This document shows positions 1-64,000 of a stretch of 64,000 nt of DNA, one piece after another. The notes beneath the pieces are model-generated. The model was not told the DNA's origin and did not search any database. It saw only the letters and a program-made list of their open reading frames with translations. A program made the translations under genes and the position numbers. Positions within the stretch are counted from its first letter, which is position 1, and every line of letters starts with the position of its first letter. Source of the DNA: Magnetococcales bacterium WMHbin3 (GTDB lineage Bacteria; Pseudomonadota; Magnetococcia; Magnetococcales; Magnetaquicoccaceae); assembly GCA_002753185.1 (NCBI GenBank), contig PDZX01000009.1, positions 1-64,000 of the forward strand, given 5' to 3'.

Positions 1-365
1 ATTTTTTGAAAACTGGCGAAATTCGCGAAGAGTTTACCGCGCGAGGTTTGCAGAAAGCCAAGCAGGTGTTGGATATCCTGCAACTCCCGGAAGAGGAACG
101 CCGTGCCTACGAATTTTACCAGGACGAACGGCACTACCAGGCCAGCATGGTGGAGTCCACCTGGGTCGCCGGCAGGCTGGAAGGACGACAGGAAGGACGA
201 CAGGAAGAAGCCGCTTCCATGCTGCTCAAATTGATACGCCGAAAGTTTGGACAAACGCCAGAATGGGTTACCGAAAAGGTAAAATCAGCGAACCTGGAAT
301 TGATCGAGACATGGAGCGATAACTTTGTCTTCGCCAACTCCGTGGACGAAGTATTTGCATCGTAA
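1..365 (+). CDS. Rpn-family nuclease, C-terminal part (5' end outside window)
   Basis: This is the C-terminal third of a PD-(D/E)XK nuclease of the Rpn (recombination-promoting nuclease, putative transposase) family. The reading frame is open from base 3 and the 5' part lies outside the window. It is nearly identical to the C-terminus of the gene that follows, which starts only 2 nt after this stop codon, so the two form a tandem duplication. The visible part carries an Arg/Glu/Gly-rich repeat (GRQE, two units) and a DUF4351-like helical tail containing RRKFGQTPEW. The catalytic D and ExQ residues would lie upstream. The family call rests on the intact neighbour. Activity cannot be judged from this fragment. 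Confidence 0.85.
   Translation, partial: FLKTGEIREEFTARGLQKAKQVLDILQLPEEERRAYEFYQDERHYQASMVESTWVAGRLEGRQEGRQEEAASMLLKLIRRKFGQTPEWVTEKVKSANLELIETWSDNFVFANSVDEVFAS
1..365 (+). repeat. Direct repeat, left copy (tandem Rpn gene duplication)
   Basis: Bases 1-365 align with 957-1345. They differ by scattered substitutions and by a 24-bp length difference that falls exactly in the 12-bp tandem repeat. Base 1 corresponds to 957 and base 365 to 1345. The repeat probably continues to the left of the window. Confidence 0.9.
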
Positions 366-367
366 AC

Positions 368-1345
368 ATGACAACGAAAACGGAGGATGCGCACGTGCAA
401 CGACGCCGACTGATCAGCTTTGACTGGGCGCTGAAACGACTTCTGCGCAGCAAGGCCAACTTTGAGGTCCTGGAAGGTCTGTTGAGCGAATTGCTCATGA
501 CCGAAGTCAAAATAGTCGAAATCCTCGAAAGCGAAAGCAACAAGGAAAATCACCTCGACAAAAGCAACCGGGTTGACATGAAAGTCAGGAACAGCCAGGA
601 CGAGCTGATCCTGATCGAGTTGCAATACGAACGAGAATACGATTATCTGCAAAGACTTGTTTATGCAATATCCAAGACCGTGACGGAGCACGTGGCGGAA
701 GGCGATGCCTATTCCAAGGTTCCGAAGGTGATTTCCATCAGCATCCTCCATTTTGACCTCGGCGATGGGCAAGACTATATCTACCATGGCACGACCTCAT
801 TCAGAGGATTGCACACCAACGACGAATTGCAGCTCAACCAGGGTCAGAAAGGGTTGTTCCTGCGCCAATCCATTGCGGAGATCTTTCCGGAATTCTATCT
901 GCTCCGTGTCAAGCGCTTCGATGAAATCGCCCGCAACTCCTTGGATGAGTGGATCTATTTTTTGAAAACTGGCGAAATTCGCGAAGAGTTTACCGCGCGA
1001 GGTTTGCAGAAAGCCAAGCAGGTGTTGGATATCCTGCAACTCCCGGAAGAGGAACGCCGTGCCTACGAATATTACCAGGACGAACGGCACTACCAGGCCA
1101 GCATGGTGGAGTCCACCTGGGTCGCCGGCAGGCTGGAAGGACGACAGGAAGGACGACAGGAAGGGCGACAGGAAGGGCGACAGGAAGAAGCCGCTTCCAT
1201 GCTGCTCAAATTGATACGCCGCAAATTTGGACAAACGCCAGAATGGGTTACCGAAAAGGTAAAATCAGCAAACCTGGAATTGATCGAAACCTGGAGCGAC
1301 AACTTTGTATTTGCCAACTCCGTTGACGAAGTATTTGCATCGTAA
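368..1345 (+). CDS. Rpn family recombination-promoting nuclease / PD-(D/E)XK putative transposase
   Basis: The 325-aa protein is complete. Its N-terminal half has the fold signature SFDWALKRLL followed by an aspartate (RVDMKV, D70) and an E-x-Q motif (IELQ, E84 and Q86), the metal-binding core of Rpn/YhgA-like PD-(D/E)XK nucleases. Members of this family stimulate RecA-independent recombination and have been linked to phage defence. Residues about 258-273 are four GRQE repeats, followed by a DUF4351-like C-terminal helix bundle. ATG 368 lies 2 nt after the stop of the preceding paralogue, which suggests translational coupling. The gene copies differ by two 12-bp repeat units. Such genes often occur in multiple copies. 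The family is clear, the biological role is not. Confidence 0.88.
   Translation: MTTKTEDAHVQRRRLISFDWALKRLLRSKANFEVLEGLLSELLMTEVKIVEILESESNKENHLDKSNRVDMKVRNSQDELILIELQYEREYDYLQRLVYAISKTVTEHVAEGDAYSKVPKVISISILHFDLGDGQDYIYHGTTSFRGLHTNDELQLNQGQKGLFLRQSIAEIFPEFYLLRVKRFDEIARNSLDEWIYFLKTGEIREEFTARGLQKAKQVLDILQLPEEERRAYEYYQDERHYQASMVESTWVAGRLEGRQEGRQEGRQEGRQEEAASMLLKLIRRKFGQTPEWVTEKVKSANLELIETWSDNFVFANSVDEVFAS
957..1345 (+). repeat. Direct repeat, right copy (tandem Rpn gene duplication)
   Basis: This is the partner of the repeat at 1-365, covering the C-terminal third of the intact Rpn gene. Near identity over this length suggests a recent duplication or ongoing gene conversion between the tandem copies. 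Confidence 0.9.
1139..1186 (+). repeat. 12-bp in-frame tandem repeat, four units (two units at 183-206 in the other copy)
   Basis: Four consecutive 12-bp units are present: ggacgacaggaa twice, then gggcgacaggaa twice. They encode GRQE repeats. The upstream paralogue has only two units at 183-206. A whole number of codons per unit means that slippage changes linker length without breaking the frame. Confidence 0.92.
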
Positions 1346-1377
1346 GCAGAACGCGCGGAGCGGACGACTCCGCAATC

Positions 1378-2598
1378 TCAAAAACTCTCCAGTGCGGCCA
1401 CCACCCGCTTGACCGGCGGGAACTGGTTGAAAGGAAAACCGTGCGCATGAAACCAGCCGGAGGTTTGCAGCACGGCGGCATTGGCGGGCTGTTTCGCCAA
1501 GGCACGGTCGATGCCGATGGCCAGACGAGGCGGCGACTCCATGGCGTCCAGAGTCGCCAACCGCCGGGGCAGATGCGCGCCGTGCCAGCGATGAAACAAC
1601 TCCAGATGGACCAGCCGCCCCCCGGCACGCTCCTGAAAGGAAAAATCCGGCACGACCATCTCCTGGGATCCCAGATCCAACAACGGCGTGTGAGGCTGAA
1701 TCTCCCAATCGGGCGCCTCCTGACGGAACTTGGCCTCGAAGGTGGCGAACTCATCGGGAATGTAGGTGGCTTCATGGGCGAAATGGGACTTCAAGCCCAG
1801 GGTATCGTCCAGCTCCAGGGTGGCGGACGGCAGATCCCCCAGCCGCACTTGCGCCCGCAACTTCCATCGATACAGCGCGCAGACCGCAGGGAGAAAACCG
1901 GCCAGCTTGAAACCGTATTTGCGCGGCACGTCGAACAGACTCAACGGCCCGTCCAACTCCAGAACGAATCCATTGGTGATCTCCGGCACCGGCGTGATGC
2001 GCGCCAACAGTTGAAACCATTTGAGATAGCGAAAAAACTGCCGCCGCCGCCCGGCGTCCGGCTCCCAGATCTCCAGGGTCAGACGGTCGGCCCAATAGAG
2101 CGGCCCCTGGGCCAGGGCGAGATTGTAACGGTCCAGCAACGGCTCCGGCTCGATGGGGTCGAAGGAGAGCAAGGGCTGGCGCACCGGCAGATCGGCATGC
2201 AAACCCTCGGCGAGCCGATCCGGATCCTCGCTGCCCCGGTCGCGCGCCACGGCCAGCCGATAGGCGGTCAGGTCGTTCGTCTCCCCGGATCGCAAATGCC
2301 GGGCCGCAGCCTGAAAAGTGGCCAGACGCGCCTCGGCCAGCTCCTCCTGGGACTCACGGAAGGTACAGCGGTCCAGCAGCAGCTTGTTCAACCCCTTGGC
2401 AACCTGCTGGGAACGGGAGGCGTTGATCAGGGGCACAACCGCCTCGGCCAACTCCTCGCGGCTCTGCCCCTCCCCGGTGGCATAGACGGCGGCCAGATCC
2501 CGAACCAGATTCCGCAACAGTTGACTGCCGGAATCGACGAAACGGGGCGTCAGGCGCTCCTTGCGCCGGTCGAAACGGAGCAGGTCACGGGTCAACAC
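1378..2598 (-). CDS. DUF790 family nuclease, Bax1-like partner of XPB helicase
   Basis: The 406-aa protein matches the DUF790 family, whose archaeal member Bax1 is a structure-specific nuclease that binds and activates XPB helicase. The N-terminus (MLTRDLLRF) and the early RSQQVAKGLNKLLLDR segment are typical. Near the C-terminus, VVPDFSF (about residue 317) followed by HLELFHRWH (about 333) resembles the PD-(D/E)XK-type active site. The start is a GTG at 2598, and the gene overlaps the 3' end of the helicase gene by 7 bp. That coupling fits stoichiometric production of a helicase-nuclease complex acting on bubble or fork DNA during repair. The function is inferred from the family and the pairing. 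Confidence 0.85.
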   Translation of the reverse strand: MLTRDLLRFDRRKERLTPRFVDSGSQLLRNLVRDLAAVYATGEGQSREELAEAVVPLINASRSQQVAKGLNKLLLDRCTFRESQEELAEARLATFQAAARHLRSGETNDLTAYRLAVARDRGSEDPDRLAEGLHADLPVRQPLLSFDPIEPEPLLDRYNLALAQGPLYWADRLTLEIWEPDAGRRRQFFRYLKWFQLLARITPVPEITNGFVLELDGPLSLFDVPRKYGFKLAGFLPAVCALYRWKLRAQVRLGDLPSATLELDDTLGLKSHFAHEATYIPDEFATFEAKFRQEAPDWEIQPHTPLLDLGSQEMVVPDFSFQERAGGRLVHLELFHRWHGAHLPRRLATLDAMESPPRLAIGIDRALAKQPANAAVLQTSGWFHAHGFPFNQFPPVKRVVAALESF

Positions 2599-3974
2599 GC
2601 GGGCAACTTCCGCAAAATGGCGTCGTGCTGACTGCGACGCTGACTGGTGTAGGTCTCGGCGGTATCCTGGGAAATCAGCTCATAAAGAACCGCCTGCTTC
2701 CCCTCCCTGGGCCGCAGCAGCCGTCCCAGCCGCTGGACATGCTCCCGGATCGAGGCATTGCCGGAAACGATGATCCCCACGCTCACCTCCGGCAGATCCA
2801 CCCCCTCGTTGAGCACCCGCGAGTTGACCAGAAAAGGGAACTCCCCGGAGCGGAACCCATCCAGCAGGCGGGTGCGCTCTGAAATTTTGGTCTTGTGGGT
2901 GATGACCGGCAAAAAAAAGGTCTCCCCGATGGCATAGGCCGTGGCATTGTCGTCGGTGAACAACAGGGCGCGCTCCAGGCGATGGCGGCGCAACAGCTTC
3001 CAAACCATGCGCAGCTTGGCGCGGGAAGCACGGGCCAGCCTTTTTTGCATGCGATAGGCGGCCATGGCCTCCCGCCCCTCGCGGGAACGGGAGCAGATGC
3101 GGATGAATTCGGTCCACCCCGACGGACGCGCCAGATTGACCCCGGTGGAACGGGCGAACTCCCGGTAGTGCCGATAAGCGGCATCGTAGGCATCCCGCTC
3201 GTCCGGGTCGAGGTCCACCGGGACCGCCTCCAGGCGATACGGCGCCAGGACCTCCCCCTCCAGGTCGCCGATCTCGCTGCGATGGACCAGCGGCCCCAAC
3301 AGGTTGAAAAGATCCTCCTCCATGCCGTCGGCCCGCTCCGGCGTGGCGGTCAGCCCCAGCCGGTAGGGGGCCACGCACTGAATCGCCACCAGCCGGGTGG
3401 TTGGGGCCGGGAGGTGATGGCACTCGTCGCAGATCAACAGCCCGAAGCGGTTGCCCAGCCGCTCCATGTGAATCAGCGCCGAATCGTAGGTGCTCACCGT
3501 GATCGGCTCGATGCGATACTCCCCCCCGCCCATGACGCCGATGGGCATGCCGAAAATCCCCTCCAATTGTTCATGCCACTGAAAGGTCAAATTGATGGTC
3601 GGGGCCAGGATCAGGGTGTCCCGCCGCACGCGGGCAATGGCCATGCGGGCCACCAGGGTCTTTCCGGACCCGGTGGGCAGGACCACCACCCCCCGATGCC
3701 CGGCATGGACCCAGGCATGAAACGCGGCCTGCTGATGGGAACGCGGGGCATGATCGCCCCGTGGCTGGAACTCCCGTGGGAAAAAGGCGCGCGCCCGATC
3801 CTCGCAAGGCGCCTTGGCATGATGCAGCGCCAGCATCACCGGGCCATAGCGCCTGGCCTCGGCCCGCCAGCAGCGGGTACGATCGTCCCAGGTCAGCAGA
3901 TGGGCGGCTGGGGTCAACTCCTCGGCGGATCCCTCCGCGACGAGGGTGCCCTGATCAAAGGTGAGGCGGATCAT
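2592..3974 (-). CDS. XPB/Rad25-like superfamily 2 DNA helicase
   Basis: This 460-aa protein is an SF2 DNA helicase. It has an N-terminal damage-recognition-like region (about 1-80), Walker A PTGSGKT (Lys near 105), a DECH box (about 182-185) in place of DEAH, motif III LGLTATPER, and motifs V/VI (RVLNEGVDLP and QRLGRLLR, about 385-420). Together with the overlapping DUF790 nuclease this is the XPB-Bax1 arrangement known from archaea and some bacteria. I prefer ATG 3974; an in-frame TTG lies 9 nt upstream. The start overlaps the 3' end of the VanZ-like gene by 20 bp. Probable role: unwinding damaged or branched DNA for the nuclease partner. Confidence 0.88.
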   Translation of the reverse strand: MIRLTFDQGTLVAEGSAEELTPAAHLLTWDDRTRCWRAEARRYGPVMLALHHAKAPCEDRARAFFPREFQPRGDHAPRSHQQAAFHAWVHAGHRGVVVLPTGSGKTLVARMAIARVRRDTLILAPTINLTFQWHEQLEGIFGMPIGVMGGGEYRIEPITVSTYDSALIHMERLGNRFGLLICDECHHLPAPTTRLVAIQCVAPYRLGLTATPERADGMEEDLFNLLGPLVHRSEIGDLEGEVLAPYRLEAVPVDLDPDERDAYDAAYRHYREFARSTGVNLARPSGWTEFIRICSRSREGREAMAAYRMQKRLARASRAKLRMVWKLLRRHRLERALLFTDDNATAYAIGETFFLPVITHKTKISERTRLLDGFRSGEFPFLVNSRVLNEGVDLPEVSVGIIVSGNASIREHVQRLGRLLRPREGKQAVLYELISQDTAETYTSQRRSQHDAILRKLPAC

Positions 3975-4578
3975 CGCAAGCAAAAGTGGGCCGGGCGCGT
4001 TCCAGATCGTGCTCCGGCCGGCGGGTCATGACCCCGAACCAAAGGCCGATGGCCGACCCGACCGCGTTCATGGCCACGTCGTGGAGGTCGAAAAAGCGGT
4101 TGGGCAGCATCCCCTGGATGAGTTCGTCCGAAAACCCCGCCACCAGCACCGCGCAATAGACCCACGCCAATCCCATCCCCCGCGGCCTGCCGGCGGCCCG
4201 AAAGACCAGATACGCCAACAGGCCGTATTCCAGGAAATGGACCCGCTCGACGGGATTGTCCACCGTGGTCGCCGCCAGGGCGAGAATGGCCACGAACGGC
4301 AAGGCGGCCAGCAGCCGCTTCCCCTTGCTGATGCGCAGAAAAACGATGGTCAGACTGGCGAGCAGGGCGAGGATCAGTCCGACGGAGATGATCAGCCCGG
4401 TCTCCCGCTTGCCAACGAGCTTGAAGGAGGCACGCGCCACGATGGGGGTCATGGGCAGGGTCAGGTAGATGGTGAGCAGATACCCACCCACCACCGCCCA
4501 ACGCGGTCCGGGGTAATGAATGTACAGACGGTTGGAAAGATCGATGAACTCCACGAAACTCGCGAAGGGATTTTTCAT
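3955..4578 (-). CDS. VanZ family integral membrane protein
   Basis: The 207-aa protein is predicted to span the membrane, with hydrophobic segments at about 28-50, 60-80, 88-108, 118-130, 140-155 and 165-185. The C-terminal half shows the VanZ-like pattern ERVHFLEYGLLAYL, then SDELIQ and DLHDVAMNAVGSAIG, where the acidic, Gln and Asn residues are family hallmarks. VanZ was first linked to teicoplanin resistance, but most proteobacterial members have no known role. ATG 4578 overlaps the stop of the flavin reductase gene (ATGA) and the 3' end overlaps the helicase start, so the genes are likely co-transcribed. A functional link to the helicase is not evident. Confidence 0.8.
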   Translation of the reverse strand: MKNPFASFVEFIDLSNRLYIHYPGPRWAVVGGYLLTIYLTLPMTPIVARASFKLVGKRETGLIISVGLILALLASLTIVFLRISKGKRLLAALPFVAILALAATTVDNPVERVHFLEYGLLAYLVFRAAGRPRGMGLAWVYCAVLVAGFSDELIQGMLPNRFFDLHDVAMNAVGSAIGLWFGVMTRRPEHDLERARPTFACDDPPHL

Positions 4579-5192
4579 GGCTTGGGCCTGGGCAGACGCA
4601 AGGCGGCACCCAGGGGAGCGAACGTCTCCCCACCCAGACGGCAGGCCGGATTCATCCGCTCGGCATGCACCGTGAAATGTCCCTTGTCACCGGTCTCGAT
4701 CACCGCGTCATCGACGTGAATGAGGTCGATGCGACCAAAAATCAGGTGCTGCGGGGTGTTGCCCATCTCGATGACCTTGTGGCGCTCGCAGGCGAAGGCC
4801 ACCGGACACCCCACCAGCCGAGGCAGGCGGAAATCACCGAATTCGGTCAACTCCAGCCCCAACCGGGAGACCTCGGACTCCTCCGGCGGGAGTTCCATGG
4901 CGCTGGCCGCCACCTGGTGAGCCTGGGGCATGGCCGGGATATGCACCACGAAATCGAACCGCTCCCCGATGTTGACCAGGGTATCCTTGGGCGACCCGTC
5001 GCTCTTGAGACCCACGGAGAGCATCAAGAGAGGCGGGTCGCTGGATATCCCGGTGAAATAGGAAAACGGCGCCAGATTGAACCCCCGTTGACCATTCTCC
5101 GACAAGACCCAGGCGATGGGACGGGGCACCAGGGTCTGGGTCATGGCGTGATAGACCCGATTGGCGGAGAGGGTTTTCAGATCCAGGATCAT
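4575..5192 (-). CDS. Flavin reductase-like, FMN-binding family protein
   Basis: This 205-aa cytoplasmic protein belongs to the flavin reductase/flavoredoxin split-barrel family. Visible family features are the N-terminal TLVPRPIAWV, then NLAPFSYFTGISSDPP, which shapes the FMN pocket, and SPKDTLVNI. Members bind FMN and act as NAD(P)H:flavin oxidoreductases or as small FMN electron carriers. The substrate cannot be read from sequence. The gene starts 16 nt after serC and overlaps the following VanZ-like gene by 4 bp, placing it in the middle of an apparent serC operon. Confidence 0.85.
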   Translation of the reverse strand: MILDLKTLSANRVYHAMTQTLVPRPIAWVLSENGQRGFNLAPFSYFTGISSDPPLLMLSVGLKSDGSPKDTLVNIGERFDFVVHIPAMPQAHQVAASAMELPPEESEVSRLGLELTEFGDFRLPRLVGCPVAFACERHKVIEMGNTPQHLIFGRIDLIHVDDAVIETGDKGHFTVHAERMNPACRLGGETFAPLGAALRLPRPKP

Positions 5193-5208
5193 CGCGTCCC
5201 CAGGAGCA

Positions 5209-6297
5209 TCAACCGTTGCTGCGCTCGAATTCCCGCATGAAGGCGATCAGGGCGTCCACGCCTGCCTCCGGCATGGCGTTGTAGATCGACGCGCGCATCC
5301 CGCCCACGGAACGATGCCCCTTGAGGGTCACCAGACCCGCGGCCTTGGCGCCGGCCAGAAAGGCGTCGGTCAACTCCGGCCTGGCCAGGGTGAAGGGAAC
5401 GTTCATGCGGGAGCGGCTGGCCGGCTCCGTGGGGCATGCGTAGAACGGCGAGCCATCGATGGCGGCGTAGAGCTTGTCGGCCTTGACGATGTTGCGGCGT
5501 TCCATCTCCGCGACCCCCCCCTGCTCCTTGACCCACTCCAGCACCAGGCCGAGGATGTAGATGGCATAGGTCGGCGGGGTGTTGAGCATCGACCCCTCCT
5601 TGGCCTGCGCCTGATAGTCGAGCATGACCGGCATGTTGGCGTTGCGGCCCATGAGGTCCTTGCGCACGATCACCACCGTGACGCCGCTCGGCCCCAGGTT
5701 CTTCTGCGCCCCGGCGTAGATCAGCCCGAAACGGGAGACATCCACGGGACGGGAGAGGATATTCGACGAGGCATCCGCCACCAGGGGCACTGCCCCGGTC
5801 TCCGGGACATGGTGGTACTCGGTGCCGAAGATGGTGTTGTTGCTGGTCATGTGGACATAGGCCGCGCCGGGATTGAGGGTCAACTCCTCCTGGCGCGGAA
5901 TGCGCGAATAATTGACCCCCTTGGACGAGGCGGCCTGACGCACGTCGGCGAAGATCTTTTTCGCCTCGGCATACGCCTTCTCGGACCAACTGCCGGTCAT
6001 GATGTAATCGGCGGTCTGGGTGGCCGGATCGTGGATCAGGTTCATGGGGATCATGGAGAACTGCAACGTGGCCCCGCCTTGCAGAAAGAGAACCGCGTAA
6101 TCCTCGCCAATCCCCATGAGTTCCCGCAGCAGGGCCTCGGCATTGGCGATGATGGCCATGTAATCCTTGGAACGGTGACTCATCTCCATGACCGACATGC
6201 CGCATCCCCGGTAGTCGAGCATCTCGTCCCTGGCCCGCTCCAACACCGGCACCGGCAGGACGGCCGGTCCGGCACTGAAATTGTACACCCGTCTCAT
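5209..6297 (-). CDS. serC: Phosphoserine aminotransferase
   Basis: SerC converts 3-phosphohydroxypyruvate and glutamate to phosphoserine and 2-oxoglutarate, the second step of serine synthesis, and also serves pyridoxal phosphate synthesis. The 362-aa protein begins MRRVYNFSAGPAVLP, the classic SerC N-terminus, and contains MSVMEMSHRS, LFLQGGATLQFS, and AGAQKNLGPSG with the PLP-binding lysine. I start it at ATG 6297 because a GGGAG ribosome-binding site lies at 6308-6312. An in-frame upstream extension would add 14 residues with no family match. It heads the minus-strand operon and is divergent from the response-regulator phosphatase. Confidence 0.95.
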   Translation of the reverse strand: MRRVYNFSAGPAVLPVPVLERARDEMLDYRGCGMSVMEMSHRSKDYMAIIANAEALLRELMGIGEDYAVLFLQGGATLQFSMIPMNLIHDPATQTADYIMTGSWSEKAYAEAKKIFADVRQAASSKGVNYSRIPRQEELTLNPGAAYVHMTSNNTIFGTEYHHVPETGAVPLVADASSNILSRPVDVSRFGLIYAGAQKNLGPSGVTVVIVRKDLMGRNANMPVMLDYQAQAKEGSMLNTPPTYAIYILGLVLEWVKEQGGVAEMERRNIVKADKLYAAIDGSPFYACPTEPASRSRMNVPFTLARPELTDAFLAGAKAAGLVTLKGHRSVGGMRASIYNAMPEAGVDALIAFMREFERSNG

Positions 6298-6440
6298 TTT
6301 GTCGATTCTCCCTGGAAGGTCATGGCCAAACCGCGTCAATTAGGCTACACTACGATGGCAAAAGGTTCACCACCCCCTATTTTAACGCACATGGCACGAC
6401 AAGCAAGACATGGCATGCGCATCGCGGAGAAACTTTCAAG

Positions 6441-7538
6441 ATGCATACCATCCTGATCGTGGATGACGATCCCCTCGCCCGCATGCACCTCGACCGCTTT
6501 CTGAAACGGGAAGGCCACGCCACCCTCCTTGCCAGCAACGGCCAGGAGGGTATCGAACTGTGGCGCGAATTCTCGCCGGACCTGATCCTGATGGACGTGA
6601 TGATGCCGGTCATGAACGGCTACGACGCCACGCGGGGCATCCGCGCCAACGGCAGCGGCAGCGGCATGCCCCCGGTGATCTTCCTGACCGGGGTGGAGGA
6701 CCAGGAACTGCTCGCGGAGTGTCTGCACTGCGGCGGGGATGATTTCCTCTCCAAGCCGTTCAACCACGTCATCCTGCGCGCGCGCCTGAACGCCTGGCTG
6801 CGCCGGGTGGAGATGGCCGCGAAAATCGCCATGGACCGGGAGGCGATCGAGCACGTCATTTTGAAGATGCGCCAGGATGACCGCTTCACCCCGCAATCGA
6901 TGCGCATCCTGATGACCCCGGTGGAGACCACCACCGGCGACCTGGTCCTCTCCACCCTGGACGCCGACGGCGCGCAACTGGTGATGCTGGGCGACTTCAC
7001 CGGCCACGGTCTGGCGGCGGCGGTGTGCGGACCACTGGTCTCGGACATCTTCTACGGCATGGTGCAACGCGGTTTTCCCTCCAGGGAGATCCTCACCGCG
7101 ATCAACGACAAAATCCATGGCCGGCTTCCGGTGGACATGTTCCTGACCGCCTGTTTCCTGCTCCTGGACCGCAAGGTCGGCCAGGTGACCATCTACAATG
7201 CCGGCATGCATCCGGTTCACATCTTCCGCGACGGCATCCGCCAGGAAGGACCCGCTTCCGCCCATACCCCCCTGGGGATCCTGCCGGAGATCAACTTCTC
7301 CAGGCTGGAGCAGACCCTGCCGGTGGAGGCAGGGGATCTGATCTACATCTATTCCGATGGGGCCTACGAGGTACAATCCCCTGCCGGCGAGTACTTCGGC
7401 ACCCACAAACTCCCCCATGCCCTCTACGTGCTCGCCCAGGAACAAAAACCACTGGAATGGCTCTTGCCGGTGCTGACGCAATTCCAGGAAAACGAGAAAC
7501 TGCCGGACGACATCACCCTGATCGAATTGAAGGTATGA
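6441..7538 (+). CDS. Response regulator with SpoIIE/RsbU-type PP2C phosphatase output domain
   Basis: The 365-aa protein has a receiver domain at 1-120 (phospho-acceptor D52 in LILMDVMMP, switch lysine in SKPF) and a SpoIIE-type serine phosphatase domain at about 155-365, with metal-site motif GDFTGHG and late DDITLIE. Such proteins usually dephosphorylate an anti-anti-sigma (STAS) protein when the receiver is phosphorylated. No STAS protein or RsbW-like kinase is encoded nearby. Its stop codon overlaps the ATG of the next gene (ATGA), and that gene likewise overlaps an ATPase gene, so the three are almost certainly co-translated. It resembles the second REC-SpoIIE protein at 15739-16869. No kinase adjoins it. 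Confidence 0.9.
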   Translation: MHTILIVDDDPLARMHLDRFLKREGHATLLASNGQEGIELWREFSPDLILMDVMMPVMNGYDATRGIRANGSGSGMPPVIFLTGVEDQELLAECLHCGGDDFLSKPFNHVILRARLNAWLRRVEMAAKIAMDREAIEHVILKMRQDDRFTPQSMRILMTPVETTTGDLVLSTLDADGAQLVMLGDFTGHGLAAAVCGPLVSDIFYGMVQRGFPSREILTAINDKIHGRLPVDMFLTACFLLLDRKVGQVTIYNAGMHPVHIFRDGIRQEGPASAHTPLGILPEINFSRLEQTLPVEAGDLIYIYSDGAYEVQSPAGEYFGTHKLPHALYVLAQEQKPLEWLLPVLTQFQENEKLPDDITLIELKV

Positions 7539-8227
7539 ACATGGACCTTGGCGCACGAATCGAAGAGCGCATGGAGGCGCGGGGCAAACTGTTCGCCACC
7601 CGTGGCGACTTCCTCAAGCTGTTGGGAAGCGCGTTGTGCCGCGATCTCGGCATCAGCGCGACCAGCAGCGCCGAGACCCTGGAGGCGGCCCTGCGCACCC
7701 ATTGCCAGGATCGCGTCCGCCTGGTGCGCGGGGGCCGCGCCCGCTACGTGGCGCGCCATCTGCCGGACGAGGCCTTCCTCCGGGAAAAGGCCAAACGGCT
7801 GGGGACCTTCACCGTGGGACAACTCGCCCTGAACCTCCCCCTGGCCAAGGCGGCGATCCCCAGGGCGCTGACGCTTCTCATGGAGCGGGGCGAGGTGGCG
7901 TGCGTGGCGATTCGCGCGGATTTCGCCCCGGTATTGCGCTGGGTGGGGAGCGCCCCCTCCGGCGGCGACGACGACGCGCATTTCCGGATGGCGGTGCAGG
8001 CCATCGGCAAGGGGGGCAATTTCGTGCCGATTCACCGGCTGCGCGCCGAACTGGGCTGGGAGCGGGAGCGGTTCGACCGGGTGGTGAATCGGCTGCGCGC
8101 CGGGGAACGGATTCTTCTGAACATGGGCGATCCCACCCGGCTGCGGCCCGATGAGCTGGACGCCGCGTTCCAGGACGAAAACGGCATGCTGTATCTGACC
8201 CTCAACTGGCTGGAGGCGCGAGGATGA
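7535..8227 (+). CDS. Predicted tandem winged-helix protein, unknown function
   Basis: I do not recognise a named family. The 230-aa protein is soluble and reads as two helix-turn-helix/winged-helix-like halves. The first spans residues about 15-135 (AKRLGTFTVGQLAL, AAIPRALTLLMERGEV) and the second about 150-225 (MAVQAIGKGGNFVPI, RLRAELGWERERFDRVVNRL). The second ends in a short beta hairpin typical of a wing. ATG 7535 overlaps the stop of the REC-SpoIIE gene, and its own stop overlaps the ATG of the ATPase gene. This strict coupling suggests a complex or regulatory unit with the ATPase. DNA binding is an inference from the fold pattern only. Confidence 0.75.
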   Translation: MNMDLGARIEERMEARGKLFATRGDFLKLLGSALCRDLGISATSSAETLEAALRTHCQDRVRLVRGGRARYVARHLPDEAFLREKAKRLGTFTVGQLALNLPLAKAAIPRALTLLMERGEVACVAIRADFAPVLRWVGSAPSGGDDDAHFRMAVQAIGKGGNFVPIHRLRAELGWERERFDRVVNRLRAGERILLNMGDPTRLRPDELDAAFQDENGMLYLTLNWLEARG

Positions 8228-9945
8228 ACGGAGCACGGGTTCGGGACCGGCTGCTGCGGAAAAACCCCTTCGGATCGGTGGCGGCCGGGGATCCGTGGGA
8301 GGAGCGGCTGCCGGACGTGCCCGCCATCAACCGGGAGGCCTTCGAGGGGGTAATGCGGCTGACGCATCAGGCCGGGGAGTATCCGCGCGAGCCGTTGGCC
8401 GCCCTGGTGCTCGGCGAGGTGGGGACCGGCAAGAGTCACCTGACCGCCCGGCTGCGCGCGGCCTGTCAGGGCAGCGATCCCCTGGCCGCCTTTGCCTGGA
8501 TCTCCCCGCCGGAAAACGGCGAGGAGCCTTATCGCTATTTATTGCGGGAGATCGCCGACGGCCTGCGCCATCCCCTGGAAGGGCACAACGGGATCGACAC
8601 CTGGCGCCATCTGGCGGCGCTGCTGATCGCGGAGAGGAGCACGGGCAAGCGGTACGAGAAGGTGGCGCGCGCCATCCGCAAGGGGGAGGGCAAGCCGGAA
8701 AAATGGTGGAAAAAGGTGCGCAGAGGGGGCGTGCTGGAGCGACTGCCGAAGCTGTGGAGCGGGGTGGCGGAGATTCTGGTGACCGGGATGACCGGGACCC
8801 GTTCGAAGCGGTGGGAGGCGGCCTCGTGGCTGCGCGGCGAGATCTTGGAACCGCGCCACCTGCCGAAGCCGCGCTTCGACCGTTCCGGGCACGACCGGCA
8901 GGCCATGGAGGAGGAAGCGCGCATCATTCTGGTCTCGCTGGGGCAGATCCTGGCCCATTTTCGCATGCCGCTGCTGGTCTGTTTCGACCGTCTGGAGGAT
9001 TTACGCAACGCGGCGCAGCACACGGCCATGGACCTGATGGTGACCTTTCTGGTGGACCGGATGGAGGGGGCGTTGCCGGTGGCGTTCGCCCGTGGCCAGT
9101 TCTGGGGGGAGTTGCGCACCCGGCATTGGAACGCCCAGAGCGTGGGGCGTCTGGAGAGCAACCGCTTCGAGATGACCGGCTGTTCCGGGGACGAGGCACG
9201 GGAGTTGGTGCGTTGCCGTTTGCGGGACGTGGTGGGGGAAGAGGGGCTGGGGGAGTTGTTCTTCGATCCGGACGTTCTGTTGGAGCGTCTGGCTGCTGGC
9301 CGCAATCCGCCGCGGGTGGTGATCACCCTGGCCAACCGGCGGTTGCGGGAGTTGCTGGACCAGCCCCCGCCGCAACCGGTGGACGGGGAGACCCGTCTGG
9401 CCGAGGCATGGGAGGCATTGACCCGGCGGATCGGGGCGCGCCCCCACGACGAACCGGCCCGTCCGGAGCGGCTGGTGCAGGTATTGCGGTTGTATCTGTT
9501 CGGCGAGAACGTCCCACCAGACGACGGCGAATTCGGCGTGATCGAGCTTCCCCCTTCGGGGGAGCAACCGGCGAAGCTGTGGCTGGTGGAGACGGTATTT
9601 CATCCGCAAGCGCTGTTGACGCGGCTGCGGCTGGGGGTGAGCTGGCTGGAGCGGCATCCCGGCGGGGTGGCCACCTATGTTCGGGATGGCCGTTTTCACA
9701 TCCCCGCCGCGCCGAAGTGGCCGGAGACCAACCGCATGTTGCATCTGTTCCAGGAGGGTGGCGGCCGTGTGCTGACCCTCACCCCGGAGCGGGTGGCGCG
9801 TTGGCATGCCATCGGCCAGTTGCACGATCTCCTGCGCGCCGGCAAGCTCTTCCGCGTGGACGAGACTGGCCGCGAACAACCCATCCCCCTGAGCACCCTG
9901 GTGGATTTCCTGCGCACCCGCTTCGCCCAGGGGCAGGGGGAGTGA
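8224..9945 (+). CDS. P-loop ATPase of unknown function (AAA/STAND-like)
   Basis: The 573-aa protein has a Walker A motif GEVGTGKSH (residues about 64-72) and a plausible Walker B strand LLVCFDRLED (about 250-259), so it should bind and hydrolyse ATP. Basic stretches between residues 140 and 220 (KWWKKVRR, RSKRWEAA) could contact nucleic acid. After the ATPase core (to about residue 390) there is a region with a winged-helix flavour, ending LSTLVDFLRTRF. No membrane segment or signal peptide is seen. It is the third gene of the coupled phosphatase, winged-helix and ATPase unit. Adaptor/ATPase pairs of this shape occur in genome-defence and chromosome-maintenance systems, but I cannot match this one to any known system. 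Confidence 0.8.
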   Translation: MNGARVRDRLLRKNPFGSVAAGDPWEERLPDVPAINREAFEGVMRLTHQAGEYPREPLAALVLGEVGTGKSHLTARLRAACQGSDPLAAFAWISPPENGEEPYRYLLREIADGLRHPLEGHNGIDTWRHLAALLIAERSTGKRYEKVARAIRKGEGKPEKWWKKVRRGGVLERLPKLWSGVAEILVTGMTGTRSKRWEAASWLRGEILEPRHLPKPRFDRSGHDRQAMEEEARIILVSLGQILAHFRMPLLVCFDRLEDLRNAAQHTAMDLMVTFLVDRMEGALPVAFARGQFWGELRTRHWNAQSVGRLESNRFEMTGCSGDEARELVRCRLRDVVGEEGLGELFFDPDVLLERLAAGRNPPRVVITLANRRLRELLDQPPPQPVDGETRLAEAWEALTRRIGARPHDEPARPERLVQVLRLYLFGENVPPDDGEFGVIELPPSGEQPAKLWLVETVFHPQALLTRLRLGVSWLERHPGGVATYVRDGRFHIPAAPKWPETNRMLHLFQEGGGRVLTLTPERVARWHAIGQLHDLLRAGKLFRVDETGREQPIPLSTLVDFLRTRFAQGQGE

Positions 9946-9967
9946 TCCCCCCACCGATGGGCGAAGA

Positions 9968-10648
9968 TCACATTTGCGGCTTCAAATCCACCCGCCGGTT
10001 TTGCGCCCGGCCTTCCCTGGTATCGTTGGGAGCGACGGGTTGGTGCTCGCCGAAGCCCTTCGGCGGCAGACGCTCGCCCTGGACGCCCCGCTTGATCAGA
10101 TAGGTCTGCACCGAATTGGCGCGCCGCAGGGAGAGGCCGTCGTTGTACTTCTCGCCGCCGATGCTGTCGGTATGCCCCTGCACCTCCACCTTGACATTGC
10201 GATTCTGTTCGTCCGACATCACCGTCACCACCTCATCCAGGATCGAATACTCCTGTGGATTGATGTCGGTACGGTCGAACCGGAAATGCAGGCTCTTGGG
10301 CGCCCAGCACCCGTCCGCGTCGAAGGTCTTGGCGCCACGAGGCGGATTGGGACACTTGCGGGGCGGGGGCGGAGGCGGCGGAGCGGCGGCCACCGGGACC
10401 TCTACGGCACGCACGCTCTTCTCCGGCTCCTTGGCAACCGCCTGCTCGGGCTGCTGCTTCTCCGGGCAGAAATAACACTGCGTGCCGATGATCGACAATG
10501 GCGAGGGATCCACCTGAGGATGCCACTGAACATACCCATTGGTGGCGATCCACCCCTCCTTCTTGGTGGAGGTCGCGCATCCGGTGAGGGTCGCCAACGC
10601 ATACATGCCCACGAACATTATGATGGTCTTGCCGGTGAGTGGTCGCAT
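9968..10648 (-). CDS. OmpA-family peptidoglycan-binding lipoprotein
   Basis: The 226-aa exported protein has a lipoprotein signal with lipobox LTGC, Cys near residue 24. A Pro-rich linker (about 85-110) joins it to a C-terminal OmpA/MotB domain (about 120-226). The domain shows HFRFDRTDI, the peptidoglycan-binding QGHTDSIGG motif, LSLRRANSVQTYL and the final NRRVDL. It probably tethers the outer membrane to the cell wall. A GGGGGT ribosome-binding site precedes ATG 10648. It is convergent with the ATPase gene, whose stop lies 22 nt away, and I see no terminator between them. No porin barrel is present. Confidence 0.9.
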   Translation of the reverse strand: MRPLTGKTIIMFVGMYALATLTGCATSTKKEGWIATNGYVQWHPQVDPSPLSIIGTQCYFCPEKQQPEQAVAKEPEKSVRAVEVPVAAAPPPPPPPRKCPNPPRGAKTFDADGCWAPKSLHFRFDRTDINPQEYSILDEVVTVMSDEQNRNVKVEVQGHTDSIGGEKYNDGLSLRRANSVQTYLIKRGVQGERLPPKGFGEHQPVAPNDTREGRAQNRRVDLKPQM

Positions 10649-10724
10649 TTTTACCCCCGCTGATTCATTGATATCTCGTTTATGGTTACAAGCAGGTTAG
10701 ACGATTTTTCCCACGGATGCAATC

Positions 10725-12404
10725 TTATAACAGCGAAAATGTCCGTCCGAGAATCCCCTCGAAGGTCGCCGCATCGACCGGTTTTTGAAACAAATACCCC
10801 TGGCCCATGTGACAACCGCGTTCCCGCAAAAAGGCCGCCTGCGCCGAGGTCTCGATCCCCTCGCCGATCACCTTGCGTTTCAGGGAGTGGGCCAGGGACA
10901 TGATGGCCTGCACCAGAACGTTGGTCTCCGGATCGTTGGTGACCTCCGGGATGAAGGTGCGGTCGATCTTGATGCCGCTGACCGGCAACCGCTTGAGCAC
11001 GCTCAGGGACGAGTAGCCGGTGCCGAAATCGTCCAGCCAGAGCGTCACCCCCAGCCGGATCAGGTGATTGAGCATGGCCATGGCCTTGTCCGCGTTCTCG
11101 GAGAGGATGTTCTCGGTGATCTCCAGAATGAGCGCCTTGGGCGGCAGGCCGGTGGCATGCAGAATGTCGGGAATCCGGTCGTCGGTGGAGAGTTCACGAC
11201 AACGGGTGCAGAACAGGTTGACGGAAATGACGAAATCGGCGCTGTCCGGCCGCTGCCGCCAACGCTGCGCCTGGGCACAGGCGGTCTCGATGGTCCAGGC
11301 GGTGATCTTGGCGATCAGGCCGATCTCCTCGGCCAGCCGCACGAAGATGGCGGGCGAGACACTCCCCCGCGTGGGATGCTCCCAGCGCAGGAAACTCTCG
11401 GCGCCCAACAGCCTGCCGGTGTTCAGGTCCACGATGGGCTGATAATGGACCACCAGTTCATTGCGTTCCAGAGCGTGATGCAGATCCTTCTCCAGGGCGA
11501 CGCGCGCCTCGGCCTCGGCATGCATGTCGTGGGTGTAGAAACGGTAGGCGTTGCGTCCATCCCCCTTGGCCCGGTACATCGCGGTATCGGCGTTCTTGAG
11601 CAGGTCGTCCAACTCGGTGGCGTCATCCGGACAGATCGTGACCCCCACGGAGCCGGAAATGAAGGCCTCCTGCCCCATGAGCATGAACGGCTGCACCAGT
11701 TGCAACAGAATCTCCGCCGCCACCCGTTCGGCGAATGGACCGCGCGCCATGTCGGGCAGGATCACGGTGAACTCGTCGCCGCCCAGACGCGCCACGGTAT
11801 CCGACTTGCGCACGCTGTTTTGCAGACGCTGCGCGACCTGCCGCAGCAGATCGTCCCCCGCCGCGTGACCCAGGGTGTCGTTGACCCACTTGAAACGGTC
11901 CAGATCGATGAACATCAACGCCACGCGGGTCTGAGTGCGCTTGGCGCGGATGATCTCCCGGTTGAGACGATCCAGAAACAGGGCGCGATTGGGCAGGCCG
12001 GTCAGGGTGTCGTAGTTGGCCTGATGGCGGATCTCCTCTTCCTGACGCCGGATCTGGGTGATATCCCGCATGGTGGTGATCAGGGCGGGTTCTCCCTGAT
12101 ACACGGTCCAACTGGTGGCGGTATCGATGACCGCGCCCCGGTCATCGGCGCGAGTCAGTTCCATCGTGGCGCTCCAGCGATTCCTGGTGAGGGGGGGGCT
12201 GTCGCTGATCGACTGCAACAGCCGCTTCCATGCGTCGGAATGGAAATGGGCGGACAAGGGACAAAGCGCAAGCGCGGCGGGATCGTCCAGGCCAAAAATG
12301 GAGGCGGCCTGACGGTTGGCGAGCAGAATCGTCCCCTCCCGATGCAGCAGCATACCGTCGGGCAGGTCATCCACCAACAGTCGGAAATCGTTCGAATCAG
12401 TCAT
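10725..12404 (-). CDS. PAS-GGDEF-EAL protein (cyclic di-GMP synthesis/turnover)
   Basis: The protein of about 559 aa has a PAS domain (about 10-115), a GGDEF diguanylate cyclase domain (about 140-295) and an EAL phosphodiesterase domain (about 310-559). The GGDEF signature is intact and preceded by an inhibitory I-site (RKSD, five residues upstream), so cyclase activity is likely. In the EAL domain the signature reads ESF in place of EAL, but the other catalytic positions remain: the Asn in SVNLF, LEITEN, DDFGTGYSS, IKIDR, GEGIET and the late GQGY. Phosphodiesterase activity is therefore possible. No membrane segment is visible, so it is cytosolic. ATG 12404 follows a GAGAC; a GTG at 12422 is an alternative start. 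Confidence 0.9.
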   Translation of the reverse strand: MTDSNDFRLLVDDLPDGMLLHREGTILLANRQAASIFGLDDPAALALCPLSAHFHSDAWKRLLQSISDSPPLTRNRWSATMELTRADDRGAVIDTATSWTVYQGEPALITTMRDITQIRRQEEEIRHQANYDTLTGLPNRALFLDRLNREIIRAKRTQTRVALMFIDLDRFKWVNDTLGHAAGDDLLRQVAQRLQNSVRKSDTVARLGGDEFTVILPDMARGPFAERVAAEILLQLVQPFMLMGQEAFISGSVGVTICPDDATELDDLLKNADTAMYRAKGDGRNAYRFYTHDMHAEAEARVALEKDLHHALERNELVVHYQPIVDLNTGRLLGAESFLRWEHPTRGSVSPAIFVRLAEEIGLIAKITAWTIETACAQAQRWRQRPDSADFVISVNLFCTRCRELSTDDRIPDILHATGLPPKALILEITENILSENADKAMAMLNHLIRLGVTLWLDDFGTGYSSLSVLKRLPVSGIKIDRTFIPEVTNDPETNVLVQAIMSLAHSLKRKVIGEGIETSAQAAFLRERGCHMGQGYLFQKPVDAATFEGILGRTFSLL

Positions 12405-12540
12405 GCGTCTCAACAAGTCCACGTTTTTTTTGAAGGCCTGCGCTGGTTTTTAGTGTAGCATGTTTCCCGGCGGTTCCGATACCCATTGTATGCGGACGCG
12501 GGTAGGTTATCCATCAAACAACGAGGTGGAAGAGATCGTG

Positions 12541-12858
12541 ATGGGCATTCTGGTACTGATCCTGTCGGTTCTGTTGCTGCCGGTGCCTTTGTTCGGCGGG
12601 TATCTGACCCCGCTGCCGGCACTGCTGGCCCTGCTGGCGCGGGGCAGCGGACTCCGTTTCGCCCTGGCCGGAATGGTCGTCAATCTGGCGCATGTGCTGC
12701 TGTTTTCGGATCTGATGCGATTCAATGCCCAAATGGGGCTGACCCATGGCCGTTTCATCCCGGTGGCGGTATACGTCGGGCTGGCGGCGCTGCACCTGGC
12801 GATCGGCTGGCGGTTGTGGCATCGTCTGCCACCCCGCCCGATCACCCGGAAGGGGTGA
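12541..12858 (+). CDS. Small membrane protein, hypothetical
   Basis: This 105-aa protein is strongly hydrophobic with three or four predicted membrane helices (about 2-20, 22-38, 40-60, 75-92) and a short basic tail. I do not recognise a family. ATG 12541 is preceded by a GAGGTGGAAGAG stretch that could serve as ribosome-binding site; a longer reading frame starting at 12460 is less likely because the extra residues look non-coding. It is divergent from the GGDEF-EAL gene, and its 3' end overlaps the convergent esterase gene by 17 bp. The function is unknown. Confidence 0.6.
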   Translation: MGILVLILSVLLLPVPLFGGYLTPLPALLALLARGSGLRFALAGMVVNLAHVLLFSDLMRFNAQMGLTHGRFIPVAVYVGLAALHLAIGWRLWHRLPPRPITRKG

Positions 12859-13471
12859 GCAGGGGCAAAAGAACCGGCCAGAGAGTGTCGAGCACCTTCC
12901 GGTAGCCTGCCGCGTTGGGATGGATGCCGTCCTCCAGGTTGAGGGCGGGTTGTCCGGCCACGCCCTCCAGGAAAAACGGCAGAAAGGCCACCCCGGTTTC
13001 CTTGGCCAGCGCCGGATAGACTGCTGCGAACCGTTCCACATGGGAGAGGCCGTAATTGGGCGGAATGCGCATCCCGCCGAGGAGCACCCGGACGCCGCTC
13101 TCTTGCAGTTTCCGGATGATCGCCAGCAGATGCGTCCGCATGTCGTCCGGATCCCCGCCCCGGAAGCCGTCGTTGGCCCCCAGGACGACGATGGCGATGG
13201 CGGGACGGCTCTTCAGGGACCAGGCGAGGCGCTGCATGGCGGCGGCCGTGGTGTCGCCGGACAGCCCCGCGTTGACCACCCGGTGGGGAAAGCCTTGTTC
13301 CGCGAGGCGGCGTTGCAGCAGCGAGGGATAATCCTGACCGGGGAGCAGGCCGTATCCGGCGGTCAGGCTGTCGCCGAAGCAGAGGATGACGGGCGCGTCA
13401 GCCATGGCGACCGACGGAACAAGGGCCAGGACGAGCCAAAGGCCGTGCAGCAACCGGAGAAGAAGGGACAT
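12842..13471 (-). CDS. SGNH/GDSL-type arylesterase, TesA-like
   Basis: The 209-aa protein has a signal peptide ending near VAMADA (residue 25) and an SGNH hydrolase domain. Block I FGDSLTAGYG gives the catalytic Ser, GLSGDTT the oxyanion Gly, GANDG the Asn block, and DGIHPNAAGY the Asp-His pair. Family members such as TesA are periplasmic thioesterase/lysophospholipase/arylesterases. The substrate here is unknown. ATG 13471 overlaps the start codon of the divergent ABC ATPase by 2 bp. Adjacency to a YbbA-like ATPase is the same arrangement as the tesA-ybbA locus of enterobacteria. Confidence 0.9.
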   Translation of the reverse strand: MSLLLRLLHGLWLVLALVPSVAMADAPVILCFGDSLTAGYGLLPGQDYPSLLQRRLAEQGFPHRVVNAGLSGDTTAAAMQRLAWSLKSRPAIAIVVLGANDGFRGGDPDDMRTHLLAIIRKLQESGVRVLLGGMRIPPNYGLSHVERFAAVYPALAKETGVAFLPFFLEGVAGQPALNLEDGIHPNAAGYRKVLDTLWPVLLPLLTPSG

Positions 13472-14150
13472 GATCGATCTGCAATCCGTGACGTATGTGG
13501 TGGAACATTCCGGGCGGCGTCTGGAGATCCTCAAGGGGGTGGATCTGCGCGTGGCCCGTGGGGAAAAGGTGGCGTTGACCGGGCCGTCCGGCAGTGGCAA
13601 GAGCACGCTGCTGGCCCTGATCGCGGGGCTGGAACAGGCCACGTCCGGCCAGGTCCTCATCGATGGCCGGGACCCGCGTGTGCTTTCCGAGGACGAACTG
13701 GCGCGCATGCGGCGCGACACCATGGGGATCGTTTTTCAGGATTTTCATCTCATTCCCACCTTGACGGCGCAAGAAAACGTCGCCCTGCCACTGGAGTTGG
13801 CCGGCCATGCCGATGCCCGGCGGCGAGCGCAGGAGCTGCTGACCCGGGTGGGGCTGGGCGACCGTCTCCGCCACCACCCCCTGGAGTTGTCCGGCGGGGA
13901 GCAACAGCGGGTGGCCATTGCCAGGGCGTTCGTGACCCACCCTCCCCTGATCCTGGCGGACGAACCCACCGGCAACCTCGATCCGGGCACCGGTCGGGAG
14001 GTCATGGAGTTGCTGATGCGGCTGTCTGCCGACTGGAACTCCGCCGTGCTGCTGGTGACCCACAATCCGGACCTGGCCGCCCGCGCCGATCGCCGCCTCC
14101 ATCTGACCGGGGGGCTTCTGCATCACGCCCCTTCCGGCAATGCCAACTAA
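13470..14150 (+). CDS. ABC transporter ATP-binding protein, YbbA/LolD-like
   Basis: The 226-aa ATPase has Walker A GPSGSGKST (about 39-47), Q-loop FQDFHLIPTLTA, signature LSGGEQQR (about 139-146), Walker B LILADEPTGNLD and H-loop VTHNPDL, and so belongs to the MacB/LolD/YbbA class. In enterobacteria ybbA is divergent from tesA and followed by the large permease ybbP. Here the divergence is kept, but the next gene is a convergent porin and no permease follows. ATG 13470 overlaps the start codon of the esterase, so each gene's promoter must lie inside the other gene. The stop overlaps that of the porin gene by 4 bp. It presumably pairs with a permease encoded elsewhere. Confidence 0.9.
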   Translation: MIDLQSVTYVVEHSGRRLEILKGVDLRVARGEKVALTGPSGSGKSTLLALIAGLEQATSGQVLIDGRDPRVLSEDELARMRRDTMGIVFQDFHLIPTLTAQENVALPLELAGHADARRRAQELLTRVGLGDRLRHHPLELSGGEQQRVAIARAFVTHPPLILADEPTGNLDPGTGREVMELLMRLSADWNSAVLLVTHNPDLAARADRRLHLTGGLLHHAPSGNAN

Positions 14151-15532
14151 AAATCGAACTGCAACCGGGTCTGGAAGAGCTTCGGATCCTCGGCTGCCGT
14201 GGTGTCCACCAGGACGTAATTGGCCATGATCCGCAAGCGGGGATTGAGATACCAGTTGAGGCCGAAGGTCAGATTGCGCTCCTCGCCGCCCCGGACGTTC
14301 TCGTCGTTCAGATCCAGCACGCTGTAACGGGTCGCCACCTCCCAGGCCCCGCGGCCACCCTGCTGCCAGTCGAAATTCCGGAACGGCTTGATCCTGCCGA
14401 ACGCACCGGATTTGACCTCGTAGTTGCGCGACTCCCCGGTCAAAAACCAGCCCAGGGAGGCATAATATCCACCAAATCCAAGATCGGGCTGCCCGCCGGA
14501 GGAGCGCGCCACCCAGGTGCGCATCGTCTCCGCCTCCATGGAGAGCGCTCCCCACACCCCCGCCATCTCCAGCCCGGCGGTATACAGGGCATCCACGTTG
14601 TAGATCGCCCCGGTGTCCACAAAACGACCCATGTTGACATGCGCCTCGGGACGGGAACGAAAACGCGTGGTGCGCACATTCTCGTTGCGGATTCCGTTGC
14701 CGTTGCGGTCGTTGTTCCCCTCGTTCACGCTCTCCGGGGACTGGTAGACCAGCGACCCGCCCAAATGCAGCACACGGGTCTTGTCCAACACCGGCGCCCA
14801 GGTGGCGCGGGCCGCCACCCCATGGGATTCGTCATCCACCACGTTGGCCGCCGCATTCTCGCCGAACAGCGCCAATTGCGCCGACCACCTCTCCCCCCAG
14901 GTTTCCGCCCCCAGACCGATGCGCTCGTCCAGCTTGAAGGCACTCACGATCATCGGCTCCTCAATGAAGATCCCGTACAGCGAACCGGTCGCCTCGGCCA
15001 AACCCAGCGGCATGCCGTACAATCCCGCCTTGACCGACCACCCCTTCCACCCCTCGTAGGCGAGGTACGCCGATTTGTCCTCCACCGCGTTGTCCGCGAA
15101 ATCATACGACAACTTGAATTTCCAATCCTTCTCGAACCGCCCGCTCACATCCAGGCGCGCCCGGCGCAACTCGGTGCCGCTGGCGTTGTCCGCCACGTCG
15201 CTGCCGTACAACCCGGTATCCACCTGCAACCGGCCACCCACCTTGACCTCCAGCCCTCCGTCCGCCGAGGTCAACTGCAACCCCTCCCCGGCAGCGGCCT
15301 CCGTCTTCGCCACCGGCGCGGGAGGGGCGGGCTTCTCGCCACTCGCGGCCAGGGGTCGCGACGCGGACGCCTCCTGCGCGGCCCCGACCAGCATCCGATA
15401 CTCCTCCTGATTCAAGGTCCCCTTCTTGTGCAGGATCTCGATCAGTTGCATCAACTGGGCATTGTCCGCGCCCGCCGGCGCGCTCCAGGCCAACAGCAGA
15501 CCAACTCCCAACATCAAAAGACGCCATTTCAT
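14147..15532 (-). CDS. OprO/OprP-like phosphate/anion-selective porin
   Basis: The 461-aa outer-membrane protein has a signal peptide at 1-22 ending SAPAGA and a short N-terminal helical segment (LMQLIEILHKKGTL), common in this porin family and possibly trimerising. A Pro/Ala linker follows, then a beta-barrel from about residue 70 to the C-terminal Phe (QFDF). The opening barrel strand VKVGGRLQVDTGLY and the repeated aromatic strands fit the OprO/P family. Phosphate specificity cannot be confirmed. ATG 15532 is chosen for its GAGGCAAG upstream and the clean signal peptide; it overlaps the stop of a small upstream reading frame. No phosphate-regulon gene is adjacent. Confidence 0.88.
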   Translation of the reverse strand: MKWRLLMLGVGLLLAWSAPAGADNAQLMQLIEILHKKGTLNQEEYRMLVGAAQEASASRPLAASGEKPAPPAPVAKTEAAAGEGLQLTSADGGLEVKVGGRLQVDTGLYGSDVADNASGTELRRARLDVSGRFEKDWKFKLSYDFADNAVEDKSAYLAYEGWKGWSVKAGLYGMPLGLAEATGSLYGIFIEEPMIVSAFKLDERIGLGAETWGERWSAQLALFGENAAANVVDDESHGVAARATWAPVLDKTRVLHLGGSLVYQSPESVNEGNNDRNGNGIRNENVRTTRFRSRPEAHVNMGRFVDTGAIYNVDALYTAGLEMAGVWGALSMEAETMRTWVARSSGGQPDLGFGGYYASLGWFLTGESRNYEVKSGAFGRIKPFRNFDWQQGGRGAWEVATRYSVLDLNDENVRGGEERNLTFGLNWYLNPRLRIMANYVLVDTTAAEDPKLFQTRLQFDF

Positions 15533-15687
15533 CTTGCCTCGCCCTCCCCGTTCCATTCTTGCAGAAGAATCCCCAAACCTTCGGCATCCACCTCCTCCAC
15601 CAACCGTTCGATCCGTGGATAATCCTTCTTTGGATTGGTGCTGATCCGAGCATAAACTAAAGTTTTTTTAACCGTCCGCGCAAACAT
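15529..15687 (-). CDS. Possible small protein coupled to the porin gene
   Basis: This 52-residue reading frame begins MFARTVKKTL, and its TGA stop overlaps the porin ATG (ATGA). The overlap is the kind seen in translationally coupled genes. The composition (KKDYPRIERLVEEVDAEGLG) looks protein-like, with a positively charged N-terminus and an acidic helix. There is no clear ribosome-binding site and the upstream DNA is AT-rich, so it could instead be porin leader sequence. I recognise no family. Confidence 0.3.
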   Translation of the reverse strand: MFARTVKKTLVYARISTNPKKDYPRIERLVEEVDAEGLGILLQEWNGEGEAR

Positions 15688-15738
15688 TATTAAATCCAAA
15701 TAATACAAAATAAAAACCAATTATTAAAAAAAATCGGC

Positions 15739-16869
15739 TCATATCGTCACTTCGATCATCGTCACATCATCCGCGTTCCGGCTGGAGCCGACATGCCGCG
15801 CCAACACGGTCAGGAGATCCTCCAACGGCGAATCCACGGCTTCCATGTCGGCGAAAAATGCCTCCAATCCGGTCACGCCGAACATCTCCCCTTCCGGACT
15901 GAGCGCCTCGATGATGCCATCCGAGTAACAAATGAAACGATCTCCCGCATCGAGGTCAAGCCGGATGGGGTCGTCATGCTTCATCTGGCCGACCACCCCC
16001 AGGGGGAGCATGAACGAACTCAGGGATGCGTGCCGGACGCCCCCGCGCCACCAGAGCACATCGGGAATCCCGGCGTTCCACAGGTTGCCCCATGTGCGTT
16101 CCGGGTTGACCTCCAGCAGGACGACGGCGCAAAACATGCCCAACGGCAGACGCCGATGCAGTTGACGGTTGAGTTCCCGCAGGAGTTCCCCGGCATCGGC
16201 GCCCATGCGGGCCATGTGATGAAAAATACAGGCGACCAGCGGCCCGCCGATGGCGGCAGTGAGACCATGACCGGTGAAATCCCCCAGAAAAACCCATTGC
16301 CTGCCATCGGCGGTAAAGGCGGCCAGCAGGATATCCCCGGCGGTCGCCTCCACCGGCGAGAAGAGATGGCGAATATGGCGGGGATCGAGCAGATCCGCGT
16401 CCCTCATCTTGAGGAGGATTTTTTCGATCACCTCCCGTTCCTCGATCAGGAGCTGATGTTGTTCCTCGATCCGTTGCCTGGCCTGCCGCAGGGCGAGGTG
16501 GGTCTGGATGCGGGCCAGGACGATGGGGATCAGGAAGGGCTTGGTGATGTAGTCCACCGCGCCGAGGCGCAACCCTTCCAGTTCGCTGTCCATCTCGGTT
16601 CTGGCGGTGACGAAGATGATCGGGATCTCGCGGGTCGCCGGATCCTCCCGCAGCCTGCGGCACACCTCGTAGCCATCCATGTCCGGCATCATGATGTCCA
16701 GCAGGATGAGGTCGGGCATGGGGGCGACCTTGGCCGCACGCAGGGCGACCTGGCCGTTGGGAGCGGGCCGCACCACGTAGTCGGTGACCAGAGCGCCCTT
16801 GAGGACATCGATGTTTTCGGGGACATCGTCCACCACCAGGATGATGGGTTTGCGCGCCCCCCCACTCAT
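15739..16869 (-). CDS. Response regulator with SpoIIE/RsbU-type phosphatase domain
   Basis: The 376-aa protein has a receiver domain (1-125, D58 in LILLDIMMP, lysine in TKPF), a linking coiled coil (about 128-150) and a SpoIIE serine phosphatase domain (about 170-376) with the metal motif GDFTGHG and late DDVTMIE. It is a paralogue of the 6441-7538 protein. It is the last of six overlapping genes that begin with a hemerythrin and hybrid kinases, so its phosphorylation state is probably set by that relay. Its ATG overlaps the stop of the HD-GYP gene (ATGA). The target phosphoprotein is unknown; no STAS protein is encoded nearby. Confidence 0.9.
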   Translation of the reverse strand: MSGGARKPIILVVDDVPENIDVLKGALVTDYVVRPAPNGQVALRAAKVAPMPDLILLDIMMPDMDGYEVCRRLREDPATREIPIIFVTARTEMDSELEGLRLGAVDYITKPFLIPIVLARIQTHLALRQARQRIEEQHQLLIEEREVIEKILLKMRDADLLDPRHIRHLFSPVEATAGDILLAAFTADGRQWVFLGDFTGHGLTAAIGGPLVACIFHHMARMGADAGELLRELNRQLHRRLPLGMFCAVVLLEVNPERTWGNLWNAGIPDVLWWRGGVRHASLSSFMLPLGVVGQMKHDDPIRLDLDAGDRFICYSDGIIEALSPEGEMFGVTGLEAFFADMEAVDSPLEDLLTVLARHVGSSRNADDVTMIEVTI

Positions 16870-17936
16870 GGCATGCGATCCTGATACCGTTCCATGATGG
16901 CGACGATTTCGGGACGCAAACCGACGAACAGGGGGACCAACCGGGGATCGAAGTGCTCCCCGGCCTCCTGGACGATCAAGCCCATGGCGTCATCGACACT
17001 CCAGGCTTTCTTGTAAGGTCGCACGGAGGTCAGGGCGTCGAAGACATCGCCGATGGCGCTCAGACATCCGACGAGCGGGATCTCCTCGCCGGCCAGACCA
17101 CGGGGATAGCCGCAGCCATTCCATTTCTCGTGGTGGGTCAGGGCGATCAGCGCACCGAGATTGAGCAGTTCGGAGCGCTGATCCCCGATGATCTCGAACC
17201 CGATCCGGCAGTGGGTTCGGATCACGGCGAACTCCTCGTCCGTGAGTTTGCCGGGCTTGAGCAGGATGTGGTCCGGAATGCCGATCTTGCCCACATCGTG
17301 CATCGGGGCGGCGATCATCAGTTGTTCGGCCTCGCTCTCCCCCAGGCCGGCGCGCAGGGCCAGGAGATAAACATAGCGGCTCATGCGCACCACATGCAGG
17401 CCGGTTTCGTTGTCCCGGTATTCGGCGGCGCGTCCCAATTGGCGAATGACCTCCTGGCGGGTCTCTTCCAGTTCCAGGTTGCGGATCATGAGTTCGGCGG
17501 TACGGACCTTGACCAGATCCTCCAGATTGCGCCGGTGGGCAAGCATGGTCAGGTGGGTCCGCACCCTGGCCAGGACGATGGGCGGGCTGACCGGCTTGAC
17601 CAGATAGTCCGCCGCGCCCAGTTCGAACCCCTTGATTTCGTCCTCCGTTTCGGATCGGGCGGTGACGAACAGGATCGGGATGTCGCGGGTGCGTTCCTGT
17701 GCCTTGAGCAGGCGGCAGACCTCGTAGCCATCCATCACCGGCATCATCACGTCGAGCAGGATCAAGTCCGGCGGATTGGCCGATTGCGCGATCTTGATGG
17801 CCACCCGGCCGCTGGTCGCCACCTGCACCCGGAAATGGGGGGAAAGGATGCCCTTGAGCACATCCAGATTTTCCGGGGTGTCATCCACGATCAGGATGGT
17901 TTTTTCCCCCAGCCAATCCATAAGATTACTGATCAT
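16866..17936 (-). CDS. Response regulator with HD-GYP domain (cyclic di-GMP phosphodiesterase)
   Basis: The 356-aa protein has a receiver domain at 1-125 (D62 in [15 protein letters not shown] switch region) and an HD-GYP domain at about 165-350. The signature residues are intact: [10 protein letters not shown], the [12 protein letters not shown] segment, [13 protein letters not shown], and DVFDALTS. RpfG-like proteins of this design hydrolyse cyclic di-GMP when their receiver is phosphorylated, linking the relay to motility or biofilm control. The start overlaps the 3' end of the upstream kinase gene by 11 bp and the stop overlaps the next gene by 4 bp. Activity is inferred from the motifs. 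Confidence 0.92.
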
Positions 17937-20341
17937 CGAGATCCTCCATCGCGATCCCCTCCTCCCTGGCCCATTCGCTCAGCCGCTCCAGGCCGGTCTC
18001 GAAATCATACACGGACAAGGCGGCGCGCAGGCCCTCCGCCCTTTTCCGCCGCGCACCGCAAGGACACAAGCCGAGCAACTCGTCCACCACCCGCTCCACC
18101 GCCGAATCGTAAACCCCCAACAGCCCGGTCGCCTCCCGGAACAGCTCCGTCAGCCGCTCCGGAGGGAGTTCTTCGCACGAGGCCTCCCCCTCCATGGCCG
18201 CCGGCTCACGCCCCCGTTCCCCCTCTTCCCGCGTATCGCGAGCGGCGGCCTCCGGATCCGTCTCCACGACCGGACCCTGGTGTTTGAGAAAAGGGATGGT
18301 GAAATAGAAACGGCTGCCCACTCCCGGCTGGCTCTCCACGCCGATGCGGCCTCCCATCATCTCCACCAGCCGCTTGGAGATCGCCAGACCCAGGCCGGTC
18401 CCGCCGTACTTGCGGGTGATGGAGCTGTCCGCCTGGGTGAACTCCCGAAACAGGCCCCGCAACTGTTCCTGGGTCATGCCGATACCGGTATCCCGCACCG
18501 TGAACCGCAAGGTCACCCGTTCCGGGGTCTCCTCCTCCACCTCGGTGCTCAGGCGTACTGCGCCTTTTTCCGTGAACTTGATGGCATTGCCGGTCAGATT
18601 GGCCAGCACCTGTCCCAGACGAAAGGAATCTCCTTGTAACTGACGTGTAACATCTTTGCAAGTGTCGAAGACGAGTTCCAACCCTTTTTGCCGGCTTGTG
18701 ACGCTCAACATGGCCTCCACCCTGCCCAGGACCTCCTCCAGGTCAAAGGGGCAATCCTCCAAGGTCAGCCTGTCCGCCTCGATCCTGGAGAAATCCAGGA
18801 TGTCGTTGACCAGATGGAGCAGGACATTGGCGGCGAGATGGACCTTGTTCAGATAATCCCGCTGCTGCCCGGTCAGGGTGGTTTGCAGGCAGAGGTGGGT
18901 CAGACCGATCACCGCGTTGAGGGGGGTGCGGATTTCATGGCTCATGTTGGCCAGGAAATCCCCCTTGGCGCGGCTGGCCGCCTCGGCCTGCTGCCTGGCG
19001 TCCACCAGACGGGCATGGATGGCCTTCTGCTCGGTGATGTCCACCAGGACGCCGATCATGGCGGGCAACTCCTGTTCCGTGCGGCGGAATTTGCACAACA
19101 GGATATCCATGTCGCACGTAAGCTCCTCCCCGAAGGCATGCAGCGCCGCCTCCATGTGGAGCCGATCCCTCTGAGGGTCGGTCAGCAGGGTGGTCACCAT
19201 GCCCACGATCTTGTCGCGATCCTCGTGGTGGAACATCGCTTGCAGTTCCAACCCCTCCGCATCACCTTCCTCCCGGCCGATGAACCGGCGAAACGGAACA
19301 TTGGAAAAGATCAACCGGCCATCGTTGCCGAAAAAGAAGATCGGCAGGGGCACGGCGTCGATCAACCACCGCAGGAGCCTGCGCTCCTCCATGAAGGCCT
19401 GCTGCGCCTTCTGGCGCTCGGTGACATCCCGGATCACCCCCACGGTACCGATGTACTGGCGGGTGCGGTAGGCGGTGGCGTTGCCCACCTCGCCGTACAG
19501 GCCGGTGCTGTTGACCTCCACGTTGATCAGGCGGTCGTCGATGTTCTTGAGTTCGAACACCCCGTCCGTCATCCCCTTGCGGGTCTTCAGGCGAATCTCC
19601 AGGCCAATGGTCATGCGCAAGCCGGAACGCCGTTCATCGAAGACCTTGCGCTCCGGATCGGCGCTCCCGGGGTCGATCCGCTCCAGCACCTTGCTCAGGC
19701 TGACGTCCGGGATGTCGGCGCTGTGGATGATCTCGGTGAAATGCTTGCCGATCAGATCGGATTGATGATAGCCGAGCCGCTCGATGGACTTGTTCAAGAA
19801 CGTGAACTTTCCCTCGGTGTCGATCTTGTAGACGATGTCCGGGATGGTCTGCACTAGGCCGCGAAAACGATCCTCGGAGGCGGACAACTGCTCCATGCTG
19901 TCGGTGAGGCGTTCGTTGATCTCGTAGAGCCGCCGGTTGTTCTCCTCCAGTTCCTGCCTGGCGCCGCGCAGGGCCAGGTGGGTGCGCACCCTGGCATGCA
20001 GGATATGGGGCGAGACCGGTTTGGTCAGATAATCCACCGCGCCGAGCCGCAACCCCTCCAGTTCGTCCTGGACCTCGCCCCGCGCGGTGACGAAGATCAC
20101 CGGGATCTCCCGCGTGATCTCGTTGGCCTTGAGCCGGCGGCAGACCTCGAAGCCGTCCATGCCGGGCATCATCACGTCCAACAGGATCAGATCCGGCTGG
20201 GGATCCAGACCCGCCAACCGCAAGGCCACCTGACCGTTGATGGCGGGACGCACCATGTACTCCTCCATCAGGGCGGCCTTGAGCACATCCAGATTTTCCG
20301 GGGCGTCATCCACGATCAGAATGGATGGTCTGGCCGCTTTT

Positions 20342-20349
<8 letters not shown>
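17926..20349 (-). CDS. REC-PAS-PAS sensor histidine kinase
   Basis: The 807-aa cytosolic protein has an N-terminal receiver domain (1-125, D58), a short coiled coil, two PAS domains (about 165-320 and 325-455), HisKA with phospho-acceptor H471 in NMSHEIRTP, and a HATPase domain (about 570-700; DTGIGM and GGTGLGLAI). It lacks a C-terminal receiver or HPt domain. It does carry the C-terminal helical segment with a YDSAVERVV and YDFETGL pattern shared with neighbouring kinases. ATG 20349 is chosen because an AGGAGGT site lies at 20355-20361. The gene overlaps the upstream kinase by 8 bp and the HD-GYP gene by 11 bp. It probably integrates upstream relay input with PAS signals. Confidence 0.9.
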
Positions 20350-24081
<3,732 letters not shown>

Positions 24082-24085
<4 letters not shown>

Positions 24086-26805
24086 GCCGCGCTCTCCTCC
24101 GCTTCCACCGGCATTCCCAACGCCGCGCCCCAGGCTTGCAGGCGTTCCCGGGCGGCATCATACGCATACGCGGCCAGGTGGTTCCGGATCGCCCTGGTCT
24201 CCTCCCGATCCGCCGCGCTCATCGGCAGCGCGGCGATCGCCTCCAGGGTGTTCTCCACCGACGAGTCGAACAGGAACAACTGCCTGAGCGCCTGGCGATA
24301 CAAGGGCGCGAATCGCCCCTTGTCCAGGGCCGCGTCCTCGACCAGCGGCCTCTCCACCCCAACGGGCGCACTGGCGCGGATGGCTTCGGTCAGGAGTTGC
24401 AGTTGCCGGCCCGCCGGCGCCATGAGGGGAAGCAACCCCTCCGGATCGACCCCCCGGTCGAGGTCCCCCTCCATGCGGGCGGCCAGGTCGGCGATCTCCC
24501 CGGCCCCCAGGGTCGCCGCGACCCCCTTGAGGGTATGGACGATCCTGGTCGCCTCCTCCCGGTTGCCGGCGGCCAGGGCCGCCCCGCAACGAGACATGGC
24601 ATCCGCCTGATTGCGCATGAATTTCATCAGCACGTCGCGATAAAGCGCGACATTGCCCCCCAGATTGCTCAGTCCACGCCGGGCATCCACGCCCGGCAAC
24701 TCCGGCACGGTTTCCCCAGGCGTTCCGGCCCCGGCGGCGGGCGGGGCCAGGCAGCCGACCCACATGGCCAGCACGGCGTGCAGCGCGTCCGGATCGATGG
24801 GCTTGGTGATGTAATCGTTCATCCCGGCCTCCAGACACCGTTCCCGATCCCCCTCCATGGCGTTGGCGGTCATGGCGATGATGGGCAGATCCGGCGACGC
24901 CGCTCCCCGGCGGATGGCGCGGGTGGCCTCCAGACCGTCCATTCCCGGCATCCGCACATCCATGAGCACCCCGTCGAAACGCCCCCCGGCCACGGCGCGC
25001 ACCGCCGCCTCGCCGTCATCCACCACGGTCAGCCGCACGCCGATCCGCGAGAGCAGCTCACGGGCCACCTGTTGGTTGATCTCGTTGTCCTCGGCCAGCA
25101 GCAGATGCACCCCCGACAAACTGGTCTTGGCCGGCTTCCGGACGTAAAAGGCGCGCGCCTTTTCGCCACCCCGGCGGAAGGCCCGCGTGACGGCGTCGAA
25201 CAAGGCGCTCTGATTGACCGGCTTGACCAGAAATCCGGCCAACGCGTCATCCCCGGTCATGCCCACCTCGTCATGCCCCTGGGAGGTGACCATGATCACC
25301 AGGGGCCGATCCGCGCCGCTTGCCAGATCTTCCCGGATCCGTCTGGCCGCCTCCAGTCCGCTCATGCCCGGCATCCGCAAATCCATGAACACCACATCGT
25401 AAGGAGAACCCGACCCGCGCGCGCGCCGGGTCTCCTCCACGGCCCCGTGGCCATCCGCCGCCTCGCTCACCAGGTAATGCATGGATTCCAGATAGACGCG
25501 CAAAACCAGGCGGGCGCTCGCGTTGTCGTCCACCACCAGCACCCGCAGGCCGCGCAGATCGGCGATCGGCATGACGCGCGGCTGATCCACGCCCCCCACC
25601 GCCTTGCCCAGGCGCACCGTGCAATGAAAACGGCTCCCCTCTCCCGGCGCGCTCTCCACCCAGATCGCCCCGCCCATCAACTCCACCAGCCGCCGGGTGA
25701 TGACCAGGCCCAAACCGGTGCCGCCATACTTGCGCGTGGTGGAGGCATCCGCCTGCCCGAACTCACGGAACAGCCTGCCGGTCTGCTCCGGGGTCATGCC
25801 GATCCCGGTATCCCGCACCACGAACAGCAGCCAGACCTCCCCGGCCTCCTCCCGCAGCCGTTCCGTGACGATGGCCACCTCGCCTTGCTCGGTGAACTTG
25901 ACGGCATTGCCAGCCAGATTGGTCAGCACCTGCCCCAGGCGCAACGGATCCCCCACCAGACGCGGCGGCACATCCACGCCGGTCTCCAACAGAAACTCCA
26001 ACCCCTTTTCCGCGCTCTTCATGCCGATGAGCGTCGCCACCTGGCCGAGCACCTCCTCCAGGACGAACTCCACCCGCTCCAGTTCCATTTTCCCCGCGTC
26101 GATCTTGGAGAGGTCCAGGATGTCGTTGATCAGCACCAGCAGGGCGTTGGCGGACGCATGCACCTTGAGCAGATAATCCCTCTGCCGGTGGGTCAGGTCG
26201 GTTTGCAGGCACAGATGGCTCAACCCGATGATGGCGTTCATCGGCGTGCGGATCTCATGGCTCATGTTGGCCAGAAAGGCCCCCTTGGCCCGATTCGCCG
26301 CTTCCGCCGCCTCGCGCGCGGCATGCAGTTTGGCCTCCATCTCCTTGCGCGCCGTGATGTCCCGCACCACGATCTGCAGGGCCGGCTCCCCCTCCAGGCC
26401 CAGGGCGTTCAGCAACACCTCGGCGGGGAACTCCCCGCTCCCGTCGGCGCGGTGGTAGGTCCACTCGAAGGCCACCGAACCCTCCTCGAAGGCCAGATTG
26501 CGCCAATATTCCGAAAGTTTTACTGATTCCCTGCCGTCGGCCTGCCGTTCCGGCCAGAAGTCGCTCAGACGATGGCGCAACAGGTCGGCATGATCCCGGC
26601 AGCCGAAGAGTTCCACGGCCTTTTCGTTGCAGTCGAGAAACCCCTCCCGCCCCACCACCACCACCCCTTCGCCGATGGCCTCGAACAGGGTGCGAAACCG
26701 CTCTTCCCCGGCGCGCAGAGCCTTGTCCCGCATGGCGATGGCGCGCCACGCCCAAAATGCGCCGATCGCCAACAATACCACCAAGAGAATGACTAAAAAA
26801 AACAT
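24082..26805 (-). CDS. Membrane-anchored hybrid sensor histidine kinase (TM-PAS-HisKA-HATPase-REC-REC-HPt)
   Basis: The 907-aa kinase has one N-terminal membrane helix (about 2-22, [12 protein letters not shown]), a PAS domain (about 35-155), HisKA with H183, HATPase (to about 415), two receiver domains (from about 430 and about 570), and an HPt domain with the active-site AHTLKG-like sequence VHTLKGVAA. The C-terminal helical domain (FDSSVENTL and YAYDAAR) resembles that of adjacent kinases. I place the start at ATG 26805, 2 nt after the hemerythrin stop; a longer open frame reaching 27294 overlaps the hemerythrin gene and has no coding character. The near-zero spacing suggests that the hemerythrin is made with, and may feed, this kinase. 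Confidence 0.92.
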
Positions 26806-26807
26806 AT

Positions 26808-27227
26808 CTAATAAATACCTTGAGAATTCAAAAACTCTCCCATTTTTTTGTCCATTTCCAGAATATGCCCAACCAACCAATCCCGCAGCGTCGCTTCCAT
26901 CTCCTCCTTCAAGCGGCCGACCTTGCCGGCCAGCAGCCTCTCCCGAAACCTTGCGACCGCCACCAGCAACCGCTGGTGCTCCCGCTGATGCTCCAGGTAG
27001 GCGGAATAGCCAAGGCGCAACATGTACTCCTCTTCCCGCTCGAAATGAAAGATCACATACCGAGTCAGTTCGTCGAGCACCCCCTCCAGGACCCGTTGCG
27101 GTTCCAAGGAGAGGGCGGCTCCGAACAAGCGGTTGATCATCTTGATCAGCTTTTTGTGATCCTCGTCCACATCTGCCACGCCGACGCTCAAATGGCTCTT
27201 CCAGAGGATGACATAAGGTGATGCCAT
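26808..27227 (-). CDS. Bacteriohemerythrin
   Basis: The 139-aa protein is a complete single-domain hemerythrin, an oxygen-binding di-iron four-helix bundle. The ligand pattern is intact: His in VDEDHKK, the HFEREE pair (HxxxE), LEHQREH (HxxxH) and GHILEMDKK (HxxxxD). It has no fused output domain and no signal peptide, so it is a soluble cytoplasmic O2 (or NO) binder. It lies 2 nt upstream of a hybrid kinase and heads the six-gene signalling chain. Hemerythrins can supply or sense O2 in microaerophiles; here a sensory role is favoured by context. Its own start follows the caspase gene by only 20 nt. Confidence 0.94.
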
Positions 27228-27247
27228 AAAGATTGAACTCCTGGGCG

Positions 27248-28966
27248 CTAGGGACCGGTGTAGACCCCGTGGATGCCGATCTGATGACTGGCACCCTTGA
27301 GATGACGATCCAGGCTGGCCTCCAGTTGGGTGACCAGCTTTTTGCCGTTCATCCCCGTCAGGTCGGCATGCAGCCCGGCGAGAGGCTTTTCGCTCAGGAT
27401 GACGACGAAGTGGTCGGCCCCGAAAGGGGGTTCCACGTTGAGATCCAGGGTGTGGGGCTGATTGACCGGAATCTGCAATGGGTCCTTGATCTTGCCGTCG
27501 TCGATGGGATAGAGGTAGTTGATGACCCCATCCGAGGCGATGTTGAACAGGGTGAGGAACGGATATTGCTGATCCCTGGTCTCCAGGGTGACCCGCTCGC
27601 CGTTGCGGTGGATCTTGTCGTTGGGTTTCAGGGCCATGGTGGGACTCTTGGCGGCGCTGCGCAGCTTGATGCGCTCCACCACCAGCAGCTTGTCGAAGAC
27701 CTGATTGGCATAGGAGATGTCCACCGTGGGCACGGCCGAGGTCCCGGCCCGCTTGAAGGCGCGGGTGGCCACCATCTGGGGCTGCTTGCCGTTGTAGAGT
27801 TCATCCCCCAGTTGGGAGACGATCCGCTCCTCGGTCATGTTCCAGATCACCTGCGCCTGCTGCGCGGAATCGACCACCTGTATCCCTGGAGTCACGTGGG
27901 GCCGCCACTGGTCCGCAGGCAGTCCGGCGGGGATCCCGGTGACATGCAGCTTGAGCAGGGCGGGAGGGGCGGAAGGGGCGGTCTCCTTGGCGACGGGCTT
28001 CTTCTCCTCCGGTTTGGCGGCCTTGGCGCTGATCGGCACGGAGAAATCCTCCCCGCCGCCGCTGAACTGGGGATGCTGCTGGCCGTCCACCAGCATGCGG
28101 ACGTTCTCCTTGACGTAATGTTCGAGTTCCCCCTTGGAAAGAGCGCCATCCTTGTTGGTGTCGGCCTCGCCCCGGAAGGCCTTGGCCACGGCCACGCTCA
28201 GGGCGCCGCGCGGCTTGTCTTCGGTCATGATCTCCGGGTCCAGTTCGTGATCCGCCACCGCGCTGATGCCGAAGACCGTGGGCGGCAGGGCGTCCGGGGA
28301 GGCGTCGCCGCGCATGCCGGCCGGCGCGGGCAAGGGCTTGGAGATCACATCGCCGGCGCGGGTCGCGGTATACAACTCCTTGAGGGCGTCGTCCTTGAAG
28401 ATGATGGGGGGCACGAAGCGATGCTTGGTCTTTTTCGGCGCGCTGGAGAAGGAACGGGTCATGGTGCCGGAGTGACAGGAGTCGGCCACGAAGAGCACCT
28501 TGAGATGGGCGGCGTCCTCGCGGAGCATCACGCCGATCTCGTCGTCCACGATGCGCTGGTAGGTGCTCTTGCCCTCGACGTTGAAATCGGCCAGCAGAAA
28601 GTTCTCGTCGCGGCCATCGGTTTCGCTCCCCTTGACGTGTTCCGGTTCCTGGGCGCCGTGGCCGGCGTAGGTGAAGACCAGCATGTCCCCCTTCTTGGTG
28701 TGGGAGATCAACTCCTTCCACTTGGCGAACACCGTGTCCCGATCGGCCTTGCGGTCGAGCAGCTCGACCACCTCCCTGGCCCCGGCCTGGCGCAGGGCGG
28801 CGGCGATATCCCTGGCGTCGTTGATCGCGCCGTCCAGCTTGGTCTGATGTTGATAGTCGTTGACGCCGATGACGAAACCGTAGAGATCGGCGGCCAGCGC
28901 CATGCCGGGCAGGATCGATCCGGCCAAAGAAAGGGTCAACGCCAGGGTGGAAAGTCGCTTGTTCAT
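27248..28966 (-). CDS. Exported caspase-like (C14) protease with EF-hand and DUF4384-like domain
   Basis: The 572-aa protein has a signal peptide at 1-25 ending ALAADL and a caspase/C14 domain (about 28-240) with the dyad His in YAGHGA (about 104) and Cys in DSCHSG (about 163). A calcium-binding-type EF-hand loop [10 protein letters not shown] lies near residue 269. An Ala/Pro/Lys linker leads to a C-terminal DUF4384-like domain (about 440-535; [13 protein letters not shown]). Orthocaspases cleave after basic residues and the EF-hand suggests calcium control. A GAGG site precedes ATG 28966. It lies 10 nt after the larger WD40-caspase gene and is probably co-expressed with it. Its role outside the cytoplasm is unknown. 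Confidence 0.9.
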
Positions 28967-28976
28967 GCTGGCCTCA

Positions 28977-31900
28977 TCATGGTTGCACCTTGGTCAAGGC
29001 GAAGTTCAGGTCATTGAGATTGCTGCTCCGGGTCACCCCCACCGGCCGCTGGGTGTACTGGGGCTGCTCCTTGCCGATTTTTTGCATGGCGCGGTCCACG
29101 AAGATGGAGATCTGACTGGCGACCACCTCCGTGTCGGCACGGCCTGCGGCATCCCCCTTCAGTCCGGTCAGGACGGTATGGGCGAACAGCCCATGGTCCG
29201 TGCCCTTGCCGTTCTTGTCGATGTACTCGTCGGCGGACTCCTGGCGAGGGCCGGAGGCGGCCACCAACAACAGGTCGCCGGTGCGTTCCCGCACCTTGCT
29301 GATCCCCTCGCTCTCCTGGTCGAGGTCCAGGGTTCCCCCCTTCACCCGGAAGGCCCCGGAGTGGCAGGAGTCGAGGAACAGGACCATCTTGGCCGACTTT
29401 TCCGCCAGTGCCGCCAGTTTCTCCCCCAGCAGGGACTGGGAAAGGGCGGTCTTTTCCCAATTATCGGTCGTGCGGGCGTTCTGGGTGATGAAATAATAGA
29501 TATTGTCCTGATTGGTCCCATGCCCGGCCAGGTAGATCACCACCGTATCCCGCGCTCCGACCTTGGCGGCGAGCCGGTCGAAGGCGGCCAGCACGTTGTC
29601 GCGGGTGGCCTTGTCATCGTACAGGGTATCCACCGACACCTTGCCGTATTCGTCGCTGTGCTGCTTTTCCATCAACCCGGCCACGGCCTTGGCGTCCTTG
29701 ACCGCGAAACGCAAGCGGGCGGAAGGTTCGAGATAGTTGTCCACCCCGATGGCCAGGACGTGCATGACCGGCTTGTCGCCACGGGAGGCGGCGACCTGGA
29801 CGGGGGGGACGATCAGGTTGATCAGCCCGCTTTGCCCATGGACGGCGTTGGCGGCATCGAAGGCGCGAATCCGGATGCGGTTCTCTTCGGGCAGGAGTTC
29901 CAGGTCCCGTTCCAGCAGGAGCGGCTCGTCCTTGGCCGGGGCGACGGACGGGGCGCGGGCGAAACCACGGGTGCGGGCATTGGCGTTCTCCACCACCACG
30001 CCGTTGCGCAGCAGATGGATCTCGCTCACCCCGCCCTCGCGCTCCTTGAGCTTGAATTTCAGCCGCACGTACCGCTTGCCCTCCGGCAATTGATGGGTAT
30101 GCAACACCGGCTCCTGGTCCACGGGCGCGCGGGAGAAGCCACGGGTGGTCCCCCCCTTGCCCACCGGGAAACAGTTCTCCTTGCCTGTTTCCGGGGAGTC
30201 GGAGCGGCGGAAACCACGCGTCCCGCCGAGAGTGTCGAGCAAACAGTATTCCACCACCTCCACCTCCGGGACCGGGGCGGCGAACAGACGCCCCACCGCC
30301 GCGTCGGCCTGGGCGAGGCGAGCGGTCAGTTCGGCGTCGTTGCCATCCCCACGCATCTTGCGGCCCAGCAACGATGGCGAAAAGAAACTCTGGTAGAGCT
30401 GGCCGAAATCGATCCACTCCGGCGCCTTGCCCCCTCCCCGGTTGAGGTGGAACCCGGCCAGCCCCTTGCCGCCATTTTGCGAGTGGGCGAAGATCCCCTC
30501 GCGGCTCCAGGCGATCCACTGGCGGCTTTCCGGGTTCATGAAGAAAGTGGCGTACTCCTCCAGGAGCAAAGGTGCGGCGGAACGGGGACGGTACCAGTGC
30601 AGGGTGCCATCCGCCAGGGCCGCGACCAGATAGCGGCCATCCTTGGAGAGATTGACGCCGTACACCGCCGCCGGGACATCGGTTTTGGCCATCTCCCGAC
30701 CTGCGGCGTCATACCAGCGCAGATAGAAATCGGTGCCCAGGACGAACCCCTTGCCGTCCGGGGCGATGGCCAGGGCGCGGGCCACCTCGCCGCGCGCCAG
30801 GGCGAGGGTCGTGCCGTTTTTCAAACGCGGGGCGGGGCTGTTCTCCCACTGGGTGATGCCCAGGGCGGCATCCTCGATTTTCGGCGGGGTGAGCGCGGCA
30901 TCCGCCGGGGGGTTGACCGTCAGAGTCTGCGTGCCGATGTCGAAACGGGCAACGTCCTTGATCCCCGGACGCAGGCGCCACTCCACCCCCAGGCCGTCGC
31001 CGGAGAGCAGGAAACGCTGCTTGAAGACGCCACGGAAATCGGTGCCGGGACTCTTCTTGCGCACCCCCGGCTTGCCGTCCTTGCCGAGCAGGCCCCAGGC
31101 CGGTTCGGCGCTGGCATAGACCACCGAGCCGTCCGGGATCCGCTCCAGGGAGGTGATGGTATTGTCGGCCACGGGCAGGTCCAGCGGCTTGCCGTTCCCC
31201 TTCGGCCAACGCCGCAGGATGCGCTTCTCCCCCTTGACCGCGCCGCCGGCGGCCAGCAGATCCCCGCCGGACCAGGCCACCACCGAGAGATTGCCACCGC
31301 TCAGGCCGGAGGCGTCGGGCTGCCCGACCACCTGACCGGAGGCCGGATCGACGAGGTCCACCCGCGCCTGATCCAGATAGCCCACGGCCAGTCGCCCGCC
31401 ATCCTCGGAGAAGGCCAGGCCGTAAGGCTGTTTGCCCCCCTTGCCCTTCACCTCGCGGGTGCGGCGCAACTGGCCGTCGTAGAAGCGGATGGTCCCGTCG
31501 TCGGCGCTGACGGCCAGACGACCATCCGGGGCGAAGGCGAGCCAGTTGGCGGAGACCGCCCCATACTCCCGGTCCTCGGCCACTTTTTTGCCATTCGCGG
31601 CATCCCAGAGCGCCACCCCCTTGCCGTCGCCGAAGGCGGCGGCGAAACGGGCGCCGTCAGGGGAATAGGCCAGGTGCAGAATGGTGGCGGGCAGCTTGGA
31701 GAGCCGGCCCTTCATCTTCAGGGTGGCGGTGTCGAAGAGGTAGAGCGAATAACTCCCCTCGCCGCCGGTGACCGCCCCGGCCACCAGGGCGGTACGGCCA
31801 TCCGGGGAGAGCGCTCCCGCGTAGAGCGCCCCTTCCACCCCCTCACCGATGGGCACGCGCAACACCCCCTTCAGCCCTCCATCCGGCAGGTCCCACAGGC

Positions 31901-32090
31901 GCGCGCTCTTGTCGTCCGAGACGGTCAACAGGAGGCGCCCCTCGCGCTCCAGGGCGATACGGTTGACGATGGCCACATGCTGACCCGCGTCGATGCGCAG
32001 ATAGGGGCGCTCCCCGGTCGCGGAGGCGTTGACCGGCGGCGCCCACGCAAGCCAGGCGATGACCGCAACGACCCAGCGGAGCCGGGTCAT
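28977..32090 (-). CDS. Exported WD40-repeat caspase-like (C14) protease
   Basis: The 1037-aa protein has a signal peptide (about 1-24, ending PVNASA) and WD40-type repeats making an N-terminal propeller, for example LLTVSDDKSARLWDL and LAVSADDGTIRFYD. More degenerate repeats run to about residue 550. A caspase domain occupies about 770-1000, with His in LAGHGTN (about 857) and Cys in DSCHSG (about 908). Between propeller and caspase are three copies of a TRGFxR motif. ATG 32090 overlaps the stop of the upstream lipoprotein gene (ATGA). WD40-caspase fusions are known in cyanobacteria and proteobacteria, where the propeller is thought to bind partners. An export signal on this architecture makes a periplasmic or surface role likely. 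Confidence 0.9.
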   Translation of the reverse strand: MTRLRWVVAVIAWLAWAPPVNASATGERPYLRIDAGQHVAIVNRIALEREGRLLLTVSDDKSARLWDLPDGGLKGVLRVPIGEGVEGALYAGALSPDGRTALVAGAVTGGEGSYSLYLFDTATLKMKGRLSKLPATILHLAYSPDGARFAAAFGDGKGVALWDAANGKKVAEDREYGAVSANWLAFAPDGRLAVSADDGTIRFYDGQLRRTREVKGKGGKQPYGLAFSEDGGRLAVGYLDQARVDLVDPASGQVVGQPDASGLSGGNLSVVAWSGGDLLAAGGAVKGEKRILRRWPKGNGKPLDLPVADNTITSLERIPDGSVVYASAEPAWGLLGKDGKPGVRKKSPGTDFRGVFKQRFLLSGDGLGVEWRLRPGIKDVARFDIGTQTLTVNPPADAALTPPKIEDAALGITQWENSPAPRLKNGTTLALARGEVARALAIAPDGKGFVLGTDFYLRWYDAAGREMAKTDVPAAVYGVNLSKDGRYLVAALADGTLHWYRPRSAAPLLLEEYATFFMNPESRQWIAWSREGIFAHSQNGGKGLAGFHLNRGGGKAPEWIDFGQLYQSFFSPSLLGRKMRGDGNDAELTARLAQADAAVGRLFAAPVPEVEVVEYCLLDTLGGTRGFRRSDSPETGKENCFPVGKGGTTRGFSRAPVDQEPVLHTHQLPEGKRYVRLKFKLKEREGGVSEIHLLRNGVVVENANARTRGFARAPSVAPAKDEPLLLERDLELLPEENRIRIRAFDAANAVHGQSGLINLIVPPVQVAASRGDKPVMHVLAIGVDNYLEPSARLRFAVKDAKAVAGLMEKQHSDEYGKVSVDTLYDDKATRDNVLAAFDRLAAKVGARDTVVIYLAGHGTNQDNIYYFITQNARTTDNWEKTALSQSLLGEKLAALAEKSAKMVLFLDSCHSGAFRVKGGTLDLDQESEGISKVRERTGDLLLVAASGPRQESADEYIDKNGKGTDHGLFAHTVLTGLKGDAAGRADTEVVASQISIFVDRAMQKIGKEQPQYTQRPVGVTRSSNLNDLNFALTKVQP

Positions 32091-33235
32091 GATTGCGTCA
32101 CCGGCCAATGGTTCCAGCCCAGATCGACCCGCCCTTCCCCACCCAGGGGACACACCCCGCGCCAGGACAGAAAACTATCGGCGGGAATTGGAAAAAAAGA
32201 AATCTTCTCGAATCCGCCATCTTCCATGGAGAGATTCTTGGCGAACTCCTGCTCATGGACCTTGATGCTCTCCTTCTTGGCCTGATTGGCGGAGAGGGCG
32301 GAGGTGTTGGCGGCCATCTGGGTGTTGCCGCCGGTCTTTTCGTTGATGATCTTCTTCTGTTCGGCCACCTTTTTGGCGACGGCAAGACGCTCCTTGCGCT
32401 CCTGATCCAGCGCGGCGACCTGCTTGGCGTCCTTCTTTTTGCCGGAACTGGCCGCCTGCTTCTTCTTGGCGATCTCCTGATCGATGCGGGCGGTCTCCTG
32501 CCTGTGTTCCTGCTCGATGGTCTGGTTGCTGGCGGCGATCTTGGCCTTGACCTTCTGCTGCTCCGCCGGCGGCAATTTGGAGATGTCGAACTCGGCGGCC
32601 ATCTGCTCGTTGGCGTACTTGTACTCATCATGCCGCTTGCCGATGTTTTCGGTCACCAGCCGCATCAGTTCCTTGTCCTTGCCCACCTGCTGCTGCAACA
32701 GCGCCCACTGGGCCTGGGCCTGATCGCGGGTGATCCGCTTGGCGGCATAATCGGCGCGGATTCTGTCCCTCTGCCGGATGCGGCAGGCCATCAACTCCTT
32801 GATGGCGAGGTCGGCCTTGTCCAACTGCGCGCCTTCCTTTTCCAGATCCTGATTGATGGCGAGAATCGCCTGGTCACGGCCTTTCTGCATCTGGTTCTTG
32901 TAGTAGCCTCCCAGGGCGCCGGCCACCCCACCGACCGCCGCGCCGACCAAAGCGCTCTTGCCCACGTCCTTCTTCTTGCCCTGCATCGCAGCCAGCAGAC
33001 CGCCGGCCACCGCGCCCGCCGCCGCGCCCACCAGGGCGCCCTGCAACAGGTCCTCGCCAAAGAAATTGCCCGTGGAGTCCAAGGCCACCACATTGCCGCG
33101 ACACGGGTCCGACCCGTCGTCCGCGCCGATCCTGTCCTGGCGCGTGGAAACGCAACTGCTGACCACCATACTGCAAGCCACCAGGGCAGCGGTATATCGA
33201 TAAGGATTGTTGGGTTTACTCTGGTAACAAGCCAT
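32087..33235 (-). CDS. Glycine-zipper lipoprotein with long coiled coil, hypothetical
   Basis: The 382-aa protein has a lipoprotein-type signal with VVSSC as lipobox (Cys near 28). Two glycine-zipper hairpins follow (about 65-110: GALVGAAAGAVAGGLL and SALVGAAVGGVAGALGG), and then a charged coiled coil of Lys, Glu, Gln and Ala (about 115-330). Glycine zippers insert in or line membranes and occur in outer-membrane lipoproteins and pore-like proteins. The last 50 residues are unlike the rest. A GGAAAG site precedes ATG 33235. It is the first gene of the caspase operon, overlapping the WD40-caspase gene by 4 bp. An assembly or membrane-anchor role for the caspases is an inference. Confidence 0.75.
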   Translation of the reverse strand: MACYQSKPNNPYRYTAALVACSMVVSSCVSTRQDRIGADDGSDPCRGNVVALDSTGNFFGEDLLQGALVGAAAGAVAGGLLAAMQGKKKDVGKSALVGAAVGGVAGALGGYYKNQMQKGRDQAILAINQDLEKEGAQLDKADLAIKELMACRIRQRDRIRADYAAKRITRDQAQAQWALLQQQVGKDKELMRLVTENIGKRHDEYKYANEQMAAEFDISKLPPAEQQKVKAKIAASNQTIEQEHRQETARIDQEIAKKKQAASSGKKKDAKQVAALDQERKERLAVAKKVAEQKKIINEKTGGNTQMAANTSALSANQAKKESIKVHEQEFAKNLSMEDGGFEKISFFPIPADSFLSWRGVCPLGGEGRVDLGWNHWPVTQS

Positions 33236-33413
33236 TTACATTCTTTCCTTTCCCGTTAAGAGGTTATTCGATAAAATAATGATACATTGACAGTTTAGGG
33301 ACATTCCACGCCCTTCGTCAAGATCAAAAAGGGAACCTTGACATTCGCCACGATAAGACCCCATTTTGTCGCATGCAGGCCATTCACTCCGTGAGCGGGG
33401 ACCAACAAAGCGC

Positions 33414-33797
33414 ATGCCCAAGGCAACGATTCTGATCGTGGACGATCAGCCCATCACCATCCAAATCCTCGACGGCATTCTCCACGAGGCGTATCGCGTG
33501 CTGTTCGCCAGCAACGGCATGGAAGCCCTGGAGTCGGTGGAAGACCACAAGCCCGATCTGATCCTGCTGGACGTGGTGATGCCAGGGGTGGACGGCCATC
33601 AGGTCTGCTCCATCCTCAAGTCCGATCCGGCCACCCGGTCCATACCCATCGTCTTCATCACCGCAATGAACGATGAACAGGCCGCCGAAACCGGCAAACG
33701 CCTGGGCGCGGAGGAGTGCATCGTCAAACCCATCGACCCCGCCACCGTGCTGACCAAAATACGCCACATCCTCGGCCAGGCCACCCCCGATGCATGA
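33414..33797 (+). CDS. Stand-alone response regulator receiver
   Basis: The 127-aa protein is a single receiver domain: acidic pair VDDQ near residue 10, phospho-acceptor D53 in LILLDVVMP, threonine in FITAMN and switch lysine in VKPIDP. It has no output domain, so it works as a CheY/Spo0F-like relay or as a diffusible regulator. I start it at ATG 33414 (MPKATILIVDD); the upstream in-frame extension lacks receiver similarity. Its 3' end overlaps the next REC-kinase gene by 8 bp, suggesting that the two are partners. Confidence 0.9.
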   Translation: MPKATILIVDDQPITIQILDGILHEAYRVLFASNGMEALESVEDHKPDLILLDVVMPGVDGHQVCSILKSDPATRSIPIVFITAMNDEQAAETGKRLGAEECIVKPIDPATVLTKIRHILGQATPDA

Positions 33798-34956
33798 ACC
33801 GCCCCCCTCCCAACCGGTCGTCCTGCTCGTGGACGACGTGGAAACCAACATCCTGATGCTCAACGAGGTGCTGCGCGACGAATACCGCACCCTCTTCGCC
33901 ACCAACGGCGAGGACGCCCTGCGCATGACCCGCGAAAAACGGCCGGACCTGATCCTCCTGGACATCCAGATGCCGGGCATGGACGGCGTGGAGGTGTGCA
34001 AACGACTCAAAGAGGAACCGCGCACCAGGCGCATTCCGGTGATCTTCATCACCGCGATCTCGGCATCGGCCACGGAAACCGAAGGGCTGGAAGCAGGGGC
34101 CGTGGATTACATCACCAAGCCGATCCGCCCCGACATCGTGCGCCTGCGCGTCCGCAACCACCTGGCCCTCAAGAACTATCAGGACCACCTGGAGGAACTC
34201 GTCCGGGAACGGACCCGCGAACTGGAAGCCGCCAAGGAGGCCGCCGAGGCGAGCGACCGGGCAAAGACCCGCTACTTCATGATCCTGGGCCACGAACTGC
34301 GCACCCCGTTGAACGTCATCATCGGCTTCGCCGACCTGCTGATCCACACCCTGGCAGAGGATGAGTCCATCGGCAGCGCGCAACGCATCCTCCAGTCCGG
34401 CGAACGGCTGCACGCCATCATCGAAAACATCCTCGACCTGGTCAAACTGGAGACCGGCATCGTCTCCCCCGCCCGGCACCCGTTCAACCTGCGCGAACTG
34501 GTCGAGTCGATCGGCCATTCGATCGCCGGGCGTCACGCGGAAAAAGAGATTGCCTTGCGACTCGAAATCGCGCAAGATGTCCCTTCGGCCCCCACGGGCG
34601 ACGGGCCGAGGGTCCAACAGGTGCTGCGCCACCTCCTGGACAACGCCTTCAAGTTCACCCCCGCCGGAGGCTCGGTACGGCTGACGGTCACGCGCGGGGA
34701 TCCGGCGGAGGGAACGGGCACGCGACTGACATTTTCGATTCGGGACACGGGATCGGGCATCCCGCCGGAAAAACGCAAGGAGATCTTCAACGCCTTCACC
34801 AGCGGCAGCGACGACCCGTACACCCAGCACAAAGGGGGAGTGGGAGTCGGCCTGACCATCGGTTACCATCTCGCACGACTGATGCAAGGTCAACTGACAC
34901 TCCAAGAGAGCGGCCCGGAAGGGAGTGAATTCCTCTTTTCCGTTCCGTGCGGTTGA
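33790..34956 (+). CDS. REC-HisKA-HATPase response regulator histidine kinase
   Basis: The 388-aa soluble protein has an N-terminal receiver domain (1-125, D58 in LILLDIQMP), a coiled-coil linker (about 133-158), HisKA with H168 in ILGHELRTP, and a HATPase domain (about 270-388; DTGSGIPPEKR and GVGVGLTI). The design lets phosphorylation of the receiver control kinase output. It overlaps the upstream receiver gene by 8 bp and overlaps the open frame before the PstS-like gene, so all belong to one plus-strand signalling operon. No sensory domain of its own is visible. Confidence 0.92.
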   Translation: MHEPPPSQPVVLLVDDVETNILMLNEVLRDEYRTLFATNGEDALRMTREKRPDLILLDIQMPGMDGVEVCKRLKEEPRTRRIPVIFITAISASATETEGLEAGAVDYITKPIRPDIVRLRVRNHLALKNYQDHLEELVRERTRELEAAKEAAEASDRAKTRYFMILGHELRTPLNVIIGFADLLIHTLAEDESIGSAQRILQSGERLHAIIENILDLVKLETGIVSPARHPFNLRELVESIGHSIAGRHAEKEIALRLEIAQDVPSAPTGDGPRVQQVLRHLLDNAFKFTPAGGSVRLTVTRGDPAEGTGTRLTFSIRDTGSGIPPEKRKEIFNAFTSGSDDPYTQHKGGVGVGLTIGYHLARLMQGQLTLQESGPEGSEFLFSVPCG

Positions 34957-34976
34957 TCGAGGGGGAGACCATCGTG

Positions 34977-35990
34977 ATGTCGAAATTCTTCCGGAACACG
35001 CTCCTGACCGGCGTGGCGTGGCTGGGCATTCTCGGTTTCGCCAGCGCCGGCGAACCCAACCTCATCGGACCCGCCTTTTCGGATCCGAATCAGACCGTGC
35101 CCATGCCCGAAGCATGGGTCAAACGCGGGATCGAGTACGACACCGAGGCCAAGAAGGCCAAGGCGGACATCGCCATCACCCTCGACCAACAGATCTTTCT
35201 GATGCTGGGCAAGCAGATCGCCGAATACGGCAAGCAAAAGGGACTCGACATCGTCAATCAGGAAGGTACCTGCGGCATCTCGGACGGCTTCGTCGCCAGG
35301 AAACAGGTGGATCTGGCCGGCTACTGCTGCGCGCCGGACGCCAAGCAGCGCCTGCCGGGCCTCAAACACATCACCCTGGGGATCGCGGCCAAGGTGTTCA
35401 TCACCCACCCCGACAACCCGGTGAACGATCTCACCCTGGAACAGATTCGCAAGATCTATCTCGGAGACTATAACCGCTGGTCGGAGATTCCGGGATTGCA
35501 GGGCGCCCCCAACCGCCCGATCCATGTGGTGGGACGCCTGCACTGCAAGGCGCGTCCCGGCCACTGGCGGCTGCTGCTCGACACCGACAACCTCTTCACC
35601 CCGCGCATGAAAGAGGTCTCCAGCATCCCGGACATGGTCAGCGAGGTGATGGCCAAACGCGACTCGATCGGTTACGAGACGTTCACCAATATCCTCCATT
35701 ACCAGAAAAACCCAGGCCCCAAATTCCTGCGCGTGGAAGGCCAGGACCCCCATGACCAGGCGGCCATCGCCACCCTGCGCTATCCCATCTACCGCACCTT
35801 CGCCCTGACCATCTGGGAGGACAAGGCCATGCGCAACCCCCATGTGGACGGTCTGGTGGATTTCATGCTCGAGGAAGTCGAGAAACTGGGACCGGAACAC
35901 GGCTTCGTGGCGGTTTCCCGGCTGCGGGAGGCCGGATGGCGCTTCCACGGGGAAGAAGTGATGGGCCATCCCCCGCAACCGCCGCGCTGA
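34977..35990 (+). CDS. PstS/PhnD-like periplasmic substrate-binding protein
   Basis: The 337-aa protein has a signal peptide (about 1-24, ending GFASAG) and the fold pattern of PstS-type binding proteins: an SDGFVARKQVDLAG segment, then LGIAAKVFITHPDNPVNDLTLEQIRKIYLGD, which is the common strand and helix before the hinge, and later DSIGYET. ATG 34977 is preceded by GGGGGAG at 34961-34967. There is no ABC permease or ATPase nearby. It is flanked by a REC-kinase upstream and a membrane hybrid kinase 15 nt downstream, so it more likely serves as the periplasmic ligand-binding partner of that kinase than as a transporter. The ligand is unknown; two cysteines (YCCAP) are unusual for PstS. Confidence 0.8.
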   Translation: MSKFFRNTLLTGVAWLGILGFASAGEPNLIGPAFSDPNQTVPMPEAWVKRGIEYDTEAKKAKADIAITLDQQIFLMLGKQIAEYGKQKGLDIVNQEGTCGISDGFVARKQVDLAGYCCAPDAKQRLPGLKHITLGIAAKVFITHPDNPVNDLTLEQIRKIYLGDYNRWSEIPGLQGAPNRPIHVVGRLHCKARPGHWRLLLDTDNLFTPRMKEVSSIPDMVSEVMAKRDSIGYETFTNILHYQKNPGPKFLRVEGQDPHDQAAIATLRYPIYRTFALTIWEDKAMRNPHVDGLVDFMLEEVEKLGPEHGFVAVSRLREAGWRFHGEEVMGHPPQPPR

Positions 35991-36005
35991 CCCCCCGGCC
36001 CTCCC

Positions 36006-39000
36006 ATGCTGCCCGATCTCCTGGGGCGCCTGTTCGGACAACGCTCCCTCTTCGCGAAGATGATGCTGATCAACGCCCTGGTCGGCAGCATCATCTTTAC
36101 GGTCATTTTCTGGCAACAGTTCCATCACCTGCACGACTACTTCACCGTGCATCAAACCGAACTGCTGGAAAACCAGATCCGGACCCACCGTCACGAATTC
36201 GACCAGCGGATGCGGGCATTGATTCAGGTCACCGCCATCCACGCCGCCCACATGAACCTGCTGCACTACCTGGAAACCCGGCCTCTCGCCTCCCCGGCCC
36301 CGGAGGAACCGCTCCTCCATCGGCGGCTCCCCCCCTGGATGCCCCCGGCGTCCATGGTGCGGGCCATGCCGCAGGCGAACTATCTGCTGCTGCTCGACCC
36401 GGAACAAAAGCCGCGCGAAATCTACGACAACGCCCGCTCACGCGCCACCGTGCCCGATTTCACTGCCCTGCTCTCCGCGCCCCTGCCCCTGGACCACTAC
36501 CAGGAAGGACGCCGGATCATGCTGGAGGATCAGGCCGCACTGGTGATCATCCGGGTGATCCAGGACCCGGAGAACCGGATCCTGGGACATCTGCTCTCCC
36601 TGACCTTTCTGGACGAAACCTTCCTGCAAGAGGCCCTGACCATCGCGGATCCCAGGATCATCACCCTCATGTGGGCCAACGACAGCCGCGCCGTGCTGGC
36701 CAGCACCGACCCCGATGCGATCCCGCGAGGTACTGCCGTCGATGCGCTCGAAGATCGGTTTCATATCGTCAAGAAGGATTTCTTCGACGATGGCACCTCG
36801 GAACTGCTCGTCACCTTCGCCACCAGCATCTCCCAGGATGCCGAGGAGAAAATCGTCCACGGCCTGATCTGGGATTTCAGCCGGTTCAGCCTGTTTCTGG
36901 GATTGGCGTTCGTGATCGTGGCCCTGCTGGTCACCCTGTCGATCTCGCGGGGGATCCGGCGCCTGACCCGCCATGTGACGCACTTCGCGCAAACCCCCCG
37001 CGAGGACCCGCTGCCGGAAGGGCAGATCGATCTGACCAGGGTGCGGGGCTGGCAGGAATTGACGGAATTGGCAGTCGGCTTCAATCACCTGGCCGACGGG
37101 CTGCGCGACAAGCACAGGGCGCAGAAACTCCTGATGGGGGAGTTGGTGCGGGCCAAGGGGCAAGCCGATACCGCCAATCAGGCCAAATCAGATTTTCTGG
37201 CCAACATGAGCCACGAAATCCGCACGCCGATGAATGCCATCATCGGCCTGGGCCACCTGATGGGCATGACCGACCTGACCCGACAACAGGCCGATTACCT
37301 GGCCAAGATCAATGGCGCGGCCCATGGCCTGCTAGGGATCATCAACGACATCCTGGACTTCTCCAAGATCGAGGCGGGGAAACTCTCCCTAGAGGCCATC
37401 GAGATGAATCTGGACGCGGTGTTGGCGCAGTTGTCCAACATCATCCAGGCACGGGCCGAGGAGAAGGGGTTGGAACTGCTGTTCGACGTGCGCGGCGATC
37501 TGCCCCGCGTTTTGATCGGCGACCCGTTGCGACTGGGCCAGGTGCTGCTCAATCTGCTCTCGAACGCGGTCAAGTTCACGGCCAGCGGGGAGATTCACCT
37601 CGTCATCGAGCGGCGGGAACAGAGCGACGAACGGATCGTGCTGTCGTTTTCGGTGCGGGATACCGGCATCGGGATGACCCCGGAACAAAAAGAGGGGCTG
37701 TTCCAGCCGTTTCAACAGGCCGACGCCTCCACCTCGCGCCAGTTCGGCGGGACCGGCCTGGGTCTGGCCATCTGCCGCCATCTGGTGGAACGGATGGGGG
37801 GCGAGATCCGGGTGGAGAGTCAACTCCATCACGGGTCGCTCTTCACCTTCACCGCCAACTTCGGTCGGGCGCGGGAGGAGGCGACCTTCTTCGTTCCCCC
37901 GCCGGAGCGCTATCATGGCAAGCGGGTTCTGGTGGTGGACGACAACGCCACGGCCAGGGAAGTGCTGGCCAATTACCTGGTGGCCATGTCCTTGCGCGTG
38001 GAGAGCGCCGCCTCCGGCCAGGAGGCCATGCGGATCCTGCAAAGGGCCAAACGCGACGGTGAACCGTTCGATGTCCTTTGCATCGACTGGAAAATGCCGG
38101 AGATGGACGGCCTGGAGGCCCTCCGGCTGATGCGCGGTCACCCCGGCCTCGTCATGCCCAAGGCCACGATCATGATTTCGGCCTTCGGCCGGGAAGAGAT
38201 GAGCCGGGAGGGCGGGGAACTCGGCATCCAGGCCTATCTGGTCAAGCCGGTCACCCCTTCGCAACTGTTGGATGCGTTGCAGACCGCCCTGAACGGACAC
38301 GACGGGCATCATCCGGACATCGCGCCGCCGATCCCCAGGCATGCCACGCCGGACCCCTATCGCTTCCAGGGGGTGCGGGTGCTGGTGGCCGAGGACAACC
38401 CGATCAATCAGCAGGTGGCCATGGAGCTGTTGCAAAAGGTGGGCATTCACGTGGACGTGGTGGAGAACGGCCAGGCGGCCGTGGATCGGGTGCTCGGCGC
38501 CCGGCATCTCCCTTACGACGCCATTCTGATGGACATTCAGATGCCCATGCTCGACGGCTACGGGGCGACGCGCGCGATTTTGAGTCACTGCCCGGATCTG
38601 CCCACGCCCATCATCGCCATGACCGCCAACGCCATGCCGCGAGATCTGGAGGCCTGCAAGGCGGCGGGCATGCGTGACCATGTGATCAAGCCGATCGACG
38701 TGGCGCATCTCTTTTCCGTGCTGAAGCGGCACATCCCCACGAAGTCGCGGCAGGTCAAACCCGCAGTCGCCGCCCCGCCACGCGCGACCACGGCAGCGAT
38801 CCTCTCCCGGCTGCCCCCGGATGCCTTCCCTGGCCTGCGGGTTGCGGAAGGGCTGGCACGGCTCCAAGGTGACGAAGCCCTCTATACGCGTCTCGTGCGC
38901 ATTTTTCTCGACGAGCAGGCCGCCACCCCCGCGCGCGTGGCCGAGGCCATCGCGCAAGGCCAATTCCCGGAGGCCGCCAGGCTGGTTCACGCCCTCATGG

Positions 39001-39419
39001 GGGTGGCGGGCAATCTGGGGGCCATGGAGTTGCATCGATACGCCACCCACATGGAGGAGCTGCTGCTTTCCCCTGCGCCGGAGAAAGCGCCCCCCCTGCT
39101 TCCCGATCTGACAGCCGCCATGGAGACGGTCATGACCAGCATGCAGGCCGTGCTCGAACACATGGCGAGCGCCTCCCCCCCCTATGCGACCGCGCCTCCC
39201 GCCGGCCCGGCCGCGCCCCTGGACACAACCGCGCTCCTGGAGTTGTGCGAACTCCTGCTCAACCGGGATCTGCACGCCGGACGGCTGCTGGAAAAGCTGG
39301 CGCCGGGATTGCGGGACGCGGGTTTCCAGACCGAGACGGAAGAGCTGGAAGCCCTGGTGGGTCGCCTGCGCTACGACGACGCGGCCCGGCTCATCGAGCG
39401 GATGGCGCGACGGACGTGA
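36006..39419 (+). CDS. Membrane hybrid sensor histidine kinase (TM-sensor-TM-HAMP-HisKA-HATPase-REC-REC-HPt)
   Basis: The 1137-aa kinase has two membrane helices (about 18-38 and 295-315) enclosing a periplasmic sensor of about 255 residues, then a HAMP-like region, HisKA with H403 in NMSHEIRTP, HATPase (to about 620; DTGIGM and GGTGLGLAI) and two receivers (from about 638 and about 790). The HPt domain reads VHALMG in place of the usual HTLKG; the His is present but the Lys is replaced by Met. A C-terminal helical tail ([13 protein letters not shown]) resembles that of other kinases here. It starts 15 nt after the PstS-like gene. That spacing suggests a ligand-binding-protein-activated sensor, as in TorT-TorS. 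Confidence 0.92.
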
Positions 39420-39479
39420 CATCCAATGCGAACAGATTATCGCAATTAAGAAAAAAATGCATAGCTGGGACATTTTTTT

Positions 39480-39508
39480 TTGACACAACAAGCTTGCAGT
39501 GCTATAAT
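39480..39508 (+). promoter_or_regulatory. Perfect sigma70 consensus promoter
   Basis: TTGACA at 39480-39485 and TATAAT at 39503-39508 are separated by exactly 17 bp. Both hexamers match the sigma70 consensus at all positions. Transcription should start near 39515, giving an AT-rich leader of about 108 nt before ATG 39623. No gene overlaps it in either direction. Confidence 0.85.
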
Positions 39509-39622
39509 TATTTAATAGTTTTTAGTAATTTTATACCAAAAAAATATAACCCACCAAAAATAATACCAAACCCCATTGACTATTTAGAAAAATTCAAACA
39601 AAAACAAAATGAAAGGCGAGCA

Positions 39623-39850
39623 ATGACCAAAAATACCGATTTGCTGGACTTGACCGATGACGACTTCTTTCGCATAGCATGCGATCTGAGGCACTGGACT
39701 CAGACGGACGATTTTATAAATGAAGTCAAGACAAGCCAACAAGGGCGAAAGAAGGCATTCGAGGAAGAGATGAGACGCAGCAAAATGAGTAACGAGGAGT
39801 TATCCAGGACCGTGGACTGGGTCGAACCGGATTACGCATCCGCGCCGTGA
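39623..39850 (+). CDS. Small acidic protein, hypothetical
   Basis: The 75-aa protein is Asp/Glu-rich and soluble, beginning MTKNTDLLDLTDDDFF. It contains a predicted helical middle part (DFINEVKTSQQGRKKAFEEEM) and ends VEPDYASAP. I recognise no family. ATG 39623 follows AAGGCGAG, a usable ribosome-binding site, and lies about 108 nt downstream of a perfect consensus promoter. Two terminator-like hairpins follow at 39908-39949 and 39969-39995, so this looks like a single-gene transcript. The surrounding 39420-40141 DNA is much more AT-rich than the flanks. It might be a small regulator or an antitoxin-like protein, but nothing specific supports this. Confidence 0.65.
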   Translation: MTKNTDLLDLTDDDFFRIACDLRHWTQTDDFINEVKTSQQGRKKAFEEEMRRSKMSNEELSRTVDWVEPDYASAP

Positions 39851-39856
39851 ACCAGT

Positions 39857-39874
39857 CGCCGGGCATGCCCGGCG
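39857..39874. repeat. 18-bp perfect palindrome
   Basis: CGCCGGGCATGCCCGGCG is a perfect inverted repeat just after the small gene's stop codon. It could be an operator, a resolution site or part of the transcript's 3' structure. Confidence 0.6.
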
Positions 39875-39907
39875 GATCAAGCGGGTTTTCAAGCATCGAA
39901 TCGAATC

Positions 39908-39949
39908 ACCAGTTCCGCCATGCAGCGGAATCTGGTAAGTTTCTTTTTT
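39908..39949 (+). terminator. Rho-independent terminator-like hairpin
   Basis: The arms ACCAGTTCCGC and GCGGAATCTGGT (one bulged T) pair over 11 bp around the loop CATGCA. They are followed by AAGTTTCTTTTTT. It lies 58 nt after the small gene's stop and suits termination of the transcript from the 39480 promoter. Confidence 0.6.
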
Positions 39950-39968
39950 GACATTGATGCCCACACAT

Positions 39969-39995
39969 AACGCCCCAAACGGGGCGTTCTTGTTT
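39969..39995 (+). terminator. Rho-independent terminator hairpin
   Basis: AACGCCCC (39969-39976) and GGGGCGTT (39981-39988) form a perfect 8-bp stem with loop AAAC, followed by CTTGTTT. It is a second stop signal between the small gene and the 1031-aa gene. Confidence 0.7.
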
Positions 39996-40141
39996 GCGCC
40001 ATGCAATACAACTTTGTCAATTAATATGCATGATTGACATCAAATATCGTTACATGCACAGAACAAGAATAGCAGTTCAATTCAAAACATGCTGGCATTT
40101 ATTATTATTTTGCCTGCATTAACCTGTTATCGGATGACACC

Positions 40142-43100
40142 ATGAGCAGAACCGCATTGAAAACGGATTTTCAGGTTGTTCCTTACAGCTACAGCAGTCT
40201 ATGTCATGTCATAGCCACCCATATTCAACAGCCGATCAAAGATATTGCCGACAAATCGCAACTCAAGGCGATCCATCGCGCCCTTTGCGCCTTGAGACCT
40301 CCAAAGATCAAAGGAAAATTCCCGGTTCACCCGATTACAATGATTATTGAGATGGAATATGTTGATCGATCCCATCTGCAAGACTACGCAGAATTTGAAG
40401 TGTATTCGTTTCAGGGTTACGAAAGATACTGCCTGCGCATTCACATCGTTCTGGATGCCTATCCCGCCGGAGCGGTGGCGCGCACCCTGACCGGAGAGCA
40501 ACATCTGAAGGAGTTCACGGCGCAACTGAAAATGGACTATGCCGCCTCCCTGGTGATTCGCAAACAGCCCCGCACCTTTCTGGCAAAAGTGGTCATGCGC
40601 TTCCCATGGCAACACCTGAAGAACGCATTCAACCTCTCCTTGTTGCGGTCCTACCAGGTCGGATTGTTCGGGCTTTCCATGGAAGTGCATGACTCCATTG
40701 CATGGGCGGAACAGGACCGCGTGGTGTCCGCCTGCGCGGCCAGCGCATTGACGGTTCAGTTCCATGCGATGGGACTGGACCGTTACAATCCCCGCTACCC
40801 CTCACCCGCCCAGATCACCCAAGCCGCCCATACCGGCACCCCCACGGCCAAACCGATCTTTCCCAACGATGGTCTGACCACGACCATGATGTCCATGGCA
40901 ATCCGGGATCTTGGCCTTGAACCATATCATCGGCGACTCTTCCCTCAAAGCACACCTGACTCCACCAAACCGCCAAAAACAATCCGTCTGGAAGCACACC
41001 GCGCGATTAACCAGGTCATGCGGATCGTGCATGCCTATGCGCGACAAAAAGTGACCGCCCCCATTCTTGGCGTCGCCCTGTTCGAAAAGACGGACGACAA
41101 AACGCCGCAAAACCACAGAGCATATCGCTATCAAGCCCTGCACGCCGTCACCCTGTTCGGAGGGGAAGAATGGCAGCCGGAATCGAAATCCCATGATTGG
41201 GCAACCGATTACGACATGGTTGCCCAATCCGGCACCAGTGACACCATTCGCTCCGTAGCCGATTCATTGAATTACCTCATTGGTCACGACGATCAAGCAG
41301 GGCCTTTCACCCTGTGCGCTCGTCACAAAACGACAGAGACCGTGCATACCGACCTGCCAGACCAAAAAAAACATACCCTGACCAGGATCATGGAGTACCT
41401 GGATCACACAAATCCTAACAATTATAGCGACAAAATCATCAATAACGACTCGCTTCCAGAAAGGTTTCGTCTTCCCAACCATGTCCTTCTTGCAATGGAT
41501 CATCAGATTCGCGTACATCTGACATCTGTTGAGGATCTGGCATGGCATTTCACCAATGATCTCCATCTTTTATTCAAGCGTGCCAGAATAACTTTACAAG
41601 AAAAATATAAGACAATATTATACTTTTTTTGCCCATGGCCAGAAGACCATGAGCCGGACGAAAAATATCTAACACAAAACGAATCAAATCATTTTCCAGG
41701 CTACCTTTGGGATATCAAGCTGTATCATGTCAACTCCCTCAAAGACGAATTGCGCAAACAATTCCATCAAACAAATCAGCTACCTGCCGACAACTCAGCA
41801 TCAAGATTCCTGGTCAGAAGCCTGCCCCTGTACCTTTGGCGGGCCACGGCATGGAGTGGAGGGCACCGCATCATGGACATCCTGATCGATGCCACGGATG
41901 CCCGTCCTTGCAACATGGTCCTTCAGGTCATGGTCTATTGGCACAAACTGCACAAATACGCCATGCAGGTCTTTCCGGGAGACATCCAGTCGTCGCCGCA
42001 CACGCCCTTCCTGAAAGATCATGCGATCTTGACCCGTTGGCGGGAACAGATCGTGGATCAAGCCCCCACCCAAGCCCCCACGTTCAACGATTGGTACGGT
42101 GGCAGCTACTACCCGAGCATGATCAAACCACATGAAAAAAAATGTTATTACCCGGATGGCATCGAAGACTCTTGCGGGACATACGAAGGCACTCAACAAT
42201 TACTGGTATCTCAATCAGAAGTATATAAAAATATTGAAAATGATATTTTAAAACCAAAAATTCTGATTATTACGCCAAGAGAATACAGCAAACTTCATTT
42301 GGAAAAAACTTGGAAACGCATCGAGACACTGAGATGGCAGTGGAACGAAGACACTTCCTATATTTGGCTGATCGACCATGAAGGCACCCTGGTGATCGGA
42401 CAAGAATGGCCAGTCCAAAACAGTACAAAAAAGTTGGGACACCCGAACCTTACGGGAGGTGGACCGGCACGGATCGCGGGAGAACTCAAATGGTTTGCCA
42501 ATCCAGAAAAATTTGTAATCAACAATAAATCAGGTCGTTACACAAAACGCATCAGCGGGAGACTGGAAGCGCATCTGAAACACGCTGCGGAACTATTTAA
42601 GATAATTTTCAATATAATAACAGAATATGAATTTGCTCCGGAATATGGAGAAGGGGAAATCAACTCGCTGCAAGACCTCGAACGCGAACTGGGCTATACC
42701 TGCGCAAGCGAAAGGCACGATCAAGAAGAACTCTACTGCAAGGAACTGAAAGCAGCCGGGCGCAACCTGGGCATGTCTCTGTTCTGGTCATGGGAGATCC
42801 TCACCGCCACGGAACAGGATACCTCTTTCCTTTCCGCCCAGTCCTGCTGGACCACCGCAACCCGTATGCATACGAATAACTGCAAACAACAACATTTAAT
42901 GATCTGGTCTTTGTCCACATGGTGGAAACACATCGCGGAGCAAACCCCAAACGCAAAAAAGTCCATTGAAGATTTTGATCGCACGGAACTCATCACGCTT
43001 CTCGTGGCTACCACCGAACCGGGCACATCGCCACAAGGGGAAGCCGAAGCCAGGATGATAAAAGCTGCGGCAGCCCTGGCCCTGGCACGTCTTGCAAAGT

Positions 43101-43237
43101 TGCGTGACGATACAAAAGACACATTAATTTCTCATATCAGAACATTTATGATTGACATGTTACGATACTCACATAACCAATTAAGCCTGACCCGCGCCGA
43201 ATGGGAAGAAATACACGAGGTCATACTGCTTCCGTAG
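40142..43237 (+). CDS. Large orphan protein with possible papain-like (C39-like) Cys-His domain
   Basis: I do not recognise a named family for this 1031-aa, apparently cytosolic protein. Residues about 190-345 follow a papain-like pattern: C198 in SACAASALTV at a helix start, then a GLTTTMMSMAIRDLGLEP segment, and H334 in ALHAVTLFGG. The same order occurs in C39-type cysteine peptidases. A second distinctive region near residues 755-805 contains LGHPNLTGGGPARIAGEL and INNKSGRYTKR, which looks like a conserved domain of its own. The rest is mostly alpha/beta with no membrane segment or signal peptide. The gene is AT-richer than its neighbours and sits alone after two terminator-like hairpins, suggesting horizontal transfer. 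Protease activity is an inference. Confidence 0.7.
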   Translation: MSRTALKTDFQVVPYSYSSLCHVIATHIQQPIKDIADKSQLKAIHRALCALRPPKIKGKFPVHPITMIIEMEYVDRSHLQDYAEFEVYSFQGYERYCLRIHIVLDAYPAGAVARTLTGEQHLKEFTAQLKMDYAASLVIRKQPRTFLAKVVMRFPWQHLKNAFNLSLLRSYQVGLFGLSMEVHDSIAWAEQDRVVSACAASALTVQFHAMGLDRYNPRYPSPAQITQAAHTGTPTAKPIFPNDGLTTTMMSMAIRDLGLEPYHRRLFPQSTPDSTKPPKTIRLEAHRAINQVMRIVHAYARQKVTAPILGVALFEKTDDKTPQNHRAYRYQALHAVTLFGGEEWQPESKSHDWATDYDMVAQSGTSDTIRSVADSLNYLIGHDDQAGPFTLCARHKTTETVHTDLPDQKKHTLTRIMEYLDHTNPNNYSDKIINNDSLPERFRLPNHVLLAMDHQIRVHLTSVEDLAWHFTNDLHLLFKRARITLQEKYKTILYFFCPWPEDHEPDEKYLTQNESNHFPGYLWDIKLYHVNSLKDELRKQFHQTNQLPADNSASRFLVRSLPLYLWRATAWSGGHRIMDILIDATDARPCNMVLQVMVYWHKLHKYAMQVFPGDIQSSPHTPFLKDHAILTRWREQIVDQAPTQAPTFNDWYGGSYYPSMIKPHEKKCYYPDGIEDSCGTYEGTQQLLVSQSEVYKNIENDILKPKILIITPREYSKLHLEKTWKRIETLRWQWNEDTSYIWLIDHEGTLVIGQEWPVQNSTKKLGHPNLTGGGPARIAGELKWFANPEKFVINNKSGRYTKRISGRLEAHLKHAAELFKIIFNIITEYEFAPEYGEGEINSLQDLERELGYTCASERHDQEELYCKELKAAGRNLGMSLFWSWEILTATEQDTSFLSAQSCWTTATRMHTNNCKQQHLMIWSLSTWWKHIAEQTPNAKKSIEDFDRTELITLLVATTEPGTSPQGEAEARMIKAAAALALARLAKLRDDTKDTLISHIRTFMIDMLRYSHNQLSLTRAEWEEIHEVILLP

Positions 43238-43405
43238 TGCCCGACCCCCGCTCGGACAAAAGCGACACATGCAAGAAACGGAAGAGGCATTTGTGTCCGG
43301 GACGATTTTGTGATAAAGTGGTCAATCCGTATTTCGCCAATCAACGCGAGATGCGGCAAGCTGCCCAGAGTCACCACAATTTCGCCGGATCGTGGAACGC
43401 AATTT

Positions 43406-46021
43406 ATGAAACCAAGCCATTGGATGGTTGTTGGAGCCGTTTCCCTGATAACATTCAGTTTATGGGCGTGGTTCAATCAGCCACTGGAAGAACCCCTCTG
43501 GCCCGACCGGGTAATGGGGTTCGCCTTCTCCCCCTACCGGGCCGACCAGGACCCACAAAAAAACATCCACCCCACGGTGGAACAAATCGACGCAGACCTC
43601 GCGTTGCTGGCCGGCAAGACCTACGCGGTGCGCAGCTATACCGTCGAAGGGGTGCTGGCCGAAATCCCCAGACTGGCCCACAAGCACGGCATCAACGTCA
43701 TGGTCGGCGGCTGGATCGATACCGACGAGGCCCGCAACAACGCCGAAATCGAACGCCTCATCAAAACCGTCAACGCCAATGCCCAAAACGTGGTGCGCGT
43801 GATCGTGGGTAACGAAAGTCTGCTGCACGACCGCATCCCCATCGAAAAATTGATGAAATACCTCGACCGGGTCCGCGAGGCGGTCAACGCCCCCGTCAGC
43901 ACCGCCGAACCCTGGCACATCTGGCTGAAACATCCGGAATTGCTCAAACACGTCGATTTCATCACCGTCCACATGCTCCCCTACTGGGAAGGGATCGAAC
44001 AAGAAAAAGCCGTGGACTACATCCTCTACCGGATGCACGAATTGAAGGAAGCCTACCCCAACAAACCGATCATCATCGGCGAGGTGGGCTGGCCCAGCGA
44101 AGGTCGCACCCGCATGAACGCCAAAACTGGCCTCGCGGAACAGGCCACCTTCCTGCGCCGCTTCCTGGCCAGGGCCATCAAGGAAAAATACGTCTACTAC
44201 GTCATCGAAGCCTTCGACCAACCCTGGAAAAGCAACTCCCTGGAACGGGGCGTCGGCTCCTACTGGGGGGTCTACAACGCCGACCGGGAACCCAAATTCC
44301 CCTTCCACGCCCCCATCGTCAACATCCCCCAATGGTACGTCCTGGCCGGGGCCTCGGTCATCGTCGGACTGCTCACCCTCACCCTGCTGTTTCTGGACAG
44401 CAAAAGCCTGCGCAAACGGGGACGCTTCTTTCTGGCCATCCTCGCCTATGCCGTGGCCTCCCTGTCGGTGTGGGTGGTCTACAACTACAGCCAGCAATAC
44501 CTGAGCAAGGGCGCGGTAATATTCGGCTTCCTGCTCGCCATAGGCATGATCGGGGTGATCATGGTGCTGTTCGCCGAAGCCCACGAATGGGCAGAAGCCG
44601 CCTGGGTACACGCCCGCCGCCGCACCCTGGAACCCATGTCCTCCGTCCTGGACGAACAACTCCCCTGGGTCTCGGTCCACGTCCCGGCCTACAACGAACC
44701 CCCGGACATGATGATCCTCACCCTGGACGCCCTCGCCAGGCTCGACTACCCCCGCTTCGAGGTGCTGGTGATCGACAACAACACCAAGGACCCCGCCATC
44801 TGGGAACCGGTGCGCGACCACTGTGCCAAACTGGGGGAACGGTTCCGCTTCTTTCACGTCGATCCGCTGGCCGGCTTCAAGGCCGGCGCCCTCAACCACG
44901 CCCTGCGCCATACCGACCCGCGCGCCGAGGTGGTCGCGGTGATCGACAGCGACTATCTGGTCGAACGCGACTGGCTGCGCGACCTCACCCCCCAGTTCCT
45001 CAACCCGGAAATCGCCATCGTCCAGGCCCCGCAAGACTACCACGACCAGGACGAGAGCCTGTTCAAATCCATGTGCTACGCCGAATACCGGGGCTTCTTC
45101 TACATCGGCATGATCACCCGCAACGAACGCAACGCCATCATCCAGCACTGCACCATGACCATGGTGCGTCGCAAGGCGCTGGAAGAGGTCAATGGCTGGG
45201 CCGAATGGTGCATCACCGAGGACGCGGAACTGGGCCTGCGCATCTTCGAAAAGGGCTATCAGGCCACCTACATCCCCCGCAGCTACGGTCGCGGCCTGAT
45301 GCCCGACACCTTCATCGACTACAAAAAACAACGCCTGCGCTGGGCCTACGGCGCGGTGCGCATCATGCGCGCCCACCTGGCGGAACTGTTCGGCATGCGC
45401 CCCACCAAACTCACCCTGGGACAACGCTATCACTTTCTGGCCGGCTGGATGCCCTGGCTGGGCGACGGCCTGAACCTCCTCTTCAACATCATCGCCCTGG
45501 GCTGGTCCCTGGCCATGATCGCCGCCCCGCAATACGCCGATGCCCCCTCCGTGGTGTTCAGCGTGCTCCCCCTGATCCTGTTCGGTTTCAAGATCCTCAA
45601 ACACCTGCATCTCTATTACACCAACGTGGGGATCAGACCCATGCAATCCCTGGCCGCCGCCATCGCCGGCCTCTCCCTGACCCACACCATCTCCCTGGCC
45701 ATGATGCAGGGGTTTTTCGGTGGCGACAAACCCTTCTTCCGCACCCCGAAACAGGCGGAAGGCCATCGCTTTCTCCACGCCCTGGCCGCCGCCCGCGAGG
45801 AGACCCTTCTCATGCTCGCCTTCTGGGTCGCGGCCTGGGGAGTCGAGATCCGCGTCGGTTTCGACTTCTTCGACACCCGCGTCTGGGTATTGGTCCTGCT
45901 GGTGCAATCCATGCCCTATGCCATCAGCCTGCTGATGGCAGGCATCAGCGGCCTGCCGGAGACGCGTCGGGTCACACCCCTGCCCGCCCCCCCGTTAGCC
46001 CCCGCGCCCCATGGAGGATAA
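43406..46021 (+). CDS. Fused GH17-like glucanase and GT2 beta-glucan synthase, NdvB/NdvC-like
   Basis: The 871-aa membrane protein starts with one helix (about 6-22) and a GH17-like beta-glucanase/transglycosylase domain (about 30-300) with candidate acid/base Glu in VGNES (about 137) and nucleophile in IGEVGWPSEG (about 227). Three membrane helices follow (about 310-400), then a processive GT2 domain (about 425-680) with a D-x-D-like VIDSDY, TEDAELG and the QRLRW motif, and more helices to the end. Rhizobial NdvB/NdvC proteins of this type make cyclic beta-1,3/1,6-glucan in the periplasm. I start it at ATG 43406. The stop lies 8 nt before the ATG of an LtaS-like transferase that probably decorates the glucan. 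Confidence 0.88.
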   Translation: MKPSHWMVVGAVSLITFSLWAWFNQPLEEPLWPDRVMGFAFSPYRADQDPQKNIHPTVEQIDADLALLAGKTYAVRSYTVEGVLAEIPRLAHKHGINVMVGGWIDTDEARNNAEIERLIKTVNANAQNVVRVIVGNESLLHDRIPIEKLMKYLDRVREAVNAPVSTAEPWHIWLKHPELLKHVDFITVHMLPYWEGIEQEKAVDYILYRMHELKEAYPNKPIIIGEVGWPSEGRTRMNAKTGLAEQATFLRRFLARAIKEKYVYYVIEAFDQPWKSNSLERGVGSYWGVYNADREPKFPFHAPIVNIPQWYVLAGASVIVGLLTLTLLFLDSKSLRKRGRFFLAILAYAVASLSVWVVYNYSQQYLSKGAVIFGFLLAIGMIGVIMVLFAEAHEWAEAAWVHARRRTLEPMSSVLDEQLPWVSVHVPAYNEPPDMMILTLDALARLDYPRFEVLVIDNNTKDPAIWEPVRDHCAKLGERFRFFHVDPLAGFKAGALNHALRHTDPRAEVVAVIDSDYLVERDWLRDLTPQFLNPEIAIVQAPQDYHDQDESLFKSMCYAEYRGFFYIGMITRNERNAIIQHCTMTMVRRKALEEVNGWAEWCITEDAELGLRIFEKGYQATYIPRSYGRGLMPDTFIDYKKQRLRWAYGAVRIMRAHLAELFGMRPTKLTLGQRYHFLAGWMPWLGDGLNLLFNIIALGWSLAMIAAPQYADAPSVVFSVLPLILFGFKILKHLHLYYTNVGIRPMQSLAAAIAGLSLTHTISLAMMQGFFGGDKPFFRTPKQAEGHRFLHALAAAREETLLMLAFWVAAWGVEIRVGFDFFDTRVWVLVLLVQSMPYAISLLMAGISGLPETRRVTPLPAPPLAPAPHGG

Positions 46022-46028
46022 ACCAGCC

Positions 46029-47699
46029 ATGACCCCCCTCGCCCTCCTCGGAGGCATCCTGGTCAACCGCTATACCCTTTTCCTGGCCGGTCTCGGCCTC
46101 TATCTGCTCGCCACCCATCCGCTCATCGAGATGACCCACGGCATCGAGCGCATGGAGATCCCACTACTGCTCTATCTTTATTACTGCCTCAACGCCTTCG
46201 CCAGGGAATCGAAATGGCGGGCCGTCACCGCCGCCTTGCCGCTGGTCATACTCTATCTGGTCCACGATTATTACTTTATGCGATTTTTCCGCATTCCAAA
46301 GATCAACGACCTGACCCAGGTCCCGGAACTGTTCAGCGTCACCGGCTGGGAAGTCAACCTGACCCTCGCCTGCGTGGCCCTGCTGCTCCTCTACCTGCTG
46401 TTCACCCGGTTTCACGTCACCAGAAAGGGCCTGCTCCTGGCAATGCCTGCTGTGCTTGTGCTGGGTGGCCCAATGCTGCATCCGGCCAGTTTCATTCAGG
46501 TCTATTCCACCCTCTCCCGCGAGGTGATCCATTACGCCACGGTCGTCAACGTGGAGTACAACGGCCGCCTGGTCACCGCCCTCTACAACGAGGCCAGGCG
46601 CCGGGATACCATGTCCCATATCGCCCAATACCGCGACATCGAAAAACTGGCCATGCGCCTTCCCGCCGATCTGGAAAAACCGGACAAGACCAATGGCCGC
46701 AATGTCCACTTGATCGTTCTGGAAGGTTTTCTCGACCCGACCCTGCTGGCCAATCTCCCCGCCTCCCTCCAGCCGCTCCACCCGGATTTCCTCGAAGCCC
46801 TCTCCCCGCATCTGGGTTTTTCCATCTCGCCGGTCTTCGGCGGCTACACCGCCCAGGCGGAATTCGAGGTTCTGTGCGGCGTCCCCGCGTTCCAGGAGTT
46901 CGACGAAATCGAGTTCAACGTCTTCTCCGGCTCGCCCACCTACTGCCTGCCGGCCATCCTGGGCCGTCTCGGCTACCGAACCGCCGCCTCCAACGCCTTC
47001 AAACCCGACTTCTTCAACGCCATGCCCGCCTATCGCGGCCTGGGCTTCGAGGCGATTTATTTCGCCAAGGAGTACACACCGTCCATGGAAACCTATCTTG
47101 CCAAGGGCGAAGGAGTAGAAAATAAATATTTCTACGATACCGAGCTGTTCACCCAGAATCTGGCCTTCGTCGAACGGATGCTGGCCGACAAAAAGCCGTT
47201 CTTCAATTATCTCCTGACCGTCTACGGCCATTTCCCCTTCGAGTACGGCAGCCGGATGGGGCCGCCACGCTATCCCGCCCCCGCCCTCCCCTGGGATCTG
47301 GAACGGATCATCAACCAGCTCCATTACCGCTCCAAGGCCGTGAGCGACTACGTGCGACAACTCAGAGCACTGGATCCAGAGGCGCTGATCATCCTGGTCA
47401 GCGATCACCTCCCCCCCCTGGAAGGCGGCGTCAATGTCTACGGCAAATTCGGCTATCTGCGGGAAGGGCTGGAAGAACGCTTCTATCGCAACCGGTTGCT
47501 GATCTTCCGCAACGGCCATCCAGAGAAAAAAGAAAATTTTTATCATTTCAATATTTACAGAACAATCCTCGACCATGTCACCGCCGGGGAGTACTGCAAA
47601 AACAGGCCTTGCGACTTTCGCTTTCCGTTCGACAAGGAGACCTTGCGGGACGACTATCACATCATCATGGGACTGGCGTCTAAAGGGTTGAACCTGTAA
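46029..47699 (+). CDS. LtaS/OpgB-like sulfatase-fold phosphoglycerol transferase
   Basis: The 556-aa protein has four or five N-terminal membrane helices (within about 1-150) and an extracytoplasmic sulfatase-fold domain (about 210-545). Candidate active-site residues match the LtaS pattern: Glu in VLEGF (about 231), the nucleophilic Thr in GGYTAQAEFE (about 273), His in VYGHFPF and the Asp-His pair in VSDHLP (about 459). LtaS and OpgB move phosphoglycerol from lipid to polymer. Placed directly after a beta-glucan synthase, it probably adds anionic groups to osmoregulated periplasmic glucan. ATG 46029 is preferred because GGAGGA lies about 10 nt upstream; ATG 46011 is possible. Confidence 0.85.
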   Translation: MTPLALLGGILVNRYTLFLAGLGLYLLATHPLIEMTHGIERMEIPLLLYLYYCLNAFARESKWRAVTAALPLVILYLVHDYYFMRFFRIPKINDLTQVPELFSVTGWEVNLTLACVALLLLYLLFTRFHVTRKGLLLAMPAVLVLGGPMLHPASFIQVYSTLSREVIHYATVVNVEYNGRLVTALYNEARRRDTMSHIAQYRDIEKLAMRLPADLEKPDKTNGRNVHLIVLEGFLDPTLLANLPASLQPLHPDFLEALSPHLGFSISPVFGGYTAQAEFEVLCGVPAFQEFDEIEFNVFSGSPTYCLPAILGRLGYRTAASNAFKPDFFNAMPAYRGLGFEAIYFAKEYTPSMETYLAKGEGVENKYFYDTELFTQNLAFVERMLADKKPFFNYLLTVYGHFPFEYGSRMGPPRYPAPALPWDLERIINQLHYRSKAVSDYVRQLRALDPEALIILVSDHLPPLEGGVNVYGKFGYLREGLEERFYRNRLLIFRNGHPEKKENFYHFNIYRTILDHVTAGEYCKNRPCDFRFPFDKETLRDDYHIIMGLASKGLNL

Positions 47700-47706
47700 A
47701 GAACGC

Positions 47707-47735
47707 TTGACAATCACATGCAAATCATTTACATT
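47707..47735 (+). promoter_or_regulatory. Candidate sigma70 promoter for the chemoreceptor gene
   Basis: TTGACA at 47707-47712 and TACATT at 47730-47735 are 17 bp apart; the -35 is a perfect match and the -10 matches at four of six positions. Transcription would begin near 47742, giving a leader of about 140 nt for the chemoreceptor. It would start inside the small lipoprotein frame, so the two readings compete. Confidence 0.4.
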
Positions 47736-47891
47736 CTATTCGCCTTGTCGCTATTGCCAGGTTGCACGGCCAAGGAAGTCGGTAACGCGGTATATCAGGG
47801 ATTGAAAAACAAACAGTGCATTGCCGAGCAGGGCGCTCCCATCCGATGTGCCCACCAACAAACCGACCTTGGGGGAGGACGTTATGAATAA
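47718..47891 (+). CDS. Candidate 57-aa lipoprotein
   Basis: This short reading frame encodes [16 protein letters not shown] followed by a 41-residue polar tail with two more cysteines. The signal and lipobox LPGC are textbook, so the product would be a small periplasmic or membrane-anchored lipoprotein. Its stop overlaps the chemoreceptor start by 8 bp, which suggests coupling. Against it: there is no strong ribosome-binding site, and a plausible promoter for the chemoreceptor places its transcription start within this frame. I recognise no family. Confidence 0.5.
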
Positions 47892-49377
47892 TATGAAGAT
47901 CGGCACAAGACTCGCATCGGGTTTTTTGTTTATATTGATTATCATTTCAGGAGCATTCGGACTGGTGCTGTTCGAAACTCTGGAAATTCGCAAGGAATCC
48001 AAAACCATCCGTGACGAGTCCGTGCCGTTCGCCCTGCTGGCGGAAAAGATGTCCGGGGATGTCAACGCCGTGCAACAGTTCCTGACGGATGCCTCCCTCA
48101 CCCACGAACGGGAAGCGGTTCGCGAGGCGATGGAGTTCGCCGGGCATGTCCGTGAAGGCAGCGACCAATTCTTGCGGATGTTCAGCGACGAACACAACCA
48201 GGCCGAGATGAAACGGGTGGACGACATCCGCAAAAACTTCGAAAAATTCCTGGTGACTGGCCAGAAGATGGTGGAGGCCTACATCGAACGGGGCAAGGAA
48301 GAGGGCGATACCCTCATGGAGGCATTCGACAAGGATGCCGATAACTTGCGCAAGGCCTTGGAACCATTGCGGGAAAGCCAGCTCACCGAGGTACGGAACA
48401 AATTGGTCCATGCGGTGGAAACCACGGAAACGCTGGAATCCTGGCTCATCGGCATTGCCGGGTTCACGCTGCTCGCCACCCTGCTCATCGCCCTACTGCT
48501 CACCCGTGGCATCACCAAACCCTTGCATGGCTGTCTCAACCTGTTGGAACGCTTCGCGGAAGGGGATCTGACGATTCGCTGCGACCTGATACGCAAGGAC
48601 GAGATGGGCCAACTTTCGCACACCATCTCCACCACGGCGGAACGTCTGCGCACGGTCATGCAGGATATCCACAATGCCGCATCCCAGGTGACCTCCGGCA
48701 GCCAGGAGATCTCCGACGCGGCGCAGAACCTCTCCCAGGGGGCGTCCGAGCAGGCGGCCTCCATCGAGGAGACCTCTGCCTCCATGGAGGAGATGGCCAA
48801 GAACATTCGGCAAAATACCGACCATGCCCACACGACCCACACTTTGGCGCAAAAGACCGCCAGGGAGGCGGCGAACGGGGGCGAGGCGGTGGCCGAGGCG
48901 GTCAACGCCATGCGGGAGATCGCCGCGCGGATCGGCATCATCGAGGAGATCGCCAGACAGACCAACCTGCTGGCCCTGAACGCGGCCATCGAGGCAGCGC
49001 GGGCCGGGGAGCAGGGCAAGGGGTTCGCGGTGGTGGCCGCCGAAGTGAGAAAACTGGCGGAGCGCAGCCAAACCGCAGCCAGCGAGATCGGCCAACTCTC
49101 CAGTTCCAGCGTATCGGTGGCGGAACGGGCCGGGGCGATCATTCACGAACTGGTGCCCGACATCCTCAAGACCTCCGAGTTGATTCAGGAGATCAACGCC
49201 GCCAGCCAGGAGCAGAGCCAGAAGGCCCTGGAAATCAACCAATCGATCCAGCGGTTGGACCAGGTGATCCAGCAGAATGCCGGGGCCTCCGAGGAGTTGG
49301 CCGCCACTTCCGAGGAGTTGAACGCCCAGGCGGAATTGATGCGGCAATCCATTGCCTTTTTCAACCTGGGGGGATGA
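47884..49377 (+). CDS. Methyl-accepting chemotaxis protein
   Basis: The 497-aa receptor has a first membrane helix at about 10-30, a periplasmic four-helix-bundle-type sensor (about 31-185), a second helix (about 187-207), HAMP (about 208-260) and a signalling domain to the end. The highly conserved hairpin tip reads [20 protein letters not shown], and the CheA/CheW-contact region is intact. It lacks a C-terminal CheR-binding pentapeptide. ATG 47884 is chosen for the GGGGGAGG upstream; the 5' end overlaps the small lipoprotein frame by 8 bp. The ligand is unknown. It implies a flagellated or twitching, chemotactic cell. Confidence 0.95.
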
Positions 49378-49398
49378 ACGTCCTCCGCACCGGGGGTT

Positions 49399-49881
49399 CT
49401 ATCGGCACTCCTCCGCCAGGCAGATCAATTCGATCCCGGCATGCTCGGCGATCACGCGGGAACGTTCGTCGGGATAGGGACCGCCGAAGATCACCCGTCT
49501 GATCCCCACGTTGGCCAGCATCCCCATGCAGGAAGCGCAGGGCTGGCAGGTGACGTAGACCACGGATCCCTCCAGGGGGACTCCGTGGCGGGCGGCGTTG
49601 GCCACCCCGTTGGCCTCGGCGTGGGCGCAGACGCACAGGTCCAGTCCTTGTCCGCTGGGCAGACCCGCCACTCGGCGTGCGCAGATATCGGGATGGGGAT
49701 AACCGCTCGGCACCCCGTTGAAGCCGGTGGCCAGCAGTCGTTTGTCCCGCACGAAGACCGCGCCCACCTTGCGGCCCGATGCGCAGGTGCTCATTTGGGC
49801 GGCCAGATGGGCGGCGTCCATCCAGTGGCGATCCCAACTCGGACGGCCAACCGGAACCGGGGTGGAAGATTCCATCGTCAT
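49399..49881 (-). CDS. dCMP deaminase family protein (ComEB-like)
   Basis: The 160-aa zinc enzyme shows the cytidine/deoxycytidylate deaminase signature: HAEANGVANAA with the zinc His and catalytic Glu, and the PCASCMG segment (PCxxC) with two zinc cysteines. The N-terminal STCASGRKVGAVFVRD and the FNGVPSGYPH segment are typical of the ComEB/dCMP deaminase group. It supplies dUMP for thymidylate synthesis. AGGAG lies 9 nt before ATG 49881. It is convergent with the chemoreceptor gene. Confidence 0.92.
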   Translation of the reverse strand: MTMESSTPVPVGRPSWDRHWMDAAHLAAQMSTCASGRKVGAVFVRDKRLLATGFNGVPSGYPHPDICARRVAGLPSGQGLDLCVCAHAEANGVANAARHGVPLEGSVVYVTCQPCASCMGMLANVGIRRVIFGGPYPDERSRVIAEHAGIELICLAEECR

Positions 49882-49929
49882 GGTGTCACGCTCCTAAAAA
49901 CCGCATCCAGTTTGGACGCCAAGGTTCCA

Positions 49930-49978
49930 AATTATTAGGGGTCCAGGGGGATTATCCCCCTGGTGGGATCCAAGGGCG
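49930..49978 (+). repeat. Left terminal inverted repeat
   Basis: The outer 38 bp, beginning AATTATTAGGGGTCCAGGGG, are the exact reverse complement of 50384-50421. The remaining 11 bp match with a few mismatches. The repeat itself contains a self-complementary CCAGGGGGATTATCCCCCTGG-type core. Confidence 0.9.
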
Positions 49979-50012
49979 TGAGCACTTGGTGGGATCCAAG
50001 GGCGTGAGTCCT
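49961..50012 (+). repeat. 26-bp tandem direct repeat, two units
   Basis: Bases 49961-49986 and 49987-50012 share tggtgggatccaagggcgtg and differ in only a few bases near the unit end (agcact against agtcct). The first unit overlaps the inner part of the left terminal repeat, suggesting local duplication of the element's edge. Confidence 0.9.
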
Positions 50013-50037
50013 TGGTACCCAGCGCGCTTTATCAAAA

Positions 50038-50072
50038 GCTTTTTTTCGCGCGCCTTTTGCGCGAAAAAAAGC
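50038..50072. repeat. Hairpin 1 of 4 (14-bp stem, loop GCCTTTT)
   Basis: GCTTTTTTTCGCGC pairs perfectly with GCGCGAAAAAAAGC around a seven-base loop GCCTTTT. An outer AGCGCGC pairing may extend the structure. Confidence 0.9.
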
Positions 50073-50114
50073 GCAGCGCGCCTCAAATCACTCGGTTTGT
50101 ACGAGTGCGCCTTG

Positions 50115-50171
50115 GCAGGCCCGCTTCCTTGTTTTTCGCGCCTTTTGCGAAAAACAAGGAAGCGGGCCTGC
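50115..50171. repeat. Hairpin 2 of 4 (25-bp perfect stem, loop GCCTTTT)
   Basis: The arms 50115-50139 and 50147-50171 are perfect reverse complements, starting GCAGGCCCGCTTCC, around a seven-base loop GCCTTTT identical to that of hairpin 1. Confidence 0.92.
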
Positions 50172-50200
50172 GTATTGCCCAACGGGCTTGAATGCATTAT

Positions 50201-50255
50201 GCAGGCTCTCTTTTTTTCGTTTCCAAAAGGCGGAAACAAAAAAAAGAGAGCCTGC
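50201..50255. repeat. Hairpin 3 of 4 (24-bp stem with one mismatch, loop AAAAGGC)
   Basis: The arms start GCAGGCTCTC and end GAGAGCCTGC, with one C/T difference. The loop AAAAGGC is the reverse complement of the loop of hairpins 1 and 2, so this hairpin is in the opposite orientation. Confidence 0.92.
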
Positions 50256-50271
50256 GAAGGCGGCGCGCGGC

Positions 50272-50304
50272 GCTTTTTTCGCGCAAAAGGCACGCGAAAA
50301 AAGC
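50272..50304. repeat. Hairpin 4 of 4 (12-bp stem, loop CAAAAGGCA)
   Basis: GCTTTTTTCGCG pairs with CGCGAAAAAAGC around CAAAAGGCA. Stem and loop mirror hairpin 1 in reverse orientation, giving the whole element an overall dyad symmetry. Confidence 0.9.
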
Positions 50305-50324
50305 TTCTTGAGAAGAGCGCGCTG

Positions 50325-50360
50325 AAAAGCAAAAGTCAAAAGCAAAAGTCAAAAGCAAAA
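50325..50360 (+). repeat. 13-bp tandem repeat, 2.8 units
   Basis: The unit aaaagcaaaagtc occurs at 50325-50337 and 50338-50350, followed by a partial copy to 50360. It lies between hairpin 4 and the right terminal repeat. Confidence 0.88.
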
Positions 50361-50372
50361 CCCCAAGGGCTT

Positions 50373-50421
50373 CGCCCCTGGACCCCACCAGGGGGATAAT
50401 CCCCCTGGACCCCTAATAATT
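50373..50421 (-). repeat. Right terminal inverted repeat
   Basis: This is the reverse-complement partner of 49930-49978, perfect over 50384-50421. It ends 10 nt before the lnt stop codon, so it may also act as the 3' structure of the lnt transcript. Confidence 0.9.
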
Positions 50422-50431
50422 AAAAACGAAA

Positions 50432-51991
50432 TCAAGCACTCTTGCGTGTCAATGCCAGACCGACCAGGCACAGCCCCAGCCACAACCAGATCCAATAACG
50501 CCCGGTGCGCACCCAAACACTCTGGCCGGTGCCACGGGTCACGGTTCGCTCCAATACCCCCTTCTGGTTCGGATCGATACGCCCCAATTCCCGACCCAAA
50601 TGATCGAACATCGCCGAAATCCCGGTGTTGGCCACCCGAATCATGGGCAACCGGTTCTCCACGGCCCGCATGCGCGCCATGGCCAAGTGCTGCGGCTTGG
50701 CCGACTCGCCGAACCAGGCGTCGTTGGTGACGTTGATCAGCCAACGCGCACCCCGCACCGCCAACAAACGCACCTCGTCGGGAAAAATCACCTCATAGCA
50801 AATCAACGCCCCGATCGCCCCATGCCCCCACGCCATCGGCTCAGGCTCACCGCCACGGGAAAAATCCTTGGTGCCATGGGTCAATTTTTGCAGATTACCA
50901 GGCAGCAATGCCCGAAATGGAATATACTCTCCAAACGGCACCAGGTGATCCTTGTCGTAGCGATTCCGGAACTCTCCCTTCTCTTCGGCATCAACCATGA
51001 CCATACTATTAAAATACAACCACTCCTTGCTCCCCTCGGACTCACGATCCGCCATGGGTGCGCCGGTGAGGATCGGCGCCCCCAACCCCCGGCTCGCATC
51101 CGCGATCCGCCGCAACTCGCGCGGCGCGGCTTGCAAAAAAAAGGCCGCCGCCGTCTCCGGCCAGACCACCAGATCCACCGGATTGGCCAGATCGGCCAAA
51201 AGATCCAGATAACGCCGCAACCCCTCCTCCTGATGGGCCGGGTCCCATTTCATCTTCTGGGGGATATTGCCCTGCACGATGGCCATGCGTACCGGAGCGG
51301 CCCAGATGTCCCGTTCGATCCCCTCCCGCAGCCCGGCCAGCCGCCACTGCCCATAGAACCACCCACCCCCCAGCGTCCCGGCGGCCAACCCGATCACCAC
51401 GAACCAGGAAACCCGCTGCCGCCACTCTGCGGGCCGCGCCAATACCGCCACCAGTGCCGCGCAAAACAGGATCAGCCAAGAGAGCAAATACACCCCACCC
51501 AGATCCGCCACCTGAAGCATGGTCAACGACCCGTCCCAGGCATACCCGGCCAGATTCCAGGGAAAACCGCTCAACAGATGGGCGCGCAGCCATTCGGTGA
51601 CCACCCACAACGCCGGGGCGGCCAACGGCAACAGCCAGGGCCGGCCGGCCAGACGCGGCAACACCGCCCCGAACAGGGCCGGATAAAGCGCCAGGATCGC
51701 CGCCAGCCCCAGCATCAACCCGATCGCTGCCGGCGCAGGCAATCCGCCGAAGGTGTGCAGGCTGTTCCACAGCCACGCCTGCCCCAGGCTGAAATGGCCC
51801 AACCCGAAACAAAACCCCAGCCACGCCCCCCGGCGCGGGGCAGCGGTCTCCACCAGCCGTATCAACACCGCCAGGCCAACGATCATCGGCAGGGGCAAGG
51901 GATCCGGGGGCAGCCCCAATACGGCCACCATCCCGGCCAGCAGCGCCCCCAACGCCTCCCGGTCCCGCCAGGATGCGACCCGCTCAGCCAT
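50432..51991 (-). CDS. lnt: Apolipoprotein N-acyltransferase
   Basis: Lnt adds the third acyl chain to the N-terminal cysteine of lipoproteins in the inner membrane, from phosphatidylethanolamine. The 519-aa protein has about six N-terminal membrane helices (about 8-205) and a nitrilase-like periplasmic domain (about 215-490) with the catalytic triad: Glu in VWPETAAAF, Lys in QKMKWDP and Cys in LICYEVIF. NVTNDAWFG completes the family signature. ATG 51991 overlaps the 3' end of ybeY by 8 bp. The presence of Lnt fits the lipoproteins found elsewhere in the window. Confidence 0.95.
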   Translation of the reverse strand: MAERVASWRDREALGALLAGMVAVLGLPPDPLPLPMIVGLAVLIRLVETAAPRRGAWLGFCFGLGHFSLGQAWLWNSLHTFGGLPAPAAIGLMLGLAAILALYPALFGAVLPRLAGRPWLLPLAAPALWVVTEWLRAHLLSGFPWNLAGYAWDGSLTMLQVADLGGVYLLSWLILFCAALVAVLARPAEWRQRVSWFVVIGLAAGTLGGGWFYGQWRLAGLREGIERDIWAAPVRMAIVQGNIPQKMKWDPAHQEEGLRRYLDLLADLANPVDLVVWPETAAAFFLQAAPRELRRIADASRGLGAPILTGAPMADRESEGSKEWLYFNSMVMVDAEEKGEFRNRYDKDHLVPFGEYIPFRALLPGNLQKLTHGTKDFSRGGEPEPMAWGHGAIGALICYEVIFPDEVRLLAVRGARWLINVTNDAWFGESAKPQHLAMARMRAVENRLPMIRVANTGISAMFDHLGRELGRIDPNQKGVLERTVTRGTGQSVWVRTGRYWIWLWLGLCLVGLALTRKSA

Positions 51992-52460
51992 AGGGATCCG
52001 CGATGCCGAGACCGGCCAAAATCGCGATCTCCCGCGCTTCCTGCCGCTCGGCTTCGGCCTCGGAGCGCTCGTGATCATACCTCAGCAGGTGCAACACCCC
52101 ATGCACCACCAGATGGATCAACCGCGCCTCCAGGGTGACGCCCGCCTCGCCGGCCTCGGCCAGGGTGGTCTCGTGGGGAATCACCACATCGCCCAACAAC
52201 ACCGGTCCCTCGTCCGTGTCCGGGAAGGCATCGCCGTCGTCCATGGCGAACGACAGGACATTGGCCGGACGATCCAGGCCGCGATGCCGCCGGTTGAGTT
52301 CCCGCGAGTGCTCGTCGTTGGTCAGGAGGATGCCGACTTCCACCTCCTCGCCAAGCCCTCGGCCCTCGGCCTCCAGGGTGGCGCGAACCGCCCTGGCGAC
52401 CTGTTCCTCAACCTCGCCCCAGCGGGGAGAGTAAAGATTTACCAGAACTGTTGCCGGCAT
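51984..52460 (-). CDS. ybeY: rRNA maturation endoribonuclease YbeY
   Basis: YbeY is a zinc-dependent endoribonuclease acting in 16S rRNA 3' processing and ribosome quality control. The 158-aa protein carries the signature HGVLHLLRYDH, the three zinc histidines of the HxxxHxxxxxH motif, and LTNDEHSRELNRRHRG upstream, followed by TNVLSF-like NVLSFAM. ATG 52460 lies inside the 3' end of the pgpH-like gene (53-bp overlap), and its stop overlaps lnt. The phoH-ybeY-lnt order is the usual one except for the inserted HD gene. Confidence 0.94.
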   Translation of the reverse strand: MPATVLVNLYSPRWGEVEEQVARAVRATLEAEGRGLGEEVEVGILLTNDEHSRELNRRHRGLDRPANVLSFAMDDGDAFPDTDEGPVLLGDVVIPHETTLAEAGEAGVTLEARLIHLVVHGVLHLLRYDHERSEAEAERQEAREIAILAGLGIADPYG

Positions 52461-54741
52461 GGCGTACTCCTTCCGCGCGTTTCTTGATCTGATCCGGATA
52501 CTCGATCCGGCGATGATAGAAGCCCAACGTCAATACCCGTGTGAATGCCTCTTCGATACGCGCGATCTCCTGGAGGGTCAGGCGGCACTCCTGGAGTTGC
52601 CCGTCGCGGATCTTGGCGGCGACGATGCGCTCCACCAGGGCCTGAATCTGCGCGGGGGATGGGGTTTTCAGGGTGCGCGCCGCCGCCTCGACGGAGTCGG
52701 CCAGCATCAGGATCCCCCCTTCGCGGGACTGGGGCTTGGGACCCGGATAGCGGAAGTCGGCCTCCGCGATCTGTTCCCCGCGCTTGGCGGCCTGATTCAC
52801 CGCCCGGTTGTGAAAGAACTGCAACAACGAGGTGCCATGATGGGTGGTAACCGCCTCCATGATTGGTCCCCCCAGCTTGTACTGCCGCACCAGATCCACC
52901 CCGTCCTTGACATGTCCCTGGATCACCTTGACCGACATGGAGGGCGACAGGTGGTCATGGCGGTTCTCCCCGGACTGATTTTCGACGAAATAATGGGGTT
53001 TGGTCATTTTGCCGATGTCGTGATAGAGCGCCATCACGCGGGCCATCAGGGGATTGGCGCCGATATTCTCGGCGGCGGCCTCCGCCAGATTGCCCATCAT
53101 GACCGAATGGTGATAGGTGCCGGGCGAGCGCAGCGAGAGCGTCTTGAGCAGGGGATGATCCCCGGAGGCCAGCTCCAGCAACCGGGAATCGGTGTTGATA
53201 TTGAAAAGAAACTCGAACAAGGGGATCACGGCCAGGGTCCACAGGCCGGTCATCAGGCCGCTGCCCAACGCCATGCTGGCCCCCAGGATCCACTCCCAGG
53301 ACGGGGGACGATCCGACAACAGCTCCACGGCGGGCAAGGCCATCATCTGGGCCAGCCCCACCCAGAACCCTGCGATCAGCACGTCGTAGCGGTGACGACA
53401 GACGCGCAATACGGCCCCGCTTACCAGGGAACCGAGCATGAAATAGAGGAAGAACGGCAACCCGCCGCTGGTCTCCAGGGCGCACAGGAAGGAGAGGATG
53501 ATCCCCAGGATCAGGGCGCTGCCCGGAATCCCCGCGCGCGCGCCGATGGTCATGGCGGCCATAGCCGACCCCATGGCCGCCAGGGGCAGATACGAGGCCA
53601 TCCGGGTCGGCCAGGAAAAGATCTCCGCCAGGCCCTGGCCGATGGTGAAGGTAATGCTCGACAACAGGGAGGTCACCAGCAGGATGGTCCCCAGGATGTA
53701 GAAGGTCTGACGCTCCCTGGGAAACTCGCCGGAAGTGACCAACAGAAACTTGCGTCCCAGCCACAGGCAGAGCAGCAACGCCGCAAACAGGCCGAGGATG
53801 TTCATGGCCATCTTGCCGGTCCAGCGGTTCTGGTTGAGGGCATCGATCTTCAGCCGGGCGACATCGGTGACCTCCGCCCCTTCCTGGATGATCAACTGCC
53901 CGCGCCGCAACTGATAAAAGACCGGATCGACCGTCGCGGCCGCCTGTTCGCGGCGGGCCTTGGTCTCGGCCAGGTTCAGCACCAGGGTTGGCCGGACGTG
54001 GATGCCCACCTGGTCCAGCACCCATTTGCGCACCGCCTCCGGCATGATGGAGAGCTTCTGGGGGGCCGATTTTTCCAGCAGGCGGCGCAACCCGGCCAGA
54101 TCCATGAGATCCTTGGCGCCCGTTCCGGCGGTGGTGCGGCTCACGTCCTCGCCGACCGCATGCACCACGTAGGGGATGTGAGCCAGGTCATTGAGCACCT
54201 CCGGTCCGCTCACCACGCGAATCTGGCTATACCCCTCCAGCCAGGTGGCGATCTCGGTGGCCAACAGGGAGAGGTCCTTGATCCCCATCAGGGTATGGAA
54301 GGCCGCCGGCTCCACCTCGTCCTCGATGCGTTGCGAGAAGAGGTCGCGGATCCGTTCCTTCTCGTCGCGCATGGGGGTCAGGCGCACCTCTTCCAGCCAT
54401 TTCAGGTGTTCCCAGATGCGATGGCCGACGGCTTCCATCATGCCGGGATCCCAGTCGTACACCGGCACGGTCGCGGCGGCGGCCTCCCAACGGCGCTTTT
54501 TGGTGGTCTCCTTGTCCTCGACCAGCAGGTCGCGATCCGCCTTGATGTCCCGCGTGGCGATATCCCCGACCTGGGGCAGATAGAGGGGCCGCAACACCAC
54601 CGGCGAAAAGATCAGGGTCAACACCCCGACCAGACACAGAAACAAAAGCACATCCACCAGCACGGAGACCTTCCAGAATCCGGCGCCGTCCAGGGAGCGC
54701 CCCCGCAGGCGGGCGGCCACTTTTTCGCGATCAACGGCCAT
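52408..54741 (-). CDS. 7TM-HD family phosphohydrolase (PgpH/YqfF-like)
   Basis: The 777-aa protein has an N-terminal membrane helix (about 25-48), a large extracytoplasmic 7TMR-HDED-type domain (about 50-300), seven membrane helices (about 305-500) and a cytoplasmic HD domain (about 525-720). The HD core is visible as HHSVMMGNLAEAAAE, YHDIGKM and ENRHDHLSPSMS. In Firmicutes PgpH hydrolyses cyclic di-AMP; in proteobacteria the substrate is less certain. It overlaps phoH by 11 bp and ybeY by 53 bp. The phoH/pgpH/ybeY order is common in bacteria that lack the enterobacterial order. A cyclic dinucleotide phosphodiesterase role is inferred. Confidence 0.9.
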   Translation of the reverse strand: MAVDREKVAARLRGRSLDGAGFWKVSVLVDVLLFLCLVGVLTLIFSPVVLRPLYLPQVGDIATRDIKADRDLLVEDKETTKKRRWEAAAATVPVYDWDPGMMEAVGHRIWEHLKWLEEVRLTPMRDEKERIRDLFSQRIEDEVEPAAFHTLMGIKDLSLLATEIATWLEGYSQIRVVSGPEVLNDLAHIPYVVHAVGEDVSRTTAGTGAKDLMDLAGLRRLLEKSAPQKLSIMPEAVRKWVLDQVGIHVRPTLVLNLAETKARREQAAATVDPVFYQLRRGQLIIQEGAEVTDVARLKIDALNQNRWTGKMAMNILGLFAALLLCLWLGRKFLLVTSGEFPRERQTFYILGTILLVTSLLSSITFTIGQGLAEIFSWPTRMASYLPLAAMGSAMAAMTIGARAGIPGSALILGIILSFLCALETSGGLPFFLYFMLGSLVSGAVLRVCRHRYDVLIAGFWVGLAQMMALPAVELLSDRPPSWEWILGASMALGSGLMTGLWTLAVIPLFEFLFNINTDSRLLELASGDHPLLKTLSLRSPGTYHHSVMMGNLAEAAAENIGANPLMARVMALYHDIGKMTKPHYFVENQSGENRHDHLSPSMSVKVIQGHVKDGVDLVRQYKLGGPIMEAVTTHHGTSLLQFFHNRAVNQAAKRGEQIAEADFRYPGPKPQSREGGILMLADSVEAAARTLKTPSPAQIQALVERIVAAKIRDGQLQECRLTLQEIARIEEAFTRVLTLGFYHRRIEYPDQIKKRAEGVRHAGNSSGKSLLSPLGRG

Positions 54742-55750
54742 GCATCCCCCGCGTGGACCGTCTTGCGGCGGCCTCCTCGTAAGCCCTCACGATGCGCCCC
54801 ACCAGGGGATGACGCACCACGTCCCGATGGGTGAAGCGGGCCACGGCGATCCCTTCCACGCCATGCAGGATCTCCACGGCATGGGCGAGGCCGGATTGTT
54901 GATGCGACGGCAGGTCCACCTGGGTGACATCGCCGCACGCCACCACCCTGGACCCCTCCCCGAAGCGGGTCAAGAACATCTTCATCTGCTCCACCGTGGC
55001 ATTTTGAGCCTCATCCAGAATGATGAACGCCTCCGAAAGGGTACGTCCCCGCATATAGGCCAGAGGGGCGATTTCCAGCAGATTGCGCGCCAGCATCCGC
55101 TCCACTTTCTCGTATCCGAGCATTTCGTACAATGCATCATACAGGGGACGCAGATACGGGTCCACCTTGTCCTGCAAATCCCCCGGCAGAAAGCCCAACC
55201 GCTCCCCCGCCTCCACCGCCGGGCGGGTCAGGATAATGCGGGCCACCCTCCCTTCGCTCAGGGAGGCCACCGCCGCCGCCACCGCCAGGTAGGTCTTGCC
55301 CGTCCCCGCCGGACCCAGGGCGAACACCAGACCGGTGTTGGCGATCAACCGCAGGTACTCCGCCTGACGCGGGGTGCGGGGATGAATTTCCTTGAGCGGG
55401 GTGCGCAACGCCCATTTGCCGAGCAGGAGTTCGTCCGCCGCTTCGTCCTTTTCCAGGGCGAGCAGACCCGCCTCCACCCGCTGGAGATCCACCGTCTGCC
55501 CCTGTTCCAGGGCGGCATAGAGCATCTCCAGCAGACGGCGCGCCTTCTCCACCCGGTCGGGAGAGGCGGTCAGGGTGACGTTGTTGCCCTGGGGGTGGAG
55601 CGCCACGCCCATCCGCTCCTCCACCAAGCGCAGATGCAGATCCAGCGCCCCGCACAGATGCGCCACCAGGCGATTGTCGGGAAATGCCAGGGTCGCGGTC
55701 GTGGTCTCGCCCGACGCGACCTCATCCGATGCGGGGAACAGGGGTTTCAT
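54731..55750 (-). CDS. ybeZ: PhoH family ATPase (YbeZ)
   Basis: The 339-aa protein has an N-terminal PhoH-like region (about 20-120, with NNVTLTASPDRVEKARRLLE resembling a KH-type fold) and an ATPase domain with Walker A GPAGTGKTYLA, RPAVEAGERLGFLPGDL, and Walker B FIILDEAQN. YbeZ interacts with YbeY and is thought to be an RNA-processing ATPase or helicase. The gene follows miaB by 52 nt and overlaps the HD gene by 11 bp, as in the standard miaB-ybeZ-ybeY cluster. No clear ribosome-binding site precedes ATG 55750. Confidence 0.94.
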   Translation of the reverse strand: MKPLFPASDEVASGETTTATLAFPDNRLVAHLCGALDLHLRLVEERMGVALHPQGNNVTLTASPDRVEKARRLLEMLYAALEQGQTVDLQRVEAGLLALEKDEAADELLLGKWALRTPLKEIHPRTPRQAEYLRLIANTGLVFALGPAGTGKTYLAVAAAVASLSEGRVARIILTRPAVEAGERLGFLPGDLQDKVDPYLRPLYDALYEMLGYEKVERMLARNLLEIAPLAYMRGRTLSEAFIILDEAQNATVEQMKMFLTRFGEGSRVVACGDVTQVDLPSHQQSGLAHAVEILHGVEGIAVARFTHRDVVRHPLVGRIVRAYEEAAARRSTRGMHGR

Positions 55751-55802
55751 GGAGATATATTACGGCGGATCCGATCCGTTTCTGAAATGAATTCGACATG
55801 GT

Positions 55803-57122
55803 TCAAGCCGATTTTCCGCGCAGGGAGTTGGGCAACCCTTCGGTAATGCGCACTTCCAGGATACGACCAACGAGGGAGGGATCGCCGGGGAAATTCACGG
55901 TGCGGCCCTGGGGGGTCTTGCCGGTCACCTCGCCGCCGTCGCCTCGTTTGGCCACGCCCTCCACCAGGACCGGCTCCAGGCGTCCGACGCGGGCGATGTT
56001 TCCGGCCAGTTGCATGGCGTTCAACCGTTCCTGGAGCACGGCCAGGCGACGGGCGCCGACTTCCGGGGGGACGGGATCCGGCATGGTGGCGGCCAGGGTT
56101 CCGGGCCGGGGGGAAAAGACGAACGAATAGGCGTGATCGAACGCCACCCGTTCGGCCAGCGCCAGGGTTTGCGCGAAGTCGTCCTCGGTTTCGCCGGGGA
56201 AGCCGACGATGAAATCCGATGCCAGGGCGATGTCGGGCACGGTGGCGCGCAGCCGTTCGATCCAGCCCAGATAGTCCGCCACGGAGTGGCCTCGCTCCAT
56301 GCACGCCAGCACCCGGTCGGAACCACTCTGAATCGGCAGATGGAGATAGGGGCAGAGTTGCTCCACGTCGCGGAACGCCGCCACCAGGTCGTCGTTCATG
56401 TCGGCGGGGTGGGAGGTGACGAAACGGATCCGCTCCAGCCCTGGGAGCAGGGCGACCCGCTGGATGAGCAGGGCCAGATCGTGGGGGATCCCCTCCCGGT
56501 CGATGCCCTGGTAGGCGTTGACGTTCTGGCCGAGGAGCTGGATCTCCCGCGCCCCTTGTCGCAGCAGGCTGGCGGCCTCTGCCAGGATCGCCTCCACCGG
56601 GCGGCTCCACTCCCGACCCCTGGTGAAGGGGACCACGCAGTAGGTACAAAAGCGGTTGCACCCTTCCTGGACCACCACCGAGGCCACCGGGCCACCCGTG
56701 GTGACGGCGGGCAGGGCATCGAACTTGGAATCGGGCGGCTCCTCGTTGGCGAGGATCCGTCCCCCTTCCCGTTCCAGGCGGCGCAGCATATCGGGCAGGT
56801 GGTGATAGTTCTGGGGGCCGAACACCAGGGAGACGAAAGGGGCGCGGCGGAAGATGAGTTCCCCCTCGGCCTGGCCGACGCAGCCGCCCACCGCGAAGAT
56901 CACCGGGCGTCCGGCCACGTTCTTGCGCAGGCGGCCCAATTCCGAGAAGAGCTTTTCGGCGGCCTTTTCCCGGATGTGGCAGGTATTGAGGATGATCAGG
57001 TCGGCGGAGGCCGGCTCCTCCACCTGACGGTAGCCCAGTGCATCCTGGAGCAACGCCGCCATGCGGGAGGCGTCGTAGACGTTCATTTGACAGCCGAAGT
57101 TCTTGATGAACAGGTTGTTCAA
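55803..57122 (-). CDS. miaB: tRNA-2-methylthio-N6-dimethylallyladenosine synthase
   Basis: MiaB is a radical SAM enzyme that methylthiolates i6A37 of tRNA. The 439-aa protein has the UPF0004 domain with three cluster cysteines (FGCQMN, NTCHIRE, GGCVGQ), the radical SAM motif CNRFCTYCVVP, and a C-terminal TRAM domain for RNA binding. The reading frame has no ATG near the family start. TTG 57122 gives the expected N-terminus (LNNLFIKNFGCQMN), and this TTG overlaps the coaD stop (TTGA). A much longer upstream frame is antisense-like and overlaps coaD. Coupling to coaD should set its level. Confidence 0.94.
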   Translation of the reverse strand: MNNLFIKNFGCQMNVYDASRMAALLQDALGYRQVEEPASADLIILNTCHIREKAAEKLFSELGRLRKNVAGRPVIFAVGGCVGQAEGELIFRRAPFVSLVFGPQNYHHLPDMLRRLEREGGRILANEEPPDSKFDALPAVTTGGPVASVVVQEGCNRFCTYCVVPFTRGREWSRPVEAILAEAASLLRQGAREIQLLGQNVNAYQGIDREGIPHDLALLIQRVALLPGLERIRFVTSHPADMNDDLVAAFRDVEQLCPYLHLPIQSGSDRVLACMERGHSVADYLGWIERLRATVPDIALASDFIVGFPGETEDDFAQTLALAERVAFDHAYSFVFSPRPGTLAATMPDPVPPEVGARRLAVLQERLNAMQLAGNIARVGRLEPVLVEGVAKRGDGGEVTGKTPQGRTVNFPGDPSLVGRILEVRITEGLPNSLRGKSA

Positions 57123-57622
57123 CCCGGACCTCGTTCCAGGCGCGCCATCATGCGGCGGCGCAATTCGGGGAGGACGGCGGGTGGGGTGAAGCGGCTCACG
57201 TCGCCGCCCATGCCCGCGATCTCCTTGACCAGCCGCGAGGAGAGAAACTGGAACGCCTCGCCGGCCACCAGAAAGACGGTTTCCAGACCGGGATGCAGGA
57301 TGCGGTTCATGCCGGCCATCTGGAACTCGTACTCGAAATCGGAGACCGTGCGCAGGCCGCGCAGCACGACCCCGGCGTTTTGCGCACGCAGGAAATCGAC
57401 CAGCAACCCGTCCATCCGGCACACTTCCACCCCTGGAATGCCGTTCACCGCCTCTTCCAGGAAGCGGATGCGCTCCTCGCTGGTAAAAAGAGATTTTTTT
57501 TCGATATTGACCGCCACCGCCACGATCAGGCGATCCACCAGGGCCGCGCCACGGCGGATGATGTCGAGGTGGCCGAACGTCACGGGATCGAACATCCCCG
57601 GATAGACCGCGATTCTGTTCAT
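57119..57622 (-). CDS. coaD: Phosphopantetheine adenylyltransferase
   Basis: CoaD makes dephospho-CoA from 4'-phosphopantetheine and ATP. The 167-aa protein has the nucleotidyltransferase motif TFGHLD near the N-terminus (MNRIAVYPGMFDPVTFGHLD), LRGLRTVSDFEYE, and the late SSRLVKEIA. AAGGAG precedes ATG 57622, a strong ribosome-binding site. It heads the coaD-miaB-ybeZ-pgpH-ybeY-lnt chain. The 122-nt gap upstream contains a short imperfect hairpin but no clear promoter. Confidence 0.95.
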   Translation of the reverse strand: MNRIAVYPGMFDPVTFGHLDIIRRGAALVDRLIVAVAVNIEKKSLFTSEERIRFLEEAVNGIPGVEVCRMDGLLVDFLRAQNAGVVLRGLRTVSDFEYEFQMAGMNRILHPGLETVFLVAGEAFQFLSSRLVKEIAGMGGDVSRFTPPAVLPELRRRMMARLERGPG

Positions 57623-57744
57623 GTGCTCCTTGTGTGGATCGTGCCTCGTCTTTTTTCCAAAGGCGGAATTTTAATCCCCCTGGCGAGGATTCCGCAACGG
57701 ATGCCAGACAACCGCGACCGTTTTTTTGTCCGCAACAGTCTTGC

Positions 57745-58311
57745 TCAAGGGTAGATCTTGGCGGCCTTCAGGAACAGGGGATTCATGCGCAGGCCGCTTT
57801 CCTGCAAGGCGAGCCGGTTCAAGGCGGGTTTGACTTGCGTGGCGATGAACAGGCCCGCCGTGATCCCTTCCTGAACATCCCTGGCGAACGGCGAGAAGAT
57901 CAGGATGCTTTTTCGCATGCCGAATTGCCGCAACAAGGCCCGATCGGCATCGGCCAGGGGTTCGCTCAGAAAAACGCCGCCAAGGGATTGATCGATGAAA
58001 TCATCCAATTGATTCAACCGGGCATGGCGCACCTCGACGGGATAGGTCAGGATGAAGGAGGTCATGCCTTGCAGGCGTTTCACGATCTCATCGGCCGCAA
58101 CGGAATGATTGGCAAACACCACCAACAACAACACATTCCCGGCGGCATTGCGCTTGAGATGCAGGTCCAGGTCCCCACCCACCATGGCAGGGAACATCTT
58201 GATGCCAAGATGGATCAAATCTTGTTTGTCATCGGCAGCAAACACAAAAAATAACATTATATTTAAATAAAAAATCAAAATATATATCAAAAATTTACTT
58301 ATTATAATCAT
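57745..58311 (-). CDS. YfiR/DUF4154-like periplasmic protein
   Basis: The 188-aa protein has an N-terminal signal sequence (about 1-25, ending FFVFAA). The body ends GLFIATQVKPALNRLALQESGLRMNPLFLKAAKIYP, a pattern resembling the YfiR/DUF4154 family, whose members are periplasmic modulators often encoded beside TonB-dependent receptors and sensor proteins. The family call is tentative. ATG 58311 overlaps the receptor stop codon (4 bp), making it the third gene of a kinase, receptor and YfiR-like operon. The N-terminus is AT-rich compared with the rest of the gene. Confidence 0.6.
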   Translation of the reverse strand: MIIISKFLIYILIFYLNIMLFFVFAADDKQDLIHLGIKMFPAMVGGDLDLHLKRNAAGNVLLLVVFANHSVAADEIVKRLQGMTSFILTYPVEVRHARLNQLDDFIDQSLGGVFLSEPLADADRALLRQFGMRKSILIFSPFARDVQEGITAGLFIATQVKPALNRLALQESGLRMNPLFLKAAKIYP

Positions 58312-60401
58312 TTATATTCATAATGGAACAACAAAGACCAGGTCCGGCCTGCCAGGGGAAGATCTTCCGGGTAAGTGCTGTTTGCAGGCTCGATTTGCCT
58401 GACATCGAAAAGATTTCTGATGGCTGCCGTCACGGTCCATTTGCGATCCAGCAAACGATGCCTGCTGCCCGTCACATCGACGAAATGGCTCTGAGCCAGT
58501 TTCGGCCTGATATCATCCACGGCACGATTGCGAGGACCGACCAAACGATACCGGACGGCCATGCCGTAATCCGGCCACGGTTCCCAGGTCAAACCCGCAT
58601 GACCCAACCAGTTGGCGGATTGCTCGATCTGCCGTCCGGTCGCCATGTCCCTGGCATCCACAAAGGACACCGATGCATCGATCTTCCACAGGGTGTCGAT
58701 GGCCTCCTCCCATTCCACCTCCATCCCTCTCAGTCTGGCGCCATCGCCATTCTTGAATTTTCCGGTGCTGTTATCCGCCGCAATCATCTCCTTGAGCCGC
58801 GAATGAAACCATGTGACGCGCCACAGGCGACTCGTATCGCGATAAATATAGCCAATTTCATAAGTATCGATCTTTTCCGGTTTGATTTCCGGATTGCCGG
58901 AAATGACGAAATTGTTGGCGTACATCTCGAACAGCGTCGGCGGCCGGAAGGCCTGGCCGAATTGTCCCTTGAGGATATGGCGATCCGTCAGCCGATATAC
59001 CAGACCGATCCGGGGCGCAAACGCGCTCCCGACATCGTCGTAATGGTCGAGCCGCGCCCCGGCGATCAGGTCGAGATGATCGGTTGCGGCGTACTGATCC
59101 TGCAACATAATGCCGGTCATTCTGCGATGCACTCCAGACTTGATCCAGGCATGATCGTCGTCCAGCCGATGCCAATTCGTCTGCGCCAGGCTGGCGGGAA
59201 AATCGACATTGATCTCCGTCCAGACATCCGCAAGCTGGATGCGCGCCAGATCCAGACCCATGAGGAGACGATGCCGCGCCAACCCGCTCCAGAGCATCTC
59301 CACGCCACCATCCAACCGTTCCTCGCGGGCATAACTGCTGCCCACCACGCCCTGCGGATGAAAATACCATCCCCCGGACGGATTGGGGGTGATCAATCCT
59401 GGCGGAAAGAAGTTCAGTTTGTCGAAGCCCATCTCATGCTCCGACCAACCGAACCGCGTGGTCAGATGGAGATCGGCAGTCGGATCGGCCTGGTTTTGCA
59501 ATCGGATCCCCCACTCCCCATGGTCCCAAATCATCCGGTCATCCGGAGGCGGAAGGGCGCCGGCGGTGCCAAACCAGTCCGTGGTGGCGTAATCGAGATA
59601 GCGCGCTTCCAGGCTCCATTTCCGATAGTCCAGGGTCAGCACGCCGAATCGCTGCCGTTGACCTTGCATGACATCGCCTGGGGCATGAGAGATGGCGGGC
59701 TGGTTGATGGCGGGGGAGTGGAGAATGTCCGGACCGCTTCCGACGCGTTCTCCGGGATCCGTCACCCCGCCCACCTGCAGATGCATGCCCAAGCCGGTTT
59801 TGGGATCCCTTGCCGCGTAGGCCCCCACGCCCAACAGCGCGGCGTGGTCGCCGACCCCGACAACCAATTGATTATTATTTGAATAAGTAATAATATTAAC
59901 CACACCAAGAAACGCATTTTCGCCATGCACGGCGCTGCCAGGACCACGCATGACTTCAATGCGCTCCACGGCATGAATCGGCAAATACAATGCAGGTAAC
60001 ACCCTGGCGGTCAACGCATGATCCACCGGAGTCGAATTCAGCAGGATTTTGACCTTGCCGGATCCCCACTTGGACACCCCGCGCACGATCAGTTCACCAA
60101 TACCACCATGAAAGCCAGGGACCATGTTCAACGCTTCCAGCACATCGCGCACGCCCTTGGCCGCCAGATCCTTGCCGTGCATGACGGTGACCATGCCCGG
60201 CACGAAATCGGCATTCAAGCGGGTCTTGGTGGCGATGGAGGAGGCATCCGCCATGACCGCCATCAATTCGCGATAAGCCGCCTGCTCCGAATCGTCGCCG
60301 GAGGATGGGGGCGTCTCGGCGGCATTGGCGCGCCAGGAGAGGGACATGCCCACCAACCAGACCAACCAGAGGATGCGATTCTTGCGCGATGGACCGGTCA
60401 T
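58308..60401 (-). CDS. TonB-dependent receptor
   Basis: The 697-aa outer-membrane protein has a signal peptide (about 1-28, ending RANAAE), a plug domain (about 60-170: [21 protein letters not shown], then LIVRGV and [27 protein letters not shown]) and a beta-barrel to the end. The substrate is not evident. ATG 60401 overlaps the upstream kinase stop, and its stop overlaps the YfiR-like gene. The order kinase, receptor, YfiR-like protein suggests a sensing unit, although ordinary uptake is also possible. No TonB, ExbB or ExbD gene is in the window. Confidence 0.92.
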
Positions 60402-63136
60402 GAGGACGATGTCAACAGAGCAACAGGGGACTGGGTTCCCGTGGCGACGAGCAGTTCTTCCAGAACCTGACGCAACTGGTGTTGGGTAAACGATTTGTTC
60501 AAAAGACAGGCCGCACCTGCCGCGACACAGCTCTCCTCGATCTCCTGGGAGACATCGGCGGTGATGATGAGGATGGGGAGCGTGGCATTCGGTCCCTCCA
60601 TGGCGCGTATGCGACGCACGAGTTCGATGCCGTTCATATCGGGCATCCGCAGGTCGGCCATGATCAGATGAAACGACCCGGCACGCAACACCTCCAAGGC
60701 AGGCAAGGCATGCTCGCAGCGCGTGAGATGGTGGCCGTCCCCCTCCAGCATCCACGTCAAGAGTTGACAAAACATGGGGTCGTCGTCCACCACCAGAATC
60801 GACCAGGTCGCCGGCGGCTGGTAAACGGTCGCCAGTTGCCGAATCGATTGCGTCACCTCCTCGAACGCCTGGGCAAACGCACCGAGCGGCACGACCCACT
60901 CCTGGCCGTGACCCGCATGGATCGATCGCTCCAAGGCAGCGGCGACGGCGAACAACCGAGGGGCGGACAACTCCTCCGCCAACTCCTTGCAGGCATGCGC
61001 CAGCCGGATGGCCTCATCGTATTGCCCGTCGGCGAGCGCGGCACGAATTTGCCCCTCCAGCGAGGCATAACAGCGACCAAAATCGACCAAACGGGCATGA
61101 TAAACGACCTGATCGTGATGCCATCGTTTCATGGCCGCGACCAGATCGAACCCAGGCAACGTTTGCGGAAGGGAAGACCGGGATTGGGCGGTGCGCTCAT
61201 CCGCTGATCCGGCGACGGGTACGCCTGGCTTGATCCAGCGCAGCAAGGTGGCGAACAATCGTTGCCGGTCGATGGGTTTGCTGACATGGTCATTCATCCC
61301 CGCCGCCAGACACTTCGCCCGATCGTTTTCCAGGGCATGAGCCGTCATGGCGATGATCGGCACGCCACTCGGACGGGGGAAGGCACGGATGCTCCGGACG
61401 GCTTGATAACCGTCCATTTGCGGCATCTGGATATCCATCAGGATGGCCTCGTAGGGGAATTGCCCGGCATACAGGACCCCCTCCTGGCCGTTGACGGCGA
61501 CCGTGACCACCAACCCGATGCTTTCGAGCAACTCCCTGGCCACCTGCCGATTGACGGGGTGGTCTTCCACCACCAGGATCCTGGCGCCACGGATGGCCTG
61601 TAACGCTGCGGGATCGATCGGCGGTGGCGTCGAGGAGCCATGCGGGTCGGAGGCTCCGACGGAACTCCGGCAAGAAATATGAAAACGAAAGACACTGCCC
61701 TGCCCTGGCGCGCTTTCCACCTGGATCGCCCCTCCCATCCCCGCCACGATCCGTTTGGTGATGGCCAGGCCGAGTCCCGTGCCGCCATGGCTGCGGGTCA
61801 GCGAGCCGTCCGCCTGAACAAAGGCATCAAAAATGGTCGCCAACTTTTCCGGCGCAATGCCGATGCCGGTATCCATGACAGCGAAATGGATTTGGATCTG
61901 GTCGTCATGCAACTTCACGGCATGCGCGCTCAGCGTGATGGCGCCACGGTCGGTGAACTTGATGGCGTTGCCGATCAGGTTGAGGAGAATCTGTTCGAGC
62001 CGCAGTGCGTCCGCCAGCACCGTCAGGTCGGCCACCTGCGTGATCTCCAACCGCAATGTGAGATTTTTTTCGTGCAGTTGATATTCGAACAGATCCGCCA
62101 TATGTTGCAGCAGGTCGCCAAGAGGAACGCTCGCGGGATGCAGTTCCAGCTTGCCGGCGTCGATTTTGGAAAAATCGAGAATATCATTGATAATTCCCAA
62201 CAGGGTTCTGGAGGCGAGGCGTGTCTTGGTCAGATAATCCAATATGTGCCTGTCCGGCTGTTTGGCGATCGCCAGATCGATCAAGCCCAGAATCGCATTG
62301 AGCGGGGTACGGATTTCGTGGCTCATGTTGGCCAGAAACGCGCTTTTGGCCTGGTTGGCGGCCTCGGCAACACTTTTGGCCTGCCGCAACTCCTCGGTGC
62401 GCTGCATGACCCGCTCTTCCAGGCCCTCCCTTTCGTCTCGCAGGGCCTGCAACAGGTCACGGAGCGCCTCGTACACATAGCGAATTTCACTGCTGGCCAT
62501 TTTTGACAGGACCGGCAAGGCAGGCGTGGTCAAGGAGGGGTGACGATGTTGCAGGGCCGTGGCCAGCAGGCTCAGCGGTTTGATTTCCAGAAACAACACA
62601 TACCATATCATGAAAAGAACAATAACGGTAAATAATAATATATATAAAAGTTTTTGTTTTCCCTGTTGTTGCAATTGCTCGAAAAAGGCGCCAGAATAAT
62701 GAAGACGCAAAATGCCGACCGGGGCCATGCGACTTTCCGACAGCAAAATGGTTTCCGCGCTGAACCCCTTGAAATCCGGTTTCGGCATTCTGTGCAACCA
62801 CTGAATGCCCCCTTCCCCCTCCAACTCGATGCCCTCGAACAATAACTGGCCGGTCAGCGGATCTTTGGTCAGCAAAATCCTGTTGGCAATCACATCCAGT
62901 TGAAAGTCCCGATTGTCAGGATCCTGGATTTCCAGGATCTCCATGGCCTGGTTGGCGAGCAAGGGCGTCAACAAATCCACCTTGACCTGTTCCTGAACGC
63001 GGATTTGCTCCACCACGATATTTCGCCAGTACCAATAGATGCTGCCAGATACGAGAAACGCGAACCCCCAAAAGAGAATCATGATTCTTGCTGTCAATTT
63101 TTGCATAGTATTTGGCATATTTTTTTCAATCATCAC
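60398..63136 (-). CDS. Membrane hybrid sensor histidine kinase (TM-sensor-TM-HisKA-HATPase-REC-HPt-like-REC)
   Basis: The 912-aa kinase has two membrane helices (about 18-38 and 185-205) around a periplasmic domain of about 145 residues, a coiled coil, HisKA with H273 in NMSHEIRTP, HATPase (to about 480; DTGIGI and GGTGLGLAI), and a receiver domain (from about 515). A degenerate HPt-like segment with [12 protein letters not shown] follows, then a second receiver domain at the C-terminus (about 785-900; [15 protein letters not shown]). It is the first gene of the receptor operon and overlaps the receptor by 4 bp. The start is uncertain; in-frame ATGs at 63118 and 63109 would shorten it by six or nine residues. 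Confidence 0.9.
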
Positions 63137-63363
63137 GATTATATAGATAAAAAGTTATTTAACTGAGGAATAAATATAACAATAGCAGATATTTACTCAT
63201 ACTCAAATGATGGCGCAACGCCAAGGGGGGGTGGGTATTGTTTTGCTTCGGCTCGCACGGTGGTAATCAATACCACAATCAGAAAACGTTGTCCAGCAGA
63301 ATGTATTGGATGTTAAGTGACAACATTGATACAAAATAAAAGAGGGCAATCAAAAAATAAAAA
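63137..63363. other. AT-rich intergenic region
   Basis: These 227 bp separate rsmD from the hybrid kinase gene on the same strand. The DNA is AT-rich and includes a minus-strand TATAAT at about 63142-63147, very close to the annotated kinase start, which favours one of the later ATG codons. I see no gene or clear terminator here. Confidence 0.4.
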
Positions 63364-63957
63364 TTACACACGCGCCAGCCAGCGCCAAACGGAAATCCGG
63401 GTATCACCATGACGGCGCTGTTGCACGGGATGCCACCCTGCCGCCGTCACCCGCCCCTCGCCGCCAGGTTCGTGCTCGGCCACGGCCAGGGCATCGATGG
63501 CCAACAATCCCGGAGCACGGGACAAGGCGTCCAGGGTGGCCGGAATCAAACCCCGACCATAGGGGGGATCCATGAACAGCAGATCGAACGGCGCCCACTC
63601 CCCAAAACGACGCCCGAACGCACGCCGTATCCCCCCCTCCAGATCCGCCGCCAGCACGGAACCATGCACCACCTTGCCACGGGCTTCCATGCGGCAATAA
63701 TTTAAGTTATCACGCAACCGCTCCACCACCCTCCCCTCCCGCTCGACGAACAACACCCCCCTGGCGCCCCGACTGAGCGCCTCCAACCCCATCACCCCAC
63801 TCCCGGCGAACAGATCCAATACCAGGGCACCGCGCACCCGCTCGCCCAGCATGGAAAAAACCGCCTCCCGCACCCGGCCCGTGGTGGGACGCACCCCTTC
63901 GTCCGGCACGTTGCGCAAAAGGCGGCCACGCAACTCCCCGCCGGTGATCCGCACCAT
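63364..63957 (-). CDS. rsmD: 16S rRNA (guanine(966)-N(2))-methyltransferase
   Basis: RsmD methylates G966 of 16S rRNA in the assembled 30S subunit, using S-adenosylmethionine. The 197-aa protein begins MVRITGGELRGRLL and contains RPTTGRVREAVFSML, the SAM-binding DLFAGSGVMGLEALSRGA and the catalytic motif MDPPYGRG. The length and order match the family. ATG 63957 lies 3 nt after the stop of a partial reading frame that enters from the right. Confidence 0.94.
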   Translation of the reverse strand: MVRITGGELRGRLLRNVPDEGVRPTTGRVREAVFSMLGERVRGALVLDLFAGSGVMGLEALSRGARGVLFVEREGRVVERLRDNLNYCRMEARGKVVHGSVLAADLEGGIRRAFGRRFGEWAPFDLLFMDPPYGRGLIPATLDALSRAPGLLAIDALAVAEHEPGGEGRVTAAGWHPVQQRRHGDTRISVWRWLARV

Positions 63958-63960
63958 GAC

Positions 63961-64000
63961 CTATCTTCCCCGCTTGGCGCAGAGCGCCAACCACCCCCGC
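63961..64000 (-). CDS. Possible C-terminal end of an upstream gene, partial
   Basis: On the minus strand an open frame entering from the window edge reads RGWLALCAKRGR and stops at TAG (63961-63963), 3 nt before the rsmD start. The basic C-terminus and tight spacing are consistent with the gene that usually precedes rsmD, but 12 residues are too few to identify it. Confidence 0.25.
   Translation of the reverse strand, partial: RGWLALCAKRGR

Follow-up and report, generated by a model that had tools for sequence, protein, structure and literature searches.

Several described systems resemble the element reported here. Bacterial MITEs, of which Correia and NEMIS elements are examples, carry perfect terminal inverted repeats, lack a gene, and are present or absent between relatives. 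A long-standing question is whether the compensatory changes seen in stems reflect selection on RNA or arise as single events in DNA. REPINs and BIMEs, which are hairpin-forming REP doublets, are extragenic and mosaic, occur in many copies, possess inverted palindromic end units, and show compensatory changes in their hairpins, as reported in the part of PMC3116915 considered here. For RNA stems, the sections of PMC8794818 considered here propose template switching, which yields multi-base changes in both arms of stems that are kept paired; there, 78.5% of the two-step changes involved a G-U or U-G pair, whereas 61.0% of instantaneous changes were of a type that could pass through G-U/U-G.

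The element occupies positions 49930–50421 of the window, the whole 64,000-nucleotide stretch of Magnetococcales bacterium WMHbin3 DNA that was analysed (Table 1). It shares the listed features of bacterial MITEs but differs in its ordered internal hairpins, with no target-site duplication recognised and no parent insertion sequence found. It likewise shares those of REPINs and BIMEs but is 460–528 bp long and contains four to five ordered hairpins with a recurring loop type, with no Y1 match in its host genome (G000) and its ends absent from the fetched Y1 loci. Unlike the hairpins in the considered sections of PMC8794818, it is mobile, lies between genes in many copies and shows mirrored indels, and the comparison is among paralogues; loop inversion, another template-switching footprint, was not noticed in the elements listed. 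Searches of open PMC papers brought up no account of the repeat, and the part of PMC12791574 considered here names insertion sequences and no such repeat.

Table 1. Features of the element and its surroundings, in window coordinates
Feature	Position	Strand	Remark
Flanking gene, cytidine/deoxycytidylate deaminase family	49399–49881	-	PF00383, E 2.5e-24
Outer motif CAGTTTGGACG	49908–49918	+	11 bp outside left end; inside the stretch missing from the empty site
Left terminal inverted repeat AATTATTAGGGG...	49930–49967	+	38 bp, perfect; aligned with other copies
End palindrome CCAGGGGG-ATTAT-CCCCCTGG	49943–49963		REP-like
Two 26-bp palindromic units	49961–50012	+	Unit number differs among family members
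H1 module	50022–50081	+	GCGCGC outer stem, 5' bulge, H1 hairpin 50038–50072
Small hairpin CACTCG-GTTTGTA-CGAGTG	50089–50107	+	6 bp, 7-nt loop; absent from the preliminary description
H2	50115–50171	+	25-bp perfect stem, loop GCCTTTT 50140–50146; distal stem hypervariable, covarying
Dyad centre	50172–50200		Fast-changing, 154/768 = 0.20 per site
H3	50201–50255	+	24-position stem, one C-A mismatch, loop AAAAGGC 50225–50231
H4 module (inverted H1)	50263–50322	-	Loop AAAAGGC 50285–50291
Three 13-bp A-rich direct repeats	50325–50363	+	Between H4 and right end
Right terminal inverted repeat	50384–50421	-	38 bp, perfect
Right end palindrome copy	50388–50408
Flanking gene, apolipoprotein N-acyltransferase (lnt)	50432–52078	-

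The preliminary description recognised perfect terminal inverted repeats, four strong hairpins with loops GCCTTTT (H1, H2) and AAAAGGC (H3, H4), and an overall dyad symmetry, and all of these stand. The two ends are exact reverse complements within an extended inverted repeat of 49 nt (96%), and the dyad identity of 354/535 aligned columns (0.66) exceeds the values of 50 mononucleotide shuffles (mean 0.46, maximum 0.50). The H1 hairpin has 14 bp and its loop at 50052–50058; the H4 hairpin (50272–50304) has 12 pairs plus one mismatch adjoining the loop. The description's remark that the stems are unlike is only partly true: H4 is in essence an inverted H1, with 37-nt H1 and H4 pieces that are exact reverse complements in copies L003 and L004, and in the window copy H2 and H3 have a GCAGGC outer stem in common. 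Because of these two relations and the dyad symmetry, its alternative suggestion, an ancestral unit duplicated in both orientations, gains support.

Each element end has its own palindrome, and matches to an end alone are common in relatives. A motif near CAGTTTGGAAT is found at 8 of 33 element ends, starting 26–49 bases before the matched end, as against 1% of shuffled flanks, and the insert can extend past the inverted repeat. The apical class of the small hairpin, CACTCG, accounts for 8/204 hairpins in a sample selected on loop type. Open reading frames inside the element run through its repeats and look spurious. Folded as single-stranded DNA, positions 50010–50330 reach a predicted −138.8 kcal/mol compared with −69.4 ± 4.0 for 100 dinucleotide shuffles, not one of which folds as low (z −17.5), and the other (−) strand folded as RNA gives a z of −17.1 against shuffles. 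In the predicted single-stranded DNA fold of the (+) strand, H1 and H4 form one long stem, while H2, H3, and the 50089–50107 hairpin protrude as arms.

A search of the genome and its relatives for the ends and hairpins reveals a repeat family, and not the single occurrence that the preliminary description regarded as contrary to its reading. The host genome (4.6 Mb, 157 contigs) contains 72 matches, including eight near full-length copies of 460–528 bp at 81–100% identity, besides partial copies, several of which stop at contig ends. In the eight aligned copies the layout comprises a AATTATTAGGGGTCC end with its palindrome, 26-bp palindromic units in varying number, the H1 module, a spacer, and H2, followed by the centre, H3, the H4 module, units, and an end; copy L006 has one end that deviates from this arrangement.

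Some copies have been interrupted. In L011 (start of G000:C74) and L233 (G000:C148), H3 is broken by an ISL3-like sequence with GGCTCTTCAGACGG ends. The two interruptions are probably one copy, to judge from the letters at both contig ends, which show it beside CTTTTTTT. In two other copies (approximately L010:1760 and L020:1705) an inner hairpin is interrupted by a sequence beginning GTAACTA.

The family is distributed across much of the order. Of 60 stretches with the exact H2 core, 55 are Magnetococcales by title (records of the host's own genome possibly left out), and when two mismatches at most are allowed, the core pattern is present in 11/41 genomes. R1, a covariance model built from 13 H1-module sequences (24 distinct modules were found in 31 loci), matches H1/H4 modules in 28 of the order's 48 genomes, representing 8 of 17 genera, leaving 20 genomes without a match in a search whose output warns that weak matches may be lost. 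R1 matches number 34 in the host genome, 117 in G008, and 97 in G006. The relative G001 has no R1 match, yet its contigs run into element ends and, at L249 and L024, into H4/H1-type sequence, so an R1 count of zero can reflect assembly breaks; all genomes compared are drafts. Nine loci of the metagenome-assembled genomes DCbin2 and nWRX3bin6 comprise six with both ends and the same part order (one with an N stretch, one with H3 and H4 fused), two with one half, and one at a contig end. No match to the element was found in viral contigs (searched with an exact 23-mer pattern), plasmids, or phages. Outside the order, single Firmicutes hairpins in an Oscillospiraceae member (L149) and Desulfosporosinus (L160) possess the exact core TTTTTCGCGCTTTTTGCGAAAAA with similar flanks (GTGGAGA...TACTAC), and single core matches also occur in Collimonas (L154), Sarcina (L173), and an uncultured proteobacterium (L195).

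Comparison with G001, the closest relative by lnt identity (93%), indicates mobility. In G001 the lnt stop overlaps the deaminase start (ATGA) with no element between, while in the host 548 bp (49895–50442) replace 9 bases of the G001 sequence and lnt ends five codons earlier. Twenty host loci were compared with G001, the window copy (L001) through lnt and 19 by flank pieces, and three (L011, L014, L020) gave no hit. Among the 17 orthologous sites, four are empty with contiguous flanks (L001, L003, L004, L005), ten have the same end at the same place (L006, L008, L009, L010, L012, L013, L017, L018, L019, L022), and three are undecided (L002 and L007 at contig ends, L015 where the flank changes at the element). 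The element is a mobile, non-autonomous interspersed repeat that comes and goes between the genes of Magnetococcales (magnetic cocci).

Some elements also coincide with differences in gene order. In G010, left and right element halves flank a SpoU-family (trmL-like) gene (L119, G010:C2:163080-164010) and aroE (L265, G010:C10:58874-60122), and in G006 element halves flank an open reading frame without a Pfam match (L135, G006:C111). The old neighbours kept by the trmL-like gene and aroE speak against capture of these genes as cargo: dsbA adjoins trmL in 3/10 loci (L311, L316, L317) and nif3 adjoins aroE in six of nine other loci (L324, L328–L332; not L325–L327; fragment L333 left out); gene-order changes at elements fit better. 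The flanks of the G005 element L103 (G005:C31:17600-19200) map to two different G010 contigs (L266, L270), in both cases at an element, and past aroE the 3' flanks of G010 and G005 no longer agree. Collinearity is kept at other element sites (L104/L116, L114/L122, L102/L124, L108/L266). Gene-order change at the repeat is a lead and not a statistic.

From identical loops on diverging stems, the preliminary description argued that the loop is what is selected. The recurrence of a loop type in the genus agrees with this, but its letters are not fixed, and conservation extends to the apical stem. The H3 loop of the window copy, AAAAGGC, is a minority form found in one of ten copies, with AAAAAGC in eight and AAAAAAC in one. 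Among 24 CGTTTCC hairpins read in one orientation, the loops are GCTTTTT (12), GTTTTTT (6), GGTTTTT (4), GCCTTTT (1), and GACTTTT (1), and in the TTTTTCGC class the loop GCCTTTT occurs in 47/112. By these sequences, a loop type (G-N-N-TTT-N) is kept, rather than one loop. The hairpin samples do not prove loop length, because one required 7-nt loops and the other was selected on loop type. In G008, five of nine four-hairpin elements (L084, L088, L098, L100, and the first of L101) have 7-base loops throughout in the orientation left-left-right-right, and the remaining four include some loop of four to six bases.

The hairpin arms differ in how they evolve. In comparisons among the eight full copies, with gap cells set aside, the 5' and 3' distal arms of H2 each differ at 90/350 sites (~0.26 substitutions/site). 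The H1 region, the most conserved of those compared, differs at only 7/1708, the spacer at 24/883, and the H2 apical stem and loop at 12/701 (0.004–0.03 per site). Corresponding counts are 43/392 for the H3 distal 5' arm, 14/560 for the H3 apical stem and loop, 43/1916 for the H4 region, and 48/868 and 34/651 for the element ends. The inner stems change ~5 to 60 times faster than other compared parts, the centre excepted, yet remain paired.

Differences between copies are concerted across the two arms. The H2 alignment (11 copies, 10 distinct rows) contains 26 pairs, of which 9 changed on both sides, 16 are invariant, and one changed on one side only; all 251 cells are paired. The one-sided pair is the outermost, a G-U in 3 rows and the sole G-U in the H2 and H3 alignments. 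Double-changed cells number 21 in H2, compared with 5.0 ± 1.9 in 500 shuffles that do not remove relatedness, and sliding the partners leaves 0 to 3; further pair types number 13 against 9.9, a value reached by 9/500 such shuffles. The H3 alignment (10 copies, 8 distinct) has 5 of 24 pairs double-changed and 170/171 cells paired, all but the C-A of the window copy, with no excess of further pair types over shuffles (286/500 as high). Both H2 and H3 display the stem covariation expected of structured RNA. Transversion-type swaps, for which a single G-U pair offers no passage, occur in six of the nine H2 pairs that covary; the other three are transition-type only. Three indels are mirrored: two bases are missing from both arms in L002, one is gained in both arms in L007–L010, and the window H3 gains three bases in both arms, giving three extra pairs relative to other copies.

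A wider sample extends this pattern. It contains 54 hairpins (24 + 10 + 13 + 7) with four apical stems from fetched loci, a 7-nt loop being required. Of 432 distal cells, 417 are Watson-Crick, 5 G-T, 6 A-C, and 4 other, with hairpins not oriented to transcription, and the 50 hairpins whose first six distal pairs are all Watson-Crick include 36 distinct distal arms.

The reading favoured here, at a probability of roughly 0.55, is that of a REPIN/MITE-like, non-autonomous repeat in which each hairpin arm can serve as the DNA template for rewriting the other, probably through template switching during replication. The element is a large inverted repeat with REP-like palindromic ends, a conserved H1 module and its inverted partner H4, and inner hairpins H2 and H3. 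Replication template switching within such a quasi-palindrome could copy one arm from the other in single events, which would keep stems paired while their letters change fast. If arms are copied in single events, one expects two-sided changes with hardly any one-sided state, together with mirrored indels and transversion swaps, and this is the pattern observed. Template switching that preserves RNA stems (PMC8794818) and the compensatory changes of REPIN hairpins (PMC3116915) are precedents. The ends, H1/H4, apical stems, and loop type may serve as recognition parts for a putative transposition enzyme, possibly acting on single-stranded DNA.

Several observations count against this reading. 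Neither a partner transposase nor a clear target-site duplication came to light. The H1 and H4 stems hardly vary, though copying should act there too; their near-invariance would be best explained by selection on their sequence. Only 19/112 hairpins of a fifth apical class, TTTTTCGC, have six paired distal positions, many of the class being short-stemmed H1/H4. Fast change need not come from copying, because the centre, which lies outside long stems, changes nearly as fast, which shows rapid change to be a general property of the element's middle. Selection for folded RNA or single-stranded DNA would also purge unpaired variants. The arms compared belong to paralogous copies, and the G001 contigs stop near the ends of elements in common.

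The rival readings are not exclusive of one another. A classical MITE, in which an insertion sequence bearing the same ends gave rise to the element by deletion, its hairpins are transposase binding sites, and selection on DNA binding keeps the stems, is unlikely, although the preliminary description named this class and the element has its form: perfect inverted ends without a protein-coding gene, many copies, and empty sites in a relative. No partner transposase was found, and an autonomous transposon with the same ends was not seen in the stretches read. At the four clean empty G001 sites no target-site duplication was recognised, where flanks have diverged and the insert exceeds the inverted repeat. 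Weak evidence against this origin comes from the ends-only or degenerate host copies read (L229–L233), which are too short for a gene between two ends, single-ended, or run off the contig.

That the hairpins act in a transcript, as an operon spacer, terminator, or 3'-end signal whose pairing compensatory selection keeps, is rather doubtful, and is compatible with mobility. Strong H2/H3 covariation and a fold z of about −17 speak for it. So do co-directional gene neighbours here and at the Amidase_2/Mur ligase and def/fmt copies (three copies Pfam-checked), and the five terminator-like sites in 49850–50500 compared with 1.8 ± 1.3 in shuffles, four on the strand of both genes, along with one promoter-like site. 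Against a role as RNA, G-U is confined to 3/10 rows at one H2 pair, G-T and A-C are equally rare in the wider, transcription-unoriented sample, many swaps are of transversion type, and the indels are mirrored. No Rfam model matches 49400–51000 at its gathering score; among 35 weak hits up to E 5, 27 are microRNA models fitted to the long hairpins. The structured RNA decoy of the preliminary description found no evidence in its favour.

It is improbable that the end palindromes are REPs in inverted pairs moved by a Y1 REP-associated transposase. The element does carry two REP-like palindromes in inverted arrangement, G005 and G010 contain at least 14 ends-only inverted pairs of 129–158 bp (by our own pairing), Y1_Tnp genes are present in 15 of 20 relatives searched, and the compensatory changes cited above from part of PMC3116915 offer a precedent. 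The host genome, 93.1% complete, has no Y1_Tnp match, however, and the element is far larger than a REPIN. Ten stretches covering 12 of the 25 Y1 matches listed, several of them cut by contig ends and three holding other short hairpins, contain no end-like palindrome and no such 7-nt-loop hairpin. A RAYT gene bordered by the same REPs was not found, either in the host or through any link in the stretches read from relatives, and Y1/RAYT was rejected as the mover. The ends-only pairs themselves are REPIN-like, lack the inner hairpins, and match query positions 3–44 or so. Separately, a hairpin CCCCCGGC-NNN-GCCGGGGG lies beside Y1 transposase genes in two species (L343, G005:C80; L344, G008:C21); it is a possible REP of those genes and is unlike the element's ends.

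More speculatively, and with little probability attached, arm copying could be part of a mobile single-stranded DNA device with a long H1-H4 stem and H2/H3 side arms. A putative enzyme would read the loop type and apical stems, each copying round would prime one arm from the other so that distal stems are rewritten yet stay paired, and recombination between copies would also shift gene borders. Least probable is that distal stems differ through recombination of whole hairpins between copies, for although some element positions coincide with gene-order changes between relatives, 10/11 H2 rows are distinct, several apart by one or two mirrored changes, and new paired arms would still require a source.

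For the study of hairpin evolution, the family offers a natural test case for how pairing is maintained in DNA hairpins: a conserved stem inside the same element serves as control, and copies are many, given the R1 counts of the host genome and of G008. It also carries a caution, that covariation in a bacterial intergenic repeat alone does not prove RNA. For Magnetococcales genomics, the repeat marks many contig breaks and some gene-order changes.
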